Assembly (NCBI RefSeq): GCF_001767295.1
Contig: NZ_CP014944.1
Span: forward strand, 248,001-312,000
DNA from: Colwellia sp. PAMC 20917
Lineage (GTDB): Bacteria; Pseudomonadota; Gammaproteobacteria; Enterobacterales; Alteromonadaceae
DNA: 64,000 nucleotides
Direction of reading: 5' to 3'
Positions 1-64,000 of the stretch are shown here, in pieces. How positions within the stretch are numbered: position 1 is the stretch's first letter; each line of letters begins with the position of its first letter. The notes below the pieces were generated by a model. That model was not told where the DNA came from. It saw nothing but the letters and a program-made list of their open reading frames with translations, and searched no databases. Made by a program: the position numbers and the translations under genes.

Positions 1-350
1 AGTTCTAACTCTTTTTTGGTCGAACTAAAAGACAATCCAAGCTTTGATAGCAAAACACCACCTTCTTTACTTCTTAATATAGGGATGTCCGCAGCATTAT
101 TAAACGAGCGATTTAATATAGAAGCTCGCTCATTTGTTATTTTAATCGGTTTTTTTTCTATACCTAACACATTCCAAATAGCAAATTTAACATCCCAAAG
201 GTAGGAGTCTTCTGACACTTTGAGAATCGATAGTAATTTAGACAACTCACCATTTGTAGATTCCCCCTTTCTTTTAGAGCATTTAAAACGCAAATTGATT
301 ACGTCATCATTAAACGACTCATTAAACGTACCTTCCACATCATCGAACAT
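1..350 (-). CDS. Hypothetical protein, C-terminus cut by window edge
   Basis: An open frame runs from an ATG at 348-350 on the minus strand to the window edge without a stop, about 116 codons, beginning MFDDVEGTFNESFNDD. It is acidic at the start and then mixed hydrophilic, with no signal peptide or membrane segment in the visible part. I do not recognise the family. It lies in the accessory region upstream of a DUF6035-like nuclease gene on the same strand, so it may be cargo of the mobile element. The gene continues outside the window, so its function cannot be judged here. Confidence 0.6.
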   Translation of the reverse strand, partial: MFDDVEGTFNESFNDDVINLRFKCSKRKGESTNGELSKLLSILKVSEDSYLWDVKFAIWNVLGIEKKPIKITNERASILNRSFNNAADIPILRSKEGGVLLSKLGLSFSSTKKELE

Positions 351-688
351 ATTCTTAACACCTATGTAATTTTATATAACAATTAAGCATTTATCTTTTG
401 TTGAAGCATAATGGATAAATGTCCTGTTGGACTGAGCCGCTAAGTACAGTCCATATATTTTTTGAGTCTATTCAATGTAGGGAAGATTCCATAGAACGTT
501 GCATTTTCAACCGCTTCCTTACGCTATTTGGCTCAACTAATTCACTTCAGTTTACCGATATGAACATATTTTTCAACGTATTATTAATTACATAGAAAAT
601 TTTACTAGCTCGTTCGCTCTGCTCTTATTATCCCAATTTCCATAATTGATATGAGGTTATTTTCAAAGCATTATTCCTTTTATAAAAT
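351..688. other. Intergenic stretch with one hairpin
   Basis: No convincing gene is visible in this AT-rich gap between two minus-strand genes. The one structural item is a 7-bp inverted repeat, TGGACTG at 428-434 and CAGTCCA at 447-453, followed on the plus strand by a T-rich run at 454-463. It has the form of a plus-strand terminator, but no plus-strand gene is visible upstream. Confidence 0.35.
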
Positions 689-1837
689 TTATTTAGTTGT
701 ATGACCACATTTTTTGCATATATGGAACTTACCTACCTGATAAGTATTAGAATACTGATTACATCCAAAACACATCGATATCTTGTTTTTAATATTTACC
801 CTAGTCGATGTTGGTTTACGTTCTTCACTTGATCTTTTGTATAGTGAATAAGTACCTGTTAACCCATTTGATGATGGATGACTTCTTTTATAATCAAATA
901 AAGGCTTATTCCTCTCTTCCTCAGCCTTTATTTTTCGCTCTTTTTGTTCTTGATGAATTAATTCTTTTTTTCGATCAATTTCATCTAACAATTCCAGTTC
1001 AGCTTTATCTGTATCGAAATAAAAAAGCTTGAGATTCACATCATCAAAAATAAGTTCCTTAATTGATACTATTTCACTTTCCCACTCGTGTTCAATTATT
1101 AAAGCCCCGTCCGCAATGTACGGTTTCCGGTAATAACACCTAAAGTACAACTCATTGTGCTGCTGACATAGTGCTCTACATTCATCATCTAGAACCAGTG
1201 CGTTACTTTTATTTGCATACGCTATATCTAACTCTGTAAAACGCTTCCCTTCAAAATTTAAGAATACCCATGCGATATAGGCATTCCTTTCTTTATAAAA
1301 TTTTTCTCTATCGATGATGACATCAATAAATGTCGTGGAAACTTGCAACTCAAATACTATTTTGACTTTATTAATGGTATAAAAGGCACTTACATCCGGT
1401 CTACGCCACTCTTTAGCTACCCCTCTAGTATTTTCTTCCCTAAATGTTTTTTCCATTTTGACATCATCAAATGAGATATCTTTTTTTAAGGTGTCGTGAA
1501 TGAATATTTTATTAGTTTTGTGAGCCAGTCCTTCTTTTTGACCATTAAACTTCATTGCTAAAATTTGCTCAACGGTAAGTTTACAACCTGTTTTTATTGG
1601 ACATATCTCAGAATCTTTAAAATGTCTAAAATGTATTTTTTGCTTTTTAGTCCCTGCAATGATTAATGGTTGAAAACAAATAGGACACAAGAGTGTTCTT
1701 TCTGCTGTCTTTGGTCTTAACTGACGTCTCAACTCAAACAGTGGTTTTTCATCCCAACTTAGAAACTCCTCAGCATCACCTACCCTATCCTCTTCAGGTA
1801 TAAATACTTGATCCATGTTTCTTTTATTAACTATCAC
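689..1837 (-). CDS. DUF6035/CoiA-like PD-(D/E)XK nuclease candidate
   Basis: A 382-aa protein with three recognisable parts. Near residues 51-80 a Cys/His cluster (CPIC, HFRHF, then C79) looks like the zinc-binding head of CoiA-like proteins. Residues 145-165 contain RRPDV followed by FELQVS, which fits a PD-(D/E)XK nuclease core (D148, E163-x-Q165). The C-terminus ends in a zinc ribbon of the CFGC...CKKC type. This pattern is typical of DUF6035 and competence-CoiA-like proteins, predicted nucleases with mostly unknown roles. It is divergent from a WYL-type regulator, an arrangement common in phage-defence loci. The family name comes from pattern memory, and a nuclease role is inferred from the motifs. 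It could act in defence or in handling of incoming DNA. Confidence 0.6.
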   Translation of the reverse strand: MIVNKRNMDQVFIPEEDRVGDAEEFLSWDEKPLFELRRQLRPKTAERTLLCPICFQPLIIAGTKKQKIHFRHFKDSEICPIKTGCKLTVEQILAMKFNGQKEGLAHKTNKIFIHDTLKKDISFDDVKMEKTFREENTRGVAKEWRRPDVSAFYTINKVKIVFELQVSTTFIDVIIDREKFYKERNAYIAWVFLNFEGKRFTELDIAYANKSNALVLDDECRALCQQHNELYFRCYYRKPYIADGALIIEHEWESEIVSIKELIFDDVNLKLFYFDTDKAELELLDEIDRKKELIHQEQKERKIKAEEERNKPLFDYKRSHPSSNGLTGTYSLYKRSSEERKPTSTRVNIKNKISMCFGCNQYSNTYQVGKFHICKKCGHTTK

Positions 1838-1954
1838 TTCAATTCCTTACTGAATTTCAATAATAAAATGATACATCACTAATCAATTGAGTAGTACTTG
1901 TTAATTAATACATGATAAAATCATTAGGTTAATCAATTATGGATTGGTATTATT

Positions 1955-2791
1955 TTGAAATTAGGAAGCATGGTGTTTATCGACTTACTGTTAATGTACC
2001 GAGGTTACTTAGGTAGAAATGATCTCACTAATATACTTGGTATGGCGCCAGCTTCAGCTACTAGAGCTTTTGCTAGTTATCGAAGTAAATATCCTGACAA
2101 TATTACCTATGATGTAAGTAAAACAAGGTATTCAATTACACCTGACTTTTCACCTGCATTTGAACATAACATAGCTGATGCCATAGACTTAGTACTCAAG
2201 GGTAATGTTGTATTAAGAAAAGTATTAGATATAGATCAGAATCATGTTTATGTGAAAGGAGCTACTTTTCCTTCATCTGATGTTGTAGCAGAATTAACCA
2301 GAGCATTTCACTTAAAGCACTGTGTTGATGTAGATTACGCTTCTTCATCTACCGAAGGGAGTAAGAGAATATTTTCACCTAATTCATTTTTCGATGCTGG
2401 TGGTATTTGGTATGTGCGTGGCGTTAACTTGATGAAAAAAGAGTACCGCACCTATAAGCTATGCCGATTTACTCGCGCAGAATCAATTGATACTACCTAC
2501 GTTTCCAATGATAAAGATGAGGAATGGCATAGTAATATTACGTTAACAATTGCTCCCCATACAAAGCACCCACATCCTGATGCTCTACGATTAGACTTAG
2601 GCTTAGTTGATAAGCCAGTAATCAATATAACAACTAATAAAGTTTTGGCTGGGTTCACATTATCTAAGATGCGAGTGGATAGCTCAAAAGATGCGTTACT
2701 CGATTGTAAAATGTTTAACCTTCAGCTTATGAATCGTCATGAACTAACCGACATTAAATCCATGGATTTTGCTCCTGGGTACAATTTATAG
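1955..2791 (+). CDS. WYL-domain transcriptional regulator (BrxR/CapW-like)
   Basis: A 278-aa protein. The N-terminal 60 residues suit a winged helix-turn-helix (RNDLTNILGMAPASATRAF). The middle carries a WYL-type ligand-binding domain with the usual pattern around residues 135-165 (FSPNSFFDAGGIWYVRG, then KEYRTYKLCRF). A C-terminal domain follows, as in BrxR/CapW regulators, which repress or sense nucleotide signals at defence islands. The frame opens at a TTG (1955) with an alternative ATG at 1970; no strong ribosome-binding site settles the choice, and an in-frame stop at 1925 limits upstream extension. It is divergent from the nuclease candidate with a 117-bp shared promoter gap, so it may control that gene. 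Confidence 0.7.
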   Translation: MKLGSMVFIDLLLMYRGYLGRNDLTNILGMAPASATRAFASYRSKYPDNITYDVSKTRYSITPDFSPAFEHNIADAIDLVLKGNVVLRKVLDIDQNHVYVKGATFPSSDVVAELTRAFHLKHCVDVDYASSSTEGSKRIFSPNSFFDAGGIWYVRGVNLMKKEYRTYKLCRFTRAESIDTTYVSNDKDEEWHSNITLTIAPHTKHPHPDALRLDLGLVDKPVINITTNKVLAGFTLSKMRVDSSKDALLDCKMFNLQLMNRHELTDIKSMDFAPGYNL

Positions 2792-2972
2792 CTAACAAAA
2801 GATAGTTAAAAGGTGCGTTTTAAAAAGTAAACCCTCGTCACTTTATTCATAGCATGTGACAGCTGCTTGCGACGATTAGCCCTTCCGTTTGCTTATCTAT
2901 TTAAAAAACCATCGCAAGGGTATATGGGTATATGGGTATACACATATAACAGTGTTTTTTATTTGTTAATAA

Positions 2973-4742
2973 TTAACGTTCTTTTAGATCCCAGAGAATT
3001 CTATCACTTGGCTGATAAATCAATCCTGTACCTTCCATTCTCAATGCGCCCTTAAAACAGCCCTTCTTGTCTGATGTTCCTGAACCAAGTAAATGAAAAT
3101 ATAAATGAGGGCACTGAGGTTTTATTACCTCCAACCCTGCCTTTATCGTATTCCAAAGAGCATTAGGTTCCTTTTTATCTTCTTGGACTTCATTCACTTG
3201 TGATTCAACTGATTGATACGGGAGAACATCATCAAGCATTGCTTTTAACTTATATTGTATTTCATCCTCGTCCTCTCCTTCTCGTTCAAGATCATCTTTA
3301 TAATTGAATAATCCTTTAATATTTAATTTGTATGTATCGTCTTTTGAATAGCTACTTAAGATATTGGCTAATTTTTTAATTTCACCTTCTAATTCGGAGG
3401 TTAGTTCAAGACTTAAATAATCATCATTCCAAAATGACATTAATTTTTTACGTATTTGACTTATAACACCTTTAACTTTGGCTATAGGAATACTAGTTTC
3501 CGGTATCAGATGATTTGATTCGTCATTTAGATCGTTATTTGAGTGCCTCGACAGCGCCTCTCCTTCTTTATTATTTGAGATTATTCCTCTGATGAAAACA
3601 GCATCGATTGAGCTTGGTTGTGCTAAATTTTGATTAGTATGTAGAAAAATAACTTTTAACGCGTGCAACGCAAGGCTTTGCTTAACCTTTACGTTTTTAT
3701 CTTCACCAAAATTAATAATATATTTATTACCCGATCTATTTAGCCTTGCTGTTTTAGGCAGTGTAAAATGTCTATATATCAACGGCATGATAAATTCTTC
3801 AAAACTTTCAGCTTCAATTTGAACGTTAGCTAGCCAGAACTGATGATAAGGCGGTATTTCATCTTGGCCAGTAAAATATTCTGATACAACGTGTCTTGAA
3901 AAATATAGTTTATGTGAATCACCAAAATGAATGGCATTGTAATCGTAGTGCGGCAACAGGTTTCTTTGCCAATGCGCTTTGCTAATAACTTGTGGAAGTT
4001 GAGTTGGCTTTTCTTTTAACTTTAATTCATCTTTAAATTTAATAATCGCAGGGTAATAATAAGCGGAGAATGTTCCTGACTGTAGTAAATCTAATAACTT
4101 ATAGTGACATTTAGCCAATAATTTATCATGTGCTGTCATTGGTATATTCGGTATGACTCCTTGCTGCTTATTAGCTTGTCTTAGTTGTTCCATTTCTGCG
4201 AGTTTTTTACTAGCTTCTGGTGACGATAAGTATTTAAGAAGTTCTAGATCCTCTTTTGATATTTCATCTGCTGACAATGCTGATTTCGTTATTTTCTCTG
4301 GCTTGAATGACTCACCTTTTGGATAAATATCTGTGTGAGCTAAACGAGATATTTGGCTTTCAACTTCGTAACTTAACCAAGCTTCTACGCCTTCGCCTAA
4401 TGACTCACTTTTACTTTGACATACAAGCCCATTCTCAGGTGTTAAGAGCATTCCTCCGTCGACGGCATTCGTTAAGTTAATTGATTCTGAGATACCTTGG
4501 TATAACGACCCTTCAAAATAATCATGCCCTAGTGTGTTTACTAATTTGGAGTAGTTAATTGGTTTTAGTGGTGATTTGAGATCATAAAAATTCCAATCAC
4601 CCAATTTTATCTTACTCCTTTTAATTGTAAGTTTGCTTTTAGGCTTTTTTTCTTCAGGCGAGGCTTGTTCAAGCGCTTCTTGCTCTTTTTCTAGCACCCA
4701 TAACATTGCACTAAAAGCTTTACCGATAGGAATTGTTTTCAT
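2973..4742 (-). CDS. Unknown 589-aa protein paired with recombinase
   Basis: A long intact frame of 589 residues that I do not recognise. No signal peptide, membrane segment or nucleotide-binding motif is evident. The N-terminus has a Lys-rich tract (EEKKPKSKLTIKRSKIK) and the middle has charged, helix-prone stretches around residues 165-200. It is divergent from the tyrosine recombinase, with a 101-bp gap holding an 8-bp-arm palindrome. That position suggests a role in element maintenance, recombination control or cargo, but the sequence itself gives no direct functional sign. Confidence 0.65.
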   Translation of the reverse strand: MKTIPIGKAFSAMLWVLEKEQEALEQASPEEKKPKSKLTIKRSKIKLGDWNFYDLKSPLKPINYSKLVNTLGHDYFEGSLYQGISESINLTNAVDGGMLLTPENGLVCQSKSESLGEGVEAWLSYEVESQISRLAHTDIYPKGESFKPEKITKSALSADEISKEDLELLKYLSSPEASKKLAEMEQLRQANKQQGVIPNIPMTAHDKLLAKCHYKLLDLLQSGTFSAYYYPAIIKFKDELKLKEKPTQLPQVISKAHWQRNLLPHYDYNAIHFGDSHKLYFSRHVVSEYFTGQDEIPPYHQFWLANVQIEAESFEEFIMPLIYRHFTLPKTARLNRSGNKYIINFGEDKNVKVKQSLALHALKVIFLHTNQNLAQPSSIDAVFIRGIISNNKEGEALSRHSNNDLNDESNHLIPETSIPIAKVKGVISQIRKKLMSFWNDDYLSLELTSELEGEIKKLANILSSYSKDDTYKLNIKGLFNYKDDLEREGEDEDEIQYKLKAMLDDVLPYQSVESQVNEVQEDKKEPNALWNTIKAGLEVIKPQCPHLYFHLLGSGTSDKKGCFKGALRMEGTGLIYQPSDRILWDLKER

Positions 4743-4810
4743 TAATAAGCTAACTCATAACCACTTGATGAAACACAACTTATCATTTTTTTCACTGAAT
4801 TTCATGCATG

Positions 4811-4833
4811 ACCTTTAGGTATCCACTAAAGGT
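4811..4833. promoter_or_regulatory. Palindrome before the tyrosine recombinase gene
   Basis: Perfect 8-bp arms ACCTTTAG and CTAAAGGT are separated by 7 bp (GTATCCA), ending 10 bp before the recombinase ATG. The position fits a repressor operator shared by the two divergent genes. The 7-bp spacer also resembles the core geometry of tyrosine recombinase sites, although the arms are shorter than the usual 11 bp. Confidence 0.4.
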
Positions 4834-4843
4834 AGTATAAAAT

Positions 4844-5974
4844 ATGTACGAGGTTGTTAAGTTTTCAAATACGCTGATCAATAAGCGAGAGTTTATTGAT
4901 AAAGAAGTTTTATTAAAAGATACGGAAGTTCCAGGATTGCTTTGTCGTATAGGTAAACGAAGTAAAACCTATTACTTACGCTATTCACAAAAGAATACAG
5001 GCAAGGTTAAAACTAAAAAAATGGGTAATGCTTTATTGCACTTAGTTAGTGATATTCGAAAAAAAGCATTGAAGCAACTGCTTCGTAATGAAGACGGTTT
5101 TGGCGCTGATTTTGAAACAATTAATGATATTATTGATGGTCCATTCTTAACTGATGCACGCATTAACAAGAAGAACATTAAGCCTGAGCTATCAAAATTA
5201 GAGAAGCATATAAGACCTTATTTTGGGCACTTAGAATTCGACCGAATAACACAGCCGCTAATAAATCAGTTTATTGAAGAAAAACTTGAGAGATTAAGTC
5301 ACTCTTCAGTTGATAGATTAAGCGCTATAGCACGTAAAATAGGTCGCTTTGCTGTTGATTCTGGTTCTCACCCTGTTAATGTTTTTAGAAATTGGAAGCA
5401 ATTTAATAGAGATAATACACGCACTCAAACCATGAGACCTGAGCAATTAAAACCTTTTATTGCTTGTTGTTTGCAAGATAAAAATAAAGTTCAGCAAGAC
5501 GTTCTTATGCTGTGCGCTACTGCTGGTGGCCGTATTGGTGAGATAAAACGTATACGAGTATCAGAGGTTAATATTGAAAATGGCACCATTATCTTACCTC
5601 ATACCAAATCTGGTAAAAAGCAAACGTTAATACTCAATTCGTTTGCAATAGAGATAGTTAATCGCCGTATAGCAGAAACCACAAACGAGTGGCTTTTCCC
5701 ATCTAATCGTAAGTTTGGCTCACCTATCCATTACCCACGCGGCTGTTGGGCACGAGTACAGGCGCGGATGCTTGAGCTAGGACATGACATCAGTGACCTA
5801 AGAAACCATGACCTGAGGCGGGTTTTCGGATCTGTTGCAGCAAAAAATAGCGACGTACTAACAACCTCCAAGTTACTTCACCATGGCTCTGTAGGTGTCA
5901 CAATGCGATATATTTCATACCAAGATGATGACTTACGCGATACATCCGAAGCTGTAGCTAACGCTTACAGATAA
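4844..5974 (+). CDS. Tyrosine recombinase/integrase
   Basis: A 376-aa phage-type integrase. The catalytic set is complete: R230 in GGRIGEI, K255 in HTKSGKK, H322-x-x-R325 in NHDLRR, H347 in LLHHGSV and the nucleophile Y356 in MRYISY. The N-terminal 100 residues look like an arm-binding domain (RIGKRSKTYYLRY), followed by a core-binding domain from about 110 to 200. It cuts and rejoins DNA for insertion or excision of a mobile element. It is followed by a strong terminator and lies about 0.7 kb upstream of the piPolB-like polymerase. Pipolins usually encode one or two such recombinases. It has no tRNA gene beside it, so its own attachment site is unclear. Confidence 0.9.
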   Translation: MYEVVKFSNTLINKREFIDKEVLLKDTEVPGLLCRIGKRSKTYYLRYSQKNTGKVKTKKMGNALLHLVSDIRKKALKQLLRNEDGFGADFETINDIIDGPFLTDARINKKNIKPELSKLEKHIRPYFGHLEFDRITQPLINQFIEEKLERLSHSSVDRLSAIARKIGRFAVDSGSHPVNVFRNWKQFNRDNTRTQTMRPEQLKPFIACCLQDKNKVQQDVLMLCATAGGRIGEIKRIRVSEVNIENGTIILPHTKSGKKQTLILNSFAIEIVNRRIAETTNEWLFPSNRKFGSPIHYPRGCWARVQARMLELGHDISDLRNHDLRRVFGSVAAKNSDVLTTSKLLHHGSVGVTMRYISYQDDDLRDTSEAVANAYR

Positions 5975-5992
5975 CTTACAGATATAGCTTAC

Positions 5993-6028
5993 AAGCGGTT
6001 ATTTACTTCGGTAGATAACCGCTTTTTT
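5993..6028 (+). terminator. Rho-independent terminator of the recombinase gene
   Basis: A 10-bp stem AAGCGGTTAT/ATAACCGCTT is followed by a run of six T, starting 18 bp after the recombinase stop codon. Confidence 0.85.
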
Positions 6029-6083
6029 ATTGGTCGTCTGCGCAGCAGACGACCTTCCCTTAGCTTTGCTGAGGGCAACAATG

Positions 6084-6143
6084 ATTTTTATTTTTATTTT
6101 TATTTTTATTTTTATTTTTATTTTTATTTTTATTTTTATTTTT
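6084..6143. repeat. (ATTTTT)10 hexanucleotide microsatellite
   Basis: Ten uninterrupted copies of ATTTTT run from 6084 to 6143, between the recombinase terminator and the leader of the polymerase block. Such tracts are prone to slippage. This one is upstream of a gene and out of any frame, so it could vary promoter spacing or simply be a bendable AT tract. Confidence 0.95.
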
Positions 6144-6240
6144 TAAAAATAATCAGCAACTTAACAAAAATACACCTACTTATTTATCATTTATATTTCT
6201 TAGAAAGTATAAATTTTCACTAAATTTCACACTATAGAGA

Positions 6241-6282
6241 TAAGAGCAACAAAGCTCTTAATAACTGACCTAATTATTAGGT
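6241..6282 (+). promoter_or_regulatory. Two leader hairpins upstream of the polymerase block
   Basis: Two consecutive inverted repeats precede the 82-aa gene: TAAGAGC/GCTCTTA (6241-6247 and 6254-6260) and ACCTAAT/ATTAGGT (6268-6274 and 6276-6282). The second is followed by TTTATTT. The pair could be a transcript leader or a weak attenuator for the polymerase operon. The function is inferred only from position. Confidence 0.35.
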
Positions 6283-6353
6283 TTTATTTAAATGTAATGT
6301 GCTTACACGTTGCAGCCGAGCATAAAGCTCATAACTTTTATTAAGGTGAAAAC

Positions 6354-6602
6354 ATGGCTAAGAAAATATTCTTTCCTAACGGCGATTTTGCTAGGGATTC
6401 TATGATTGGCGTTGGTACGCTTACTTCTAAAGGGGTGATGGTTAAAGACAATAACTCATCGATGCTAAGTAACATCATTGAACCCGATGAAGTAAAGCGG
6501 TTTCTCATTCGAGAAGAGATTGAGAAAATTGTTGATGCGTGTGATGCAGGTAGGTTCTATCAACCGGACTGGAACAAGTTACTTAAAGATGACGATTTAT
6601 AA
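6354..6602 (+). CDS. Small hypothetical protein before the polymerase
   Basis: An 82-aa protein starting MAKKIFFPNGDFARDS, preceded by a reasonable ribosome-binding site (AAGGTG, 6 bp before ATG). The C-terminal half is charged and helix-prone (EEIEKIVDACDAGR). There is no signal peptide or known motif. It is the first gene of the co-directional polymerase block, separated from the polymerase by a terminator-like hairpin. It is much smaller than known terminal proteins of protein-primed replicons and shows no feature of one. A regulator or excisionase-like role is possible but unsupported. Confidence 0.6.
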   Translation: MAKKIFFPNGDFARDSMIGVGTLTSKGVMVKDNNSSMLSNIIEPDEVKRFLIREEIEKIVDACDAGRFYQPDWNKLLKDDDL

Positions 6603-6616
6603 GTAATTTTTATTAC

Positions 6617-6655
6617 TAACAAAAAGCCCTAGTAGTCACTACTAGGCCTTTTTTT
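6617..6655 (+). terminator. Terminator between the 82-aa gene and the polymerase
   Basis: The stem AGCC-CTAGTAG / CTACTAG-GCCT has one internal mismatch, a 3-nt loop and a following run of T. The polymerase therefore probably has partly independent transcription or depends on read-through. Confidence 0.75.
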
Positions 6656-6698
6656 CATTTAACCCTCCATTTTTCAATTATATAAAGAGAAAAATAAT

Positions 6699-9401
6699 AT
6701 GTCACAAAATTCATTAACCCCTAAATATCATGAGCAAGAAGCTTTTGATGATTCTTATACTTCAGACTTGAATGTTCATCGTCTCACCGTACAAGAAATT
6801 AACGAATCTATTGGTTCATTAGATGATGTAGTCACCGCTGAGGGTGGTACTTTATATATGAGCATGAGTAGTGCTTGGCAGCGTCGACCCGACCGAGAAG
6901 CTAATCATATTCTTTGTTATACGGCTTCCGTCTATACAAAAGATAGAGGCGAGGATGCTAAAGAGCGTTCATACATAATTTACACCGATGGCCCAAAACG
7001 TTCTCAGCGTATGTCTTTAAATAAGCTATTTGGACATGTCATTCACCAAGCTAAACAAGATAAAATGGTGGATGTGTGGCCTAAAAAAGTAGTCGTGTTT
7101 TGCCACTTTATGCGAGGTGATATCGTAAATTTCAGTGATTTTTGGAATACTGATAATAAGCATAGTGTAGAGGGATTACGGGATACTGTGCTAAGTTTAG
7201 GACTGCCCAAAAGTATCATTAAGCAGGTCGGTATCGACGACAATACCGATATAATGTTTATTGGTTCTAACCGACGTGTTAAGCGCAAAACGTTATTACT
7301 TCGGGATAAAGCAAGAAAGCCTCGTCAAGTCCAGTTCAAGTTTATTGATACTACACTGTTATCACCGCTTAATAATGGCTCCCAAAAGGATACTGCTAGG
7401 TTAACTGGATTGGACGAACCAATAATTCCGCAGGGGCAAAGCACTACTGACATGCTTAAATTTAAGAATGATCTGCCTCGAGAGTTTGAAGCTTATGTGT
7501 TAGCTGAAGCCAAAATTGCACTCCACTTTGGCTTACATATGATGAAGACCATCAAGCAAGAGTTCGATCAAGATACTCTGCCCTCAACACTTGGCAGCCT
7601 TGGGGTAAAGCTTGTTAAACAAAGCTTCGAAGACGAAGACCATTTTCAGCGTGTTTTTGGTTTATCGCACCAAAAAGTGCCTTACTACAACCAAAAGACT
7701 AATAGAGTGCAAACTCGTGATGAGACTATTATAGACCCCGTTGTAGATACGTTTTATAAGCTTGCGACTAGCTCTTTCAAAGGAGCACATAACGTTGCTT
7801 ATTCTATTGGCGCAACGAAAAATGAGGTAGCTACGGATCTTGATTTAACCGGAGCTTATTCCATGGGCCTATTAGATTTATGTGAGCCTGATTATGATAG
7901 GGCTGTTACAACAAAAGATCCTAACGACTTTAAAGGTCACGTATTAGGTTTTGCTTACGCTGAAATTGAATTCCCTGAAAGTGTTCGTTATCCAACGATT
8001 GCTTTTAGGGCTGGTACTAATGGCCTGTACTTTACGCACAAAGGCACCTGTTATGTCACTGCCGCTGAGATAGATTTAGCGTTGCGACTTGGTGCTAAGG
8101 TCGATATTAAGACAGGCTGTGTTATCCCTTGGAAAAATGATAAACGATTCTTTGAACCTGTGATCAAAGAACTTAGGGCTAAGCGTAAAAGTTTTCCTAA
8201 AAAGTCCACTGAAAATGAGATGTACAAACTCATAATGAACAGTATCTATGGTAAAACAGGGCAAGGTTTATCGGGTGCTACAGGCTTTAATACCTCGTCT
8301 GGTGAGAGCAAGAAGATCCCACCAAGTGATATTACTAACCCGTTTATTGCTAGTCATATAACGGGATTGCTTAGGGCTGTCATTGGTGAGTTGCTTAATA
8401 ACTTACCTGATGATGTAAAGTTAATAAACGCCATTACTGACGGCTTTTTATCGACTATCGATATAAAAGATCCTAATAATATTCAGCCTCACGAAGTTGA
8501 TACCTCCGGTGAGTTGTGTCAGCGATTCCAAGCATTAGTACATCGTGTTGATCCTGGTGCTCACATGTTAGAAGTTAAAAGTAAATCTAACCAATTGATA
8601 TGCGGCAAAACACGACTTCATTTTACTACAGAGCCTCACCCTGATTGGTCTGAGACTAAAGACCAAGTACTTGCTAAAGGTAGTATTAGTATACCTAAAG
8701 AGCACTTATCAGACCCACACACCTTTATGGCTGAGACTTATTTAAATAGGTATCCCGGGCAGAAAATGACTAACACGCATCTGATTTCTACACGCCAACA
8801 ATGGTTAACCGAAAGTGATTTAATTAGCTACAAGCGCGAAATCACCTTAAACATGGAGTTCGACTTTAAACGTAAACCTGTTAATCCGAGAATGGTCAGT
8901 ACGCCTTATGGTATGTGTTTAAGCTTTGATACTGAGTCATGGGAGACAGTAGAGCAAGGACTTATAGCTAGAGGTATATTCGACCAGTGGCGTAGGGATA
9001 ACAGCTTAAATACTGTAGAGAAGTTCCATGAATTTGATGATTACTATCAATTACAGTTTGCTAAGAAGAGCTCAGGGTTAAGACGGATGAGTTCTGATAG
9101 CTGTGGTGATATTTTCATTAAGTTATTCATTCGTGCTTATAAGCAAGGTAAGTGTAACTTAACAAAGGCTGGTACTGATAAGTCCTTGAGTGAGTGGCTT
9201 ATGAGTAATGGCTATTCTAAAGGTGTTTGTAACTTTTCAAATGCTAAAAAAGCTGAGTTCTTTCCTCATTGTCTACCTTACACCGACAGCGTCATGCAGG
9301 CAGTTAAGCTTGTATTGACGAAGTTTCCTGATTTATCACTAGCACTTTTCTTCACTGTTGATGCGATGATTAAAGTTGATAGCGAGTTAGGTGGTTCCTA
9401 A
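6699..9401 (+). CDS. piPolB-like family B DNA polymerase (pipolin type)
   Basis: A 900-aa family B DNA polymerase. Polymerase motifs are present: motif A DLTGAY with D382, motif B K510-LIM-NSIYG, motif C TDG with D581, and a KTR motif at 637-639 where other family B enzymes have KxY. The long segment between motifs A and B leaves room for TPR1/TPR2-type insertions. This set, the length, a long C-terminal extension beyond about residue 650 and the lack of a terminal-protein gene nearby match the primer-independent polymerases (piPolB) of pipolins, which can start DNA synthesis without a primer. The exonuclease domain looks inactive: ExoI D-x-E is replaced by S57-S58-A59 in LYMSMSSAW, ExoII keeps D141 (HFMRGD), and ExoIII is Y266-x3-E270 instead of Y-x3-D. 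A plasmid or viral DNA_pol_B_2 enzyme is the alternative. Confidence 0.8.
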   Translation: MSQNSLTPKYHEQEAFDDSYTSDLNVHRLTVQEINESIGSLDDVVTAEGGTLYMSMSSAWQRRPDREANHILCYTASVYTKDRGEDAKERSYIIYTDGPKRSQRMSLNKLFGHVIHQAKQDKMVDVWPKKVVVFCHFMRGDIVNFSDFWNTDNKHSVEGLRDTVLSLGLPKSIIKQVGIDDNTDIMFIGSNRRVKRKTLLLRDKARKPRQVQFKFIDTTLLSPLNNGSQKDTARLTGLDEPIIPQGQSTTDMLKFKNDLPREFEAYVLAEAKIALHFGLHMMKTIKQEFDQDTLPSTLGSLGVKLVKQSFEDEDHFQRVFGLSHQKVPYYNQKTNRVQTRDETIIDPVVDTFYKLATSSFKGAHNVAYSIGATKNEVATDLDLTGAYSMGLLDLCEPDYDRAVTTKDPNDFKGHVLGFAYAEIEFPESVRYPTIAFRAGTNGLYFTHKGTCYVTAAEIDLALRLGAKVDIKTGCVIPWKNDKRFFEPVIKELRAKRKSFPKKSTENEMYKLIMNSIYGKTGQGLSGATGFNTSSGESKKIPPSDITNPFIASHITGLLRAVIGELLNNLPDDVKLINAITDGFLSTIDIKDPNNIQPHEVDTSGELCQRFQALVHRVDPGAHMLEVKSKSNQLICGKTRLHFTTEPHPDWSETKDQVLAKGSISIPKEHLSDPHTFMAETYLNRYPGQKMTNTHLISTRQQWLTESDLISYKREITLNMEFDFKRKPVNPRMVSTPYGMCLSFDTESWETVEQGLIARGIFDQWRRDNSLNTVEKFHEFDDYYQLQFAKKSSGLRRMSSDSCGDIFIKLFIRAYKQGKCNLTKAGTDKSLSEWLMSNGYSKGVCNFSNAKKAEFFPHCLPYTDSVMQAVKLVLTKFPDLSLALFFTVDAMIKVDSELGGS

Positions 9402-9523
9402 ATAGGTACATAAGTTATATGTGTTCTTTTATTAACTGAAATAACACACCTTTCAAGCTTATATTAAGCATTAGAAGAATGCTCTTCACCCTGACCATTA
9501 ATATTAACCTGACGAGAATATAT

Positions 9524-9554
9524 AAGCCTGAGCACATAGTGTTCAGGCTTTTTT
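9524..9554 (+). terminator. Rho-independent terminator after the polymerase
   Basis: The stem AAGCCTGAGCAC/GTGTTCAGGCTT has a 3-nt loop, one G-T pair and a following T run. It lies about 120 bp after the polymerase stop and 40 bp before the next gene. Confidence 0.8.
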
Positions 9555-9593
9555 ATTGCCGGTTATCTATGCCCTTAATTATGGAAGACCTTT

Positions 9594-9944
9594 ATGCAAT
9601 TACTTAATTACTTACCCTCTGCCCAAGACCTATTACTGCCCTCACCTGTGATTAATAAACTCATTACTTTATTAATTGAGCCTTTTGGTGCTAAGGAAAC
9701 TGCTTTAGCTTTTTGGGCAGAAGGCCAAACACGTTTACTAATAATCACTAAAGCTTCTGACCTACAAACAATCAAAACTTCATTAAGTCCATCCGTGCTA
9801 CGGCAAGTTGATGATGCCTTTAGTAACCCTGAGTTTATCGAAGACTTACCTGAGCAGTATGCCTTATCACTCACAGTTTTCAGTGATGAAGGTCATGGTT
9901 TATATGTGCTCAGGCCGAGCGAGTTAACTTTTGAAGTACATTGA
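9594..9944 (+). CDS. Hypothetical protein, 116 aa
   Basis: A soluble 116-aa protein starting MQLLNYLPSAQDLL, with no recognised motif or signal peptide. It sits on the plus strand directly after the polymerase terminator and begins a run of small genes that continues to the partition pair. The long minus-strand frame over it is a shadow. Function unknown; probably an element-specific accessory protein. Confidence 0.6.
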   Translation: MQLLNYLPSAQDLLLPSPVINKLITLLIEPFGAKETALAFWAEGQTRLLIITKASDLQTIKTSLSPSVLRQVDDAFSNPEFIEDLPEQYALSLTVFSDEGHGLYVLRPSELTFEVH

Positions 9945-9961
9945 TTAGCAACGAGACTGAT

Positions 9962-10075
9962 ATGGATACGAGCAAATTAATTCACATTATTTGTAATGCT
10001 GACTTACCAATACATCTTAGGGCTGATGCGGAGAAAGTCCTTCTTTTACTGCACGGCTTACCTTCAAACTACTAA
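9962..10075 (+). CDS. Possible 37-aa small protein
   Basis: A short frame from ATG 9962 to TAA 10075 encodes a 37-residue peptide (MDTSKLIHIICNADL...) with a GAGAC-like ribosome-binding site just upstream and 17 bp from the previous gene. Its composition is ordinary rather than random-looking, and it fills an otherwise empty gap in a tightly spaced gene run. No family is recognised. It may be a real small gene or chance. Confidence 0.4.
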   Translation: MDTSKLIHIICNADLPIHLRADAEKVLLLLHGLPSNY

Positions 10076-10110
10076 CTACCTACTACTAACTACGAAAAGC
10101 GAGAGTACAT

Positions 10111-10671
10111 ATGAACACCGAAACAACAAGCGAACCTACTAAAGTAACTAATGGCTTACAGCCTGACGTTAATAAAGCGGATAAAAACGATGATGCAATA
10201 AGTGATTATGTCGTATTACTTACTGGAGAAGCGCCAAAACTATCAGCAAAGTCTGCAGGCTCCATTGGCTTTGAAATAGGCCAACACATTGAGAGTAAGC
10301 AGAAGTATATTAGACTAACCACTAATTCAAGCGCAGGCTTGTACAGTAAGAAGTGGTTTAGCCTTTCGGCCTTCATTGATTTATTGAGTAACCGTAAAGA
10401 CGAGAAGCCTTTTAAAACTTCATTGTTTAAGGCTATTGTGGCTGGAGGCTCAAGTAATACGGTTTCCTTTATCGCGGCTACAATGCGCAGTAAAAGTGTT
10501 GGTTTAATTGCAGCAAGTCCTAACAATCTATATTTACATGTTGTGAGTGATGATTTCGATAAACGTGTTACTGAGCTTAATAAGTTAACGCCACCATCAA
10601 CTGATAAATTAACTGATAAAGCAACTGATAAAGCAACCACACCAAAAACCCCAGTAAAGCCTAACAAGTAA
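10111..10671 (+). CDS. Hypothetical protein with TDK-repeat tail
   Basis: A 186-aa protein with a polar, low-complexity N-terminus (residues 1-30), a globular middle from about 31 to 155, and a repetitive C-terminal tail rich in T, D, K and P (TDKLTDKATDKATTPKTP). The central domain is not recognised. A GCGAGAG stretch precedes the ATG. It is co-directional with the polymerase genes. The disordered ends and basic tail would suit a DNA- or protein-binding accessory factor, but this is only an inference. Confidence 0.6.
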   Translation: MNTETTSEPTKVTNGLQPDVNKADKNDDAISDYVVLLTGEAPKLSAKSAGSIGFEIGQHIESKQKYIRLTTNSSAGLYSKKWFSLSAFIDLLSNRKDEKPFKTSLFKAIVAGGSSNTVSFIAATMRSKSVGLIAASPNNLYLHVVSDDFDKRVTELNKLTPPSTDKLTDKATDKATTPKTPVKPNK

Positions 10672-10705
10672 ACCCATCTACAAAAAAAAATAAAGTGAGA
10701 TATAA

Positions 10706-11134
10706 ATGAAACTACTCTTTAACAGGGATCAGTGCTTTGCTATGCCCGAAGCCTTCTTCGCCCTGCTAAACAATGAAGTAATTAAAAACGGAGTAAGCCC
10801 GGAAGTAACTACTATCATTCTTAATTTTAATGACCCAACCTATTCGGCCACTAACGGTGGATTTCACGCTGTAGAGGTAATGATAACCAAGGCTAATAAT
10901 CTTTGGGAGTTGGCTTACGTGACAGACCTTGCTTATCACGGCGCACCCTACCATGAATTAGTGAAAGAGATAGACGTTTGCTTTACCACTAAGCGTGTTT
11001 ATCACCTATATGGCGGTTGGCTTGGTGACAAAGAAAGTGCTGAGTTAGCAACGTTATTTATTGATAATTTTATTGATAATTTTATTGAATATTATGCAAT
11101 GGGAGTTTATACCGTTGAAATCAAAAAAAACTAG
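10706..11134 (+). CDS. DUF2787 family protein
   Basis: A 142-aa protein matching the DUF2787 pattern as I remember it: an N-terminal segment with a central SATNGGFHAVEV, then ITKANNLWELAYVTDLAY, and the strongly conserved block ELVKEIDVCFTTKRVYHLYGGWL, ending in a FIDNFIEYYAMGVY segment. Near the end the octapeptide-like IDNF is duplicated (FIDNFIDNFIEY). DUF2787 proteins occur on mobile elements and chromosomes of marine gammaproteobacteria; their function is unknown. A GTGAGAT ribosome-binding site lies upstream. It overlaps the start of the glycine-zipper gene. Confidence 0.75.
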   Translation: MKLLFNRDQCFAMPEAFFALLNNEVIKNGVSPEVTTIILNFNDPTYSATNGGFHAVEVMITKANNLWELAYVTDLAYHGAPYHELVKEIDVCFTTKRVYHLYGGWLGDKESAELATLFIDNFIDNFIEYYAMGVYTVEIKKN

Positions 11135-11309
11135 TACAAATACAAATAATAAGTCACATGTAGAAGTTATTCCTAAACCTTCTAATTCAGCACTTAATGG
11201 AGCTTTGACTGGAGTTATGATCGGCGCACGCTTTGGTCCACAGGGTGCAATTGTCGGTTCAATAATCGGTGGTGTGGTTGGATTTATCGTTGATGAAGTA
11301 AATGGTTAA
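11094..11309 (+). CDS. Small glycine-zipper membrane protein
   Basis: The frame encodes a protein of about 65-71 residues whose C-terminal half is a glycine-zipper hairpin (GALTGVMIGARFG then GAIVGSIIGGVVGF), as seen in small membrane-inserting proteins. Possible starts are ATG 11094 or TTG 11115; the TTG has a GGGAG site 9 bp upstream inside the end of the DUF2787 gene, so it is attractive. The gene overlaps the DUF2787 gene in another frame, suggesting translational coupling. It may act at the membrane, as a holin-like, bacteriocin-like or inner-membrane spacer protein; the sequence does not decide. Confidence 0.55.
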   Translation: MQWEFIPLKSKKTSTNTNNKSHVEVIPKPSNSALNGALTGVMIGARFGPQGAIVGSIIGGVVGFIVDEVNG

Positions 11310-11331
11310 GACTTTCTAGCCCACTTAATTA

Positions 11332-11368
11332 AAATCAGTTTAAATTAGTATAAACAACTGATTTTTTT
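11332..11368 (+). terminator. Rho-independent terminator after the glycine-zipper gene
   Basis: The stem AAATCAGTT/AACTGATTT is followed by a run of T. It separates the polymerase-associated small genes from the parA pair. Confidence 0.75.
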
Positions 11369-11460
11369 GGTTTAATCTTAAATTATGTCCCCACAAAACC
11401 CCTACTTCATCCCCACTTTTTCTTAACAAGTAATTATAAAAATCTACTTAGGAAGAATTT

Positions 11461-12054
11461 ATGAAAATATTATTCTGTTCACTTAAAGGTGGTGTGGGTA
11501 AAAGCTCATTAGCTGCTAATCTAGCCACTTATATTAATTCTGCTTATGTTACTAATGACATAGTAGTCCCTAATAAAACAAAGGCTTATCAGATACCTCA
11601 CTCAACTAAACGTATACCCTTTGAATTTCAACACTTAAAGAATGTTGTTTTTGATTTAGGTGCAATGAGTACTAATATCGATCCTAAAGTATCTCATGCA
11701 GCTAGATTCTGTAATGTTTGTGTGATCCCTACTTTAATGGATGAACGAAGTGTACAAGCAACAATTGAAACGTATAAATTGCTTGAGCCTAGTGGAATAC
11801 CTATTGTCATTATTATTAATAATTTCACCAAGCAAAAGAAACACGACGAGGTACGAGAATATTTGATCGAAGTGCTTGATTACCCTCCAATATATTCAAT
11901 ACGGACAACCACGCTATTTGAGAGAGTAGCGACTCATGGTGAGCAGTGGTATAAACAGGTCCATCAAGAAATGGGGGAGCATCAGCTTAATAAGTCTCGA
12001 CGAATTCATGAACGAGTTTATGACGCGATTATTGCTTATGGTGGTTTTTTATGA
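11461..12054 (+). CDS. parA: ParA-family partition ATPase
   Basis: A 197-aa ParA/MinD-type ATPase. The deviant Walker A motif KGGVGKSS occupies residues 9-16, a Walker A'/B-like segment reads VVFDLGAMST, and the conserved region around VIPTLMDERSVQATIE follows. It is a short ParA without an N-terminal DNA-binding domain, as in plasmid type Ib systems that pair with a ribbon-helix-helix partner. Its stop overlaps the start of that partner by 4 bp (ATGA), so the two are translationally coupled. Partition genes in an integrated element suggest that it can be kept as a plasmid-like form. Confidence 0.9.
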   Translation: MKILFCSLKGGVGKSSLAANLATYINSAYVTNDIVVPNKTKAYQIPHSTKRIPFEFQHLKNVVFDLGAMSTNIDPKVSHAARFCNVCVIPTLMDERSVQATIETYKLLEPSGIPIVIIINNFTKQKKHDEVREYLIEVLDYPPIYSIRTTTLFERVATHGEQWYKQVHQEMGEHQLNKSRRIHERVYDAIIAYGGFL

Positions 12055-12242
12055 AAATACAAACCTTAAAAGAAATTGAACATTCGATAGGTGGTAGAAC
12101 TAAATCTGATAATAGAAAAGTCAGATTAACATTCTACTTGAACCCTAGCGAAGCTAGAATTCTTAAAGATTATGCCAGTAATAATGACCAATCAATCAGC
12201 GAGATTGTAAGGCTGTCATTAAAGAAATGGATCAATAAATAA
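12051..12242 (+). CDS. Ribbon-helix-helix protein, likely ParB-type partner
   Basis: A 63-aa basic protein. Residues 22-62 fit the ribbon-helix-helix fold: a strand KVRLTFYLNP, helix SEARILKDYASNN and helix SISEIVRLSLKKWI. Small RHH proteins downstream of short ParA ATPases serve as centromere-binding partners and autorepressors in type Ib partition systems. The gene overlaps parA by 4 bp and is followed by a terminator. No iteron-like centromere array stands out nearby; the AT-rich octamer repeat just downstream is an unproven candidate. Confidence 0.75.
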   Translation: MKIQTLKEIEHSIGGRTKSDNRKVRLTFYLNPSEARILKDYASNNDQSISEIVRLSLKKWINK

Positions 12243-12254
12243 AATTAATTATAT

Positions 12255-12280
12255 GAAGTGGCTTTTGCTACTTCATTTTT
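12255..12280 (+). terminator. Rho-independent terminator of the parA pair
   Basis: The stem GAAGTGGC/GCTACTTC has a TTTT loop and a G-T pair, followed by ATTTTTATTTT, 13 bp after the RHH stop codon. Confidence 0.8.
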
Positions 12281-12312
12281 ATTTTATTATTTTATTATTT
12301 TATTATTTTATT
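12281..12312. repeat. Four tandem ATTTTATT octamers
   Basis: Four uninterrupted 8-bp units follow the partition operon terminator. This is a second AT-only tandem tract of the element, different in unit from (ATTTTT)10. It could be a low-melting region or partition/replication site, or just slippage-made sequence. Confidence 0.9.
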
Positions 12313-12723
12313 ATTTTTTATAAATTGAGTGGTCAATGGTTACTGCTGCCACATTGCTAACCTAAATTAGTCCTTAGAATTAGACTAGTTTATGCTCCCT
12401 TAGATACGATATAGTCAACATCAATAGCTATTTGAGCTGTTTTCAGTGATCAGAGGAAGTAGATTTACCTTTAACCTGACGGACAACTAAACCACCTTTG
12501 CGGACATTAGGTAACTCCTAAAAAATACCGTACTTCGGTTTAGTTTTAGTACCGGAAACGCACATCTAATAAGACAGCTTAGGTGAATTTTGATTTAGCT
12601 GCTTGTTGAATTATTTAGTTTTGGCATTCGTCATTGATTCATTTAATGCGTCAAGTCTATCCCATACTTATAAAATTAATTTCAGTAAAAAGTAACCTTC
12701 TCTAGAACCTATTTTTTTATAAA
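12313..12723. other. Intergenic stretch, nothing recognised
   Basis: About 410 bp between the partition operon and the next minus-strand gene. No frame with acceptable composition or ribosome-binding site was seen, no tRNA and no clear inverted repeat. It may hold remnants of an older gene or replication/partition DNA sites. Confidence 0.5.
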
Positions 12724-12912
12724 TCAAAAAATTCGATCAACTATATACAATTGACCAAAGAATGTTATACGCCTTGCCACGTCACAACTCTCATATGAAA
12801 CAGCATCGTTCCACCCATCATACTCTCCAGCCTCATAAACTATTCGAAGACTACCTGCCCAAATAGTTAGTATCACCCCGATCCAAACCAACTTCTTTTT
12901 TAAATTATTCAA
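12724..12912 (-). CDS. Small single-pass membrane protein
   Basis: A 62-aa protein from a TTG start with a well placed GAGG 7 bp upstream. A basic N-terminus (MNNLKKK) is followed by one hydrophobic segment at residues 8-26 (LVWIGVILTIWAGSLRIVY) and a polar C-terminus with a single Cys. Function unknown. It lies downstream of the HEPN-like gene on the same strand, with a large hairpin between them, so it could be a partner gene or independent. Confidence 0.5.
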   Translation of the reverse strand: MNNLKKKLVWIGVILTIWAGSLRIVYEAGEYDGWNDAVSYESCDVARRITFFGQLYIVDRIF

Positions 12913-12964
12913 GTAGTAACCTCATTCTCTGACAATTCACACAATTTAGACTCAACAGAGCACT

Positions 12965-13020
12965 TAGACACAATGACTTACAAGGTGCTAGCCTCTCAAC
13001 GTGAGTAGTCATTGTGTCTA
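12965..13020. repeat. Perfect 14-bp inverted repeat at the HEPN stop codon
   Basis: TAGACACAATGACT (12965-12978) and AGTCATTGTGTCTA (13007-13020) are exact inverted copies around a 28-nt loop. The loop itself can form small hairpins (CTCAACGTGAG). The right arm includes the stop codon of the HEPN-like gene. No T run follows on either strand, so it is not a standard terminator. Confidence 0.85.
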
Positions 13021-13575
13021 CATTTGTACTGCTAATAGCCCACTACCAGAAGAACTGAAAGGATTGTCTTCCAATCCTGCGGCTAGATGCAACTCTTTAA
13101 TAACTTGTTGAATATCATTTAATGCAACTTTTGCGTTTTTTAATGTTGCAAAATCTTTCCATGTAGGACCAACTGAAAAATGATTAATATTTCCCAATTC
13201 AACTTCAATTTCCATTTGAATCTCATCTGTCGACGTTTTGCCATGAGCCATGGTATCTCTAAATTTAAAAACACTCACCACTGATTTGTAAGGTCTTTTA
13301 TTAAAATCAGGGGTAATTCCAAGCTCATCACAAAACTTTTTATACTTCTTTAATTTGGGTAGTTTTCGTTCTACCTTGCTCCAATCATCGTGTCTAAGAC
13401 TACCTAAGTGATTAAAATAAGCTTCTAGAGTAAATGCAGAAAAAATAATACAACTTATTACATTATATAACTGTCCTTCCTCAGAATATTCTGCCAGTTC
13501 AAGCATATGAGTCGCACCAATATTCATATAGGCAAATGTAATTGTTTCAAATCCCCCCCTTACAGAAGTTTTCAT
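13018..13575 (-). CDS. HEPN-like protein, possible RNase
   Basis: A 185-aa mostly helical protein. Residues 101-113 read SVFKFRDTMAHGK, giving an R106-x4-H111 motif typical of HEPN domain ribonucleases, preceded by the helical segment ISCIIFSAFTLEAYFNHL as in HEPN proteins of the RiboL-PSP or MAE_28990-like type. A clear ribosome-binding site (GGGGAGGG) precedes the ATG. HEPN proteins often act as RNA-cutting toxins in toxin-antitoxin or defence systems. No nucleotidyltransferase antitoxin is adjacent. The domain assignment rests on this motif and helix pattern only. Confidence 0.55.
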   Translation of the reverse strand: MKTSVRGGFETITFAYMNIGATHMLELAEYSEEGQLYNVISCIIFSAFTLEAYFNHLGSLRHDDWSKVERKLPKLKKYKKFCDELGITPDFNKRPYKSVVSVFKFRDTMAHGKTSTDEIQMEIEVELGNINHFSVGPTWKDFATLKNAKVALNDIQQVIKELHLAAGLEDNPFSSSGSGLLAVQM

Positions 13576-13625
13576 ACCCTCCCCTTATATACATAAACCT
13601 TCATCTTGATAGTCAACAAAGCCAC

Positions 13626-13783
13626 CAGGCTGTGTGATAACTCTCAGCTTACAATTTTTATGCAACGCTACGTAAATTCAAAGGTAGTTTGACGCCAAAC
13701 TTATTACAGATTTAAATCTACAGAGCATTTTTTCGTTGATATTTCCGAATTACGCAAGTTCAAAATAATTTTTTCACAGCCTG
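13626..13783. mobile_element. MITE-like repeat, copy 1
   Basis: A 158-bp noncoding unit bounded by exact 9-bp inverted ends, CAGGCTGTG at 13626-13634 and CACAGCCTG at 13775-13783. The interior aligns in the same orientation with copy 2 at 16765-16921, including an identical 23-bp stretch at 13656-13678. A GCCACC direct repeat flanks the ends (13621-13626 and 13783-13788) and may be a target duplication. The size, inverted ends and lack of a transposase fit a miniature inverted-repeat element mobilised in trans. Confidence 0.7.
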
Positions 13784-13901
13784 CCACCATAAAAGACATT
13801 AGGTAGTAAGCGCTAAATAATGTTTAGGATTAGATTTTGTCTTTGTTAAACAGATGTTATGTGCGATTAAAACTAATTTAACTCAAAAAAAATAAAGTGT
13901 A

Positions 13902-14456
13902 CTATAAGTTTTCACACTTTATTTCATATTCTGGGAACTTTTCTATAATACTTCCAATCACAACAACGCCACTGCCATATTTTGAAGATACTATTAAAGT
14001 ATATGACTTTGACTTTTTCAATAGCTCATCAACTTTAAAATATGAATACTGCAATTTATTGAAAAGTTTGTTTCCCTTACGCACCTTCCGTGTGTTTTGA
14101 TCAAAAGTTAGTTCATAATCATAAGCAACTTCACCCGTATCTATGTCGATTTTATATGAAGTAAAAATATTATAAATATTCTCTCCCTCGGTAAATCGTA
14201 CATTTGTAAAACCAACATAATCCTCCTCTTTAACTTCCTCTAAGGGAATAAAAGGCACTGTAAACACAATATGATTTTGAAGAAATGTTCCCCTTCTGCA
14301 AGCTAAAAATACAGGGTAAGAATCCGTCTTACTATTGGTGAAAAGCATCACTGTATCTTTCATATATTCAGACTGATGTATCACTGCTTCATTTGCTAAA
14401 GCATTTAACGAACACATAGACAAAAAAACAAGTAAAAAACATTTTATTTTAAGCAC
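13902..14456 (-). CDS. Exported hypothetical protein
   Basis: A 184-aa protein with a typical Sec signal peptide at residues 1-22 (basic MLKIK, hydrophobic core, cleavage after ALA before NEA), so the mature part is periplasmic or secreted. The mature protein has two Cys residues far apart (ACRRG and KCENL) that could form a disulfide. No family is recognised. It lies inside the segment bracketed by the two MITE-like repeats, with two other exported proteins on the same strand. Confidence 0.65.
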   Translation of the reverse strand: MLKIKCFLLVFLSMCSLNALANEAVIHQSEYMKDTVMLFTNSKTDSYPVFLACRRGTFLQNHIVFTVPFIPLEEVKEEDYVGFTNVRFTEGENIYNIFTSYKIDIDTGEVAYDYELTFDQNTRKVRKGNKLFNKLQYSYFKVDELLKKSKSYTLIVSSKYGSGVVVIGSIIEKFPEYEIKCENL

Positions 14457-14596
14457 TTCTAATATTTCCTATTGCGCTGAATAAATATTAATAGTTCATG
14501 TAAAAAAAAAACTAAGTGACTAACTACAGAATACTTGTCATGGGATAGTACATAATAACTTATTATGGAGGCGTAATTCATATAATAAACCTGTAT

Positions 14597-15583
14597 TTAT
14601 AAATCCTTGTTTATGCCAGAACACTCTTTTATCATTCTTTCTTTAGCGTCCATATAGCCTTTAGTACTGAATACAATAGTGTGCTTGTCATTCGATACAA
14701 TTATTTTGTTGGAGTTGAGGTATTCAGTAATATTAGCTAATGGTATTTGCAATTCATAATTATCATCAAATTCGCCTTCTAAAAAAACAAATTCGTGTTC
14801 AACACCGTTAACACTGAGGTTAATTTTACCTTTACTATTATATTCTAGCCCAAGGTTTTGTATCGTTTTCCCCGCTAAACTTAAATAATGTGTATTAACC
14901 GAATCATTGTATGTTCCAACAGAACAATAAAAATATAGATTAGAGCTGTAATCAGAACTAAACGTATGAATTGTGTTCCTAAAATGCCCATCGCCTTTTC
15001 TTTTTGAGAACATAAAGTCGTTAAAAACCTTAAAACTACCGCCTTGACGTGTAATATTTCTAGTTTTATATAATGCATTAGTGGCTTCAGCTATGCAGCT
15101 ACCAGTAAAGTATGATTCACTTTTATTCATAAACTTCTCTTTTTGAGCCACGCATGGATCATAACATTCATTTACTATAGCTTTTGATAGTGAACCAACT
15201 TCGCTAATACCATCATCGAACTCAATTGCGCTTTTGGTTATGCAGCTTGAGGATTTGTTTAATATAGATAACCTCTGAATATCAGAGAGTTTACTTATGC
15301 AAGAGAAGTAGACGCTACCTTTAGGGTAATTTCCTAGTATATAAGGGCCGGGATTGGTTTTAGTAGATATAACATCTATTTGTTCATTCCTAATATTGCA
15401 GAAATGTACAGCTATTTTCTCAGCCTCCTGAACTAAAGGTAAATTATTTAATGGAAAAGTACCTTCCTCTCTTTCTACTAAATAGGTGTTTTTTGAAACC
15501 AGAGTTGGACCATAAGTTTTAGTGGCCGAACAGCCCATTAGTAAAAAATTTCCAAATAAAAATAGTAAAACTAAATTGCGCAT
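14597..15583 (-). CDS. Hypothetical lipoprotein, 328 aa
   Basis: The N-terminus MRNLVLLFLFGNFLLMGCSAT is a lipoprotein signal with the lipobox LMGC, so the mature protein should be lipid-anchored at Cys18. The rest has several Cys residues (VHFCNIR, FSCISK, SSCITK, NECYDPC, GSCIAE), which suggests disulfides in the periplasm. No domain is recognised. A ribosome-binding site is not strong. It is separated by 140 bp from the downstream exported protein on the same strand and may be cotranscribed with it. Confidence 0.65.
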   Translation of the reverse strand: MRNLVLLFLFGNFLLMGCSATKTYGPTLVSKNTYLVEREEGTFPLNNLPLVQEAEKIAVHFCNIRNEQIDVISTKTNPGPYILGNYPKGSVYFSCISKLSDIQRLSILNKSSSCITKSAIEFDDGISEVGSLSKAIVNECYDPCVAQKEKFMNKSESYFTGSCIAEATNALYKTRNITRQGGSFKVFNDFMFSKRKGDGHFRNTIHTFSSDYSSNLYFYCSVGTYNDSVNTHYLSLAGKTIQNLGLEYNSKGKINLSVNGVEHEFVFLEGEFDDNYELQIPLANITEYLNSNKIIVSNDKHTIVFSTKGYMDAKERMIKECSGINKDL

Positions 15584-15754
15584 ATAAATCTCACGAGTGA
15601 TTGCTTTGTAAAATCTATCTTCTTGACCATTTTTATGGCACCACTACATAACGCATTGCCTGAATAAATGAATATTTTAAGGTTAGTGAATTGGAAAATA
15701 GAATAAAAATAGCAAGATACAGTTGAATTATATCTTGCTATCAAAAAAAGTAAC

Positions 15755-16336
15755 TTAAAAGTGAGCTTTGATATCAATAGTTAATAAATTTGCATCATCT
15801 GCAATTTGATACCCTGCGCCAATTGAAACTGTTTCGTTCAGGTAAAAAGCAGCAGCTATACCAAAAGCTGTTTCAGATTCACCATCTAGACTATCGCGGG
15901 TTGCTTGAACAACGACTTCAAAATTATCAGACAACATTGATTTTACGCCAGCACCTAAAGAGTATCCATTTTCATCCTCAGAGGTATTGTCATATTCTAT
16001 CTCTGCATTTAAGTAAGAAACTTGACCGAATAAGTCAGTGGTTTCATTAAGGCCGTGACGAATACCTAAACCCAAATTCCAGGTTGATAGATCTATATCT
16101 TCATCATAAACTTCTTCTGAAACTAAGCGATATTTTCCGTGAAAATATACATTATCATTGATTAACTTTGAGCCTAAAAAGGTGAAGCCTGTTGGTTCAA
16201 AATCAGAATCCTTGATGTCAACGCTAACATAGCCCACACCAATGTTGTTCCAACTTGGAGATTTGGCCATTGATAATGTAGATACTGTCAGTGTTGTAAA
16301 AAGAAGAGTGGTTAAAGCTAAAGATTTGTTTTTCAT
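15755..16336 (-). CDS. Outer-membrane beta-barrel protein
   Basis: I choose the start at 16336 (MKNKSLALTTLL) because an AAGGAA site precedes it and a Sec signal peptide follows directly (cleavage near SMA-KS); a longer frame extends upstream to 16531 but adds a sequence that is not protein-like. The mature part of about 170 residues consists of alternating polar and aromatic stretches (GVGYVSVDI, NLGLGIRHGL, YSLGAGVKSML) and ends in a C-terminal Phe, the usual sign of an eight-stranded outer-membrane barrel. The exact family and ligand are unknown. Confidence 0.7.
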   Translation of the reverse strand: MKNKSLALTTLLFTTLTVSTLSMAKSPSWNNIGVGYVSVDIKDSDFEPTGFTFLGSKLINDNVYFHGKYRLVSEEVYDEDIDLSTWNLGLGIRHGLNETTDLFGQVSYLNAEIEYDNTSEDENGYSLGAGVKSMLSDNFEVVVQATRDSLDGESETAFGIAAAFYLNETVSIGAGYQIADDANLLTIDIKAHF

Positions 16337-16764
16337 TAAAAATTCCTTGTAGTGTTTAATGCAGGCATGAGCAAAGCTTTTAGCTTCCATGCCAGCACTA
16401 AATTTAACAGATCGCAGCCTCATTGCAAAGAGAACTTTTGGTTTAATTAGTAAAGACAACACGTTATGTGTAGTCAGGTGTAATAGATAAGCATATAACT
16501 TTCTTGATTCACAAAAAGATATCGTGCCCAATTCAATTACATATTGTCATGCTTCAACAAAATTGGGAGGCATAGTATATTTTGGTTGTTTTCTTAATGA
16601 CCACTTAAACCCACAAAATAAAGTTAGCTTTAACCTATTTATGATGAATGACCATATTGGTGGCTAAGCGCACTATTTATTGCGGATAATTCAAGGCGAA
16701 ATTAGGTCTTCTGTGTGGCATGACCTGAACTGAATTGATGATTACTCTACTTCCGCTTTTGGCT
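16337..16764. other. Intergenic DNA upstream of the barrel gene
   Basis: About 430 bp with no supported gene. The minus-strand frame continuing upstream of the barrel start lacks a ribosome-binding site and gives poor protein-like sequence. The region should hold the promoter of the barrel gene. It ends at the second MITE-like repeat. Confidence 0.5.
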
Positions 16765-16921
16765 CAGCCTGTGTGAAACTCCCGAAGGAAAACTTTTATG
16801 CAACGCTACGTAAATTAATAGGTAGCTTTACATCAAATATAATACAGAATTTAATCTAAAGAGCTTTTTTCCGTTGGTTTTAACCAATTACTCAAGTTTG
16901 AAATAGTTTTTACACAGGCTG
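16765..16921. mobile_element. MITE-like repeat, copy 2
   Basis: A 157-bp unit with inverted ends CAGCCTGTG at 16765-16773 and CACAGGCTG at 16913-16921, aligned along its length with copy 1 and sharing the 23-bp identical core (16794-16816). Compared with copy 1, the third-to-fourth end bases change from GG to GC in one arm and correspondingly in the other, so the pairing of the two ends is kept. A GGCT flanks both ends. The two copies are diverged, which implies that they are not recent. Confidence 0.7.
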
Positions 16922-16931
16922 GGCTAAGAGC

Positions 16932-16994
16932 CAAAGAATTAATTCAGTCACTCAAGGCTTCCGCTTAGTACTCCTTGACTGAACTAAATCTTTG
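16932..16994. repeat. 19-bp imperfect inverted repeat beside MITE copy 2
   Basis: Arms at 16932-16950 and 16976-16994 match at 17 of 19 positions around a 25-nt loop. Inside, TCAAGG and CCTTGA give an alternative pairing. No T run follows. It starts 11 bp after the MITE-like unit. It may be a second small palindromic element or an integrase-related site. Confidence 0.6.
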
Positions 16995-17043
16995 AGCCTA
17001 TAATTTTTCGTGGGATGCTTTATCCCTCGTAATTTAGACACTG

Positions 17044-17089
17044 AAAAAAAATAAAACCCTCATTACGCCACTAATTTACTGGTGTAATG
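17044..17089 (-). terminator. Terminator of the P4-type integrase gene
   Basis: The stem CATTACGCCA/TGGTGTAATG at 17061-17089 is followed on the minus strand by TTTTATTTTTTTT. It lies about 87 bp after the integrase stop codon. Confidence 0.75.
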
Positions 17090-17175
17090 AAAGTATTAAT
17101 TTTAACTGTTCCGTTAATTAAGTATCTCCTGTCCATAGACGTAACTTAACGCTGCTTTTTAATTTTCAGTCTAAA

Positions 17176-18366
17176 TCAAAATGAAATTAAATCACTAACC
17201 GTCTGCCCTACCAACCTTTGCCGTTGCTCCGACACCTTAGAATATCTTTGCGAACTGGCAATATTGGCGTGGCCTAGCTGGATCATGACATCATACAAAT
17301 CTCGACCGCTTGAAATTAAGGCGGTAGCCACGCTGTGGCGGCACGTATGAAAACAAACTTCTTTACGATTTATCCCCGCTTTCTTAAGTACTACATCGTA
17401 AGCCCACCTTGGTTCTGAAATGTGCTTACCTGTGATCAAACTTGAAAATATATACGGGTTACTTTCACGTTTGGGTAATTCACAAATAAGCTTCATCATT
17501 TCGTCGCTAAGATAGATTTCTCGGCTTTTACCTGATTTTGTCATAGGAACATAGAGTTTTCGTTTACCTTTATCTAAATGCTTCCACTGCGCTGTCAGCA
17601 ATTCCATTTTACGCACACCAGAATACAGAAGTAGAGCAATAAACCGACCAGCAAATGGATTCGGGTATTTAACAGCTTGCTGAATGATTTTTTTCATTTC
17701 TCCTACAGTGAAGTACCTTGTTCTTGTATTATCTTCCTTAAGCAATTTTATTTTGTTAGCCTGATTAATTTCAATAATCCCCCAAGCAATAGCTTGTTGC
17801 CCCATAGTTTTAAGCAAGGCTAATGTTCGATTACACGTTGATGGTGCAAATATTTTTGTGAAACCCTCACCGGATAACATATCCATTTGTAGGCGTTGTA
17901 CATCTAAAGCTGTTACTTCATCGTAATACTTATTACCGAAACGTTTACTGACATAATCTGTGTATCTTTGAAGATCATGCTTCCATGACCGTTTATTTTG
18001 TTTGATATAAGGTAAATAACTGTCATTGAAATAATCATTTAAGGTTGGCATTAACTTTTGATTTTCACGTTCTTGCTTAGGGTCAACACCTGATGCAACT
18101 TGCGTTAAGTGTTTTCTAGCTATACTACGGGCATCGTTAACATTGATATCTGGAAATTTGCCGATTGTTAATGAGCGTTTTTTAGATTTTATCTGATAGC
18201 GAACTAAATACCTTTTGCTTCCTGTCTTACCAACTAATAGCTTAAGGTTTGATATTTCAGTATCAGTATATTCTTGATCAGTTGATCTAGAATCAATGTC
18301 ATTAGCAGGTAAAGCTTTTAGTTTTGAATTTGTAAACTTGAATCGAGTTTGGTTATGTACTGGCAT
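17176..18366 (-). CDS. P4-type tyrosine integrase next to tRNA-Leu
   Basis: A 396-aa integrase with an N-terminal DUF4102-like arm-binding domain (residues 1-100, KRSLTIGKFPDINVNDAR), a core-binding domain at about 105-205 and a catalytic domain with all residues: R252 (SGVRKMELL), K277 (TKSGKSR), H340-x-x-R343 (HTCRH), H366 (LGHANI) and nucleophile Y375 (SQRYSK). This class inserts genomic islands at the 3' ends of tRNA genes. It lies 418 bp from the 3' end of tRNA-Leu(UAA), so that tRNA gene is the probable attachment site. It is the second recombinase in the accessory region; whether both serve one element is open. Confidence 0.92.
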   Translation of the reverse strand: MPVHNQTRFKFTNSKLKALPANDIDSRSTDQEYTDTEISNLKLLVGKTGSKRYLVRYQIKSKKRSLTIGKFPDINVNDARSIARKHLTQVASGVDPKQERENQKLMPTLNDYFNDSYLPYIKQNKRSWKHDLQRYTDYVSKRFGNKYYDEVTALDVQRLQMDMLSGEGFTKIFAPSTCNRTLALLKTMGQQAIAWGIIEINQANKIKLLKEDNTRTRYFTVGEMKKIIQQAVKYPNPFAGRFIALLLYSGVRKMELLTAQWKHLDKGKRKLYVPMTKSGKSREIYLSDEMMKLICELPKRESNPYIFSSLITGKHISEPRWAYDVVLKKAGINRKEVCFHTCRHSVATALISSGRDLYDVMIQLGHANIASSQRYSKVSEQRQRLVGQTVSDLISF

Positions 18367-18784
18367 TATTAAATTCTCCGCGATTATTTAATGGATCCAA
18401 TAATTTAATATATGCTCAGAGTTTATTTACTTTCGGACATAGTTCAGTGTATTTAAACCGGATATAGACCATAGGGAATGGTACTTAACACTACGAGTAG
18501 ATTGTTTTAATAACGAAATGAATAGCAATTTTTTAATAATAAGTGCCTGCGTATAGACAGGAAACTGAATTGTAAGATTAGATGGACAGTATCGCGACAG
18601 GAAATTGCTAGGGTTATGTACGTAAAATTAAGTTTTATATGTTAAATGTAGTAGTGTTTCGATGCGTATAAAGTTAATAAAAAGCTAAAATAAGGACGAA
18701 TAATTGATTATTTTCAATGAAGATGAAACTGAGTGATTTGTGGTATAACTTATTGATTAACAGAGGATATACAGAATAAAAAGG
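18367..18784. other. Integrase-tRNA gap, candidate attachment region
   Basis: No gene is visible. The gap lies between the integrase start and the 3' end of tRNA-Leu, where the right attachment site of a tRNA-targeted island should be. Two similar short direct repeats, GACAGGAAACTG near 18557 and GACAGGAAATTG near 18596, could be integrase arm-type sites, and a related CCTGTCC occurs near 17130. This is inference from position. Confidence 0.4.
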
Positions 18785-18870
18785 TGGTACCCGGAGACGG
18801 ACTTGAACCGTCACACTCTAAGAGCGAGGGATTTTAAATCCCTTGTGTCTACCAATTCCACCACCCGGGC
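18785..18870 (-). tRNA. tRNA-Leu(UAA), copy nearest the element
   Basis: An 86-nt tRNA gene including an encoded CCA. The anticodon loop TTTAAAA gives anticodon UAA, and the long variable arm is that of leucine tRNA. It differs from the other two copies by A instead of T (plus strand) in the variable arm. Its 3' end faces the P4-type integrase, so it is the likely insertion target. It corresponds in position to leuZ of enterobacteria. Confidence 0.95.
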
Positions 18871-19146
18871 ATCGGATAATTCTTTTTAAAGTAGAGATTG
18901 GCTCCCTACTAACTCTTAACTTACTAAGAGATTTAACTAATTAAATTCTTTAACTTATCTACACATTAAATTTAAACAACTAACGAGACGCTACATCTTT
19001 TGTTGTCAGCTAAATCACAACATCTTAGCTATATTTATTGTATAAATATATGCATTATAAATGTGATGTAAATTAATTACATACATTATTGATACAGGTT
19101 TAATTACTACTATTTAAATTACTGAACAGAAAGTACAGTATAAAGG

Positions 19147-19232
19147 TGGTACCCGGAGACGGACTTGAACCGTCACACTCTATGAGCGAGGGATTTTAAA
19201 TCCCTTGTGTCTACCAATTCCACCACCCGGGC
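19147..19232 (-). tRNA. tRNA-Leu(UAA), second copy
   Basis: An 86-nt gene with encoded CCA and anticodon UAA, nearly identical to the 18785 copy. The 60-bp 5'-flanking DNA is also nearly the same, showing duplication of gene plus spacer. Confidence 0.95.
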
Positions 19233-19321
19233 ATCGGATAATTCTTTTTAAAGTAGAGATTGGCTCCCTACTAACTCTTAATTACTAAGAGATTCCTACT
19301 ATCTAGCTTAACACTAAATAT

Positions 19322-19397
19322 TGGAGCGGCTAACGAGACTCGAACTCGTGACATTCACGTTGGCAACGTGATGCTCTACCAGCTGAGCTACAGCCGC
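19322..19397 (-). tRNA. tRNA-Gly(GCC)
   Basis: A 76-nt gene with encoded CCA. The anticodon stem-loop CACGTTGCCAACGTG gives anticodon GCC. Confidence 0.95.
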
Positions 19398-19455
19398 TTC
19401 GTAGATTAAGTAATATAATATCATTACTTAAGGTTTTCTTTTCTTTAATAAAATT

Positions 19456-19531
19456 TGGAGCGGCTAACGAGACTCGAACTCGTGACATTCACGTTGGCAA
19501 CGTGATGCTCTACCAGCTGAGCTACAGCCGC
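19456..19531 (-). tRNA. tRNA-Gly(GCC), second copy
   Basis: A 76-nt gene identical in reading to the 19322 copy, in tandem 58 bp away. Confidence 0.95.
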
Positions 19532-19623
19532 TTCGTAACTTGTTATTACAAACAAGGTTTAAATTTTATCTGCATGCGCCAACACACACCATCTAACTAT
19601 CCACTTTACTTCATTAAAAGAAG

Positions 19624-19709
19624 TGGTACCCGGAGACGGACTTGAACCGTCACACTCTATGAGCGAGGGATTTTAAATCCCTTGTGTCTACCAATTCCAC
19701 CACCCGGGC
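19624..19709 (-). tRNA. tRNA-Leu(UAA), third copy
   Basis: An 86-nt gene with encoded CCA and anticodon UAA. Its upstream flank is a more diverged version of the spacer seen at the other two leucine copies, so this is probably the ancestral position of the gly-cys-leu order. Confidence 0.95.
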
Positions 19710-19802
19710 ATCGGATAATTATTTTTTATAGTAGTGATTGGTTCCCTACTTCTTAGTATTTAAACTAAGTCCTTCATACATCCAACACTTATAAATAAGT
19801 AA

Positions 19803-19876
19803 TGGAGGCGGGTCCCGGAGTCGAACCGAGGTCCACGGATTTGCAATCCGCTGCATAGCCATTCTGCCAACCCGCC
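19803..19876 (-). tRNA. tRNA-Cys(GCA)
   Basis: A 74-nt gene with encoded CCA. The anticodon stem-loop CGGATTGCAAATCCG gives anticodon GCA. Confidence 0.95.
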
Positions 19877-19925
19877 GAATCCTTTGAATAGATAACAATT
19901 AAAAAAAATCATTATAAATCAAACT

Positions 19926-20001
19926 TGGAGCGGCTAACGAGACTCGAACTCGTGACATTCACGTTGGCAACGTGATGCTCTACCAGCTGAGCTACAGCCG
20001 C
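19926..20001 (-). tRNA. tRNA-Gly(GCC), first gene of the cluster
   Basis: A 76-nt gene with encoded CCA and anticodon GCC. It is first after the cluster promoter, giving the transcribed order Gly-Cys-Leu-Gly-Gly-Leu-Leu. Confidence 0.95.
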
Positions 20002-20027
20002 TTCATCTGCTGACTCCCTGTCAACTT

Positions 20028-20062
20028 GGGACGCATTCTACATTGAAATTATTTGGAGTCAA
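20028..20062 (-). promoter_or_regulatory. Promoter of the tRNA cluster
   Basis: On the minus strand TTGACT (20057-20062) and TAGAAT (20035-20040) are separated by 16 bp and followed by a GC-rich GCGTCCC. This is a strong sigma-70 promoter with a stringent-type discriminator, placed about 30 bp before the first tRNA. Confidence 0.75.
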
Positions 20063-20138
20063 CAGTTTAATTTCAATTTTGTTTTGACTGCTCAAAAAGC
20101 GGCTAATTTGACGTTTTTTTAACTAAATATATCATTTT

Positions 20139-20726
20139 CTAGCTATTTTGTTTCGCTAACTCTGGCCAAGCTACTTTAAAATAGGCCAGCATTGACCAAA
20201 AAGTAAGCACTGTGGCTATCGCATAAAAGCTGTAAGCGATAAACATTAATATTTCATGTGGAAAATTAAACAGAATTAATGGAATATCATAATCAGGTTG
20301 CCAAATTAATCCCATAATACCTAGCATTTGCGCAGCTGTTTTATATTTTCCCATTTGAGAAACAGCAATTTCATCGCGTTTACCGCGTGAAGACATAAAT
20401 TCACGCAAGGCACTAATAAAAATTTCACGAGCAATCATTAATATTGCTGAAATTGAAATCCACCACAGTTGATAATCTTGAATAAGTAGCACTAAAGCAG
20501 CAACAACCATTAATTTATCAGCTACTGGGTCAATAAAGGCGCCAAATGCTGAAGATTGGTTTAATTTACGTGCTAGATAGCCATCAAGAGCATCACTAAT
20601 AGCAGCAAGCCAGAATACGGCAAATGCGCCGAAATGATTCCATGAGACTGGTAAATAAAATACCACTAAAAAAACAGGTATTAATACTATCCGAAACATG
20701 GTGATTTGATTTGGAATGGTCCACAT
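20139..20726 (-). CDS. pgsA: Phosphatidylglycerophosphate synthase
   Basis: A 195-aa inner-membrane enzyme that joins CDP-diacylglycerol and glycerol-3-phosphate to make phosphatidylglycerophosphate, the first committed step to phosphatidylglycerol and cardiolipin. The CDP-alcohol phosphotransferase signature DG-x2-AR-x8-G-x3-D-x3-D is complete (DALDGYLARKLNQSSAFGAF, then IDPVAD). Several hydrophobic segments give a multi-pass membrane protein of normal length. It lies downstream of uvrC on the same strand and upstream of the tRNA cluster, the same order as in Escherichia coli. Confidence 0.96.
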   Translation of the reverse strand: MWTIPNQITMFRIVLIPVFLVVFYLPVSWNHFGAFAVFWLAAISDALDGYLARKLNQSSAFGAFIDPVADKLMVVAALVLLIQDYQLWWISISAILMIAREIFISALREFMSSRGKRDEIAVSQMGKYKTAAQMLGIMGLIWQPDYDIPLILFNFPHEILMFIAYSFYAIATVLTFWSMLAYFKVAWPELAKQNS

Positions 20727-20861
20727 AAATTTATTTTACTACTAAAGCAACAAGCGTTACCGCATTCTACACATTACAGGCAGAGACGTAAATTTTTATC
20801 AAAAAATAGCAATAATAAGTGTAGACAACAAAGGTGGGTTTATTACAGGAAGACGTTTAAC

Positions 20862-22712
20862 TTATTTATCATGTAAGGCGTTATATATTGTATCGGCTAA
20901 AACAGCACTAATACCAGGCACCTTTTCTAGTATTGACCTATCGGCTTGCATAACTTCTTGGAGCCCGCCTAAATATTTTAATAAGGCTTGACGTTTTTTC
21001 GCGCCAATTCCTTCAATAGATTCCAGTGTCGATTTTTTGCTGGCTTTTTGACGCTTGGCTCGATGTCCTGTAATGGCAAAGCGATGTGATTCATCACGAA
21101 TATGCTGTACTAAGTGTAAAGCTGGTGAGGTCGATGGTAATGAAATTAGCTGATGACTACCTGCTAAGATTAGCGTTTCAAGTCCAGGCTTACGCCCTTC
21201 TCCTTTAGCGACACCAACTAATAGTGGGATTTTTTCTAAAGCGGTATCTGTTTGCCATTGAGCAAAAAATGCTTCTGCTTTTGATAATTGTCCTTTACCG
21301 CCATCAATAAAAACAATGTCAGGCATATTTTCCATGGTAGTCACTTTGCCATAACGTTTGTTAAGCGCAAACGCCATCGCCGCATAATCATCTCCCGGTG
21401 TAATGCCATAGACATTATAACGACGATAATCACTTTTTAAAGGCCCTTCTTGATTGAACACCACATTGGATGCCACGGTTTGTTGCCCCATGGTATGACT
21501 AATATCAAAACACTCAATTCGGTTAATGCCATTATCAAGTTCAAAAACTTCATTTAACGCCGAAAAACGTGCTTGCATTGAAGCTTTATGACTATTCTTA
21601 GTGACTAATGCATTTTGCGCATTGGTACAGGCCAACTTTAAATATTGGGCACGTTCGCTGCGAACACTCGTTGATATTTTAACATTGCGCTCAGCTTGCT
21701 CACTCAAAAGCTTAGTAAGCTCTTCAATGTGTTCAAAACTTTCACTGATCACTATTTCTTTAGGTATAGCAGCACTTTTCAAGTCTTGCCCTAAGTAATG
21801 CTGGCTTATAAAGGCTTGGTAAACGTCTGCTTGTTCCGTGTCAGCAGGAATACTAGGGAAATAGCTTTTGCTACCCAGTATCTTTTGATCACGTATAAAT
21901 AAAACGTGTACACAAACCTGTGATTTCTCAATATAGATACCGATAACATCAAGTTCAGCGACAATACCACTGACAAACTGTTGCTTTTGAACTTGTCGTA
22001 ATGTAGCGATTTGATCTCGGTACTTAGCAGCAGCCTCAAAGTCTAATGTGTGGCTAGCTTGTTCCATTTCAACCACTAAACTATCAATAACCGTTGAGCT
22101 TTTTCCTCGTAAAAATAGTTTAGCTAAGTCAACTTGTTGCTGGTAATCAACCGCTGATATTTTATCGACACAGGGTGCAGAGCAACGATTTAATTGATAC
22201 TGCAAACAAGGACGACTGCGCGCACGATAATAACTATCTTCACATTGACGAACCGGAAATAACTTTTGCATTAAACGAAGGCTTTCCCAAACAGCACCAA
22301 CAGTTGGATATGGACCAAAGTATTCTCCTTTAACTTTTTTACCGCCTCGGTGAACACCTAACTTAGGATGTTTATGGTCTGTTATTAGTAAATAGGGGTA
22401 AGACTTATCATCTCGTAATAAAATATTATATTTAGGGAGGTATTTTTTAATGTAGTTGTTTTCAAGAATTAACGCTTCGCCCTCAGTATGAGTAACGGTA
22501 ACGTCAATCGCCATAATATGGCTGACTAATACTTTGGTTTTGGTGCTGCCGACACCTTTACGAAAGTAACTGGCAAGGCGTTTTCTAAGCTGTTTAGCTT
22601 TTCCTACATAGATAACCGTTTGGTGTTTATCGTACATCCGATAAACACCCGCTTGCTCAGAAACGGAAGAAAGAAAAGCTTGGTGATCAAAAAGAGATTG
22701 AGAAATTGACAA
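20862..22712 (-). CDS. uvrC: Excinuclease ABC subunit C
   Basis: A 616-aa UvrC, which makes both incisions in nucleotide excision repair. The N-terminal GIY-YIG nuclease domain is visible (GVYRMYDK, VIYVGKAKQLRKRL). A UvrB-binding UVR motif follows near residue 210, then the RNase H-like C-terminal nuclease (IECFDISH, VFIDGGKGQL) and two helix-hairpin-helix motifs at the end (IEGIGAKKRQALL, VPGISAVLADTI). The start is TTG, 3 bp after the uvrY stop, so the pair is translationally linked. Confidence 0.96.
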   Translation of the reverse strand: MSISQSLFDHQAFLSSVSEQAGVYRMYDKHQTVIYVGKAKQLRKRLASYFRKGVGSTKTKVLVSHIMAIDVTVTHTEGEALILENNYIKKYLPKYNILLRDDKSYPYLLITDHKHPKLGVHRGGKKVKGEYFGPYPTVGAVWESLRLMQKLFPVRQCEDSYYRARSRPCLQYQLNRCSAPCVDKISAVDYQQQVDLAKLFLRGKSSTVIDSLVVEMEQASHTLDFEAAAKYRDQIATLRQVQKQQFVSGIVAELDVIGIYIEKSQVCVHVLFIRDQKILGSKSYFPSIPADTEQADVYQAFISQHYLGQDLKSAAIPKEIVISESFEHIEELTKLLSEQAERNVKISTSVRSERAQYLKLACTNAQNALVTKNSHKASMQARFSALNEVFELDNGINRIECFDISHTMGQQTVASNVVFNQEGPLKSDYRRYNVYGITPGDDYAAMAFALNKRYGKVTTMENMPDIVFIDGGKGQLSKAEAFFAQWQTDTALEKIPLLVGVAKGEGRKPGLETLILAGSHQLISLPSTSPALHLVQHIRDESHRFAITGHRAKRQKASKKSTLESIEGIGAKKRQALLKYLGGLQEVMQADRSILEKVPGISAVLADTIYNALHDK

Positions 22713-22715
22713 GGT

Positions 22716-23360
22716 TTATAATGTTTCTGTTTTGATCATACCATGACGAATAGCGAGATGAGTAAGTTCTACATCATTACCAACGTTTAACTTTTCAAAC
22801 ATTCTGTATCGGTAACTGTTAATCGTTTTAGTACTTAAAATGAGTTGTTCTGAAATATGGGGGACTTTTTCGCCACGGGTGATCATCAACATAATTTGAA
22901 GTTCACGTTCAGACAAGGTATTGAATGGATTTTCTTCATTCGATTTAAACTGACTTAATGCCATTTGTTGAGCAATATCTGGCGTAATGTAACGTTGACC
23001 ACTGTTTACTGCTCGAATGGCGTTAACCATTTCATCAGCACCAGCACCTTTAGTTAAATAACCTGCTGCGCCAATTTGCATGACCTTGGTAGGAATAGGG
23101 TCTTCTGAATACACCGTTAACACGATAACTTTTATGTCAGGTGAATAACGAATTATTTTTTTAGTCGCTTCTAAACCACCTATCCCCGGCATGTTCATGT
23201 CCATTAACACAACATCGGGTTGACTTTTACGACAAAATTGTACGGCTTCTTCTCCAGTTTCGGCCTCACCTATGACTTTAAGTCCTTTTACGTCGTCTAG
23301 AATTCTACGTATTCCTGTACGAACTAACTCATGATCATCGACCAATAAAACATTTATCAA
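22716..23360 (-). CDS. uvrY: Response regulator UvrY/GacA
   Basis: A 214-aa LuxR/FixJ-type response regulator. The receiver domain starts MINVLLVDDHELV, has the phospho-acceptor Asp in VVLMDMNMPG (about residue 54) and Lys in GYLTKGAG. The C-terminal HTH reads LSERELQIMLMI...STKTINSYRYRMFEKL. It should be the partner of the BarA/GacS sensor and activate Csr small RNAs that control carbon use and secondary functions. The start is TTG, with AAGGTG upstream. It is the first gene of uvrY-uvrC-(pgsA). Confidence 0.95.
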   Translation of the reverse strand: MINVLLVDDHELVRTGIRRILDDVKGLKVIGEAETGEEAVQFCRKSQPDVVLMDMNMPGIGGLEATKKIIRYSPDIKVIVLTVYSEDPIPTKVMQIGAAGYLTKGAGADEMVNAIRAVNSGQRYITPDIAQQMALSQFKSNEENPFNTLSERELQIMLMITRGEKVPHISEQLILSTKTINSYRYRMFEKLNVGNDVELTHLAIRHGMIKTETL

Positions 23361-23543
23361 CGGAGGTTCACCTTAATTTACAATTTTTATTATCTTGGAG
23401 AATACTGTAAGAAATATTCCTTATATGATTAGAGCATATAGGGTATTAGCAAGCAGTACAATTGAATTCAACCATCTTACATTGAAAAAGTGCAGCATAG
23501 TTATAGCACTGCTTTATTAACCTACTGTTAGGCTAATTTTTAA

Positions 23544-23798
23544 CTAGAGATCATGCTTCTTTAGCCAGTTATTTAACAAACCAATTTGACCATTTTTATA
23601 AGCAGCATAAGTCAATCTAACCGCATTACTTAAAATGACGCTGTCCGTCCATTTCGTCTGTTCGGCTATGAGTTCGTAACAATTCTGTGCTTCTGGAGAC
23701 AAATAGCCACGCATTTCTTTTTTACCATTCTCTTTTTGTCGTTCGCGATAGCGCTTTTGTTTCTCTGCGTTACTAAATGCTTTTTTATTCTCTTTCAT
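23544..23798 (-). CDS. Small basic conserved-type protein
   Basis: An 84-aa protein. The first 30 residues are strongly basic and helix-prone (NAEKQKRYRERQKENGKK). The rest is a helical segment with a possible ribbon-helix-helix pattern (MRGYLSPEAQNCYELIAEQ, then SVILSNAVRLTYAAY). This layout resembles small DNA-binding proteins found in marine gammaproteobacteria. Function unknown. It stands alone between uvrY and fabA. Confidence 0.6.
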   Translation of the reverse strand: MKENKKAFSNAEKQKRYRERQKENGKKEMRGYLSPEAQNCYELIAEQTKWTDSVILSNAVRLTYAAYKNGQIGLLNNWLKKHDL

Positions 23799-23923
23799 CA
23801 GTGAGTTACCAAATTATTTAAAATAAGAACAAGGTTATGCGTAACCAAATAATATATAAAAAAATGATAATAATCTAACTTTATATTAATAAAACTCAAA
23901 TAAAGCACTGCTCGGAGTTGTTT

Positions 23924-23941
23924 AGTGTACAGGTGTTCGCT
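23924..23941. promoter_or_regulatory. FabR-type operator upstream of fabA
   Basis: AGTGTACAGGTGTTCGCT closely matches the palindromic FabR site known upstream of fabA and fabB in enterobacteria (AGCGTACA-NN-TGTTCGCT form). It lies 42 bp before the fabA start. FabR represses unsaturated fatty acid synthesis genes in response to acyl thioesters. Confidence 0.65.
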
Positions 23942-23982
23942 AAAGTAGCGAATAATTTAATTACTGAAAATAAAGTGACCTC

Positions 23983-24498
23983 ATGTTAGATCAAAATTCA
24001 TACTCTAAAGAAGACTTAGTAAAAGCAGGAACTGGCGAAATGTTTGGCGAAGGAAATAGTCAATTACCTTCAGACAATATGTTGATGATGGACCGAATTA
24101 TTTCTATCACTGAAGATGGTGGTGAATATGGTAAAGGTGAGATTATTGCTGAACTTGATATTAGCCCAGACCTTTGGTTTTTTGATTGTCACTTTAAAGG
24201 TGACCCTGTTATGCCTGGTTGTTTAGGCTTAGATGCTATGTGGCAACTCGTTGGTTTCTTCCTTGGTTGGTCAGGTGGTCCAGGTCGCGGTAGAGCGTTG
24301 GGTGTAGGTGAAGTTAAATTTACAGGTCAAATTTTACCGACCAACAAAAAAGTGACTTATAAAATCACTTTAAAGCGTGTCATCAAACGCAAATTGTTTA
24401 TGGGTATTGCCGATGGTGAAGTCTTAGTTGATGGCAAAGTTATCTATACCGCTAAAGATTTAAAAGTAGGCTTATTTACTGACACTACTTCATTTTAG
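23983..24498 (+). CDS. fabA: 3-hydroxydecanoyl-ACP dehydratase/isomerase
   Basis: A 171-aa bifunctional enzyme of unsaturated fatty acid synthesis: it dehydrates 3-hydroxydecanoyl-ACP and isomerises trans-2- to cis-3-decenoyl-ACP. The hot-dog fold catalytic residues are in [19 protein letters not shown]: the active His (about residue 71) and Asp (about residue 85). The length matches E. coli FabA (172 aa). It is monocistronic, with a FabR-type operator upstream and a strong terminator downstream. Confidence 0.97.
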
Positions 24499-24555
24499 CC
24501 TTGTTTTATCTAAGACTTACCTAATAATATAACCGTACCTTACGTTATTTAAGCT

Positions 24556-24586
24556 AAAGCCTACTTTTAGACAGTAGGCTTTTTTA
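24556..24586 (+). terminator. Terminator of fabA
   Basis: The stem AAAGCCTACT/AGTAGGCTTT has a 7-nt loop and is followed by a T run. Confidence 0.85.
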
Positions 24587-24668
24587 TTTTATTAATTCCT
24601 GCCTTTATTTGCGATATTCTGCTAAATTAACCTCATTAACTTACCTTGCTATTCTTAAAATCACCCTT

Positions 24669-27266
24669 ATGACCAAGTTACCCTCAAGTGTTTATAACAT
24701 TACCAAATTAGTCTTTATCCTAATGATTTCACTGGTGTTAGTTTTTATTCTTAACAGTGTATGGCAGTTTATCAGTCATATTGATGAACTTTCTTTTAGT
24801 GAAGACTCTCCTTTAGTAACAAGTGATTTTAGCTACGCTATTGACCGCGACAATAGTTTAAATATCAAAACTCTCGTTAAAAGCAAAGAGGCCGAAGCGC
24901 GATTCACTCCCTCGTTAGCTAATGACATTCCCTACGCATTAGGTCTTCAATCCTATTGGGTAAAAATTAATATTAATAACAACACCCCAAACACTCAAAG
25001 TGTTGTATTGCATGCCGATAACAGCATGCTAGCCTTCTTTGATGTTTATAAAGTCAATGCTATGTTAGAAAGCGTGACTCAAATCGCTCAGCAAAAGGCA
25101 ACAATTGAACAAGACACCTTATTAGATGTATTTCCTCATGTAGCTTTTGATCTACTTGCAAAAAGCACGATGCAAGTTATTGTGCATGTAAAAAGTAATG
25201 GCCCACCAAATGTACCTTTGACCCTCTACAACAAAGACAACTTTAATAAGCGTATCGATTATTCGCAAATTGTTTATGGAATATTTATTGGCATTATTCT
25301 TTTAATGGCAATATATAACCTTGTTTTATATTTTGCGATAAAAGATAAGGTGTATTTGGTATATATTGGCTATTTATTATCTTCTTTTACCGTTTTAGCT
25401 GGACTAACTGGTTACGGGTATCTCATTTTCTCTAAAGATGTTCAGTATTTTATTCATCAGTATTTATTATTCATCAATTATTATTTGATATTTTTCCTAC
25501 TTCTTTTCTCCTTATACTTTTTACGTTATGACCAAACAAAAAGCACCCTCTATAAAGTTGGAATGATATCAGGTGGGCTATTAATAGTTGTCGCTTTCTA
25601 TTCACTGACCTTAGACCAAATTGCACAAACCAAACTGTTTTTTTCAATTCAGCCATTCTTTTACCTATTTTCATTATTTATCATTTTTAGAAGATTATCT
25701 AAAGACTTTGCCTGGGCACGCTTTTATTTCATTTCATGGGTACCTTTCCTAGCTGGGGCGGCCATTCAACCACTCGTGTTATTAAATTATGTTGATTCAA
25801 CATTCATAACACGTAATGCATTTTTATTTGCGGTGATGATTGAAATTACTTTTATGGCTTTTGCACTCGCTGAGCGGATGCGCAGAAACGATCAAGATAG
25901 AATTAATGACATCTGTTACCATGACTTTACTAAATTACCCCGTAAGTCTATGCTTGAAAACGCGATGAACGAAATGAAAATTTCGGGTAAAAACGATTTT
26001 TGTGTATTAATAATTAAACCAGAACATATCGAACAAATATCACTTTATATTGATGATAAAGCTAACGCGGCTTTATTTAAACGGCTAAGTCGTCGCTTAA
26101 GCTCATTGTTCATTCATAATGATGCTATCGTAGAATTATCTTCTAACCACGAAAAAATTTGTTTCTTAGAAAATAACTGTCTGGCTATTATCGTTAATAA
26201 CGAGAAAAACCAGCAAGACTTGCCTGTTTTGATCAAATCAATACAACAGCTTACCTCTGAGACATTTCAAATAGATGACCTTAAGTTACCCTTGTCAGCA
26301 GTCATTGGTGTCGCTAACTACCCAGAACATGGCAGTGCTAACTACTTATTGATTAATCATGCCCAATTAGCGGTAAACGATGCGCAACTTGTCTATGGCC
26401 GTTGGGCTTATTATCAAAGCGAAAAATCAGATCACACCAGTTACTTACTCAAACTTGCCACCGATTTAAAAGAAGCCATAGAGAATGACACATTAGCTAT
26501 ATACCATCAACCACAAATCGACCTTAAAACCTTACGCGTTTGCAGTAGCGAGTGTCTAATTCGTTGGGAACATCCTCGTGAAGGTTTCATCTCACCTGAC
26601 ATTTTTATTCCTTTAGCCGAAGATTTAGGCCTCATTAATCAGCTAACATTATGGGTTATTAAGCGCGCTTTAGCACAGCATCAACAAATTTTAGTCAATA
26701 ATAATCATATGGTCTCAATTAACATTAGTGGTAAAGATATTGCTCATGAGCACTTTTTTACTAATGCCCTGAGTATTATAGAAGAAAGTGGCATAGCCGC
26801 TGACAAAATAATTTTAGAGTTAACTGAATCGGCGTCAATTAGCCATAACAAGCAATCTCTTGAGTTAATCCAAAAATTAGGCGATTTAGGTTTTACTATT
26901 AGTATTGATGACTTTGGCACAGGGTATTCATCCATGGCGCAAATTAGCCATCTTCCTTTTCAAGAGCTCAAGGTTGACCGACTATTTGTTGAGAATGTTA
27001 ATGGTGATCACAAACGTAAAACCATTGCTGAAGCTACCGTTAAAATGGCAAAGGGTTTAGGGTTAGAAGTTGTTGCTGAAGGTATTAATAGCCAAGAAGA
27101 TGAAGACACATTACGTAGTTTTGGCTGCGATATTGGGCAAGGCTATTACTACGCAAAACCAATGCCCATTGATGATTACCTTGACTGGTTGGTTTCACAA
27201 AACAATGGCCGAACACAAAAGCGTATCGACCTTGATGGTGAGTTCATTCCTGCTGATAAAATCTAG
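24669..27266 (+). CDS. Membrane-anchored EAL c-di-GMP phosphodiesterase with 7TMR-DISM sensor
   Basis: About 865 aa from ATG 24669; a TTG 60 bp upstream is in frame but less likely. Layout: an N-terminal membrane anchor, a periplasmic 7TMR-DISMED2-like domain (residues about 50-200), a 7TM-DISM block of seven helices (about 205-410), a degenerate GGDEF domain without a GGDEF signature, and a C-terminal EAL domain. The EAL domain keeps its key motifs: SECLIRWEHP (ECL for EAL), ILELTES, IDDFGTGYSS, LKVDRLF and AEGINSQED. It is therefore probably an active cyclic-di-GMP hydrolase, with the degenerate GGDEF as a regulatory module. The ligand of the periplasmic domain is unknown. Confidence 0.9.
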   Translation: MTKLPSSVYNITKLVFILMISLVLVFILNSVWQFISHIDELSFSEDSPLVTSDFSYAIDRDNSLNIKTLVKSKEAEARFTPSLANDIPYALGLQSYWVKININNNTPNTQSVVLHADNSMLAFFDVYKVNAMLESVTQIAQQKATIEQDTLLDVFPHVAFDLLAKSTMQVIVHVKSNGPPNVPLTLYNKDNFNKRIDYSQIVYGIFIGIILLMAIYNLVLYFAIKDKVYLVYIGYLLSSFTVLAGLTGYGYLIFSKDVQYFIHQYLLFINYYLIFFLLLFSLYFLRYDQTKSTLYKVGMISGGLLIVVAFYSLTLDQIAQTKLFFSIQPFFYLFSLFIIFRRLSKDFAWARFYFISWVPFLAGAAIQPLVLLNYVDSTFITRNAFLFAVMIEITFMAFALAERMRRNDQDRINDICYHDFTKLPRKSMLENAMNEMKISGKNDFCVLIIKPEHIEQISLYIDDKANAALFKRLSRRLSSLFIHNDAIVELSSNHEKICFLENNCLAIIVNNEKNQQDLPVLIKSIQQLTSETFQIDDLKLPLSAVIGVANYPEHGSANYLLINHAQLAVNDAQLVYGRWAYYQSEKSDHTSYLLKLATDLKEAIENDTLAIYHQPQIDLKTLRVCSSECLIRWEHPREGFISPDIFIPLAEDLGLINQLTLWVIKRALAQHQQILVNNNHMVSINISGKDIAHEHFFTNALSIIEESGIAADKIILELTESASISHNKQSLELIQKLGDLGFTISIDDFGTGYSSMAQISHLPFQELKVDRLFVENVNGDHKRKTIAEATVKMAKGLGLEVVAEGINSQEDEDTLRSFGCDIGQGYYYAKPMPIDDYLDWLVSQNNGRTQKRIDLDGEFIPADKI

Positions 27267-28186
27267 AATAATCTATTTTCTAAAGTTTTACCGTTAGTTA
27301 ATTGTGAATATTGCCATTTGTGTTGATGACAAAGCTTTAATATTTGTAAATCTAACGGTTCGCTTTCAGGAGAAACGAGACCGGTAGTGATTAAAAACTC
27401 ATTATTTTGCGTCTGTTCAATATGCTGAACATCGGCAACGCCAGCCATTAAAGGTAAAAAGTTATCGTACGCCTTCCTCATTCTAATCGTTAAGAAACCT
27501 TGCTGCTCTTCGCTTTGCAAGTTTTGATGTTGTTTTAATTGTCCCTTCTCTATATACAAGACTTGGCTACATAACCGCTCTAGTTCACTCAAATCATGAG
27601 AACTTAAAATAAAGGTAATCTCTGATGATAATGAAGCAACGAGCTGACGAACTTCTCGTGCATTTATGGGATCAAGTCCCGCTGTCGCTTCATCCAACAT
27701 AACTATTTCTGGCGAGCCAATTAACGTTTGGGCAATAGCAACACGTTTACGCATACCATGTGATAACTCATCAGGCTTGGCTTTTAGCGTGTCAGCTAAG
27801 CCAACAAGCTCTAACGTTCTTTGTGCTTCTTTTTGTGCATTCTTGCGAGTTAGACCTTGCAGTTGAGCATAAAAGGTTAATTGATGTGCAATAGAAAAAC
27901 GTGGGTCAAATTGAGCATCTTGTGGTAAAGCCGCTAATTTGCCGAATAAGTTGGCGTCTCCAGCCATCAATCCTGCAATAGTGATAGTCCCGCTACTGGG
28001 CAACAGATAACCACATAAAAGGCTAAATAAAGTTGTTTTACCTGCACCATTGGGTCCAACTAAAGCAATGGGTTGCCCTTTTTCTATACTGAATGATACT
28101 TTGTCTAAAGCTAGATGATCGCCAAATGATTTTGAAAGATTATCAACTTGAATTAATGGCGCAGATTGGCTATTAAGTAAACTCAT
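27263..28186 (-). CDS. ABC transporter ATP-binding protein
   Basis: A 307-aa ABC ATPase. Walker A GPNGAGKTT, the signature LSHGMRKR (for LSGGQ), Walker B IVMLDEATAGLD and the switch His in ILSSHDLSE are all present. The residues after about 215 form a substrate-class-specific C-terminal extension. It overlaps the permease gene upstream by 4 bp (ATGA), forming an exporter of the ABC-2 type. The pair resembles NosFY/CcmA-like exporters, but the substrate is not shown. Its 3' end overlaps the convergent EAL gene by 4 bp. Confidence 0.9.
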   Translation of the reverse strand: MSLLNSQSAPLIQVDNLSKSFGDHLALDKVSFSIEKGQPIALVGPNGAGKTTLFSLLCGYLLPSSGTITIAGLMAGDANLFGKLAALPQDAQFDPRFSIAHQLTFYAQLQGLTRKNAQKEAQRTLELVGLADTLKAKPDELSHGMRKRVAIAQTLIGSPEIVMLDEATAGLDPINAREVRQLVASLSSEITFILSSHDLSELERLCSQVLYIEKGQLKQHQNLQSEEQQGFLTIRMRKAYDNFLPLMAGVADVQHIEQTQNNEFLITTGLVSPESEPLDLQILKLCHQHKWQYSQLTNGKTLENRLF

Positions 28187-28995
28187 ATTGATGCCCTCTT
28201 TAGTAGTTTATCCGCAACAAATAACAAGACAATCGTTTGTAATATAGGAATTAAATAATGGTAAAAATCGAGTCCATCTAATGAAACTACACTGCTAATT
28301 TGTGTACCTGGAAAAATAAAGTTAAGAAATAGTCCACTGTCTAATTGAAATTGAATAAAACCTATCACTAGTGCTCCTATGGTATAAAACAAAATACCAG
28401 CAACAATAGTCATTTTTGCTGAGGATAAAATACTATTAAAAAATGACATCAGAGCAATGAAAGGTAAAATTATAATTGCTAATTCAATAAACAAAACTGC
28501 AGCTTGTTTTAAAGCCGGTAAAAACAAAGCATTATCACGAACAGTGGCTAAAATAACACATGCCACTAACGTTAGTAATATAAGGCTAACAAGTGTAAGG
28601 AATTGACCTAAAAATCGTCCTAGCAATATTTCACTACGCGAGGCTCTTAAGGTAATAAAACGAAGCGTTCCGCGAGCACGGTCGGAACATGTTTGATCAC
28701 TACTGACTAAAAAAGTGAATATTGGAAATGAATAAACTGCGACTAACCAATAAATAGAAAATTCAGCAACGGGCCATTTCAACAAAGCACTTACTCCCAA
28801 TGAGCCAAATAAAGCACTTGCTGCCACCTTAAATCCATCGGAAAAAACCAGTTCAGTGGCTGAGCTGATCACATAAGTCAAAAGTATGAACCAAACAGCA
28901 CAAAATGCCGTTAAGGCGATCAAGCCATTTTTAGTATTAAAAATACGCTTCAATTCAAATTGAGTGAGAATAGATAGTCTATGGATGTTCAACAA
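28183..28995 (-). CDS. ABC-2 type permease
   Basis: A 270-aa membrane protein with six predicted hydrophobic segments: around residues 25-50, 75-95, 130-155, 165-185, 195-215 and 245-265. The segment SSDQTCSDRARGTLRFITLRASRSEILLG is the cytosolic loop typical of the NosY/ABC-2 permease family. It partners with the ATPase encoded directly downstream with a 4-bp overlap. Substrate unknown. Confidence 0.85.
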   Translation of the reverse strand: MLNIHRLSILTQFELKRIFNTKNGLIALTAFCAVWFILLTYVISSATELVFSDGFKVAASALFGSLGVSALLKWPVAEFSIYWLVAVYSFPIFTFLVSSDQTCSDRARGTLRFITLRASRSEILLGRFLGQFLTLVSLILLTLVACVILATVRDNALFLPALKQAAVLFIELAIIILPFIALMSFFNSILSSAKMTIVAGILFYTIGALVIGFIQFQLDSGLFLNFIFPGTQISSVVSLDGLDFYHYLIPILQTIVLLFVADKLLKRASI

Positions 28996-29112
28996 ATTAA
29001 CGCCTGCTAGTGATTATTTTTCAATACCATAAAGGCACAGCTAACAAAATGCGAGTGTTATTTTGTTTCAAACAGTGGCAATAACATCAGCGCTCGGCAT
29101 TGAGTTTACAAA

Positions 29113-29143
29113 TAAAAAAGCCAATCAAAATTGATTGGCTTTA
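29113..29143 (-). terminator. Terminator of the DAHP synthase gene
   Basis: A perfect stem AAAGCCAATCAA/TTGATTGGCTTT is followed on the minus strand by TTTATT, about 32 bp after the gene end. Confidence 0.85.
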
Positions 29144-29174
29144 CTAATACACTTAAAGAAGAGGGAAAATAAAC

Positions 29175-30233
29175 TTAAGCTCTACGAGTAACGACTGACT
29201 CACTCAGTTGTGCCAACAAGACTTCTGTATCAGACCAGCCAATACAAGCATCGGTAATACTTTGACCATATGTCGCCACTTCTCCGTCAATCAGGTCTTG
29301 GCGACCTTCTACTAAGTGACTTTCAACCATGACACCGAAAATATTGTCATTCCCGCCACTAATTTGCTGACAAACATCATCGCAAACGAGCATTTGATTT
29401 TTAAACTTTTTACTGCTGTTAGCATGACTGAAGTCAATCATGATCTTAGTATTAAGTGAAGACTTGTCTAATTGCTCAGTCACAACTTTTACACTGTCTG
29501 CGTCAAAATTTGTCGATTTACCGCCTCGTAAAATAATATGACAATCTTTATTGCCCGTTGTTTGTACAATAGCAGAATGACCATATTTAGTGACCGACAA
29601 AAAATGATGAGAAGCACTTGCCGCGCCAATTGCATCTATAGCCACTTTAATGGTGCCATCTGTACCATTTTTAAATCCGACAGGACAAGATAAGCCTGAA
29701 GCGAGTTCTCGATGAACTTGGCTTTCAGTAGTACGAGCCCCGATTGCTCCCCAACACATAAAATCAGCCATATACTGTGGCGTTATCATGTCTAAAAACT
29801 CACCCGCTGTCGGCATCCCCATATCATTGAGGTCGAGTAATAATTTACGGCCAATACGAAGGCCGTCATTAAGCTTAAAAGTATTATCCATGTAAGGGTC
29901 ATTAATTAAGCCCTTCCAACCCACCGTTGTTCTGGGCTTTTCAAAATAAACTCGCATAACAATTTCAAGCGTGTCTTCATACTTTTTACGCAGTTTAACT
30001 AGTCGCTGGCCATATTCTAATGCTGCATCGGTGTCATGTATTGAACAAGGACCAATGACAACGAGCAAACGATCATCTTTATTATTAAAAATGTTACTAA
30101 TGGCTTTACGTGCAGAAAATACCGACTTAGATGCTTCTTGAGAAGCTGGAAATCGCTCAATAAGTGCGATTGGAGGTAATAATTCTTTGATTTTACTGAT
30201 GCGAACGTCGTCGGTTTGGTAGAACATAGTCAT
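29175..30233 (-). CDS. aroG: DAHP synthase, class I AroG/AroF/AroH type
   Basis: A 352-aa 3-deoxy-D-arabino-heptulosonate 7-phosphate synthase, which condenses phosphoenolpyruvate and erythrose 4-phosphate in the first step of aromatic amino acid synthesis. Type I motifs are visible: VVIGPCSIHD, RVYFEKPRTTVGWKGLINDP, GARTTESQVHRE, GFKNGTDG, IMIDFSHANS and VMVESHLVEG. Length and order match the E. coli isoenzymes. Which feedback type (Tyr, Phe or Trp) it is cannot be read with certainty, so the symbol is a best guess. The gene stands alone with its own terminator. Confidence 0.93.
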   Translation of the reverse strand: MTMFYQTDDVRISKIKELLPPIALIERFPASQEASKSVFSARKAISNIFNNKDDRLLVVIGPCSIHDTDAALEYGQRLVKLRKKYEDTLEIVMRVYFEKPRTTVGWKGLINDPYMDNTFKLNDGLRIGRKLLLDLNDMGMPTAGEFLDMITPQYMADFMCWGAIGARTTESQVHRELASGLSCPVGFKNGTDGTIKVAIDAIGAASASHHFLSVTKYGHSAIVQTTGNKDCHIILRGGKSTNFDADSVKVVTEQLDKSSLNTKIMIDFSHANSSKKFKNQMLVCDDVCQQISGGNDNIFGVMVESHLVEGRQDLIDGEVATYGQSITDACIGWSDTEVLLAQLSESVVTRRA

Positions 30234-30531
30234 TTCTCTTTACTTCAATGCTAAAAAGTACAGTTATTGCACCGCTTAGAATTTATTTTCATTGTGTATG
30301 TCTAACTCGCTGGCTAGACTCCTAGATGGGTAACCCATCAACAACTTAGCAGTGTTAATCGGACAATACCAATAGAAAATGCCTTAAAAACAATATATCG
30401 ATAATGTTGGCAACAATGGTGATTTTTCGACAATAATCAACGCGACTTTAGTCAATTTATTTTACCTCTGCACTTGAAAAACAAATATTTTGCCACACAT
30501 ACACCATATTAATAATTAATTTACTTTTCTT

Positions 30532-30969
30532 ATGTGGCGTACTTTTTCGATAACCCTGTTTTTATTTGTCTTAGCTGCCACGGCTAATGCTTTACCTATT
30601 GAAAATTCAGCTAATAGCGATTTAACTTTTTCTAGTCTATCGACCATTGGAAAAAGTCACTCGCACCCGACATCAAACTTTTCGGTATTAATAGATAATA
30701 TTGCCCCCGATGATGTGGTTAACTTACCGCGCTTAAATCTAATTTCCGCCTCTTTATTTATTAATGAAATACAAACCACGCCAAACTATCTTCTCGTTAC
30801 TGAGTTTTTTACGCTAAAACTCTCTGCAAGTTTATTTAAAAATCTTGCAAACCCTCCTGCTAAACTTAATTGGTATGAACAACTCAGTCATCGTTCAAAC
30901 TCTAATCGACTTGCTGGTTGGAAAGATGGCAATACGCTATACACAGCACGCCTGACTTATCATTCATAG
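30532..30969 (+). CDS. Exported hypothetical protein
   Basis: A 145-aa protein with a Sec signal peptide (MWRTFSITLFLFVLAATANA, cleavage before LPIEN). The mature part is about 125 residues, polar, with no Cys and no known motif. It precedes the secD-like gene on the same strand by 122 bp. Function unknown. Confidence 0.55.
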   Translation: MWRTFSITLFLFVLAATANALPIENSANSDLTFSSLSTIGKSHSHPTSNFSVLIDNIAPDDVVNLPRLNLISASLFINEIQTTPNYLLVTEFFTLKLSASLFKNLANPPAKLNWYEQLSHRSNSNRLAGWKDGNTLYTARLTYHS

Positions 30970-31091
30970 ATTCATCATCTAACCATTATTAACTTATTTT
31001 TCCTTTTTCCCGTCACTGCTTTAACAGTGACCCTTGTTGCATGCGCTTTTCTAAAATTTAGAGAGTAAAGGTAGCAAAATTTCGAGATTTT

Positions 31092-32945
31092 ATGATGAAT
31101 TCACCTAGAAAAAAGCCATATCGTTACTTTACATGGCAAAACCTATTAATTATTTTCACCTTAGTTTTTTTATTAGTAAATGCCCTACCCAACATCTATA
31201 AAGATAAAGTCACAATTGTCCTCTCACCTATTAATGCGAACGTGCAACAACTAACGACTAGTGAGCTTAAAGGTTTATTGAATAAGAACAACTTAACCGT
31301 TGATAAAATTCATACTATTGATAAGACAACGTCAATAACACTCAGTAATACAGCCGACATAGCGTCAGTTAACACACGTTTATCTAATGAGTTTAATCAT
31401 TATCGTGTTGAGACCTCGGTGATAAGTGGCGTACCCTCATGGTTGCAATCATTCGACGCTAAGCCAATAAAATTAGGCTTAGATTTAAGTGGTGGAGTAT
31501 TATTTGTACTTGATGTCGATACAAAACAAGCTTTATTTGACCGTCTTAAAAACATCGCATTAGCAATAAAAACCCTAGCTATGGAAGAACGTATTCGAGG
31601 CGTTAGTGTTGTTCAACATAAGATTGATCTTACTAGAGATGCGGACAATCAAAACCTTTCGGTGAATTTTTCTAACGCTGACAAAAGTAAAATGGCTATA
31701 CTTTTCACTAAAATAAAAGCAGCCTACCCTGATTTATCTCAACAAAAAAATCAAAATGACCAAGTGATCTTGTCATACTCCTCGCAAAAAACAGCTCAAT
31801 TTCGCCAAGAAACTATGCAGCAAACATTAAAAACGATGCGTGGAAGAATAGCTGAGCTGGGTATAACCGAAGCGGTTACACTTCAACAAGGTAAAAACCA
31901 TATTCGTATTGAATTGCCTGGTGTTCATGATCCCGAGGAAGCAAAACGTATTATAGGTGCCACGGCATCACTTGATTTTTATCAGCTTGCCGAAAACTCA
32001 AATGCAGCAGGTATATTACGCATGGCGGACGAACATGGCAGAACGTTTACCTTAAACAGTCAGGTAGTTTTTTCAGGTAGTAATATCGAAAATGCTCGCG
32101 CAGGACAAGATCAAATGAGCATGCCTTTAGTCAACCTCACCTTAGATGCCTTAGGTGGTAAGAAGATGTCGCAATTTTCTAAGCAAAATATTGGTAATGC
32201 TATGGTGACGGTGTTTTCTGAGTTTTATCGAGATGCTGATGATCAAATGGTTAAAAAAAGTAAAATAATTAATGTTGCCACCATTCAACAACACTTAGGT
32301 TCACAGTTTAGTATTACCAACATGCCCAGCCAACATGCGGCACAAGAACTGTCATTATTATTGCGAGCAGGTTCGCTAACAGCGCCAGTAACTATAGTAA
32401 AACAGCGCACCATTGAAGCGACACTCGGCGAAAATAATATCAAAAATGGTATAAAAGCACTGAGTATAGGCATGGGGTTTACTTTGTTATTCATGGTTTT
32501 TTGGTATAGAACTTTGGGGCTTATCGCTAATGTAGCGTTAACATTAAACTTAGTAAGCTTACTAGGGTTGATGTCGTTACTCCCTGGGGCCGTACTAACA
32601 CTTCCGGGTATTGCTGGTTTAGTATTGACGGTTGGTATGGCTGTAGATACCAATGTACTTATCTTTGAGCGGATAAAAGAAGAGTTAAAGCGTGGACATA
32701 AAGTGCTCTCAGCTGTTGAGCAAGGCTATAAAAGTGCATTTTCAACGATTCTTGATGCCAATGTAACCACCATGATCACTGGTATTATTTTATACACTAT
32801 AGGCAACGGCCCAGTAAAAGGTTTTGCCCTTATTTTGTGTTTAGGTATTTTAACCAGTATGTTCACCGGCGTTTTTGTTTCTAAAAGTTTAACAAACCTT
32901 GTCATTCGAAAAAATAAAGCTCAATTATTAGGTGTTAATGTATGA
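31092..32945 (+). CDS. secD: SecD-type translocase subunit (paralogue)
   Basis: A 617-aa SecD. It has an N-terminal membrane segment, a large periplasmic region, the hallmark LGLDLSGGVLFVLDVD near residue 128, and a C-terminal RND-type block of five membrane helices with VGMAVDTNVLIFERIKEELKRG (motif D4). Together with SecF it uses the proton gradient to assist export after SecYEG. No yajC is linked, unlike the usual yajC-secD-secF operon, so this is likely a second secDF pair. It overlaps secF by 4 bp (ATGA). Confidence 0.9.
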   Translation: MMNSPRKKPYRYFTWQNLLIIFTLVFLLVNALPNIYKDKVTIVLSPINANVQQLTTSELKGLLNKNNLTVDKIHTIDKTTSITLSNTADIASVNTRLSNEFNHYRVETSVISGVPSWLQSFDAKPIKLGLDLSGGVLFVLDVDTKQALFDRLKNIALAIKTLAMEERIRGVSVVQHKIDLTRDADNQNLSVNFSNADKSKMAILFTKIKAAYPDLSQQKNQNDQVILSYSSQKTAQFRQETMQQTLKTMRGRIAELGITEAVTLQQGKNHIRIELPGVHDPEEAKRIIGATASLDFYQLAENSNAAGILRMADEHGRTFTLNSQVVFSGSNIENARAGQDQMSMPLVNLTLDALGGKKMSQFSKQNIGNAMVTVFSEFYRDADDQMVKKSKIINVATIQQHLGSQFSITNMPSQHAAQELSLLLRAGSLTAPVTIVKQRTIEATLGENNIKNGIKALSIGMGFTLLFMVFWYRTLGLIANVALTLNLVSLLGLMSLLPGAVLTLPGIAGLVLTVGMAVDTNVLIFERIKEELKRGHKVLSAVEQGYKSAFSTILDANVTTMITGIILYTIGNGPVKGFALILCLGILTSMFTGVFVSKSLTNLVIRKNKAQLLGVNV

Positions 32946-33862
32946 AAAATTTTAAAATAAATAGCACGTCTAAATTAAGTATTTTTCGCCTAGTGGGTTG
33001 TTTTATAGCTATGATTTTTGTTGTTATAGCGCTAGTAGGACTATTTAATAAAGGTTTAGCACTCGGTTTAGATTTTACCGGTGGTTACTTAACTGAATTT
33101 TCAACCGAGAAATCACTCAGTCAACAGAATATGAATAACTTACTCAGTAACTATCTTCCAGAAAGTTTTAAACTGACCTCTGCAGAGCAAGGGACTCATT
33201 GGAGTGTTCAACAAGCAGATAATAACGTCAGTTTACAAGATAAGGCATGGCTATCTGATTTTGCTGACAAAAATCAACTAAACATTAGCCCTCAAGATGC
33301 TATTTACATTGGCAGCCAAGTCGGAGAAGACTTAATTAACCAAGGTGGCTTAGCACTATTAACCGCAATCATTGTTATCTTAATGTATTTGTCTTTTAGA
33401 TTTGAATGGCGTTTAGCCGCGGGGGCTGTTATTGCGCTTTTTCATGATGTACTTATTGTACTCGGGCTTTTTGCATGGTTTGGTATCCCCTTTGATTTAA
33501 CAATATTAGCGAGTTTATTAGCTATTGTAGGGTACTCGTTAAATGACTCTATTATTGTCGGTGACAAAATTAGAGAAATAATGAAATCTACCCATGACAC
33601 CACAATAGATGAAGTGATCAATCAAGCTATTAAATCAACCTTAGTGCGAACGATGATCACCTCAGGAACAACCTTAGTGACTATTATGGCTGTATGGGGT
33701 TTTGCCGGGGAGTCTTTAGCGGGGTTTTCTATTGCGCTATTTTCAGGGATTTTAGTGGGCACTTTCTCTTCTATTGTAATTGCGGCAACAGTGCCACAAT
33801 TACTCGGGCTAACCGCTGATTATTATCAACAAAAAGAACTAGAGGTTTGTCCTTTACCCTAA
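32942..33862 (+). CDS. secF: SecF-type translocase subunit
   Basis: A 306-aa SecF. An N-terminal membrane helix is followed by GLALGLDFTGGYLTEF (SecF form of the D1 motif), a short periplasmic region and five further helices with the conserved AIVGYSLNDSIIVGDKIRE motif. It overlaps secD by 4 bp and forms the SecDF auxiliary complex with it. Confidence 0.9.
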   Translation: MKNFKINSTSKLSIFRLVGCFIAMIFVVIALVGLFNKGLALGLDFTGGYLTEFSTEKSLSQQNMNNLLSNYLPESFKLTSAEQGTHWSVQQADNNVSLQDKAWLSDFADKNQLNISPQDAIYIGSQVGEDLINQGGLALLTAIIVILMYLSFRFEWRLAAGAVIALFHDVLIVLGLFAWFGIPFDLTILASLLAIVGYSLNDSIIVGDKIREIMKSTHDTTIDEVINQAIKSTLVRTMITSGTTLVTIMAVWGFAGESLAGFSIALFSGILVGTFSSIVIAATVPQLLGLTADYYQQKELEVCPLP

Positions 33863-33888
33863 TGTAAACGGTTTGAGAGGAAATTGGC

Positions 33889-33928
33889 AACACTAGGATA
33901 TTTGCACTTAAGTCCATATCCTAGTGTT
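33889..33928. repeat. 13-bp perfect palindrome between secF and GNAT genes
   Basis: AACACTAGGATAT (33889-33901) and ATATCCTAGTGTT (33916-33928) are exact inverted copies with a 14-nt loop, lying between convergent genes. The T runs are weak on both strands. It may act as a bidirectional terminator or RNA end structure. Confidence 0.8.
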
Positions 33929-33952
33929 AAAAATTACTGTCTTTAAAGTTGG

Positions 33953-34474
33953 TTACTGTTCAAAAATTGAAGCCAGTCTGACTTTATAAAGATTATTGGT
34001 TGACCCATAAAACTCAATAGTCTGTTCAAATACAAAACCAAGCTTTTTTAATAATACGTTAGAGGGAGTATTTTCTAGTGAGGTGATCGCGACAACATTT
34101 GCCGCATAATTATTGTCATAAGCAACTTTTAATACGGCTAATGAGGCTTCTCGAGCAAAGCCTTGCGAACAATATTCAGGTAACAAGGCATAACCTAAGT
34201 CAGGGAATTCCAATTCAGGCCGCTTTAACAAACCACAGAGTCCAATCGGTGTGTTATCACTTTTCAAAGCGACTAAATTTAGCCCAAAACCCTGTTCGCT
34301 ATAGCTTGCTAGTGGACCATTTACTAAGTAGGCAATTGCATCTTTAGTCTCTCTAACCCCTTTGTCACCAATGTTTTTAATAAAAGCATCATCATTCAAT
34401 AATTGCAGAACAAATTCATGGTCCTGCTCATTCAGGTGCCTAATGGTTAACCTTTGTGTTGTGCATAGCAGCAT
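33953..34474 (-). CDS. GNAT-family N-acetyltransferase
   Basis: A 173-aa acetyltransferase of the RimJ/RimL-like group. It starts with LCTTQRLTIRHLNEQDHEFV, typical of the family. The acetyl-CoA-binding region reads EYCSQGFAREASLAVLKVAYD, followed by the conserved TSLENTPSNVLLKKLGFVF. The substrate is unknown. It stands alone, convergent with secF. Confidence 0.85.
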   Translation of the reverse strand: MLLCTTQRLTIRHLNEQDHEFVLQLLNDDAFIKNIGDKGVRETKDAIAYLVNGPLASYSEQGFGLNLVALKSDNTPIGLCGLLKRPELEFPDLGYALLPEYCSQGFAREASLAVLKVAYDNNYAANVVAITSLENTPSNVLLKKLGFVFEQTIEFYGSTNNLYKVRLASIFEQ

Positions 34475-34532
34475 GTAAATTCCAAACTTTTAACGCGTAA
34501 AGCCTAAGCTTTATTTTTTAATAAAATACTGT

Positions 34533-35717
34533 CTAAGATTTATTTTCTAAGGCAGTGTTCAATCTATCAAAGCCTCGAGCAAGGTCGGCAATTAAGTCAT
34601 CAACATCCTCTAAACCTATATGCAGGCGAATTAATGGATATTCATAATTCCACTTTGTCGCTGTTCGCAAACGCCCAACATTGGTATTACCCAAAATTAA
34701 ACTTTCAAAACCGCCCCACGAATAGCCCATTTTAAAATGTTCCATACCATCAAGTAAGGCATTAAGTGATTGCTTATCACCGCGGGTTAACACAAATGAA
34801 AACAAACCGTTAGCACCAGTAAAGTCACGCTTAAAATATTCATGGCCCGGACACGATTCGAATGCAGGATGAAGAATAACATCAACTTCTTCGCGTGTTG
34901 CTAACCAATTAGCCACTTTTAGCGCACTAATTTGATGTTGTTTTAAACGCACACCTAAGGTACGAATGCCACGCATTGCCAAATATAGATCATCAGGCGA
35001 CGTACATTGCCCCATTAAGTAACTGTTTTCACGCAGTTGTGGCCAATACTCTTGTGTTGCTATTGCCGTACCTAACATCACATCTGAATGACCAACGATA
35101 TATTTAGTCGCTGCTTGAATCGAAATATCGACACCATAATCAAAAGGTTGAAAATTAACCCCTGCAGCCCAAGTATTATCGAGCATAACCATACAGCCAT
35201 GCTGGTGAGCAACTTCAGCTATACCGGGAACATCTTGAACTTCCATGGTAATAGAGCCAGGAGATTCTAAGAAAATAAGTCGGGTGTTTTCTTTAATAAG
35301 TCCGGCTATATCTCGGCCAATAGTTGGATCGTAATAAGTCGTTTCAACGCCAATATTGACCAATATTTTATCGCAAAAATCACGCGTGGGTTCATAAGCC
35401 GTATCAACCATAAGGATATGGTCACCGGTTTTAACAAACGAAAGAATAGCATTAGTGATCGCCGCAGTACCCGATGGATAAATGGCACAACCAGCGCCGC
35501 CTTCGAGATCAGTCATAGCATCGGCGAAAGCAAAAGCCGTTGAAGTGCCTCTTCTACCATAGAAGAGTACTTGATTACCACGATTTGCTGTTGCGTGATT
35601 CATTTCTTTAACTGTATTAAAAACAACGGTTGATGCACGTTCTACTGGGGGATTAACAACGCCACGTGTCCATTTTGATTTTCGTCCCGCATTGACTATT
35701 TTGGTATCGTTGATCAT
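34533..35717 (-). CDS. metC: Cystathionine beta-lyase
   Basis: A 394-aa PLP-dependent enzyme of the Cys/Met metabolism family that cleaves cystathionine to homocysteine, pyruvate and ammonia. The start INDTKIVNAGR, the substrate loop YGRRGTST, the aldimine-forming Lys in AATKYIVGHSDVMLG (near residue 210) and the C-terminal RLHIGLEDVDDLI are typical of MetC. The length matches E. coli MetC (395). It is monocistronic. The upstream DNA has only a weak MetJ-box resemblance. Confidence 0.93.
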   Translation of the reverse strand: MINDTKIVNAGRKSKWTRGVVNPPVERASTVVFNTVKEMNHATANRGNQVLFYGRRGTSTAFAFADAMTDLEGGAGCAIYPSGTAAITNAILSFVKTGDHILMVDTAYEPTRDFCDKILVNIGVETTYYDPTIGRDIAGLIKENTRLIFLESPGSITMEVQDVPGIAEVAHQHGCMVMLDNTWAAGVNFQPFDYGVDISIQAATKYIVGHSDVMLGTAIATQEYWPQLRENSYLMGQCTSPDDLYLAMRGIRTLGVRLKQHQISALKVANWLATREEVDVILHPAFESCPGHEYFKRDFTGANGLFSFVLTRGDKQSLNALLDGMEHFKMGYSWGGFESLILGNTNVGRLRTATKWNYEYPLIRLHIGLEDVDDLIADLARGFDRLNTALENKS

Positions 35718-35838
35718 GATCTTTCATCCTAAAACATAAAATTCATTTAGCCATCTAAATAGCTAACTCAATAAAGTCACCTTATGATCTTTCCAAGCAT
35801 GATGCACGATTTATTTATATTAATTAAAACAGCAGAGG

Positions 35839-38352
35839 CTATTGAAACAAGTTCAATTGATCGCTGGTTAATTTTTCGAAACTACTCCCGACAAAAGGTA
35901 AAATAGCATCAGCAACGGTCGCTAATTGCCGATCGATATAAAACTGGTAATCGAGTGGCGCGTTAACATAACCTTTTGCTTGCGGTCCAGAAGTCGTGAT
36001 CAAGTATTCTATCCAACCACGTTGCTGATATTTTAGCGGTTGCTTATTTATCTTGTTTATATCATCAGCTAAACGTGCCGCTTTCACATGTGGAGGCACG
36101 TTTTTAACGTAATGATCTAACTGCCTACGAATGCGTTTACGATACACCAGTAAATGATCTAATTGTCCTGCTGATGTTTGAGTAACAATATTGCGTACAT
36201 AGTCAGCAAAAGGTTCGCCATTAAATATTTTTAAATACAACTCTCGTTGAAAAGTTTTAGCCAGTTCAGTCCAATCGGTGCGGACGCTTTCTAAGCCTTT
36301 AAAAATCAATTCTGATGAGCCATTTTTTTCTACAATGCCAGCATAACGCTTCTTAGTACCGACATCTTGCCCTCTGATGGTTGGCATCAAAAATTGGCTA
36401 AAATGTGTTTCAAATTCAATTTCAAGTTGGCTTTCTATCGCAAATTCTTTTTTAAGCGTTGCTTGCCACCTAAGATTAATTTTATCTTGTAAGGTTTTAC
36501 CCAGCTTTTGACATTGCTGGTGACTAAAATCATCGTCAACACTAACAAAAATAGAATCGGTATCACCATAAATAACTTGATAACCATCATCTTCTAGCCA
36601 CATTTTAGTGGTGATTAATAATTCATGGCTTCGTTTAGTGATTGAGCCCGATAAACGTGGATCAAAAAATCGACATCCCGTAGAGCCTAAGACCCCGTAA
36701 AACGAATTCATAATAATTTTTATCGCTTGCGACAATGCCGCATTTTTATCTTTTTTAGCAATATCACGCTCTAACCACAGCTCATTAATAATTTCAGGTA
36801 AAAAATGCTTATCTCTAGAGAAATAAGCACCATCAAAACCTTTGATACTAGTCTCTGGTGATTGTAAACCTTCAATTAGGCCCATAGGATCAATATTAAA
36901 ACTTCGAATAATAGAGGGGTAAAGACTTTTAAAATCAAGTACTAAAACATTTTTATATAAACCCGGAATAGAGTCCATCACATAACCACCAGGAGAAATT
37001 AGCCCTTGCAAGCCATCGCCCATATTGGGCGCAATATAACCACTACGGTGTAATTTAGGTAAATATAAATTGGTAAACGCTGCCACAGAGCCGCCAATAC
37101 GGTCTATAGATAAACCAGTTAGTTTGGCGCGCAAACGCGTGAATTCTAGTAATAGAGATTGTTCAAATATCAGGGTAACTAAATGGCAATCTTCAAGGTT
37201 ATAAGCGGCTAAAGCTAGCTTGTCATTGGTAAAGTTGTCGTTAATCTCTTGCATTCTATTGTCAACATCATCAACTTTTTTCCCTTTACCTAATAAGGCA
37301 TTGGCAACAAAATCAAGCGAAAAACTTGGAAAGTTATAAGTCGCGTTTTTTAGTAAATCAATACCATCAAGGACCACTCTGCCAGCGACATCAATAAATT
37401 TTTGCTCATTTTGACTACCACCTGCCGAACGTGTTCGCCAGCGAGGTGACTTGTCATTGCGGCCGATATTAAAAGGGATGTTATAAATATCACAGCGTTT
37501 TTGTAGCAAATTAAAATCAAAGTTAATCACGTTCCAACCAATAAAAATGTCGGGGTCGTAGATTTTTATCCAAGCGATCAGCTCAGCTAGCAGCGCTTGT
37601 TCATTGTCAAGCCAAACGATGTGCTCTGCGATTTCTGTCGCCTCAGCGTCGGATAACTTGGACTGCGTTATTTTTGCTAAAAACTTGTTTTGATCACCGA
37701 TCATCAAAACACATTTTATCGGCTTACCATCAGACATTTTATGAGAATGTAAGCCAATAGAATAAAGCTCCCCTGCCATTGAACACTCAATATCAAGTGA
37801 TACCATAGTTAAAGCAATATCATCAAGTAACTGAGTCTTATCCGTTGCACGGCATTTGTCACTATAAAAGGTAGCAAAGTTAGTCTGTGAAAACTGTTTG
37901 GCAGATTCGGTTATCGATGAAGCTGTTAACCGAGGGATAAATTCAATACCAGCGGTAATAAAGCGCTCCATTAAAAAGCGTTCATCGGGGCGAAAATCGT
38001 CTTCATAACATTTTATTTGGGCTTTTTTTAAAACATCCCGTGCGCGATAGAATTCACGCATCGTTGAAAAATAAAAGCCACTGACGAGTTGTTGATTAAA
38101 GGTTTTAAGCGCAAGCGGGGTAACTTTAGCCGTTACTATTCGCTGCTCCGACAGGAGACTTTGCGCGCGTAGTTGCTGCGTTTGTTCAACAAAAAATAAT
38201 GCCTGTTGATTTTGCACAATAACATTAACAGCACCTTGAAGGGTTTTAACCCATAAAGACAATTCGATACCTTGTTTGGTATCATAGGCTTGACGGGTTA
38301 ATAAAAAGCCATAATTCAAGCTAGGCGTTAATTTTTCTACAGTTAATGACAT
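35839..38352 (-). CDS. polB: DNA polymerase II
   Basis: An 837-aa family B polymerase used in SOS-induced replication restart and translesion synthesis. The proofreading exonuclease is intact (SLDIECS for ExoI, NVINFDFNLL for ExoII), unlike the element's polymerase. Polymerase motifs A (LDFKSLYPSIIR), B (KIIMNSFYG) and C (YGDTDSIFV) are canonical. It is slightly longer than E. coli Pol II (783 aa). It is divergent from dinG across a short gap carrying a LexA box. Confidence 0.96.
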   Translation of the reverse strand: MSLTVEKLTPSLNYGFLLTRQAYDTKQGIELSLWVKTLQGAVNVIVQNQQALFFVEQTQQLRAQSLLSEQRIVTAKVTPLALKTFNQQLVSGFYFSTMREFYRARDVLKKAQIKCYEDDFRPDERFLMERFITAGIEFIPRLTASSITESAKQFSQTNFATFYSDKCRATDKTQLLDDIALTMVSLDIECSMAGELYSIGLHSHKMSDGKPIKCVLMIGDQNKFLAKITQSKLSDAEATEIAEHIVWLDNEQALLAELIAWIKIYDPDIFIGWNVINFDFNLLQKRCDIYNIPFNIGRNDKSPRWRTRSAGGSQNEQKFIDVAGRVVLDGIDLLKNATYNFPSFSLDFVANALLGKGKKVDDVDNRMQEINDNFTNDKLALAAYNLEDCHLVTLIFEQSLLLEFTRLRAKLTGLSIDRIGGSVAAFTNLYLPKLHRSGYIAPNMGDGLQGLISPGGYVMDSIPGLYKNVLVLDFKSLYPSIIRSFNIDPMGLIEGLQSPETSIKGFDGAYFSRDKHFLPEIINELWLERDIAKKDKNAALSQAIKIIMNSFYGVLGSTGCRFFDPRLSGSITKRSHELLITTKMWLEDDGYQVIYGDTDSIFVSVDDDFSHQQCQKLGKTLQDKINLRWQATLKKEFAIESQLEIEFETHFSQFLMPTIRGQDVGTKKRYAGIVEKNGSSELIFKGLESVRTDWTELAKTFQRELYLKIFNGEPFADYVRNIVTQTSAGQLDHLLVYRKRIRRQLDHYVKNVPPHVKAARLADDINKINKQPLKYQQRGWIEYLITTSGPQAKGYVNAPLDYQFYIDRQLATVADAILPFVGSSFEKLTSDQLNLFQ

Positions 38353-38385
38353 TAATTATTTTAATTCGTTGCGGATAACGATAAA

Positions 38386-38401
38386 CTGTTAATATATACA
38401 G
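38386..38401. promoter_or_regulatory. LexA box between polB and dinG
   Basis: CTGTTAATATATACAG has the exact CTGT-N8-ACAG form of gammaproteobacterial LexA operators. It lies 34 bp before the polB start and 79 bp before the dinG start. A longer 11-bp inverted repeat, TATATACTCAT/ATGAGTATATA, lies just beside it (38405-38415, 38454-38464). Both genes are SOS genes in E. coli. Confidence 0.85.
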
Positions 38402-38480
38402 CAGTATATACTCATCCTATTTGAAGATACAGGATTCAGCCTATTTAACTGGAATGAGTATATAACCTAATGAACCCTAA

Positions 38481-40610
38481 ATGGCTAACAGCATGCTAAG
38501 CGATAAAATTAAAGTAGCAATTCGCACATCGTATAAAACCATTGGTGAAAATTTAGAAAACTTTCATCCAAGAAAACAGCAAACTTTTTTGATTGCCGAA
38601 ATAGCTAAAACTCTTGCGGGAGAATACGATAAAGCGCGAAAAATTATTACCATAGAAGCCGGCACCGGTACGGGTAAATCCTTGGCTTATTCATTAGGCG
38701 CTATTCCGTTAGCGATGTCACGTCAAAAAAAGGTCTGTATTTCTACTGCAACAGTTGCGCTACAAGAACAATTAGTGGATAAAGATTTACCCTTCTTAAA
38801 GAAACATTCAGGCTTAGATTTTAATTTCACCTTAGTCAAAGGTCGCCAGCGCTATGTTTGTCGGCAAAAATTAGCGCTTGCTGTCAGTCAAGACGATTCA
38901 CCTCAGGCCGGTTTCACCTTTGCGCAAAAACCTAATGCCATGGATATAAAGCTATTACATCATTTACATAAAGCGTTGACGGATAATAAATGGCAAGGCG
39001 ATCTAGATTCTTGGGCTGACCCTATCCCTCATCATTTATGGCAACAAATTCAATGTGACAAACACAGTTGTTTAAAACATTTAGCCGATCACACCCATTG
39101 CCCTTTTCATAAAGCTCGAGAAACCATGGAGTCTGCCGATGTGTTGGTCATTAACCATAGTTTATTACTGGCTGATTTAGAGCTTGGTGGAGGTGTTATT
39201 TTACCCTCGCCAGAAGACACTTTTTACATTATTGACGAAGCACATCATCTGCCTAAAGTAACCCGTGATCATTCAAGTGCGAATGTTGCCATTAAAGGTG
39301 CCATTGATTGGCTAACTAAGTTAAAAGAAACCGGCGATAAGATGGCAAAATTAATAAAGTCGACTTCGGCCATTTCACCCTCGTTAAAGTTAGGGGACGA
39401 TTGCCAAGATTTATTAATGGAAATGCAAAAAGTAGCGAGCTTTATCGAAAACAATCAGGCGTTATATTTCAATGAAAAAGCTAAAGAAAATAGCCGTTTC
39501 TCTCGTGATGACGAGGCGGCATTATATCGTTTTGAAAACGGAATCGTTCCACCGAACTTAAAAAACTCAGCTAAAGATTTAGCAGAGCTCAGTAAAAAAT
39601 GTTTAGGACATTGCAACAAGCTATATAACTTATTGATGGAGTCAGTGAAAGACGGGGAGTGTAAAATGTTTGTTGCCGAGCCCTTACTTGCAGAAGCTGG
39701 TTTTATGATCCAACGGTTAGAAAATTTCAACTCACTATGGAAAATGTATGCCAAAACAGACAGTGAGAAAGGCGCTCCAATGGCAAGGTGGTTCGAAAAA
39801 CTGACAGGGAAACGTAGTGACTTTTTAGTGTCGGCTTCCCCTATTGAAGTTGGCTTTACCCTTGAAGATATTCTCTGGTCAAAATGTGAAGGGGCGGTAT
39901 TATGTTCAGCCACTATTTTAGCATTGAATTCGTTTGAGCATTTTCGACGCCAGGTCGGTTTACAAATTAATGATGGCACCCAATATCAAAAAGTCGACTC
40001 TCCGTTTGATTATCAAAACAATGCGCAACTAGTCATCGCTAAAATGAAAAATGAGCCAAGTAGCCCTCAGTTCACCGATGAATTAATTAATGAGTTACCG
40101 GCGTTAATTAAGCAAGAAAAAGCCTGTTTAGTGCTATTTTCTTCGTATTGGCAAATGGAGCAAGTAGCTAAATCCTTACGAGAGCAGCACAAAATGGAGA
40201 TTCTAGTTCAGGGTGAGCAGTCACGTCAGCATATTATAGAGGCCCATAGAAAACGCTGTGATGAAGATAAAACCAGTATAATTTTTGGCACACAAAGTTT
40301 TTCTGAGGGTCTAGATTTACCCGGTAAATATTTAACGAATTTGATTATTACCAAATTACCCTTCTCTGTTCCAACATCACCCGTTGAAGAAGCACAAGCT
40401 GAATACATTACCGCTAAAGGCGGCAATCCTTTTATGTCGATTTCAGTGCCAGAAACATCCAAAAAACTGATTCAAGCGACAGGAAGATTACTGCGAAATG
40501 AGAAAGATACCGGTATCATTACTTTAATGGATAAACGTTTAGTGACCAAGCGCTATGGTAAGCAATTACTTGATTCTTTACCGCCCTATCAAATTATTTC
40601 AAAAGGATAA
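38481..40610 (+). CDS. dinG: ATP-dependent helicase DinG
   Basis: A 709-aa XPD-like superfamily 2 DNA helicase, 5'-3' directed, with an iron-sulfur cluster. Walker A is EAGTGTGKSLAY (near residue 60), the DEAH box is YIIDEAHH, and the four cluster cysteines lie between them (RYVCRQ, QCDKHSCLKH, HTHCPF). The C-terminal helicase motifs include IFGTQSFSEGLDLPG and ATGRLLRNEKDTG. It helps resolve R-loops and replication-transcription conflicts. It shares a LexA box with polB. rluE starts 3 bp after its stop. Confidence 0.95.
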   Translation: MANSMLSDKIKVAIRTSYKTIGENLENFHPRKQQTFLIAEIAKTLAGEYDKARKIITIEAGTGTGKSLAYSLGAIPLAMSRQKKVCISTATVALQEQLVDKDLPFLKKHSGLDFNFTLVKGRQRYVCRQKLALAVSQDDSPQAGFTFAQKPNAMDIKLLHHLHKALTDNKWQGDLDSWADPIPHHLWQQIQCDKHSCLKHLADHTHCPFHKARETMESADVLVINHSLLLADLELGGGVILPSPEDTFYIIDEAHHLPKVTRDHSSANVAIKGAIDWLTKLKETGDKMAKLIKSTSAISPSLKLGDDCQDLLMEMQKVASFIENNQALYFNEKAKENSRFSRDDEAALYRFENGIVPPNLKNSAKDLAELSKKCLGHCNKLYNLLMESVKDGECKMFVAEPLLAEAGFMIQRLENFNSLWKMYAKTDSEKGAPMARWFEKLTGKRSDFLVSASPIEVGFTLEDILWSKCEGAVLCSATILALNSFEHFRRQVGLQINDGTQYQKVDSPFDYQNNAQLVIAKMKNEPSSPQFTDELINELPALIKQEKACLVLFSSYWQMEQVAKSLREQHKMEILVQGEQSRQHIIEAHRKRCDEDKTSIIFGTQSFSEGLDLPGKYLTNLIITKLPFSVPTSPVEEAQAEYITAKGGNPFMSISVPETSKKLIQATGRLLRNEKDTGIITLMDKRLVTKRYGKQLLDSLPPYQIISKG

Positions 40611-40613
40611 GCT

Positions 40614-41258
40614 TTGACTAACCTCACTAAGCGTGCAAAAGCGTCAAACTCAACTAATCGTCGATTATCTAAGAGTCGCGCATTAAAAGATGTTAAGCCT
40701 CGCCCTGCCCCAGCAGATCGAGTGTTAGTACTTTTCAATAAACCCTTTGATGTACTGTCACAATTTACGGATGATCAGCAGCGTAAAACCTTAAAAGATT
40801 TTATTCCGATTAAAGACGTTTATGCCGCTGGGCGTTTAGACCGCGACAGTGAAGGCTTATTGTTGCTGACCAATGACGGGAAATTGCAGCACAAACTGGC
40901 TAACCCAACCGAAAAAACTGAAAAAACCTATTGGGCACAAGTCGAGGGTGTACCACAGCAAGCTGATTTACAAAAACTTCGAAAGGGTGTAGAACTAAAA
41001 GATGGCCAAACGTTACCAGCGAAAGTAAAAGTGATCAATGAACCAGACCTTTGGCCACGTAATCCGCCGATACGCGATCGAGCGAATATTCCCACGACAT
41101 GGCTCAGTATCGCGATTACCGAAGGAAAGAACCGGCAGGTCCGCAGAATGACCGCGGCTATTAATTTTCCAACGCTACGACTTATCCGTTACAGCATTGG
41201 TCAATACAGCCTTGACGGTATCGAAAATGGCCATTACCAACAACTTAAAAGTGAATAA
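40614..41258 (+). CDS. rluE: 23S rRNA pseudouridine synthase RluE
   Basis: A 214-aa pseudouridine synthase of the RsuA/RluB-E group, which lacks an S4 domain. The catalytic Asp is in [19 protein letters not shown]. The conserved KTYWAQVEG and [14 protein letters not shown] segments follow. E. coli RluE modifies U2457 of 23S rRNA. The start is TTG with an AAGGA 8 bp upstream, inside the dinG 3' end, so the gene is part of the dinG operon. Confidence 0.88.
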
Positions 41259-41262
41259 GAAT

Positions 41263-41763
41263 ATGACACTAGCGGTTAACACTGCCGGTAATGACCATGG
41301 CGAAGATCAATTTAAGCCCAATGCTACCGTGGCAGCTATTATTGTTCATCAAAATAAGTTTTTATTGGTTGAAGAAATTGAAAAAGGTAAAAAAGTCTTT
41401 AACCAACCTGCTGGACATTTAGAGGCGAATGAGAACTTAATTAGTGCCATTGAACGAGAAGTTCTTGAAGAAACAGGCTTAACACTTTCGCCGAATTACG
41501 TTTCAGGTATTTATTATTTTTATCGCCCGGATATTAATCTTTATTACCTTCGATTTTGTTTTGTTATCGAACTTGATGAATTTCTACAAAGTATCCCTCA
41601 AGATGATGAGATTATTGCCACCCATTGGCTGTCATTTGATGAAATAAAAGCAAAATCTGCACAATTACGCAGCACGCTGGTCTTGGAATGTATTGAGGAT
41701 TACTTAGCTGTTTTGAAAAATGGAAAAAAAATATCATTATCTTCATTAAAATCCAATCTTTAA
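41263..41763 (+). CDS. nudJ: Nudix phosphatase NudJ
   Basis: About 166 aa from ATG 41263; an earlier in-frame ATG lies inside rluE and gives an unlikely N-terminus. The Nudix box is complete (GHLEANENLISAIEREVLEE then TGL). The surrounding sequence (NATVAAIIVHQNKFLLVEE, FNQPAGH) is typical of NudJ/YmfB, which hydrolyses thiamine pyrophosphate and nucleoside di- and triphosphates. The gene order rluE-nudJ-mnmA-hflD-purB is the same as in E. coli and supports the identity. Confidence 0.9.
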   Translation: MTLAVNTAGNDHGEDQFKPNATVAAIIVHQNKFLLVEEIEKGKKVFNQPAGHLEANENLISAIEREVLEETGLTLSPNYVSGIYYFYRPDINLYYLRFCFVIELDEFLQSIPQDDEIIATHWLSFDEIKAKSAQLRSTLVLECIEDYLAVLKNGKKISLSSLKSNL

Positions 41764-41826
41764 TCTATGCCCCTAAATCCTGACATGCTATAATTTTTCG
41801 CCTTTTTCTCTAGATTTGTAGTTTTA

Positions 41827-42978
41827 ATGTCATCACAAGTATCATCGAGCGCTGAAAACCAAAACACCGCGCCTATAAGTAAAGCACCACACGACACCAA
41901 AGTAATTGTTGGTATGTCTGGCGGTGTTGACTCCTCTGTTTCTGCACACTTATTGATTGAACAAGGTTATCAAGTTGAAGGCCTGTTCATGAAAAATTGG
42001 GAAGAAGACGATACCGATGAATACTGTGCAGCGGCACAAGACCTCGAAGATGCACAACTTGTTTGTGACAAACTCGGCATAAAGTTACACACCATTAATT
42101 TCGCAACAGAATACTGGGATAATGTTTTTGAGTATTTCTTAGCTGAATATAAAGCAGGTCGCACGCCGAACCCTGATATTATGTGTAACAAAGAAATCAA
42201 ATTTAAGGCCTTCTTAGAGTTTGCTTGTGAAGACTTAGATGCCGACTATATTGCCACCGGACACTATGTTCAGCGTGAGTTTATTGATGGTCAGTGGGCT
42301 ATGTTACGCGGGTTAGACAGTAATAAAGATCAAAGTTACTTTTTATATACGCTAAGCGATGAGCAAGTGGGACGGACATTATTCCCTGTGGGTAATATCG
42401 AAAAGCCTGCAGTACGCGCCATTGCCGAACAGGCTGACTTAATCACTCATAATAAAAAAGACAGCACGGGTATTTGTTTTATTGGTGAGCGTAAATTCAA
42501 AGATTTTTTAGGTCAATATTTACCCGCGCAGCCAGGAAAAATTGAATCCGCTGAAGGCGATGTCATTGGTGAGCACGACGGTTTAATGTACCACACGCTA
42601 GGTCAGCGCAAAGGCCTTCGCATAGGCGGTTTAGCTAATGCCGGAGAAGAGCCTTGGTACGTTGTTGAAAAAGATTTATTGCGCAATGTTTTAATTGTTG
42701 GTCAAGGTCATAACCACCCTCGTCTATTTTCTAAAGGTTTAATCGGTAATCAATTGCATTTAGTGAATCGTAAACCTCTTGATACGCCAATAAAATGTAC
42801 CGTTAAAACCCGCTATCGCCAAGATGATGTCCCTTGTCATCTATCTCCGATGAGCGATGGTGAATATTTAGTCATGTTTGATGAAGCACAAAGTTCAGTA
42901 ACGCCGGGACAATCTGTAGTTTTTTATCAAGATAATATTTGTCTTGGCGGCGGTATCATCAACACACTTATCCGTTAA
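41827..42978 (+). CDS. mnmA: tRNA 2-thiouridylase MnmA
   Basis: A 383-aa enzyme that puts sulfur on C2 of wobble uridine-34 in tRNA-Lys, -Glu and -Gln, taking sulfur from the IscS-Tus relay. The PP-loop [12 protein letters not shown], the first catalytic Cys in [11 protein letters not shown] and the second in [10 protein letters not shown] are all present. The N-terminus has a variable Ser/Asn-rich tail of about 25 residues, longer than in E. coli. It is followed by hflD, as in E. coli. Confidence 0.96.
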
Positions 42979-43012
42979 GTTATAACGAAAATTAGTTGAG
43001 CAGTTAATAGTT

Positions 43013-43636
43013 ATGAACAGTATAAATGAACAAACCCTAACACTTGCCGCGGTTTGTCAAGTCGCTTATTGGGTACAAAAAACATCTCGTAGTGGCCAAA
43101 TAGACGAAGACGAACTCGCTTTATTACTTAATAGTGTCATGATCACATCGCCTAAAAACACCATGGAAGTTTACGGTGGTGAAATGAGTCATTTAAAAAT
43201 AGGATTAACAACACTAGTTAACCATTTAGGCAATAAATCAACTAACAAAGATCCTGAAATCACCCGTTATGTGGTGAGCTTACTGGGTTTAGAGCGTCGT
43301 TTAAGTAAATATAGCGATAAAATGAATGCGCTCGGTGAACGAATTAGCCAAAGCCAACGTCAATTAGTACATTATGGCATTACCAGTGAAACACTCGTTT
43401 CGAGCTTAGCGTCAATTTATAGCGATTTGATCAGCCCGCTCGGAACACCTATCCAGGTAGCAGGCGAACCCGCTATATTAAAGCAATCAGTCAATCAACA
43501 TAAGATACGTGCCTTGTTATTAGCCGGTATTCGCTCAAGTGTTTTATGGCGACAGGTCGGTGGACAACGCCGAAGTATTTTATTTTCACGTTCAAAATTG
43601 GTTGAATGTGCCGAGCAGCTGCTCAAAGCTTGTTAA
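43013..43636 (+). CDS. hflD: HflD lysogenisation regulator homologue
   Basis: A 207-aa, mostly helical, peripheral inner-membrane protein. It matches HflD (YcfC) in length, position between mnmA and purB, and segments such as TLAAVCQVAYWVQ and GGMS-like MEVYGGEMSHLKIGL, and LERRLSKYSDKMNALGERI. In E. coli HflD lowers lambda CII stability; its host role is unclear. Confidence 0.9.
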   Translation: MNSINEQTLTLAAVCQVAYWVQKTSRSGQIDEDELALLLNSVMITSPKNTMEVYGGEMSHLKIGLTTLVNHLGNKSTNKDPEITRYVVSLLGLERRLSKYSDKMNALGERISQSQRQLVHYGITSETLVSSLASIYSDLISPLGTPIQVAGEPAILKQSVNQHKIRALLLAGIRSSVLWRQVGGQRRSILFSRSKLVECAEQLLKAC

Positions 43637-43677
43637 ACAAATTCAAAATTAGTTTTTAACCTTACTTTAAATATTAG

Positions 43678-45057
<1,380 letters not shown>

Positions 45058-45080
45058 TTTTATCTAAACGTATGCTAATA

Positions 45081-45105
45081 AAAAGGAACCTCGCGGTTCC
45101 TTTTT
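45081..45105 (+). terminator. Terminator of purB
   Basis: The stem AAAGGAACC/GGTTCCTTT is followed by a T run, 24 bp after the purB stop. Confidence 0.85.
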
Positions 45106-45274
45106 ATGTTCAGGATGAACGGTATAACGTGATGGCATGGATGCCAATGAACGTATATGTTCAGGATAAACGGAAACCTATATGTCTTGGCTTTTTAGCA
45201 ACGCCTTGATTTATGATGGGATTAGTGCCGTTATGCACGCCAATTAACCGTAGTAAAATAGAGAGTAACACGCA

Positions 45275-46444
45275 ATGCAAAAAATCCATTGGGGCGAACT
45301 AACGCCTGAGCAGTTTTTAAAAGAATATTGGCAAAAAAAACCGTTATTAATAAAAGGTGCGTTCAAAGACTTCACCGACCCAATTGATGCCAACGAACTT
45401 GCTGGCCTCGCGATGGAAAGCGAAATTGAATCGCGTATTATTGCCTGTAATAATGGTGACTGGCAAGTAGAGCAAGGTCCTTTTGATTCATTCGATAAGT
45501 TTGGCGAACAGAACTGGACGCTACTGGTGCAGGCGGTAAATAATTGGTCTCGCGATACCCAATCATTGCTAGCAGCCGTTAATTTTATTCCACAATGGCG
45601 TATTGATGATGTAATGGTTAGCTTTTCAACACCCAATGGCGGTGTTGGTGCTCATTTAGACCAGTACGATGTCTTTATTGTGCAAGGTGAAGGAAAGCGT
45701 CGCTGGCAAGTTGGTGCGCCTGATAGTTCACTAAAACAGCTATTACCTCACCCTGATTTAAAACAAGTCTCTAGTTTTGTTGCTGTTATCGACGAAATAA
45801 CCGAAGCAGGTGATTTACTTTATATTCCACCAAATCATCCACACAATGGCGTGTCATTAGAGAACTCGATGAATTTTTCTATTGGTTTTCAGGCACCGAA
45901 CAATCAGGAATTATGGTCTGGTTTTGCTGATAAATTAATAGATGAAAACCTTGGAGAAGCACGTTTTCCTGATAATGAACGTACACTAACCAGTCATCCC
46001 GAACAACTTGAACAAATGGATATCGAAAAGTTAAAGGCGTTCATGAAAGCACAACTTGATGACGATAAGTTATTTACTCCTTTTATCGGCAAATATCTTA
46101 CACAGAACCACCATGCCTTAGAGATATTAATGCCGGTCACGCCTATCGACAGCGAACAACTTTCCGATATTCTGGCTGAAGCAGAAAACACCTTAGTGCC
46201 TGTTTCCGGGATAAAAAGCTTAATTGTACCTTTTCAACATCAGGAACAAGCGCCCAACGAAACAAGCTTTTTATATATTAATGGTGAAAGCTTTTTAATT
46301 GATAAAGAAACAATCACATTAGCGACATACCTAACAAAACAGCAAACTTTGACCACTCAAACAGCAAAAAGTTTACTAACAAATTTGAAAAATGAACAAT
46401 TATTGACTAATGTTCTAAATATGGGCTTTTGGTATATTGAATAA
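45275..46444 (+). CDS. roxA: 50S ribosomal protein L16 arginine 3-hydroxylase (RoxA/YcfD)
   Basis: A 389-aa cupin-fold 2-oxoglutarate/Fe(II) oxygenase. The facial triad is visible: H-x-D in GVGAHLDQYDVF (near residue 127) and the distal His in NHPHNG (near residue 190). The N-terminal start (LTPEQFLKEYWQKKPLLIKGAF) is that of the JmjC-like ribosomal oxygenases, and the C-terminal winged-helix part is retained. In E. coli the enzyme hydroxylates Arg81 of L16. It is followed at 21 bp by an acetyltransferase gene. Confidence 0.92.
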   Translation: MQKIHWGELTPEQFLKEYWQKKPLLIKGAFKDFTDPIDANELAGLAMESEIESRIIACNNGDWQVEQGPFDSFDKFGEQNWTLLVQAVNNWSRDTQSLLAAVNFIPQWRIDDVMVSFSTPNGGVGAHLDQYDVFIVQGEGKRRWQVGAPDSSLKQLLPHPDLKQVSSFVAVIDEITEAGDLLYIPPNHPHNGVSLENSMNFSIGFQAPNNQELWSGFADKLIDENLGEARFPDNERTLTSHPEQLEQMDIEKLKAFMKAQLDDDKLFTPFIGKYLTQNHHALEILMPVTPIDSEQLSDILAEAENTLVPVSGIKSLIVPFQHQEQAPNETSFLYINGESFLIDKETITLATYLTKQQTLTTQTAKSLLTNLKNEQLLTNVLNMGFWYIE

Positions 46445-46464
46445 CAACGCGTGGAATAGTTATA

Positions 46465-46929
46465 ATGTCGTTCAGTGTCAGTAGAGTAAATTGGGAACAA
46501 GCGGCATCACTATTAAGAGATGTCCGCGAAAAAGTTTTTATTTGTGAATGGCGTATTCCACGAAAAATAGAGTTTGACCGAAAAGATCACTATGCATTTC
46601 ATGTCTTAGTTTGTGATGATATTACTCAAGAGCCCGTTGCAACGGGCCGTATATTATCTACGGGTGAAATTTCTCGCATCGCAGTATTGATGTCTTTTAG
46701 AAAAAGAAACATCGACAGAGATGTTGTCAAAGGTTTACTGGCTATTGCTAAAGATCTCAAACTTGATGAAGTATTTATTTATAGTCCACTTGATGATGTT
46801 GAATATTTTAGAAAATTTAACTTTATCAGTGCTGGCGCAGTATTTATGGAAGCAGGTATGCCAAGACAGCGTATGACCTGTGCTGTTGAGAATATAAAAA
46901 AATCTACCCGCTTCGCTTTTAATCACTAG
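46465..46929 (+). CDS. GNAT-family acetyltransferase
   Basis: A 154-aa acetyltransferase-like protein with the order VREKVFICEWRIPRKIEFDRKD, VATGRILSTGEISRIAVLMSFRKRNI and a C-terminal LDDVEYFRKFNFISAG. These fit the ElaA/YjcF-like GNAT group, although the acetyl-CoA P-loop (R/Q-x2-G-x-G/A) is poor (SFRKRNIDRD). It may be a degenerate or divergent member. It is probably cotranscribed with roxA. Confidence 0.75.
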   Translation: MSFSVSRVNWEQAASLLRDVREKVFICEWRIPRKIEFDRKDHYAFHVLVCDDITQEPVATGRILSTGEISRIAVLMSFRKRNIDRDVVKGLLAIAKDLKLDEVFIYSPLDDVEYFRKFNFISAGAVFMEAGMPRQRMTCAVENIKKSTRFAFNH

Positions 46930-47157
46930 TTTATTAATTCCTACTCTCCTAATAAGCCACTCTTCTTATCCTTTTGCCGCTATTATTAAATTTTGTGCTT
47001 TATTCTATACATTTACCCTAACATAGTGACCGTTATATTTTGATCTGACGGCTAGCGCAACATTAGGCTAAGTGGTATTGTGCGCATCGAAACAATACAA
47101 CTCTTATTACAGAAGTAAAAAGAATATTAACAAAACTTTTTACGTGGAGATTTAGAA

Positions 47158-48201
47158 GTGGCAATTTTTGATTTAGTAGATTTCGACAATCATGAACAAG
47201 TTGTTTATTGCAGCGATGATGCAACAGGCTTAAAAGCTATCATAGCAGTACACAGTACTGCACTTGGACCGGCAGCAGGTGGCTGTCGTTTTTGGGATTA
47301 TGTAAATGATGAAGCAGCATTAAAAGATGTTTTACGTTTATCAAAAGGCATGACCTACAAAAATGCTATGGCTGGGTTAAAACTTGGCGGTGGTAAAGGG
47401 GTTATTATTGGTAACCCTAGACACTTAAAGTCAGACGATTTATTCAAAGCTTATGGCAAAGCCGTTAATAATCTAGGTGGCCGTTATTACACCGCTGAAG
47501 ATGTAAATATTACTACTGGTGATATGGCTATTGTTAATCAAGTTACCGACTATGTTTCGGGTCTTGAAGGAAAAAGTGGTAATCCAGGCCCCTTCACTGC
47601 GCTAGGTACATTTTTAGGTATTAAAGCAGCGGTTAAGTTTAAATTAGGATCTGATGATTTAACCGGTATTAAAGTCGCTGTTCAAGGGCTTGGTAGTGTT
47701 GGTTATTCACTTTGTGAGCGACTTCATGCTGCGGGTGCGAAATTAATCGTCACTGATATTAACCAAGAAATTTTAGATAAAGCCGTTGCCGAGTTAGATG
47801 CGACAGTTGTTAGCTTAGACGATATTTACAAACAAGATGTTGAAGTATTTTCACCTTGTGCGTTAGGCGCGTCGATTAATGACGATAGCATTGCAGAACT
47901 TAAAGCGGTGATCATTGCCGGCTGTGCTAATAACCAACTTGCAGAAAGTCGCCATGACCAAGTCCTTTTAGACAAGGGTATTTTGTATGCTCCTGACTAC
48001 GTCATTAACGCTGGGGGAATTATAAATGTTGCCCTTGAAATTTATCCTGAAGCTTATTGTGCTGATAAGGCGACAAGTTTGGTAGAAAATATTTATCACA
48101 CACTAATGAATGTTTTTGTAACAGCGAACGAGAAAAACTTACCAACAGGTAAAGTAGCTGATGAAATGGCGAGAGCTATAATAGCTAACGCTGGAAAATA
48201 A
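47158..48201 (+). CDS. Leucine dehydrogenase (Glu/Leu/Phe/Val family)
   Basis: A 347-aa NAD-dependent amino acid dehydrogenase. LGPAAGGCRFWDY and MTYKNAMAGLKLGGGKGVIIG carry the substrate-binding and catalytic Lys residues; the Rossmann motif is VAVQGLGSVGYSLCERL. The length matches leucine/valine dehydrogenases (about 345-365 aa). It would deaminate branched-chain amino acids to oxo acids. The start is GTG with GGAGA 8 bp upstream. It is monocistronic, with a terminator. Confidence 0.92.
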   Translation: MAIFDLVDFDNHEQVVYCSDDATGLKAIIAVHSTALGPAAGGCRFWDYVNDEAALKDVLRLSKGMTYKNAMAGLKLGGGKGVIIGNPRHLKSDDLFKAYGKAVNNLGGRYYTAEDVNITTGDMAIVNQVTDYVSGLEGKSGNPGPFTALGTFLGIKAAVKFKLGSDDLTGIKVAVQGLGSVGYSLCERLHAAGAKLIVTDINQEILDKAVAELDATVVSLDDIYKQDVEVFSPCALGASINDDSIAELKAVIIAGCANNQLAESRHDQVLLDKGILYAPDYVINAGGIINVALEIYPEAYCADKATSLVENIYHTLMNVFVTANEKNLPTGKVADEMARAIIANAGK

Positions 48202-48220
48202 TTTTCCCGTGTAAACTAAA

Positions 48221-48257
48221 AAGCCGCACTATATAAATAAAGTGCGGCTTTTTTTTC
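48221..48257 (+). terminator. Terminator of the leucine dehydrogenase gene
   Basis: The stem AAGCCGCACT/AGTGCGGCTT is followed by eight T. It may also serve the convergent gap gene. Confidence 0.85.
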
Positions 48258-48308
48258 GCTATAAATTGTTGGCATCAACTCACACCAACAATGTTATCAA
48301 CTTATAGA

Positions 48309-49757
48309 CTAATTAACGGGTAATGTTGGTACCTGAATACCTGACATTTCTAGCATGACTCTAACTACCTGGCAGCTGTAACCAAATTCATTGTCATACC
48401 ATACATACAATACAGCGCGATCGCCATCAACAATCGTTGCTTGAGAGTCAACAACTCCAGCGTATCGAGAGCCAACCAAGTCAGTAGAGACGATTTCAGT
48501 TGAAGCCGTATAATCTACTTGATTTTGTAACTTAGAATTTAACGAAATATTACGTAAGTAATCGTTTAACGCTTCTTTATCCGTTGATTTTTTCAAATTC
48601 AAATTCATGATAGCCATTGAAACGTTTGGTGTTGGTACACGAATCGCGTTACCCGTTAACAAACCTTTCAATTCAGGTAATGCTTTAGCAACCGCTTTAG
48701 CAGCACCCGTTGTGCTAATAACCATATTTAATGGTGCACTACGACCGCGGCGAGGAGCTGGATGGTAGTTATCAATTAAATTTTGATCGTTCGTATATGA
48801 ATGAACCGTTTCAACGTGGCCATTCTTAATACCGAACTCATCGTTAATGGCTTTTAACACTGGTGTAATAGCGTTAGTGGTACAACTCGCTGCAGAAACA
48901 ATTTTGTCATCCGCTAAAATCATATCTTGATTCACGCCATAAACGATATTTTTAATATCACCTTTAGCGGGTGCTGTTAACAATACCTTAGCAACACCTT
49001 TTGATTGCAAATGTTGCCCTAGACCTTCTTCGTCACTCCATACACCGGTGTTATCAACAACTAAAGCGTCATTAATACCATATTGGGTATAGTCGATTTC
49101 GCTAGGATTTTTTGCGTAAATGACTTGAATAAATGCGCCATTAGCTTTAATGACACTATTTTCTTCATCGATAGTAATACTACCGTTAAAAGCACCATGC
49201 ACTGAATCACGACGTAATAGGCTGGCACGTTTTGCTAAATCACCTTTACCACTTGGGCGAATAACAATAGCACGTAGATTTAATGTTGAGCAGGGTCCTG
49301 CGCGTTCAATTAACAGACGCGCTAATAAGCGACCGATACGACCAAAACCATAAAGAACAACATCTTTAGACTTTTGTGGGTCAGTATTTTTATTAATTGA
49401 TACTAATTCTTTTTCTAAAAACTGCTCAATTGACAGACCATTAGCTTTACCTAGAAATAAATAACGGTAGGCCAATTTACCGACATCAATACGTGCTGGT
49501 GCTAAATCCATGTGTCTTAATGCATCAATAAAAGGAAAGCTTTCACGTAAACGTAATTTACTGTCTTCATGTAGCGCAACAGATTTATGTGCTTTAATGA
49601 TATCAATTGCAGAAGCATTAACTAATGGACGACCATAAATAGATACTTCGAGACCTTTGTTTCTGAAAAGTTGCCCTATAATAGGTTGCATATTTTCAGC
49701 AAATGTTTGGCGTTCTTGCCAGCTAGCTTGGTATTGTTCCTCAAGATGAGAAGTCAT
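48309..49757 (-). CDS. Glyceraldehyde-3-phosphate dehydrogenase, long form
   Basis: A 482-aa GAPDH with an N-terminal extension of about 130 residues before the Rossmann start (VVLYGFGRIGRLLARLLIE). The catalytic Cys is in SAASCTTNAITP and the His in VETVHSYTNDQN. The C-terminal WYDNEFGYSCQVVRVML is typical. Such long GAPDH paralogues occur in Vibrio, Shewanella and relatives beside the normal GapA. Its preferred direction (glycolytic or gluconeogenic) is unknown. A canonical 334-aa GAPDH is encoded 3 kb away. Confidence 0.9.
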   Translation of the reverse strand: MTSHLEEQYQASWQERQTFAENMQPIIGQLFRNKGLEVSIYGRPLVNASAIDIIKAHKSVALHEDSKLRLRESFPFIDALRHMDLAPARIDVGKLAYRYLFLGKANGLSIEQFLEKELVSINKNTDPQKSKDVVLYGFGRIGRLLARLLIERAGPCSTLNLRAIVIRPSGKGDLAKRASLLRRDSVHGAFNGSITIDEENSVIKANGAFIQVIYAKNPSEIDYTQYGINDALVVDNTGVWSDEEGLGQHLQSKGVAKVLLTAPAKGDIKNIVYGVNQDMILADDKIVSAASCTTNAITPVLKAINDEFGIKNGHVETVHSYTNDQNLIDNYHPAPRRGRSAPLNMVISTTGAAKAVAKALPELKGLLTGNAIRVPTPNVSMAIMNLNLKKSTDKEALNDYLRNISLNSKLQNQVDYTASTEIVSTDLVGSRYAGVVDSQATIVDGDRAVLYVWYDNEFGYSCQVVRVMLEMSGIQVPTLPVN

Positions 49758-49911
49758 TGCGTAAACCTTTTTATTTCAGTCAATTGAACGATGAGTTATT
49801 ATTAATATTAGCACTAATAACAATAATAATTAATTGCGGCACTATTGTAATCGAACCTGAAAACTTTCGCCACTAGTTACAGATAATATCACGCTCAAAT
49901 ATGGGACAAAA

Positions 49912-50712
49912 ATGAAGACAATAATAGCCTACTTCTCACTAATTTTTTTATTAACCGCTTGTGATAGCAAGCCAAACTTTGCTGAACTTTGTGAAAGTAA
50001 TTCTGAAATCTGTAATGAATTTCAAGAAGACTCATGGTGTAAACGAGAACGTATTATGGTGGGTTTTTCTAATTTAGAGGAAAAATTGGCTAGTTCAGAT
50101 CTACATAAATATCATCAACTCATTGCTTACGAAGATTATGCACAATGTATGGTTCATGCCTCAAAAATTGAGCATATTAAATTAAAACATAAACAAACGA
50201 TGAGAGTTGATAACGCAATTCAAGCACAGAATCGTATCAAAGAAATATCAAAAGAAACAATAACCTCAGATCACCCTCACCTGCTCTACTATCACTGGTC
50301 GAGATATATCAACGAAGAATCTTTAAATAAATTTTTAGCACAAGAAGGGACAAAAGCCCTTGAAAATTCAAGGTCGCAATATAACTTAGCGACGCATTAT
50401 ACAAAAACAGATCCTAAAAAGACCTTAACGTTACTTTATCGAGCTTTGCAATTATACCAGCCAGATCAGAAAATAAATGCAGAAATCTTTCAGTCAATAG
50501 CAACGATATTTATAGAAAAGCAAGATGTTAAAAAAGCTTATCTTTGGTTAAGAATTTTACGTTTACATTCGCCAGAAAATAAAGAAGTGACTGAAAAGTC
50601 TTTAAATAATTATGTTGTAGGTTATAAATTAAATAAAACATTATTAGATAAAATTGCCAATATAACCTTAGATAAAATTGAAGCAGGAACCTTTGAGTCA
50701 CCAAAGGTTTAG
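49912..50712 (+). CDS. DUF2989 lipoprotein
   Basis: A 266-aa lipoprotein: the signal MKTIIAYFSLIFLLTAC has lipobox LTAC. The mature N-terminus has the Cys-rich start CDSKPNFAELCESNSEIC followed by DSWCKRERIMV, and later YYHWSRYINEES, the pattern I associate with DUF2989. The second half looks like TPR-type helical repeats (NLATHYTKTDPKKTLTLLYRAL, AYLWLRILRLHSPENK). It is probably outer-membrane anchored; function unknown. Confidence 0.8.
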   Translation: MKTIIAYFSLIFLLTACDSKPNFAELCESNSEICNEFQEDSWCKRERIMVGFSNLEEKLASSDLHKYHQLIAYEDYAQCMVHASKIEHIKLKHKQTMRVDNAIQAQNRIKEISKETITSDHPHLLYYHWSRYINEESLNKFLAQEGTKALENSRSQYNLATHYTKTDPKKTLTLLYRALQLYQPDQKINAEIFQSIATIFIEKQDVKKAYLWLRILRLHSPENKEVTEKSLNNYVVGYKLNKTLLDKIANITLDKIEAGTFESPKV

Positions 50713-50744
50713 GTTTAATCAAGAGATTAAACCTTGTCTTTTTA
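50710..50744. terminator. Bidirectional terminator between DUF2989 and msrB genes
   Basis: The stem AGGTTTAATC/GATTAAACCT has a 4-nt loop and a T-rich tail on the plus strand, between convergent genes. Confidence 0.75.
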
Positions 50745-51116
50745 AAGTGCGCTAAACTGTAAACTTAATGAATTAACACAATAGCGTTTACCGGTGGGTT
50801 GTGGGCCGTCATCAAATACATGACCCAGATGAGAGTCACACGTACTGCAAGTGATTTCTGTACGCATCATTCCAAGGCTGTCATCTTCAATGTAGGCGAC
50901 ATTTGGGCTAATAGCGGCAGAAAAGCTTGGCCAACCGCAACCCGATTGAAATTTATCTGTTGAAGAAAACAGCTCCTTTTCACAACAGGCACAATGATAA
51001 ACACCGGCTAGCCAATGATCGTTATACTCGCCACTGAACGGTTGCTCTGTGGCAGCCAAGCGACATACTTGAAAAGCCTCGGGTGTTAACTTATCTTGAT
51101 AAGGGTCTTTAGACAT
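50742..51116 (-). CDS. msrB: Peptide-methionine (R)-S-oxide reductase
   Basis: A 124-aa MsrB that repairs R-methionine sulfoxide. Two zinc-binding pairs are visible (YHCACCEKELF and CSTCDSHLGH), the substrate motif SGCGWPSF, and the catalytic Cys in RYCVNSLSLQF. It is in the same direction as gnd, 14 bp after it, so the two are likely cotranscribed. Confidence 0.95.
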   Translation of the reverse strand: MSKDPYQDKLTPEAFQVCRLAATEQPFSGEYNDHWLAGVYHCACCEKELFSSTDKFQSGCGWPSFSAAISPNVAYIEDDSLGMMRTEITCSTCDSHLGHVFDDGPQPTGKRYCVNSLSLQFSAL

Positions 51117-51130
51117 ATATTTTCACCTTT

Positions 51131-52669
51131 TTATTTTGAATGACCAAATTCGATCATTTTGCGCTCAGGGTTTGACCATTCAACATGAAATTTCTTTCCT
51201 GGCGCTTGATCAACCCGTTCAAAAGTATGTGCACCAAAAAAATCTCTTTGTGCCTGTAATAAATTTGCAGGAAGAACCGCGGTACGCATCGCATCATAAT
51301 AGGTCAACGATGAACTTATTGCACTGGTTGAAATTCCCATTAAAGCGGTTTCTGCAACAGTTTTACGCCAATTTAATTGATGAGCATTTAATTGTTCCAC
51401 AAAGAATGCATCTAGCATTAAATTTTCTAACTTCGCATTACGTTTAAAAGCATCGGTAATAGATTGTAAAAATGCTGCACGAATAATACAACCCGCTCGC
51501 CATATTTTTGCAATACTGGCAAAATCAAGCTCCCAACCATGCTCTTGCTCCGCTTGCTTCATTAATTGAAAACCTTGGGCGTAAGCACAAATTTTCGCAC
51601 AGTAAATCGCATCATGTAAGCGAGCAATAAACGCTGTTTTTTCTTGTGCATTTAAGGTCTTAGCTTCAGGGCCGTTAAGCAGACTTGAACTCTGCACTCT
51701 TAAATCTTTAAATGAAGAGATGGAACGTGCGTATACCGCTTGGGCAATAGTGGGAGCGGGTGTACCTAATTCTAAACTGCTCATCGCAGTCCACAAACCT
51801 GTACCTTTCTGCCCCGCTTTATCGAGAATTAAATCCACTAGCGGGATGTTATCTTCGGTCACCTTATGGCGAAGTACCTCGACAGATATTTCCATTAAAT
51901 AACTGTCTAGAGGACCTTGGTTCCATTGTTCAAAAATATCAGCAATCTCATCTGTTGATAAATTTAAACCCGCACGTAAAGTATGATAAGCCTCACAGAT
52001 AATCTGCATATCCGCATATTCAATACCATTATGAACCATTTTTACATAATGACCCGCACCGGCTGGGCCAATATAGGCGGCACAAGGTTCACCTTTTTTA
52101 ATGGTTTCTCCTGGCTTAGTCCGCTCTAAAGGTTTGCCTGTTTCGGCGTCAACCTTAGCTGATATGGCTTCCCAGATAGGTTTGATGCGAGTCCATGCAT
52201 AAGGAGAACCACTGGGCATTAAAGCAGGCCCAAATCTAGCGCCGACTTCACCGCCAGAGACAGCTGAAGAAAATAAAATGAAATTACTCTTATACTTTTT
52301 CTCACGAGCAACGGTATCAACCCACAGACTATTACCCGTATCAATAATAATATCGTCAGGTTGAATACCAGCGCCAATCAAACTCTCAGAGACTTGATCA
52401 ACAGGAGCACCAGCAGGTACAGAAAGTACAATAAGATGGGGAGTTTTTAATCGCGATAATAATTCTGTATATGATGAGCAACCGTGAACACGTTGCTTAT
52501 TTTCACCATTTTCCAATTTATCTTGGGCAATAACGCCAAGCACTTTTTCATTATCTAAATCAAAAGCAGCAATACTGTAACCGTTGTCGGCTAAGTTTAG
52601 CACCAAATTTTTACCCATTACACCAAGGCCAATAAAGCCGATGTCACACAAACTATTGTCTTGTGTCAT
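51131..52669 (-). CDS. gnd: 6-phosphogluconate dehydrogenase, decarboxylating
   Basis: A 512-aa enzyme that oxidises 6-phosphogluconate to ribulose-5-phosphate, CO2 and NADPH in the pentose phosphate pathway. The NADP-binding start IGFIGLGVMGKNLVLNLADNG and the catalytic segment GHYVKMVHNGIEYADMQ (Lys, His and Glu) are present, with SAVSGGEVGARFGP for substrate binding. It is longer than the E. coli protein (468). It diverges from gapA, and the HexR-type site between them could affect both. Confidence 0.95.
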   Translation of the reverse strand: MTQDNSLCDIGFIGLGVMGKNLVLNLADNGYSIAAFDLDNEKVLGVIAQDKLENGENKQRVHGCSSYTELLSRLKTPHLIVLSVPAGAPVDQVSESLIGAGIQPDDIIIDTGNSLWVDTVAREKKYKSNFILFSSAVSGGEVGARFGPALMPSGSPYAWTRIKPIWEAISAKVDAETGKPLERTKPGETIKKGEPCAAYIGPAGAGHYVKMVHNGIEYADMQIICEAYHTLRAGLNLSTDEIADIFEQWNQGPLDSYLMEISVEVLRHKVTEDNIPLVDLILDKAGQKGTGLWTAMSSLELGTPAPTIAQAVYARSISSFKDLRVQSSSLLNGPEAKTLNAQEKTAFIARLHDAIYCAKICAYAQGFQLMKQAEQEHGWELDFASIAKIWRAGCIIRAAFLQSITDAFKRNAKLENLMLDAFFVEQLNAHQLNWRKTVAETALMGISTSAISSSLTYYDAMRTAVLPANLLQAQRDFFGAHTFERVDQAPGKKFHVEWSNPERKMIEFGHSK

Positions 52670-52831
52670 AGTAGAAAGTCCATAAATACTGAGAAATACA
52701 ATGGCATTTATTCTACCATGAACAAAACTAAGCCACTAGCAATTAAAGCCGACCCGATTCGTAATAAAACGTCTTTTTTATCAATAAAAGGCCAAATACG
52801 ACAAGTATCGCTTGTATAAATCTCAAAATGA

Positions 52832-53874
<1,043 letters not shown>

Positions 53875-53898
53875 TCATCTTTAGAATAAAAGTTATAT

Positions 53899-53931
53899 CA
53901 AAAAAGCCAAATATCTTTATTTGGCTTTTTT
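53899..53931 (+). terminator. Terminator of gapA
   Basis: The stem AAAAAGCCAAATA/TATTTGGCTTTTT has a short loop and a following T run. Confidence 0.85.
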
Positions 53932-54103
53932 ATTGAGATAAATGTTAGTCAAAGCCCCTTACTTGAACAACCTTAACTAGTCGATTTACGGCTCTCACCT
54001 GTAAGCCCCCCTATAAAGATGTTATTTAGCTATCGACTGCCTTTACTTGCTTATAAAAGGATATATGAGGATTGATGTCAGGCGGACAAGAAGTCGTATA
54101 TAT

Positions 54104-54145
54104 AAAAAAGGCTGGAGCACTATCAATAGCGCTTCAGCCTTTTTG
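54104..54145 (-). terminator. Terminator of the zwf-eda operon
   Basis: The stem AAAAGGCTG-AGC / GC-CAGCCTTTT, with one mismatch, is followed on the minus strand by a T run, 17 bp after eda. Confidence 0.8.
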
Positions 54146-54161
54146 GTATTCACTTTACGCG

Positions 54162-54809
54162 TTATTTTACATGAGCAAGTGCTTGTTTAGCTAATTCAGT
54201 AATTTTAGCCCAATCTTTATTTTTAATTATTTCGTCGGTAACCAACCAAGAGCCACCACAACAAGCAACGTTTGATAAGGCTAAGTAGTCCTTAACATTA
54301 CTTAAATTGATACCACCTGTTGGACAAAAGCGAATGTCAGGGAATGGTCCGCCCATAGATTGAATCGCTTTAACACCACCAGAAGCTTCTGCGGGGAAAA
54401 ACTTCAAATGGTCATAGCCAAAGTCAATTCCGTCCATCATTTCTGAAATTGATGAAATTCCTGGTATAAGAGCAATATTACCTTCATTACCCGCTTTTAA
54501 TAAATCTTTTGTTAAGCCAGGACTTATTGCAAACTTAGCCCCTGCTTCTTGACAGCGTTGTAGCATTTCACGATTTGTTACTGTACCTGCGCCAACACAA
54601 GCTTCAGGTAACTCTTGCGCGATAATTTTAATCACATCAAGTGCCGCTGGTGTGCGCAAAGTTACTTCTAATACTTTTATGCCTGCAGCGAGTAAGGCTT
54701 TAGCAATAGGTAAGGCATCTTCAACATCTTTAATAACAAGAACAGGCACAATAGGCCCCATAGCGAAAATTTCTTTTGGCGATAACTGCCAATTATTTGT
54801 TATGGTCAT
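54162..54809 (-). CDS. eda: KDPG aldolase
   Basis: A 215-aa class I aldolase that splits 2-keto-3-deoxy-6-phosphogluconate into pyruvate and glyceraldehyde-3-phosphate. The catalytic Glu is in VLEVTLRTPAAL, the Schiff-base Lys in HLKFFPAEASGG (near residue 135), and the phosphate-binding CPTGGINLSN follows. It is the last gene of the operon, 3 bp after glk. Confidence 0.97.
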   Translation of the reverse strand: MTITNNWQLSPKEIFAMGPIVPVLVIKDVEDALPIAKALLAAGIKVLEVTLRTPAALDVIKIIAQELPEACVGAGTVTNREMLQRCQEAGAKFAISPGLTKDLLKAGNEGNIALIPGISSISEMMDGIDFGYDHLKFFPAEASGGVKAIQSMGGPFPDIRFCPTGGINLSNVKDYLALSNVACCGGSWLVTDEIIKNKDWAKITELAKQALAHVK

Positions 54810-54812
54810 GAT

Positions 54813-55799
54813 TTAGATGTGTCCTTTCATTGAAGATAATTGTTGACGAATATAGGCAGACGCCCCTATCAAACCGGGTTGATTTTCGGTGATCACATAC
54901 GTCGGAATATTATTAATAAAACTAGATAGTCGGCCTTTTGTATCAAAACGCTGCCTAAAATTGCTGTTTTTGATGAAATCTATAAAACGAGGCACAATGC
55001 CACCGGCAATATATACACCACCAAAACAACCTAACGTTAAGGCTAAGTTACCGGCAAAGCTGCCTAAAGTATTACAAAATTGATGTAAGGCTTTTTCACA
55101 TAGTGGACATGAGCCATCTATCGCTTTAGCGGAGATTTGTTCAGCTGATAAATTACTCTTGGGCAAGTTATCAATTGACAAAAAGGCTTGATAAATTTGC
55201 TCTAAGCCTCTGCCACAAAGTAATTGCTCATAGGATATTCTATGTTGTTTAGTTTCAAGTAAATAACTTAATATTTTAATTTCATCAGCATCGACAGGAG
55301 CAAAGTCGACATGGCCTCCTTCTCCCCCTAAGCAACACCAACCGTCTCTGGTCGGTACTAAATTAGCAACACCTAGTCCGGTACCAGGACCACAAATAGA
55401 AATAGGCTTGTCTGCAATTGCGACCCCTTCACCAATTTGCACTTTCTGTGCTTGTGTTAGCAAAGGTACTGCATGGGCTATTGCGGTATAGTCATTTATT
55501 AAAAATAACTGACTAATATTCAATGCGTTTTTCAAGGATGATTGAGAAAATGTCCATGGCAAGTTAGTCATGGTAATTTGATCTGTTTCAACCGGACAAG
55601 CAATGGCTAAACACGCATTGATTGTTTTACCTGCAGCGTTATGTAACGCTAAATAAACGCTAATAACATCGGCTAAGCTATCATATTGGTCGCACTGATA
55701 AGTTTTAATATCTGAGATTTGACCATCGTCATTAACGAGGCCAAACCTGATATTAGTACCGCCAATGTCAGCGACTAAGTTAAGTATTGACTCACTCAC
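54813..55799 (-). CDS. glk: Glucokinase
   Basis: A 328-aa ATP-dependent glucokinase of the Glk (proteobacterial) family. The phosphate loop is LVADIGGTNIRFGLV, the glucose-binding segment NLPWTFS and FLINDYTAIAHAVP with catalytic Asp, and GEGGHVDFAPVD closes the site. Its start overlaps the edd stop by 4 bp (ATGA) within the operon. Having glk inside the operon links free glucose uptake to the Entner-Doudoroff route. Confidence 0.95.
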   Translation of the reverse strand: MSESILNLVADIGGTNIRFGLVNDDGQISDIKTYQCDQYDSLADVISVYLALHNAAGKTINACLAIACPVETDQITMTNLPWTFSQSSLKNALNISQLFLINDYTAIAHAVPLLTQAQKVQIGEGVAIADKPISICGPGTGLGVANLVPTRDGWCCLGGEGGHVDFAPVDADEIKILSYLLETKQHRISYEQLLCGRGLEQIYQAFLSIDNLPKSNLSAEQISAKAIDGSCPLCEKALHQFCNTLGSFAGNLALTLGCFGGVYIAGGIVPRFIDFIKNSNFRQRFDTKGRLSSFINNIPTYVITENQPGLIGASAYIRQQLSSMKGHI

Positions 55800-57646
55800 G
55801 AAGCTTTACCATCAATATCAGTTTCATCAAATAATGAACAAGCACCGGTTTCAGCGGTACTTAAATTACGACGCATAAAACCAAAAAGCTCTCGGCCCAT
55901 GCCTTGATGATGACCATTGACTTGAAAAATAGCGTTGTCACGTTGGGCAAGCTCTGCTTCGTCAACCAATAAGGTTAATTCTCCAGTTTCGCCGTCAACT
56001 AAAATCATATCACCGGTTTTCACTTTCGCGATCAAACCGCCATCTAGGGCTTCTGGGCATAAATGAATAGCAGCAGGTACTTTACCTGAGGCGCCAGACA
56101 TACGGCCATCAGTTACCATAGCGACCTTAAAACCTTTGTCTTGAAGAACGCCAAGTGGTGGTGTTAGCTTATGTAATTCAGGCATACCGCGCGCTTTAGG
56201 TCCCTGAAATCTAACCACAGCAACAAAATCTTTTTCTAATTCACCCGCATCAAATGCCGCTTGTAATTCATGTTGATCTTCAAAAACGACGGCAGGTGCT
56301 TTAATAACAAAACTACCTTCACGCAATGAAGATGTTTTAATAACAGAGACACCTAGGTTACCCTTAAGAACGCGTAAACCGCCAGTAGCTTTGAACGGGC
56401 TTGCAACGGTTGCAATAATACTATCGTCGAGAGATTTTTCAACACAGTCAACCCACTTAAGTTCACCGCTTTCGAGTACAGGTTTTTTAGTGTAGCGCGT
56501 TAAACCGCGGCCACAGATAGTTTCAACATCTTCAAAAACTAAACCGCCTTCAATCAATTCTCTAAAGAGTAGTGCCATACCACCGGCTTCTTGAAATTGA
56601 TTTATATCTGCTTCGCCGTTCGGGTAGATACGTGTTAATAGTGGTACCGCTTCAGATAAATCATTAAAGTCTTGGAAGTTAATGATAATACCCGCTGCTT
56701 TTGCAAACGCAATAATATGCATGGTTAAGTTCGTTGAACCGCCCGTCGCAAGTAAGGCAACAATTGCATTAACAATTGAACGCTCATCAACCATTCTGCC
56801 AATCGGCATATAGTTGCCCGACTGTTGCGTTAAACGAGTTGCTTGACGTGCCGCTGCTTTTGTTAATTCTTCACGAAGCTGCGTATTCGGTGCGATAAAT
56901 GATGCGCCAGGTAAATGAAGTCCCATGACTTCAACAACCAGTTGATTTGAATTGGCTGTGCCAAAGAAAGTACAAGTACCCGCAGAGTGATAAGAGGCAG
57001 ATTCAGCCTCAAGAAGCTCTTCTTCGTTGGCTTCACCTTTAGCATATTGCTGGCGAACACGTGCTTTTTCTTTGTTTGGTAAGCCTGAAGGCATAGGGCC
57101 CGCAGGAATAAATACCGTGGGTAAATGTCCAAAAGTCATACTGGCAATCAACAAGCCCGGTACGATTTTATCACAGATGCCCATCATTAATGCGCCATCA
57201 AACATATTATGCGATAAGCCAACCGCTGCAGACATTGCAATAACATCTCTGCTCATTAGGCTTAAATCCATACCCGGTTGGCCTTGAGTAACACCGTCAC
57301 ACATAGCAGGTACACCGGCTGCAAATTGTGCAACACCACCCGCATCTCTCACTGCTGCTTTAATAATCGCAGGATAAGTTTCATAGGGCTGATGAGCAGA
57401 TAACATATCATTATAAGCTGAAACAATAGCGATGTCTGAGTGATGTATACCACGTAATGAGGCCTTGTCTTCTTTACCACAAGCAGCAAAACCATGAGCT
57501 AAGTTACCACACGACAAACCGGCACGATGTACTGTTTGCGAGCTTTCAGCTTCTATCTTAGCTAAATATTTAGCTCTACTGCCTTTACTACGCTCAATAA
57601 TTTCATTGGTAATAGCGACGATTTTTTCATTCATTTTAATAGTCAT
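55796..57646 (-). CDS. edd: Phosphogluconate dehydratase
   Basis: A 616-aa iron-sulfur dehydratase of the IlvD/Edd family that converts 6-phosphogluconate to KDPG. The family motif CDGVTQGQPGMDLSLMSRD is present, with further conserved segments ALLATGGSTNLTMHI, TDGRMSGASGKVPAAIH and ligand Cys residues in GLSCGNLAHG and GTCTFFGTANS. Length is as in E. coli Edd (603). It starts 3 bp after the pgl stop and overlaps glk. Confidence 0.97.
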   Translation of the reverse strand: MTIKMNEKIVAITNEIIERSKGSRAKYLAKIEAESSQTVHRAGLSCGNLAHGFAACGKEDKASLRGIHHSDIAIVSAYNDMLSAHQPYETYPAIIKAAVRDAGGVAQFAAGVPAMCDGVTQGQPGMDLSLMSRDVIAMSAAVGLSHNMFDGALMMGICDKIVPGLLIASMTFGHLPTVFIPAGPMPSGLPNKEKARVRQQYAKGEANEEELLEAESASYHSAGTCTFFGTANSNQLVVEVMGLHLPGASFIAPNTQLREELTKAAARQATRLTQQSGNYMPIGRMVDERSIVNAIVALLATGGSTNLTMHIIAFAKAAGIIINFQDFNDLSEAVPLLTRIYPNGEADINQFQEAGGMALLFRELIEGGLVFEDVETICGRGLTRYTKKPVLESGELKWVDCVEKSLDDSIIATVASPFKATGGLRVLKGNLGVSVIKTSSLREGSFVIKAPAVVFEDQHELQAAFDAGELEKDFVAVVRFQGPKARGMPELHKLTPPLGVLQDKGFKVAMVTDGRMSGASGKVPAAIHLCPEALDGGLIAKVKTGDMILVDGETGELTLLVDEAELAQRDNAIFQVNGHHQGMGRELFGFMRRNLSTAETGACSLFDETDIDGKAS

Positions 57647-57649
57647 ATG

Positions 57650-58345
57650 TTACTCCGCCCAATACACTTGTGTATTGATATCTGGGTTTTGTAAAAATGC
57701 CCTTATTGGCATTTCTGTTTGATTGTTACTTGAAAGTGCTTTTTCTAAAACGACCTTTTTCCCGGCACCACAAACATGCAAAATAATATTTTTACTCTGC
57801 GCTAAATAAGCATAAGTAAAAGTTATACGGTCGTTAGGAGCTGTTTTGGGGACAACCTTCATTAGGGCATCTGTATTATCAAGCGCAAGTGCTGATGATA
57901 TTTGCTCGCTACAAGGGAATAAAGAAGCCGTATGACCGTCTTCACCCATGCCAAGAATAAGCACATCTAAAGGCAATAACTGGCTTTTAGCGTCAGTATT
58001 TAATTGCACTAGAGTTGATTGATCACATTCACCCTCTTTTTTAAGGTGAAAAAATTGTGCAGCGGCTGCTTTATTTTTTAACAGGTTTTCATGTACCAAA
58101 CGGGTATTACTTGCCTCAGACTCAAACTCAACCCAACGTTCGTCCGCTAACGTTACGGTTACGTTTTGCCAATCAATATCTTTAGTCGATAAAGCCGTAA
58201 AAAAACCTTTGGGTGTAGACCCGCCAGAAACAGCCAAACTTGCTTTACCTTTCTGACTCAAAGCGTTTGATAAAAGTTCAGCGACATTATTGGCTAAGGC
58301 ATTATCTAAATCTGTTCGCTGAGCGAAATCGTTTAATTGGTACAT
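57650..58345 (-). CDS. pgl: 6-phosphogluconolactonase
   Basis: A 231-aa DevB-type lactonase that hydrolyses 6-phosphogluconolactone. Conserved motifs: LAVSGGSTPKGFF near the start, VTLADERWVEFESEASN, and LILGMGEDGHTASLFP. It follows zwf by 38 bp and directly precedes edd. Confidence 0.95.
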   Translation of the reverse strand: MYQLNDFAQRTDLDNALANNVAELLSNALSQKGKASLAVSGGSTPKGFFTALSTKDIDWQNVTVTLADERWVEFESEASNTRLVHENLLKNKAAAAQFFHLKKEGECDQSTLVQLNTDAKSQLLPLDVLILGMGEDGHTASLFPCSEQISSALALDNTDALMKVVPKTAPNDRITFTYAYLAQSKNIILHVCGAGKKVVLEKALSSNNQTEMPIRAFLQNPDINTQVYWAE

Positions 58346-58383
58346 AGTTATTTCCTGAAATTCACGTTATCTCTAAAATTTAT

Positions 58384-59859
58384 TTATTCAACCCACTGGC
58401 GATCATCACGAGCGATCATAGAAAGAGAGGCAACGGGTCCCCAAGTTCCAGCAGGATAAGCTTTAGGTGCTTCATTACTTGTCTTCCAGGCTTCGATAAT
58501 ACTATCAGCCCAAGTCCAAGCCGCTTCGACTTCATCACGACTAACAAATAACGATTGATTACCGTTGATAACTTCTAGCATCAATCGTTCGTATGCATCG
58601 ACAACACGCTGATTTTCATAAGTTTCTGAAAAACTCAAATCAAGCTTATTTTCTTGAATATGCATTTGTGAAGCAATACCTGGAATTTTATTCATCATCT
58701 GTAATTCAACGCCTTCGTCAGGCTGTAAACGAATCGTTAATTTATTTGCCGGTAGATCAGCATGGCTATCTTTAAAGATATTATGCGCTTGAGGTTTAAA
58801 TTGCACCACTATCTCACTGTGCTTAGCAGGCATTCTTTTACCCGTACGAAGGTAAAAAGGCACGCCAGCCCAACGCCAATTATCAATTTCCGCTTTTATA
58901 GCAACAAAAGTTTCGGTATCACTTTTTTGATTGGCATCTTCTTCATTTAAGTAACCCGGCACTGGTAAACCATTTAAGTAACCATCGGCGTACTGACCGC
59001 GAACTGTTTTTTCTTTCACATTCAAGCGATTAATGGGCGCGAGAGCTTTAACTGCCTTTAACTTTTCAACACGAATACTTTCTGCACTTAAATCAGCAGG
59101 AGGCTCCATCGCTAAGAGTGATAAAATTTGTAATAAATGGTTTTGTATCATGTCGCGCATTTGCCCTGCGTCGTCATAAAAACCCCATCGTCCTTCAATT
59201 CCAACACTTTCAGCAACCGTTATCTGTACATGGTCAATACTATTACGGTCCCAGTTATTGGTAAAAAGTGAATTGGCAAAACGCAGTACTAATAGATTCA
59301 GTACGGTTTCTTTTCCTAGATAGTGATCGATACGATAAATTTGGTTTTCATTGAAATAACGAGAAACTTGATCGTTAATAACTTTTGATGATGCAAGGCA
59401 GTTGCCAATCGGTTTTTCCATCACAACACGGTCAGCGTCAGTAATAAGTTTAGCTGACTTTAAACCGTCGGTAATATCACCATAAATAGCAGGAGGCGTT
59501 GAAAAATAATAAACACGTGTATCATGGCCACCTTTTAACGTTGCAGCTAAGTTACTATAAGAGACAGTGTCTTTAAAATCTAACTGTTGATAAACCATAC
59601 GGCTAATAAAACGAGCAAGTACTTCTTCGTTTAAGCCTTCTTTGACAAACTCAGTAAGATTCTCAATAACAAAAGCCGTAAATTCTTCTACCGAATGGTC
59701 TTGTCTGGCGACACCTAAAATTCGACTTTCTAAATTTAATAAGCCGGCTTGGTCTAATTGATATAAAGCGGGTAATAATTTGCGACGAGACAAGTCACCA
59801 AGTGCACCAAAAATAACAATTTCACTGGCAGACTGAAGATCAGAACTTTTCATAAACAA
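58384..59859 (-). CDS. zwf: Glucose-6-phosphate 1-dehydrogenase
   Basis: A 491-aa enzyme, first step of the oxidative pentose phosphate and Entner-Doudoroff pathways, making 6-phosphogluconolactone and NAD(P)H. The nucleotide-binding loop is IFGALGDLSRRKLLPALYQL. The signature RIDHYLGKETVLNLL, with catalytic His, lies near residue 180. The start is ATG at 59859 with a second ATG two codons on. It is the first gene of the operon zwf-pgl-edd-glk-eda, with two HexR-type sites upstream. Confidence 0.97.
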   Translation of the reverse strand: MFMKSSDLQSASEIVIFGALGDLSRRKLLPALYQLDQAGLLNLESRILGVARQDHSVEEFTAFVIENLTEFVKEGLNEEVLARFISRMVYQQLDFKDTVSYSNLAATLKGGHDTRVYYFSTPPAIYGDITDGLKSAKLITDADRVVMEKPIGNCLASSKVINDQVSRYFNENQIYRIDHYLGKETVLNLLVLRFANSLFTNNWDRNSIDHVQITVAESVGIEGRWGFYDDAGQMRDMIQNHLLQILSLLAMEPPADLSAESIRVEKLKAVKALAPINRLNVKEKTVRGQYADGYLNGLPVPGYLNEEDANQKSDTETFVAIKAEIDNWRWAGVPFYLRTGKRMPAKHSEIVVQFKPQAHNIFKDSHADLPANKLTIRLQPDEGVELQMMNKIPGIASQMHIQENKLDLSFSETYENQRVVDAYERLMLEVINGNQSLFVSRDEVEAAWTWADSIIEAWKTSNEAPKAYPAGTWGPVASLSMIARDDRQWVE

Positions 59860-59934
59860 TATCTCTTTTTTTGGCTTTCTTTATTGAACACTGATAATAA
59901 CTAAAATTACCTCATCAATAAACCTAGCACATAT

Positions 59935-59949
59935 TGTAACTAAACTACA
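59935..59949. promoter_or_regulatory. HexR-type operator, zwf-proximal
   Basis: TGTAACTAAACTACA has one mismatch to TGTARTWWWAYTACA. It lies 76 bp upstream of the zwf start. Confidence 0.75.
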
Positions 59950-59995
59950 TTTATCCATAATTTAACGGGTATATTGGCATCAGTAAAGAACTTTT

Positions 59996-60010
59996 TGTAA
60001 TTAAATTACA
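59996..60010. promoter_or_regulatory. HexR-type operator, perfect palindrome
   Basis: TGTAATTAAATTACA is the exact HexR consensus. It lies in the zwf-hexR gap, 47 bp from the zwf-proximal site, where it could also give hexR autoregulation. Confidence 0.88.
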
Positions 60011-60225
60011 TTTTAGGTATTATGAATAAATAAAAGCTTTACGCGGCAATTTTACTCAAAGTTCATTGTTGGTTAGTGGTTATTCGTATGAAACATTAAT
60101 TAAAGGTTTGCTAAAAATTGCCAATATGTTTTATATTAGCTGTAATTATGAAATAAATTTTCATTATTCTCGTCATTTAGACAGAAAATTAATTACAATT
60201 ATTGTAAAAAGTAGGATTGACCGAC

Positions 60226-61074
60226 ATGAATATATTAGAAAAGATCGCCGACGAATTAGATACTTTCAGTAAATCTGAACGTAAGGTGGCAGAGGTAATA
60301 TTGTCTTCTCCGGGTACCGTTATTCATGCCAGTATCGCTGCCTTAGCTAAACAAGCAAATATCAGTGAGCCTACTGTTAATAGGTTTTGTCGTCGTTTAG
60401 ATACTAAAGGTTATCCCGATTTTAAACTTCATTTAGCCCAAAGTTTAGCCAACGGTACCCCTTATGTTAATAGGCATGTTGATGAAAACGATACGGCTGA
60501 TGAATATACAGATAAAATTTTTGAATCAACCATGGCTAATCTTGAATTAGCCCGTAAAAGTTTAGATGCAAATGTGATCAACCGATCTGTTGATGTGTTA
60601 ACACAAGCGAACAAAATATCATTTTTTGGCTTGGGCGCTTCCGCAGTTGTTGCTCATGATGCTTTAAATAAATTCTTTCGCTTTAATGTGCCAGTAGTTT
60701 ATTTCGATGACATATTAATGCAACGTATGAGTGCTATAAATAGTCGCCAAGGTGATGTTGTTGTTGTAATTTCTCATACGGGGCGAACCAAGTCATTGGT
60801 TGAGGTCGCCAGTTTAGCAAAAGAAAATGATGCCATTGTTATCGGAATAACAACGGCGGGTAGTCCTCTGGCAAAAGAATGTAATATCGTTTTATCTGTT
60901 GATGTTGCTGAAGACACCGATTTATATATGCCTATGTCATCACGTATCGCTCAACTTGCATTGATTGATGTATTAGCAACAGGCTTTACCCTGAGACGTG
61001 GTACAAAATTTAGAGAAAACTTAAAGAAAGTTAAAGACAGTTTACGTAGCTCTCGTTTTGAGCGCAAAGACTAA
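60226..61074 (+). CDS. hexR: HexR transcriptional regulator (RpiR family)
   Basis: A 282-aa RpiR-type regulator. I choose ATG 60226 ([26 protein letters not shown]), which has AGGA 9 bp upstream and matches known HexR starts. The N-terminal HTH spans residues about 1-75 ([22 protein letters not shown]). The SIS sugar-phosphate domain follows ([31 protein letters not shown]). In gammaproteobacteria HexR represses zwf, edd, eda and some glycolytic genes until KDPG binds. It is divergent from zwf and followed by pykA. Confidence 0.95.
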
Positions 61075-61147
61075 ACAGCATTATCGATGGCGACTAACAC
61101 TGATTTGTTTATCGTCAAAATCAAACAATATTATAATAAGGATTAAG

Positions 61148-62599
61148 ATGCCTAGAAGAACTAAAATTGTAGCGACCTTAGGGCCAGCCACTGACGACAG
61201 AGCCGTATTAAAAGAAGTATTAGCCGCTGGTGTAAATGTGGTTCGTTTAAACTTCTCTCATGGTATTCCACAAGATCATATTGACCGTGCCAACAATGTT
61301 CGCGAAATAGCTAAAGAATTGGGTATATATGTTGGTATCTTAGGTGATTTACAAGGCCCTAAAATACGCGTATCAACGTTTAAAAATGGTCCAATTAAAT
61401 TAGCCATTGGTGATAAATTTGAACTTGACGCAGAATTGCCAAAAGGTGAAGGCTGCCAAGAGAAAGTGGGTATCGATTACAAAAAATTACCACAAGATGT
61501 CGTCCCTGGCGATATTCTTTTACTTGACGATGGTCGTGTACAATTAAAAGTTTTAAGTACACAAGGGCAATCAGTTTTCACCGAAGTAACGGTGGGTGGA
61601 CCTTTATCAAACAATAAAGGTATTAATCGTCAAGGCGGTGGCTTAACAGCACCAGCATTAACAGCTAAAGATAAAGAAGATATTAAATTAGCCGCAAAAA
61701 TTAATGTCGACTTCTTAGCGGTTTCTTTTCCTCGTGATGCTGCAGATATGCGTGAAGCACGTTTATTAGCGCAAGAAGCTGGTTGTGATGCACGCTTAGT
61801 GTCTAAAATTGAACGTGCAGAAGCAGTAAATGATGATAAAGTGCTTGATGAAATTATTCTAGCCTCTGACGTTGTCATGGTTGCTCGTGGTGATTTAGGT
61901 GTTGAAATTGGCGATGCTGCATTAGTCGGTAAGCAAAAACATATAATCGCTCGTAGTCGTCAGTTAAACCGTGTTGTTATTACCGCAACACAAATGATGG
62001 AGACCATGATTGAAAACCCTATGCCGACCCGTGCTGAAGTTATGGATGTTGCAAATGCCGTGCTTGATGGTACTGATGCAGTCATGCTCAGTGCTGAAAC
62101 TGCTGCAGGTAAATACCCAGTAGAAACAGTAAAAGCGATGGCATCAGTATGTATCGGCGCCGAAGAGCATCGTTCAGTAAATATTTCAAACCACCGTAAT
62201 GAACTCACTTTTTCTGAGATTTCAGAAACAATCGCAATGTCAGCCATGTATGCAGCTAATCACCTTGTGGGTGTTAAAGCTATTATATCATTGACTGAAT
62301 CTGGACATACCAGCAAAATCATGTCTCGTATTACTTCAGGTTTGCCTATTTATTCTTTATCTCGTCATCAGAAAACATTAAATAAAACCGCTATTTATCG
62401 TGGTGTTTATCCTGTTGAATTTGACTCTACACATTTTCCTGATGAAGAATTATCTAATGCGGTACTCAATAAAGTCTTAACTAAAGCAGACTTAAAAGTT
62501 GACGACATAGTGATATTCACCCACGGTGATATGATGGAAACGGTTGGCGCAACTAATACGATGAAAGTATTAACAGTAACAAAAAAACATCTCAGCTAA
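61148..62599 (+). CDS. pykA: Pyruvate kinase
   Basis: A 483-aa pyruvate kinase, starting at ATG 61148 ([17 protein letters not shown]) with AAGGA upstream; an earlier in-frame ATG overlaps hexR and gives an unlikely N-terminal extension. Substrate and catalytic motifs: [22 protein letters not shown] (active-site Lys) and [12 protein letters not shown], then [10 protein letters not shown]. The order hexR-pykA and the length fit PykA (type II) of E. coli, which is 480 aa and AMP-responsive. Confidence 0.95.
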
Positions 62600-62672
62600 T
62601 CAATTGCTGTGACCCATTAAGGTAAAGCTTCAAGCGGTTACCTTAAGCTGGCAAGCAAAAAAGTTTAGATCC

Positions 62673-62702
62673 AAAAAGGTAGCTCAATAGCTACCTTTTT
62701 TT
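62673..62702 (+). terminator. Terminator between pykA and pfkA
   Basis: The stem AAAAAGGTAGCT/AGCTACCTTTTT has a 4-nt loop and a T run. Confidence 0.85.
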
Positions 62703-62788
62703 ATGTGCAAAAGATAATCAAGGTAAATAATGACGGATGCAAAAAACTTCCTTAGAATAGATTTTACTAGATAAGGTTAAAAACTATT

Positions 62789-63793
62789 ATGACGATAAAA
62801 AATATTGCAGTATTAACCAGTGGTGGCGATGCTCCCGGCATGAATGCGGCGATACGTGCGGTCGTACTTGCTGCGCATCACTATGCATTGCCCACGATTG
62901 GTTTTTTTTCTGGTTATAACGGTTTAATTGAAGCAAGTTCGACATTGCTAACACCTGCAAGTGTTAATGGCATTATCCACCGAGGAGGCACTATTTTAAA
63001 AAGTGCTCGCTGCCCCGCCATGCTCACTGAGCAAGGTTTAAAATCAGCCGCAGCAACCCTTAGAAAAGAACAAATAGACGCCTTAATCGTTATTGGCGGC
63101 GATGGCTCTTTTAACGGCTTACTGGCGTTAAATAAATATTGGTCAGGAGCTATTATAGGTATTCCAGGGACCATAGATAATGATATTGATGGTACAGATT
63201 TCACCATCGGCTTTTCTACTGCAGTCAATACCGGTATTGAAGCGATAGATAAAATACGTGACACGGCAGAAGCTTTTGAGCGAATTTTTATTGTTGAAGT
63301 CATGGGCAGGCGAAGTGGACACATCACTTTTAATGTCGGTATCGCCAGTGCAGCTGAGCAAATATTATCTTTTGAGAATTTTTCTCAAGCCGACGAGCAA
63401 GAAAAACTCAGTCATTTAGCTAAAGAAATCAAACAAGCACAGCACAATAGGCATGCCAGTTATATTATAGTTATTGCTGAGAACTTATGGCCCGGTGGCG
63501 CTGTACAGCTCGCTAAGCAATTAAAACAGACCGCAAACATTGACTGTACTGCATGTATACTTGGCTATATTCAACGAGGTGGTTCACCGGTAGCTAAAGA
63601 CCGAATTTTAGCAACAAAAATGGGGGTTGCTGCAGTACAAGCGCTAATAGCAGGAAAGAGTAACGTTATGATTGGCGAACGTAATAATCAATTACTCACA
63701 GTCCCTCTGGACATAGCCGTTCAACATAAAGAAAAAGTCAGTGAAAGCTTAGTTTCAGCACAAGAAAATATTCTCGCCTTAACGGCGCAGTAA
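62789..63793 (+). CDS. pfkA: ATP-dependent 6-phosphofructokinase
   Basis: A 334-aa phosphofructokinase. The ATP-binding start is AVLTSGGDAPGMNAAIRAVV, followed by IGGDGSFNGLLAL (GGDGS, the ATP rather than pyrophosphate form) and the catalytic GIPGTIDNDIDGTDFTIGF with the catalytic Asp. MGRRSGH binds fructose-6-phosphate. It gives the organism an upper glycolysis step beside the Entner-Doudoroff operon. It has its own start region and is separated from pykA by a terminator. Confidence 0.95.
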   Translation: MTIKNIAVLTSGGDAPGMNAAIRAVVLAAHHYALPTIGFFSGYNGLIEASSTLLTPASVNGIIHRGGTILKSARCPAMLTEQGLKSAAATLRKEQIDALIVIGGDGSFNGLLALNKYWSGAIIGIPGTIDNDIDGTDFTIGFSTAVNTGIEAIDKIRDTAEAFERIFIVEVMGRRSGHITFNVGIASAAEQILSFENFSQADEQEKLSHLAKEIKQAQHNRHASYIIVIAENLWPGGAVQLAKQLKQTANIDCTACILGYIQRGGSPVAKDRILATKMGVAAVQALIAGKSNVMIGERNNQLLTVPLDIAVQHKEKVSESLVSAQENILALTAQ

Positions 63794-63798
63794 CTGCC

Positions 63799-63832
63799 TA
63801 AAAAAAGCTTAAGCAACAGTCATAAGCTTTTA
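63799..63832. terminator. Terminator after pfkA
   Basis: The stem AAAGCTTA/TAAGCTTT has a 12-nt loop and A/T-rich flanks on both strands, so it may serve pfkA and the convergent partial gene. Confidence 0.65.
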
Positions 63833-63864
63833 AGGTATCTATCAAGTCGCTGAGCTGAAATGAC

Positions 63865-64000
63865 TTAAATACCGAGTTCTTTACACCATTGACAAGCGGC
63901 AACAAACTCTTGCTGAATATAGGTTTCGTCAAGTGAATACATTTCAATTAATTGCGTTATATTCTCACCATTACCCCTGATGTACTTAACCGTAAAATCA
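63865..64000 (-). CDS. Partial unknown gene, C-terminal part
   Basis: A minus-strand frame enters from the right edge and ends at a stop at 63865-63867, encoding 44 visible residues that end CQWCKELGI. It is hydrophilic, with a Cys-x-x-Cys near the end. It is too short to assign to a family. Confidence 0.5.
   Translation of the reverse strand, partial: DFTVKYIRGNGENITQLIEMYSLDETYIQQEFVAACQWCKELGI

Follow-up and report, generated by a model that had tools for sequence, protein, structure and literature searches.

Which kind of family B DNA polymerase is encoded in the window, the whole 64,000-nucleotide stretch of DNA analysed here, and what might the enzyme do for the DNA that carries it? 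The locus is very probably an integrated pipolin of 23.3 kb in a Colwellia-like genome, and its primer-independent polymerase (piPolB) would be self-starting and would lack 3′-5′ exonuclease activity.

Placement of the polymerase

The polymerase gene has an ATG start and no internal stops, and the motifs on which an earlier note had based its assignment to the piPolBs are all present in the 900-aa product (Table 1): motif A, DLTGAY, starts at residue 382, motif B, KLIMNSIYG, spans residues 510–518, motif C is TDG at residues 580–582, with the first Asp missing, and KTR occupies residues 637–639. The protein is matched by Pfam DNA_pol_B_2 (E=2.7e-10; score 40.2 bits, cut-off 25.8), by four PHROG polymerase families and, in tblastn, by 45 plasmid records with a best E of 2e-28, among them S. 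epidermidis pSE-12228-03. The long C-terminal extension remarked on in the earlier note corresponds to residues ~650–900 and is common to proteobacterial piPolBs at 24–37% identity. A phmmer search against PDB sequences gave no match at E<=10. The predicted structure (mean pLDDT 76), a check that the earlier note had proposed, has a family B fold, and its nine best PDB matches are chains of phi29 polymerase (best E=6.7e-16). A chance motif match as the source of the polymerase motifs is ruled out by the family and tree results.

In a tree of 26 piPolB rows and 6 protein-primed rows, the window polymerase lies inside the piPolB clade with support of 100/99, so that the assignment stands on one of the two points by which the earlier note would have had it refuted. 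Its sister is a piece of a gene from a Neptuniibacter metagenome-assembled genome (MAG; 100/98), although the tree program warned that these two are long branches that meet, which makes the deep order less sure. In direct comparison, too, the Neptuniibacter gene is the best match, at 43% identity. KTR is typical of piPolBs. When counted over 36 piPolB rows and pieces, the window included, with denominators restricted to those that cover each site, it occurs in 31 of 31, as against none of the 6 protein-primed rows; 31 of 31 likewise lack the first Asp of motif C, which 5 of the 6 protein-primed rows have. The absence of this Asp from piPolBs is described in a passage of PMC7544198.

If the gene belonged to a linear element or a prophage and encoded an ordinary protein-primed polymerase (pPolB), dependent on a terminal protein bound to the ends, it would be no surprise that the best fold match is phi29 polymerase; moreover, DNA_pol_B_2 covers viral enzymes too, and the same domain is noted in the record of His1 virus, which is protein-primed. 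Such an enzyme is nevertheless extremely improbable here and is rejected on the tree, the motifs and the element ends, which are direct repeats; no terminal inverted repeats were found, 10 bp being the best inverted match when the two 600-bp ends were compared. The genes flanking the polymerase (82 and 116 aa) have no terminal-protein family match in PHROGs and NCBIfam, a weak argument because terminal proteins are poorly conserved and hard to recognise by sequence. In phi29 the terminal-protein gene is adjacent to the polymerase gene, motif C is DTD and KTR is absent, whereas the window polymerase has TDG and KTR.

The lineage had been called undescribed in the earlier note. This holds for the polymerase sequence, given that its best match reaches 43%, but overstates the case for the element, which has the site of an E. 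coli element and clear homologues of four of its genes. Judged from these comparisons, the polymerase is a deep branch within the piPolBs and the element is ordinary in kind. In the literature searched, no paper pairing "pipolin" with "Colwellia" was found.

The integrated element

The pipolin extends over G000:C1:243543-266848 and is bounded by 71-bp direct repeats of the tRNA-Leu 3′ end. Direct att repeats, tyrosine recombinases and a tRNA-Leu site are given as pipolin traits in section 9 of PMC7385651, and here att repeats, two tyrosine recombinases and the tRNA-Leu site surround the piPolB gene, which bears out both the recombinases and tRNA-Leu target seen in the earlier note and its pipolin call. 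The insertion is absent from one relative, G003, the one of five other same-genus genomes that gave a clean empty-site comparison: its flanks are 93% identical, with only the tRNA site between them, and the distance from the MFS transporter to pgsA is 2.2 kb, as against 25 kb in the window genome. The locus thus combines a piPolB recognised by sequence, terminal direct repeats over a tRNA, tyrosine recombinases and an insertion that one relative lacks. A 43-bp direct repeat on the left (C1:243395-243437) was ruled out as attL and is an older remnant, because it is also present in G003, which has no pipolin; attL is the 71-bp copy. A search with a tRNA-end pattern gave no match, and over window positions 1-24000 Rfam matched nothing but tRNAs.

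Table 1. Features of the element in window coordinates, except where genome coordinates are given
Feature	Position	Strand	Remarks
366-aa ORF, cargo	1..350 in window; ends 750 bases left of window	-	HNH domain in last 207 aa
DUF7830/DUF6035 protein, cargo	689..1837	-	CoiA nuclease-like stretch
WYL-domain regulator, cargo	1955..2791	+	
589-aa protein, cargo	2973..4742	-	No Pfam match above cut-off; none at E<=0.01 in PADLOC, NCBIfam
Tyrosine recombinase 1	4844..5974	+	Phage_integrase E=6.8e-18
Perfect (ATTTTT)x10 array	6084..6143	+	Between recombinase 1 and the 82-aa/piPolB gene pair
82-aa ORF	6354..6602	+	Directly upstream of piPolB; homologue upstream of Neptuniibacter piPolB, E=5.4e-16
piPolB, 900 aa	6699..9401	+	Pol motifs intact; exonuclease residues replaced (S57, A59, E270), D141 kept
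116-aa conserved pipolin gene (orf116)	9594..9944	+	phrog_32947; also in E. coli element
186-aa conserved pipolin gene (orf186)	10111..10671	+	phrog_28971; also in E. coli element
DUF2787 protein	10706..11134	+	Also in E. coli element; groups with three Colwellia pipolins, 99/98
ParA-like ATPase	11461..12054	+	Among loci compared, homologues in L017, L028, L029 only
Ribbon-helix-helix-like (RHH) protein	12051..12242	+	Beside ParA; Pfam matches below cut-off; homologues in L017, L028, L029
Further ORFs, probably cargo: 185, 184, 328 aa, outer-membrane beta-barrel-like 258 aa	13018..16531	-	
Tyrosine recombinase 2	17176..18366	-	Arm-DNA-binding domain; adjoins tRNA
attR	18778..18848	.	71-bp repeat over tRNA-Leu 3′ end, 69/71 identical to attL
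tRNA-Leu(TAA)	18785..18870	-	Integration target, complete at attR
attL	G000:C1:243543-243613, ~4.4 kb left of window		71-bp repeat

Excision of the element and its insertion at tRNA-Leu would be carried out by recombinase 2. Without primer or terminal protein, the piPolB would initiate DNA strands on the template and extend them, copying or bypassing without proofreading, and the ParA/RHH pair may aid segregation of the excised circle. Recombinase 2 is nearest to the integrases of E. coli and Aeromonas pipolins (best E=9.4e-133, identity at most 50%). Recombinase 1 has positional counterparts ahead of piPolB in the loci of E. coli, Aeromonas and Neptuniibacter, at no more than 27% identity, and its homology is at the family level only, because it is no closer to the E. 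coli positional counterpart (E=1.5e-28) than recombinase 2 is (E=2.4e-28). Its position is weak (58/32) in its tree, one of four gene trees with 17, 17, 13 and 12 rows picked among homology matches, from which near-copies, cut genes and second-type recombinases were left out.

Loss of the exonuclease site

Three of the four exonuclease carboxylates, the ExoI pair and that of ExoIII, are replaced in the window piPolB; the Asp of ExoII (D141) is retained, which speaks against a complete loss of the exonuclease. The ExoI Asp and Glu are kept in 28 of 28 other rows and pieces that cover them, and the ExoIII Asp, which is Glu in the window protein, in 30 of 30, the Neptuniibacter sister being included in both counts; the ExoI alignment between sister and window is free of gaps (GIDSEW versus SMSSAW). 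With three of four metal-binding carboxylates exchanged and an intact polymerase site, the protein would have no 3′-5′ exonuclease activity and is probably a naturally proofreading-dead piPolB. There is about an even chance that a primer-independent polymerase has here evolved to be proofreading-dead, with the ExoI pair and the ExoIII Asp lost after the split from Neptuniibacter, and that it would serve a mobile element as a self-priming, error-prone enzyme.

The earlier note had overlooked these replacements. The 3′-5′ exonuclease active site, although kept in all other covering rows, does not define the piPolB family.

The exonuclease part of the window protein takes up 13.8% of tree length, compared with 9.3% for the polymerase part (22-row trees), and the Exo/pol identity ratio is 0.69 in 23 window pairs versus 0.81 (sd 0.12) in 217 other pairs, after pairs with more than 55% Pol identity were dropped. 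The larger branch share would also be expected if constraint had relaxed or decay had begun. A pipolin that is starting to decay or is being domesticated, in which an unused polymerase lost its exonuclease residues and the island persists as a cargo carrier, would agree with the three losses, the faster evolution of the exonuclease part and the lowered ratio, as well as with the state of other piPolB genes, which are split by stops, frame breaks or insertion in loci L013, L021, L024, L038 and L039. Such decay is unlikely, however, since the 900 codons are free of stops and the polymerase motifs are retained, the tyrosine-recombinase motifs can be read in recombinase 1 and for the most part in recombinase 2, and the losses hit catalytic residues while ExoII was kept.

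It is also possible, though doubtful, that instead of replicating the element the polymerase acts as an accessory enzyme, in lesion bypass or in the manner of a primase, or contributes to defence, and that proofreading was lost as an adaptation to that role. The absence of proofreading suits bypass synthesis, and defence-like cargo is found on the island (an AAA ATPase with PADLOC IetA matches, the HNH protein and the WYL regulator), but no complete known defence system was recognised among the proteins scanned. The ParA/RHH pair points to an extrachromosomal phase that would need replication. A software paper (PMC9710591) states that a putative role of piPolB in damage tolerance or repair has been shown, and gives its biological role as still unclear.

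A natural enzyme with its polymerase site intact and its exonuclease site lost has the two activities separated, and the probably proofreading-dead piPolB is a candidate error-prone natural variant of the self-starting pipolin polymerase. Should this enzyme still support the element, proofreading would not be needed there, and a direct comparison of the replicase and bypass models would become possible. If proofreading is indeed dead, either pipolin replication manages without it, or the main job of the enzyme is bypass or mutagenic synthesis.

Mosaic make-up and occurrence

Matches to the polymerase were found in 7 of 147 genomes of relatives, 14 of 394 in the order and, by profile search, 4 of 398 in the phylum, the own genome being counted each time; among 369 in the class, the own genome alone gave a match. 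These survey sets overlap. A single scan, run with two peptide patterns, yielded the 18 loci L014-L031, which are therefore a sample. A phage origin of the polymerase was rejected after a scan of viral contigs, in which no relative was confirmed among 421 pattern matches; phage records gave one match, the protein-primed polymerase of an archaeal virus (5e-8). Plasmid piPolBs of S. epidermidis pSE-12228-03 and Fusobacterium pSB051A share the tree side and the motifs of the window polymerase; an annotated recombinase-family protein and a relaxase or MobC accompany them, and their exonuclease residues are intact.

An E. coli pipolin (L045, NZ_CP046716.1), of a kind described in PMC7385651 although the record is not labelled as a pipolin, occupies the same tRNA-Leu(TAA)-Cys-Gly site by pgsA-uvrC-uvrY. 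Recombinase 2, orf116, orf186 and DUF2787 have clear homologues there, and in both elements one recombinase lies upstream of piPolB and a second beside the tRNA. The E. coli piPolB likewise has KTR and TDG and is 43% identical to the window protein over the Pol part and 30% over the exonuclease part, but, unlike the latter, has kept its exonuclease carboxylates. The elements differ further in that orf116-orf186-DUF2787 run toward the tRNA in the window and away from it in E. coli, in the ParA/RHH pair of the window element, and in uracil-DNA glycosylase (type-4; frequent in pipolins, not defining), none of which was found among the window element proteins scanned, some small ORFs being outside the scan.

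Within the Neptuniibacter sp. MAG Gpa_13 locus (L021), the sister polymerase is accompanied by the homologous 82-aa gene and a recombinase in the same upstream place, and no homologue of DUF2787, orf186 or orf116 was found at E<=1e-3 in the 22.6 kb compared. Its piPolB gene is split into three ORFs, possibly through an assembly fault; the pieces are 40–44% identical to the window polymerase, and its exonuclease residues are intact. The nearest relatives of the window DUF2787, orf186, orf116 and ParA/RHH are in the Colwellia pipolins L017, L028 and L029, whose polymerases branch in other parts of the piPolB tree (the near-copy L027 standing in for L028) and in whose stretches no tRNA-Leu was found. 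By nearest relatives, the element is thus a mosaic, with a polymerase closest to Neptuniibacter, DUF2787 and ParA closest to Colwellia pipolins and a tRNA-side integrase closest to E. coli and Aeromonas, which suggests that polymerase genes, DUF2787 genes and the tRNA-side integrase move independently of one another.

Affinity of the polymerase

The polymerase gene announced in the earlier note is intact and encodes 900 aa with the motifs named there, and its product matches Pfam DNA_pol_B_2 above the family cut-off. A tree was built from 32 aligned rows, namely 26 piPolB-like sequences (the window polymerase included) and six protein-primed polymerases (phi29, PRD1, phi44AHJD, Cp-1, His1 and LCBv1); the only fragment or split gene admitted was the middle piece of the Neptuniibacter gene from MAG locus L021. 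The piPolB-like rows are split from the protein-primed rows with support of 100/99, and the window polymerase pairs with the Neptuniibacter piece (100/98). Because the tree program warns of long branches that meet, naming these two among them, the deep order of the tree is unsure. The motif counts cover 36 piPolB rows and pieces, among them the window polymerase as well as some near-copies and parts of a single gene. KTR is found in 31 of 31 covering piPolB rows and in none of the six protein-primed rows, and the first Asp of motif C is absent from 31 of 31 covering piPolB rows and present in five of six protein-primed rows. PMC7544198 likewise describes this Asp as missing from primer-independent PolBs. 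The proposed membership of the piPolB group is thus borne out by the position of the window polymerase on the piPolB side of the tree, its KTR motif and its lack of the first motif-C Asp.

The Pol part is 32-51% identical to other piPolBs. An AlphaFold model (mean pLDDT 76, pTM 0.74) was compared with PDB folds, and its nine top matches are phi29 polymerase chains. A tblastn search retrieved 45 plasmid records, every one below 60% identity, from Pseudosulfitobacter (30), Staphylococcus (10) and Fusobacterium (5); they include S. epidermidis pSE-12228-03, reportedly a published piPolB plasmid. Among plasmid pipolin hosts, S. epidermidis is listed in PMC9710591. Pipolins and piPolBs as such are already known. 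The lineage had no counterpart in the literature searched, which covered few subscription papers and contained no paper joining pipolin and Colwellia. What sets the present case apart is the apparently proofreading-dead polymerase.

Exonuclease residues

The alignment shows S57 and A59 (codons AGT and GCT) in the window polymerase in place of the ExoI Asp and Glu, both of which are conserved in each of the 28 other rows or pieces that reach this site (seven do not). At ExoIII, the window polymerase has E270 (GAA) where 30 of 30 other covering rows have Asp. The ExoII residue D141 is retained; at this site two other covering rows have E, and one piece, misaligned at its start, has R. Because the sister and the window align across ExoI without a gap (LFVGIDSEWEYDPETG against LYMSMSSAWQRRPDRE), the change is a substitution and not a frame slip. 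The ExoI pair is D59/E61 in E. coli numbering, reportedly the two residues mutated experimentally to abolish exonuclease activity. Judged from these residues, the window polymerase is apparently proofreading-dead, and the simplest reading is that the residues were lost on the window branch. On this branch the exonuclease part has evolved faster than the Pol part, which fits relaxed constraint and does not distinguish adaptation from decay. In the YxGG-like motif, the conserved GG is changed to GA only in the window polymerase among covering piPolB rows.

Boundaries and integration site

The genome (G000, 4.68 Mb) is a single contig, of which the window is C1:248001-312000. A 71-bp copy of the 3′ end of tRNA-Leu, 69/71 identical, lies left of the window, and the element including both repeats measures 23,306 bp, with a GC content of 0.351 against 0.404 and 0.370 in the 4-kb flanks. 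In the same-genus genome G003, flanks ~93% identical on either side have nothing between them but the tRNA array and a remnant repeat, and the distance from the MFS transporter gene to pgsA is 2.2 kb, compared with 25 kb in the window genome. This is the one clean empty-site comparison from five other same-genus genomes: G001 is without the transporter, pgsA is present only as a fragment in G002, and in G004 the two genes lie on different contigs. In G005, an integrase related to recombinase 2 (72-76% DNA match) lies next to tRNA-Leu in locus L074 (G005:C39:288001-306500); a piPolB search of this genome found none, and the locus is either a remnant or a related island that lacks the polymerase. 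A 43-bp repeat further left is also present in G003 and is therefore older than the present insertion; this att remnant is the trace of a previous element that was inserted here and then lost. The tRNA array contains three tRNA-Leu(TAA), three tRNA-Gly and one tRNA-Cys. Between the copies lie degraded Gly-like stretches, in the window as in G003 (L071); the pattern points to an integration hotspot at which tandem duplication and decay have taken place.

Features of the element and its surroundings (window positions unless a contig or locus is given)
Feature	Position	Strand	Remarks
43-bp repeat	L048:15395-15437 = G000:C1:243395-243437
71-bp repeat, left copy	G000:C1:243543-243613
AAA ATPase, 706 aa	left part of element		PADLOC IetA models, best 2.4e-44
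366-aa ORF	left part of element		HNH domain in last 207 aa (part scanned)
DUF7830/DUF6035 protein	left part of element		CoiA-like stretch
WYL regulator	left part of element
589-aa protein	2973-4742		between recombinase 1 and WYL regulator genes, convergent with the latter
Recombinase 1	4844-5974	+
(ATTTTT) array	6084-6143		ten perfect copies
piPolB	6699-9401	+
orf116	9594..9944	+
orf186	10111..10671	+
DUF2787 gene	10706..11134	+
ParA	11461..12054	+
RHH partner	12051..12242	+
Recombinase 2	17176-18366	-
tRNA-Leu	18785-18870
tRNA array	18785-20001
G005 integrase match	L074:15345-16442

Gene content, history and proposed mechanism

With a piPolB stretch of genome G221 as query, matches were obtained in 298 of 5,426 E. 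coli genomes. The E. coli element L045 (NZ_CP046716.1), whose record does not carry the label and which we infer to be a pipolin, lies at tRNA-Leu-Cys-Gly adjoining pgsA, uvrC and uvrY, the same tRNAs and genes as in the window. According to PMC7385651, all but one of the E. coli pipolins are at the Leu-tRNA gene. A tRNA scan of 20 loci placed tRNA-Leu-Cys-Gly beside the integrase in L015, L023, L045 and L046, tRNA-Trp in four (L016, L018, L020, L024), tRNA-His in three and tRNA-Asn in two (one with other tRNAs too), and found no tRNA in seven. By phmmer, L045 homologues were found for recombinase 2 (1.2e-131), orf116 (4.2e-13), orf186 (2.5e-23) and DUF2787 (1.5e-24). The L045 protein in the position of recombinase 1 is matched by recombinase 1 at 1.5e-28 and about equally by recombinase 2 (2.4e-28), so that this similarity is family-level; the clearly homologous common genes thus number four, recombinase 1 excluded.

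Different parts of the element have different nearest relatives, which indicates a mosaic history. The polymerase has its sister in Neptuniibacter. DUF2787 clusters with three Colwellia pipolins (99/98), as does orf186 less firmly (80/89), and recombinase 2 with E. coli, Aeromonas and Aeromonas L022 (84/91); the position of recombinase 1 has support of only 58/32. Homologues of ParA and its RHH partner were found in three loci (L017, L028 and L029, other Colwellia pipolins) among loci with limited flanks, so that absence elsewhere is not implied.

The data show the clade, motifs, att repeats, insertion and gene content. In the proposed mechanism, recombinase 2 would act at tRNA-Leu, piPolB would prime and copy the excised form of the element, probably without proofreading, and ParA/RHH, which suggests a circular phase needing partition, would segregate it. 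Because the biological role of piPolB is described as unclear in PMC9710591, the part of replicase is the least secure of these steps.

Some cargo in the left part resembles defence genes, and no complete known defence system was recognised among the scanned cargo. The 589-aa protein, with no family match above cut-off, is a candidate cargo or defence gene. In a 2024 survey, pipolins are reported to be bimodular and to carry defence genes. Two of the same-genus genomes, G002 and G004, also have contigs with a piPolB ORF. In genome G089 of the same order, two different piPolB genes lie ~16 kb apart on contig C1 (L008 and L002). The ATTTTT array lies between recombinase 1 and the gene pair of an 82-aa protein and piPolB, and a change in its copy number could alter expression.
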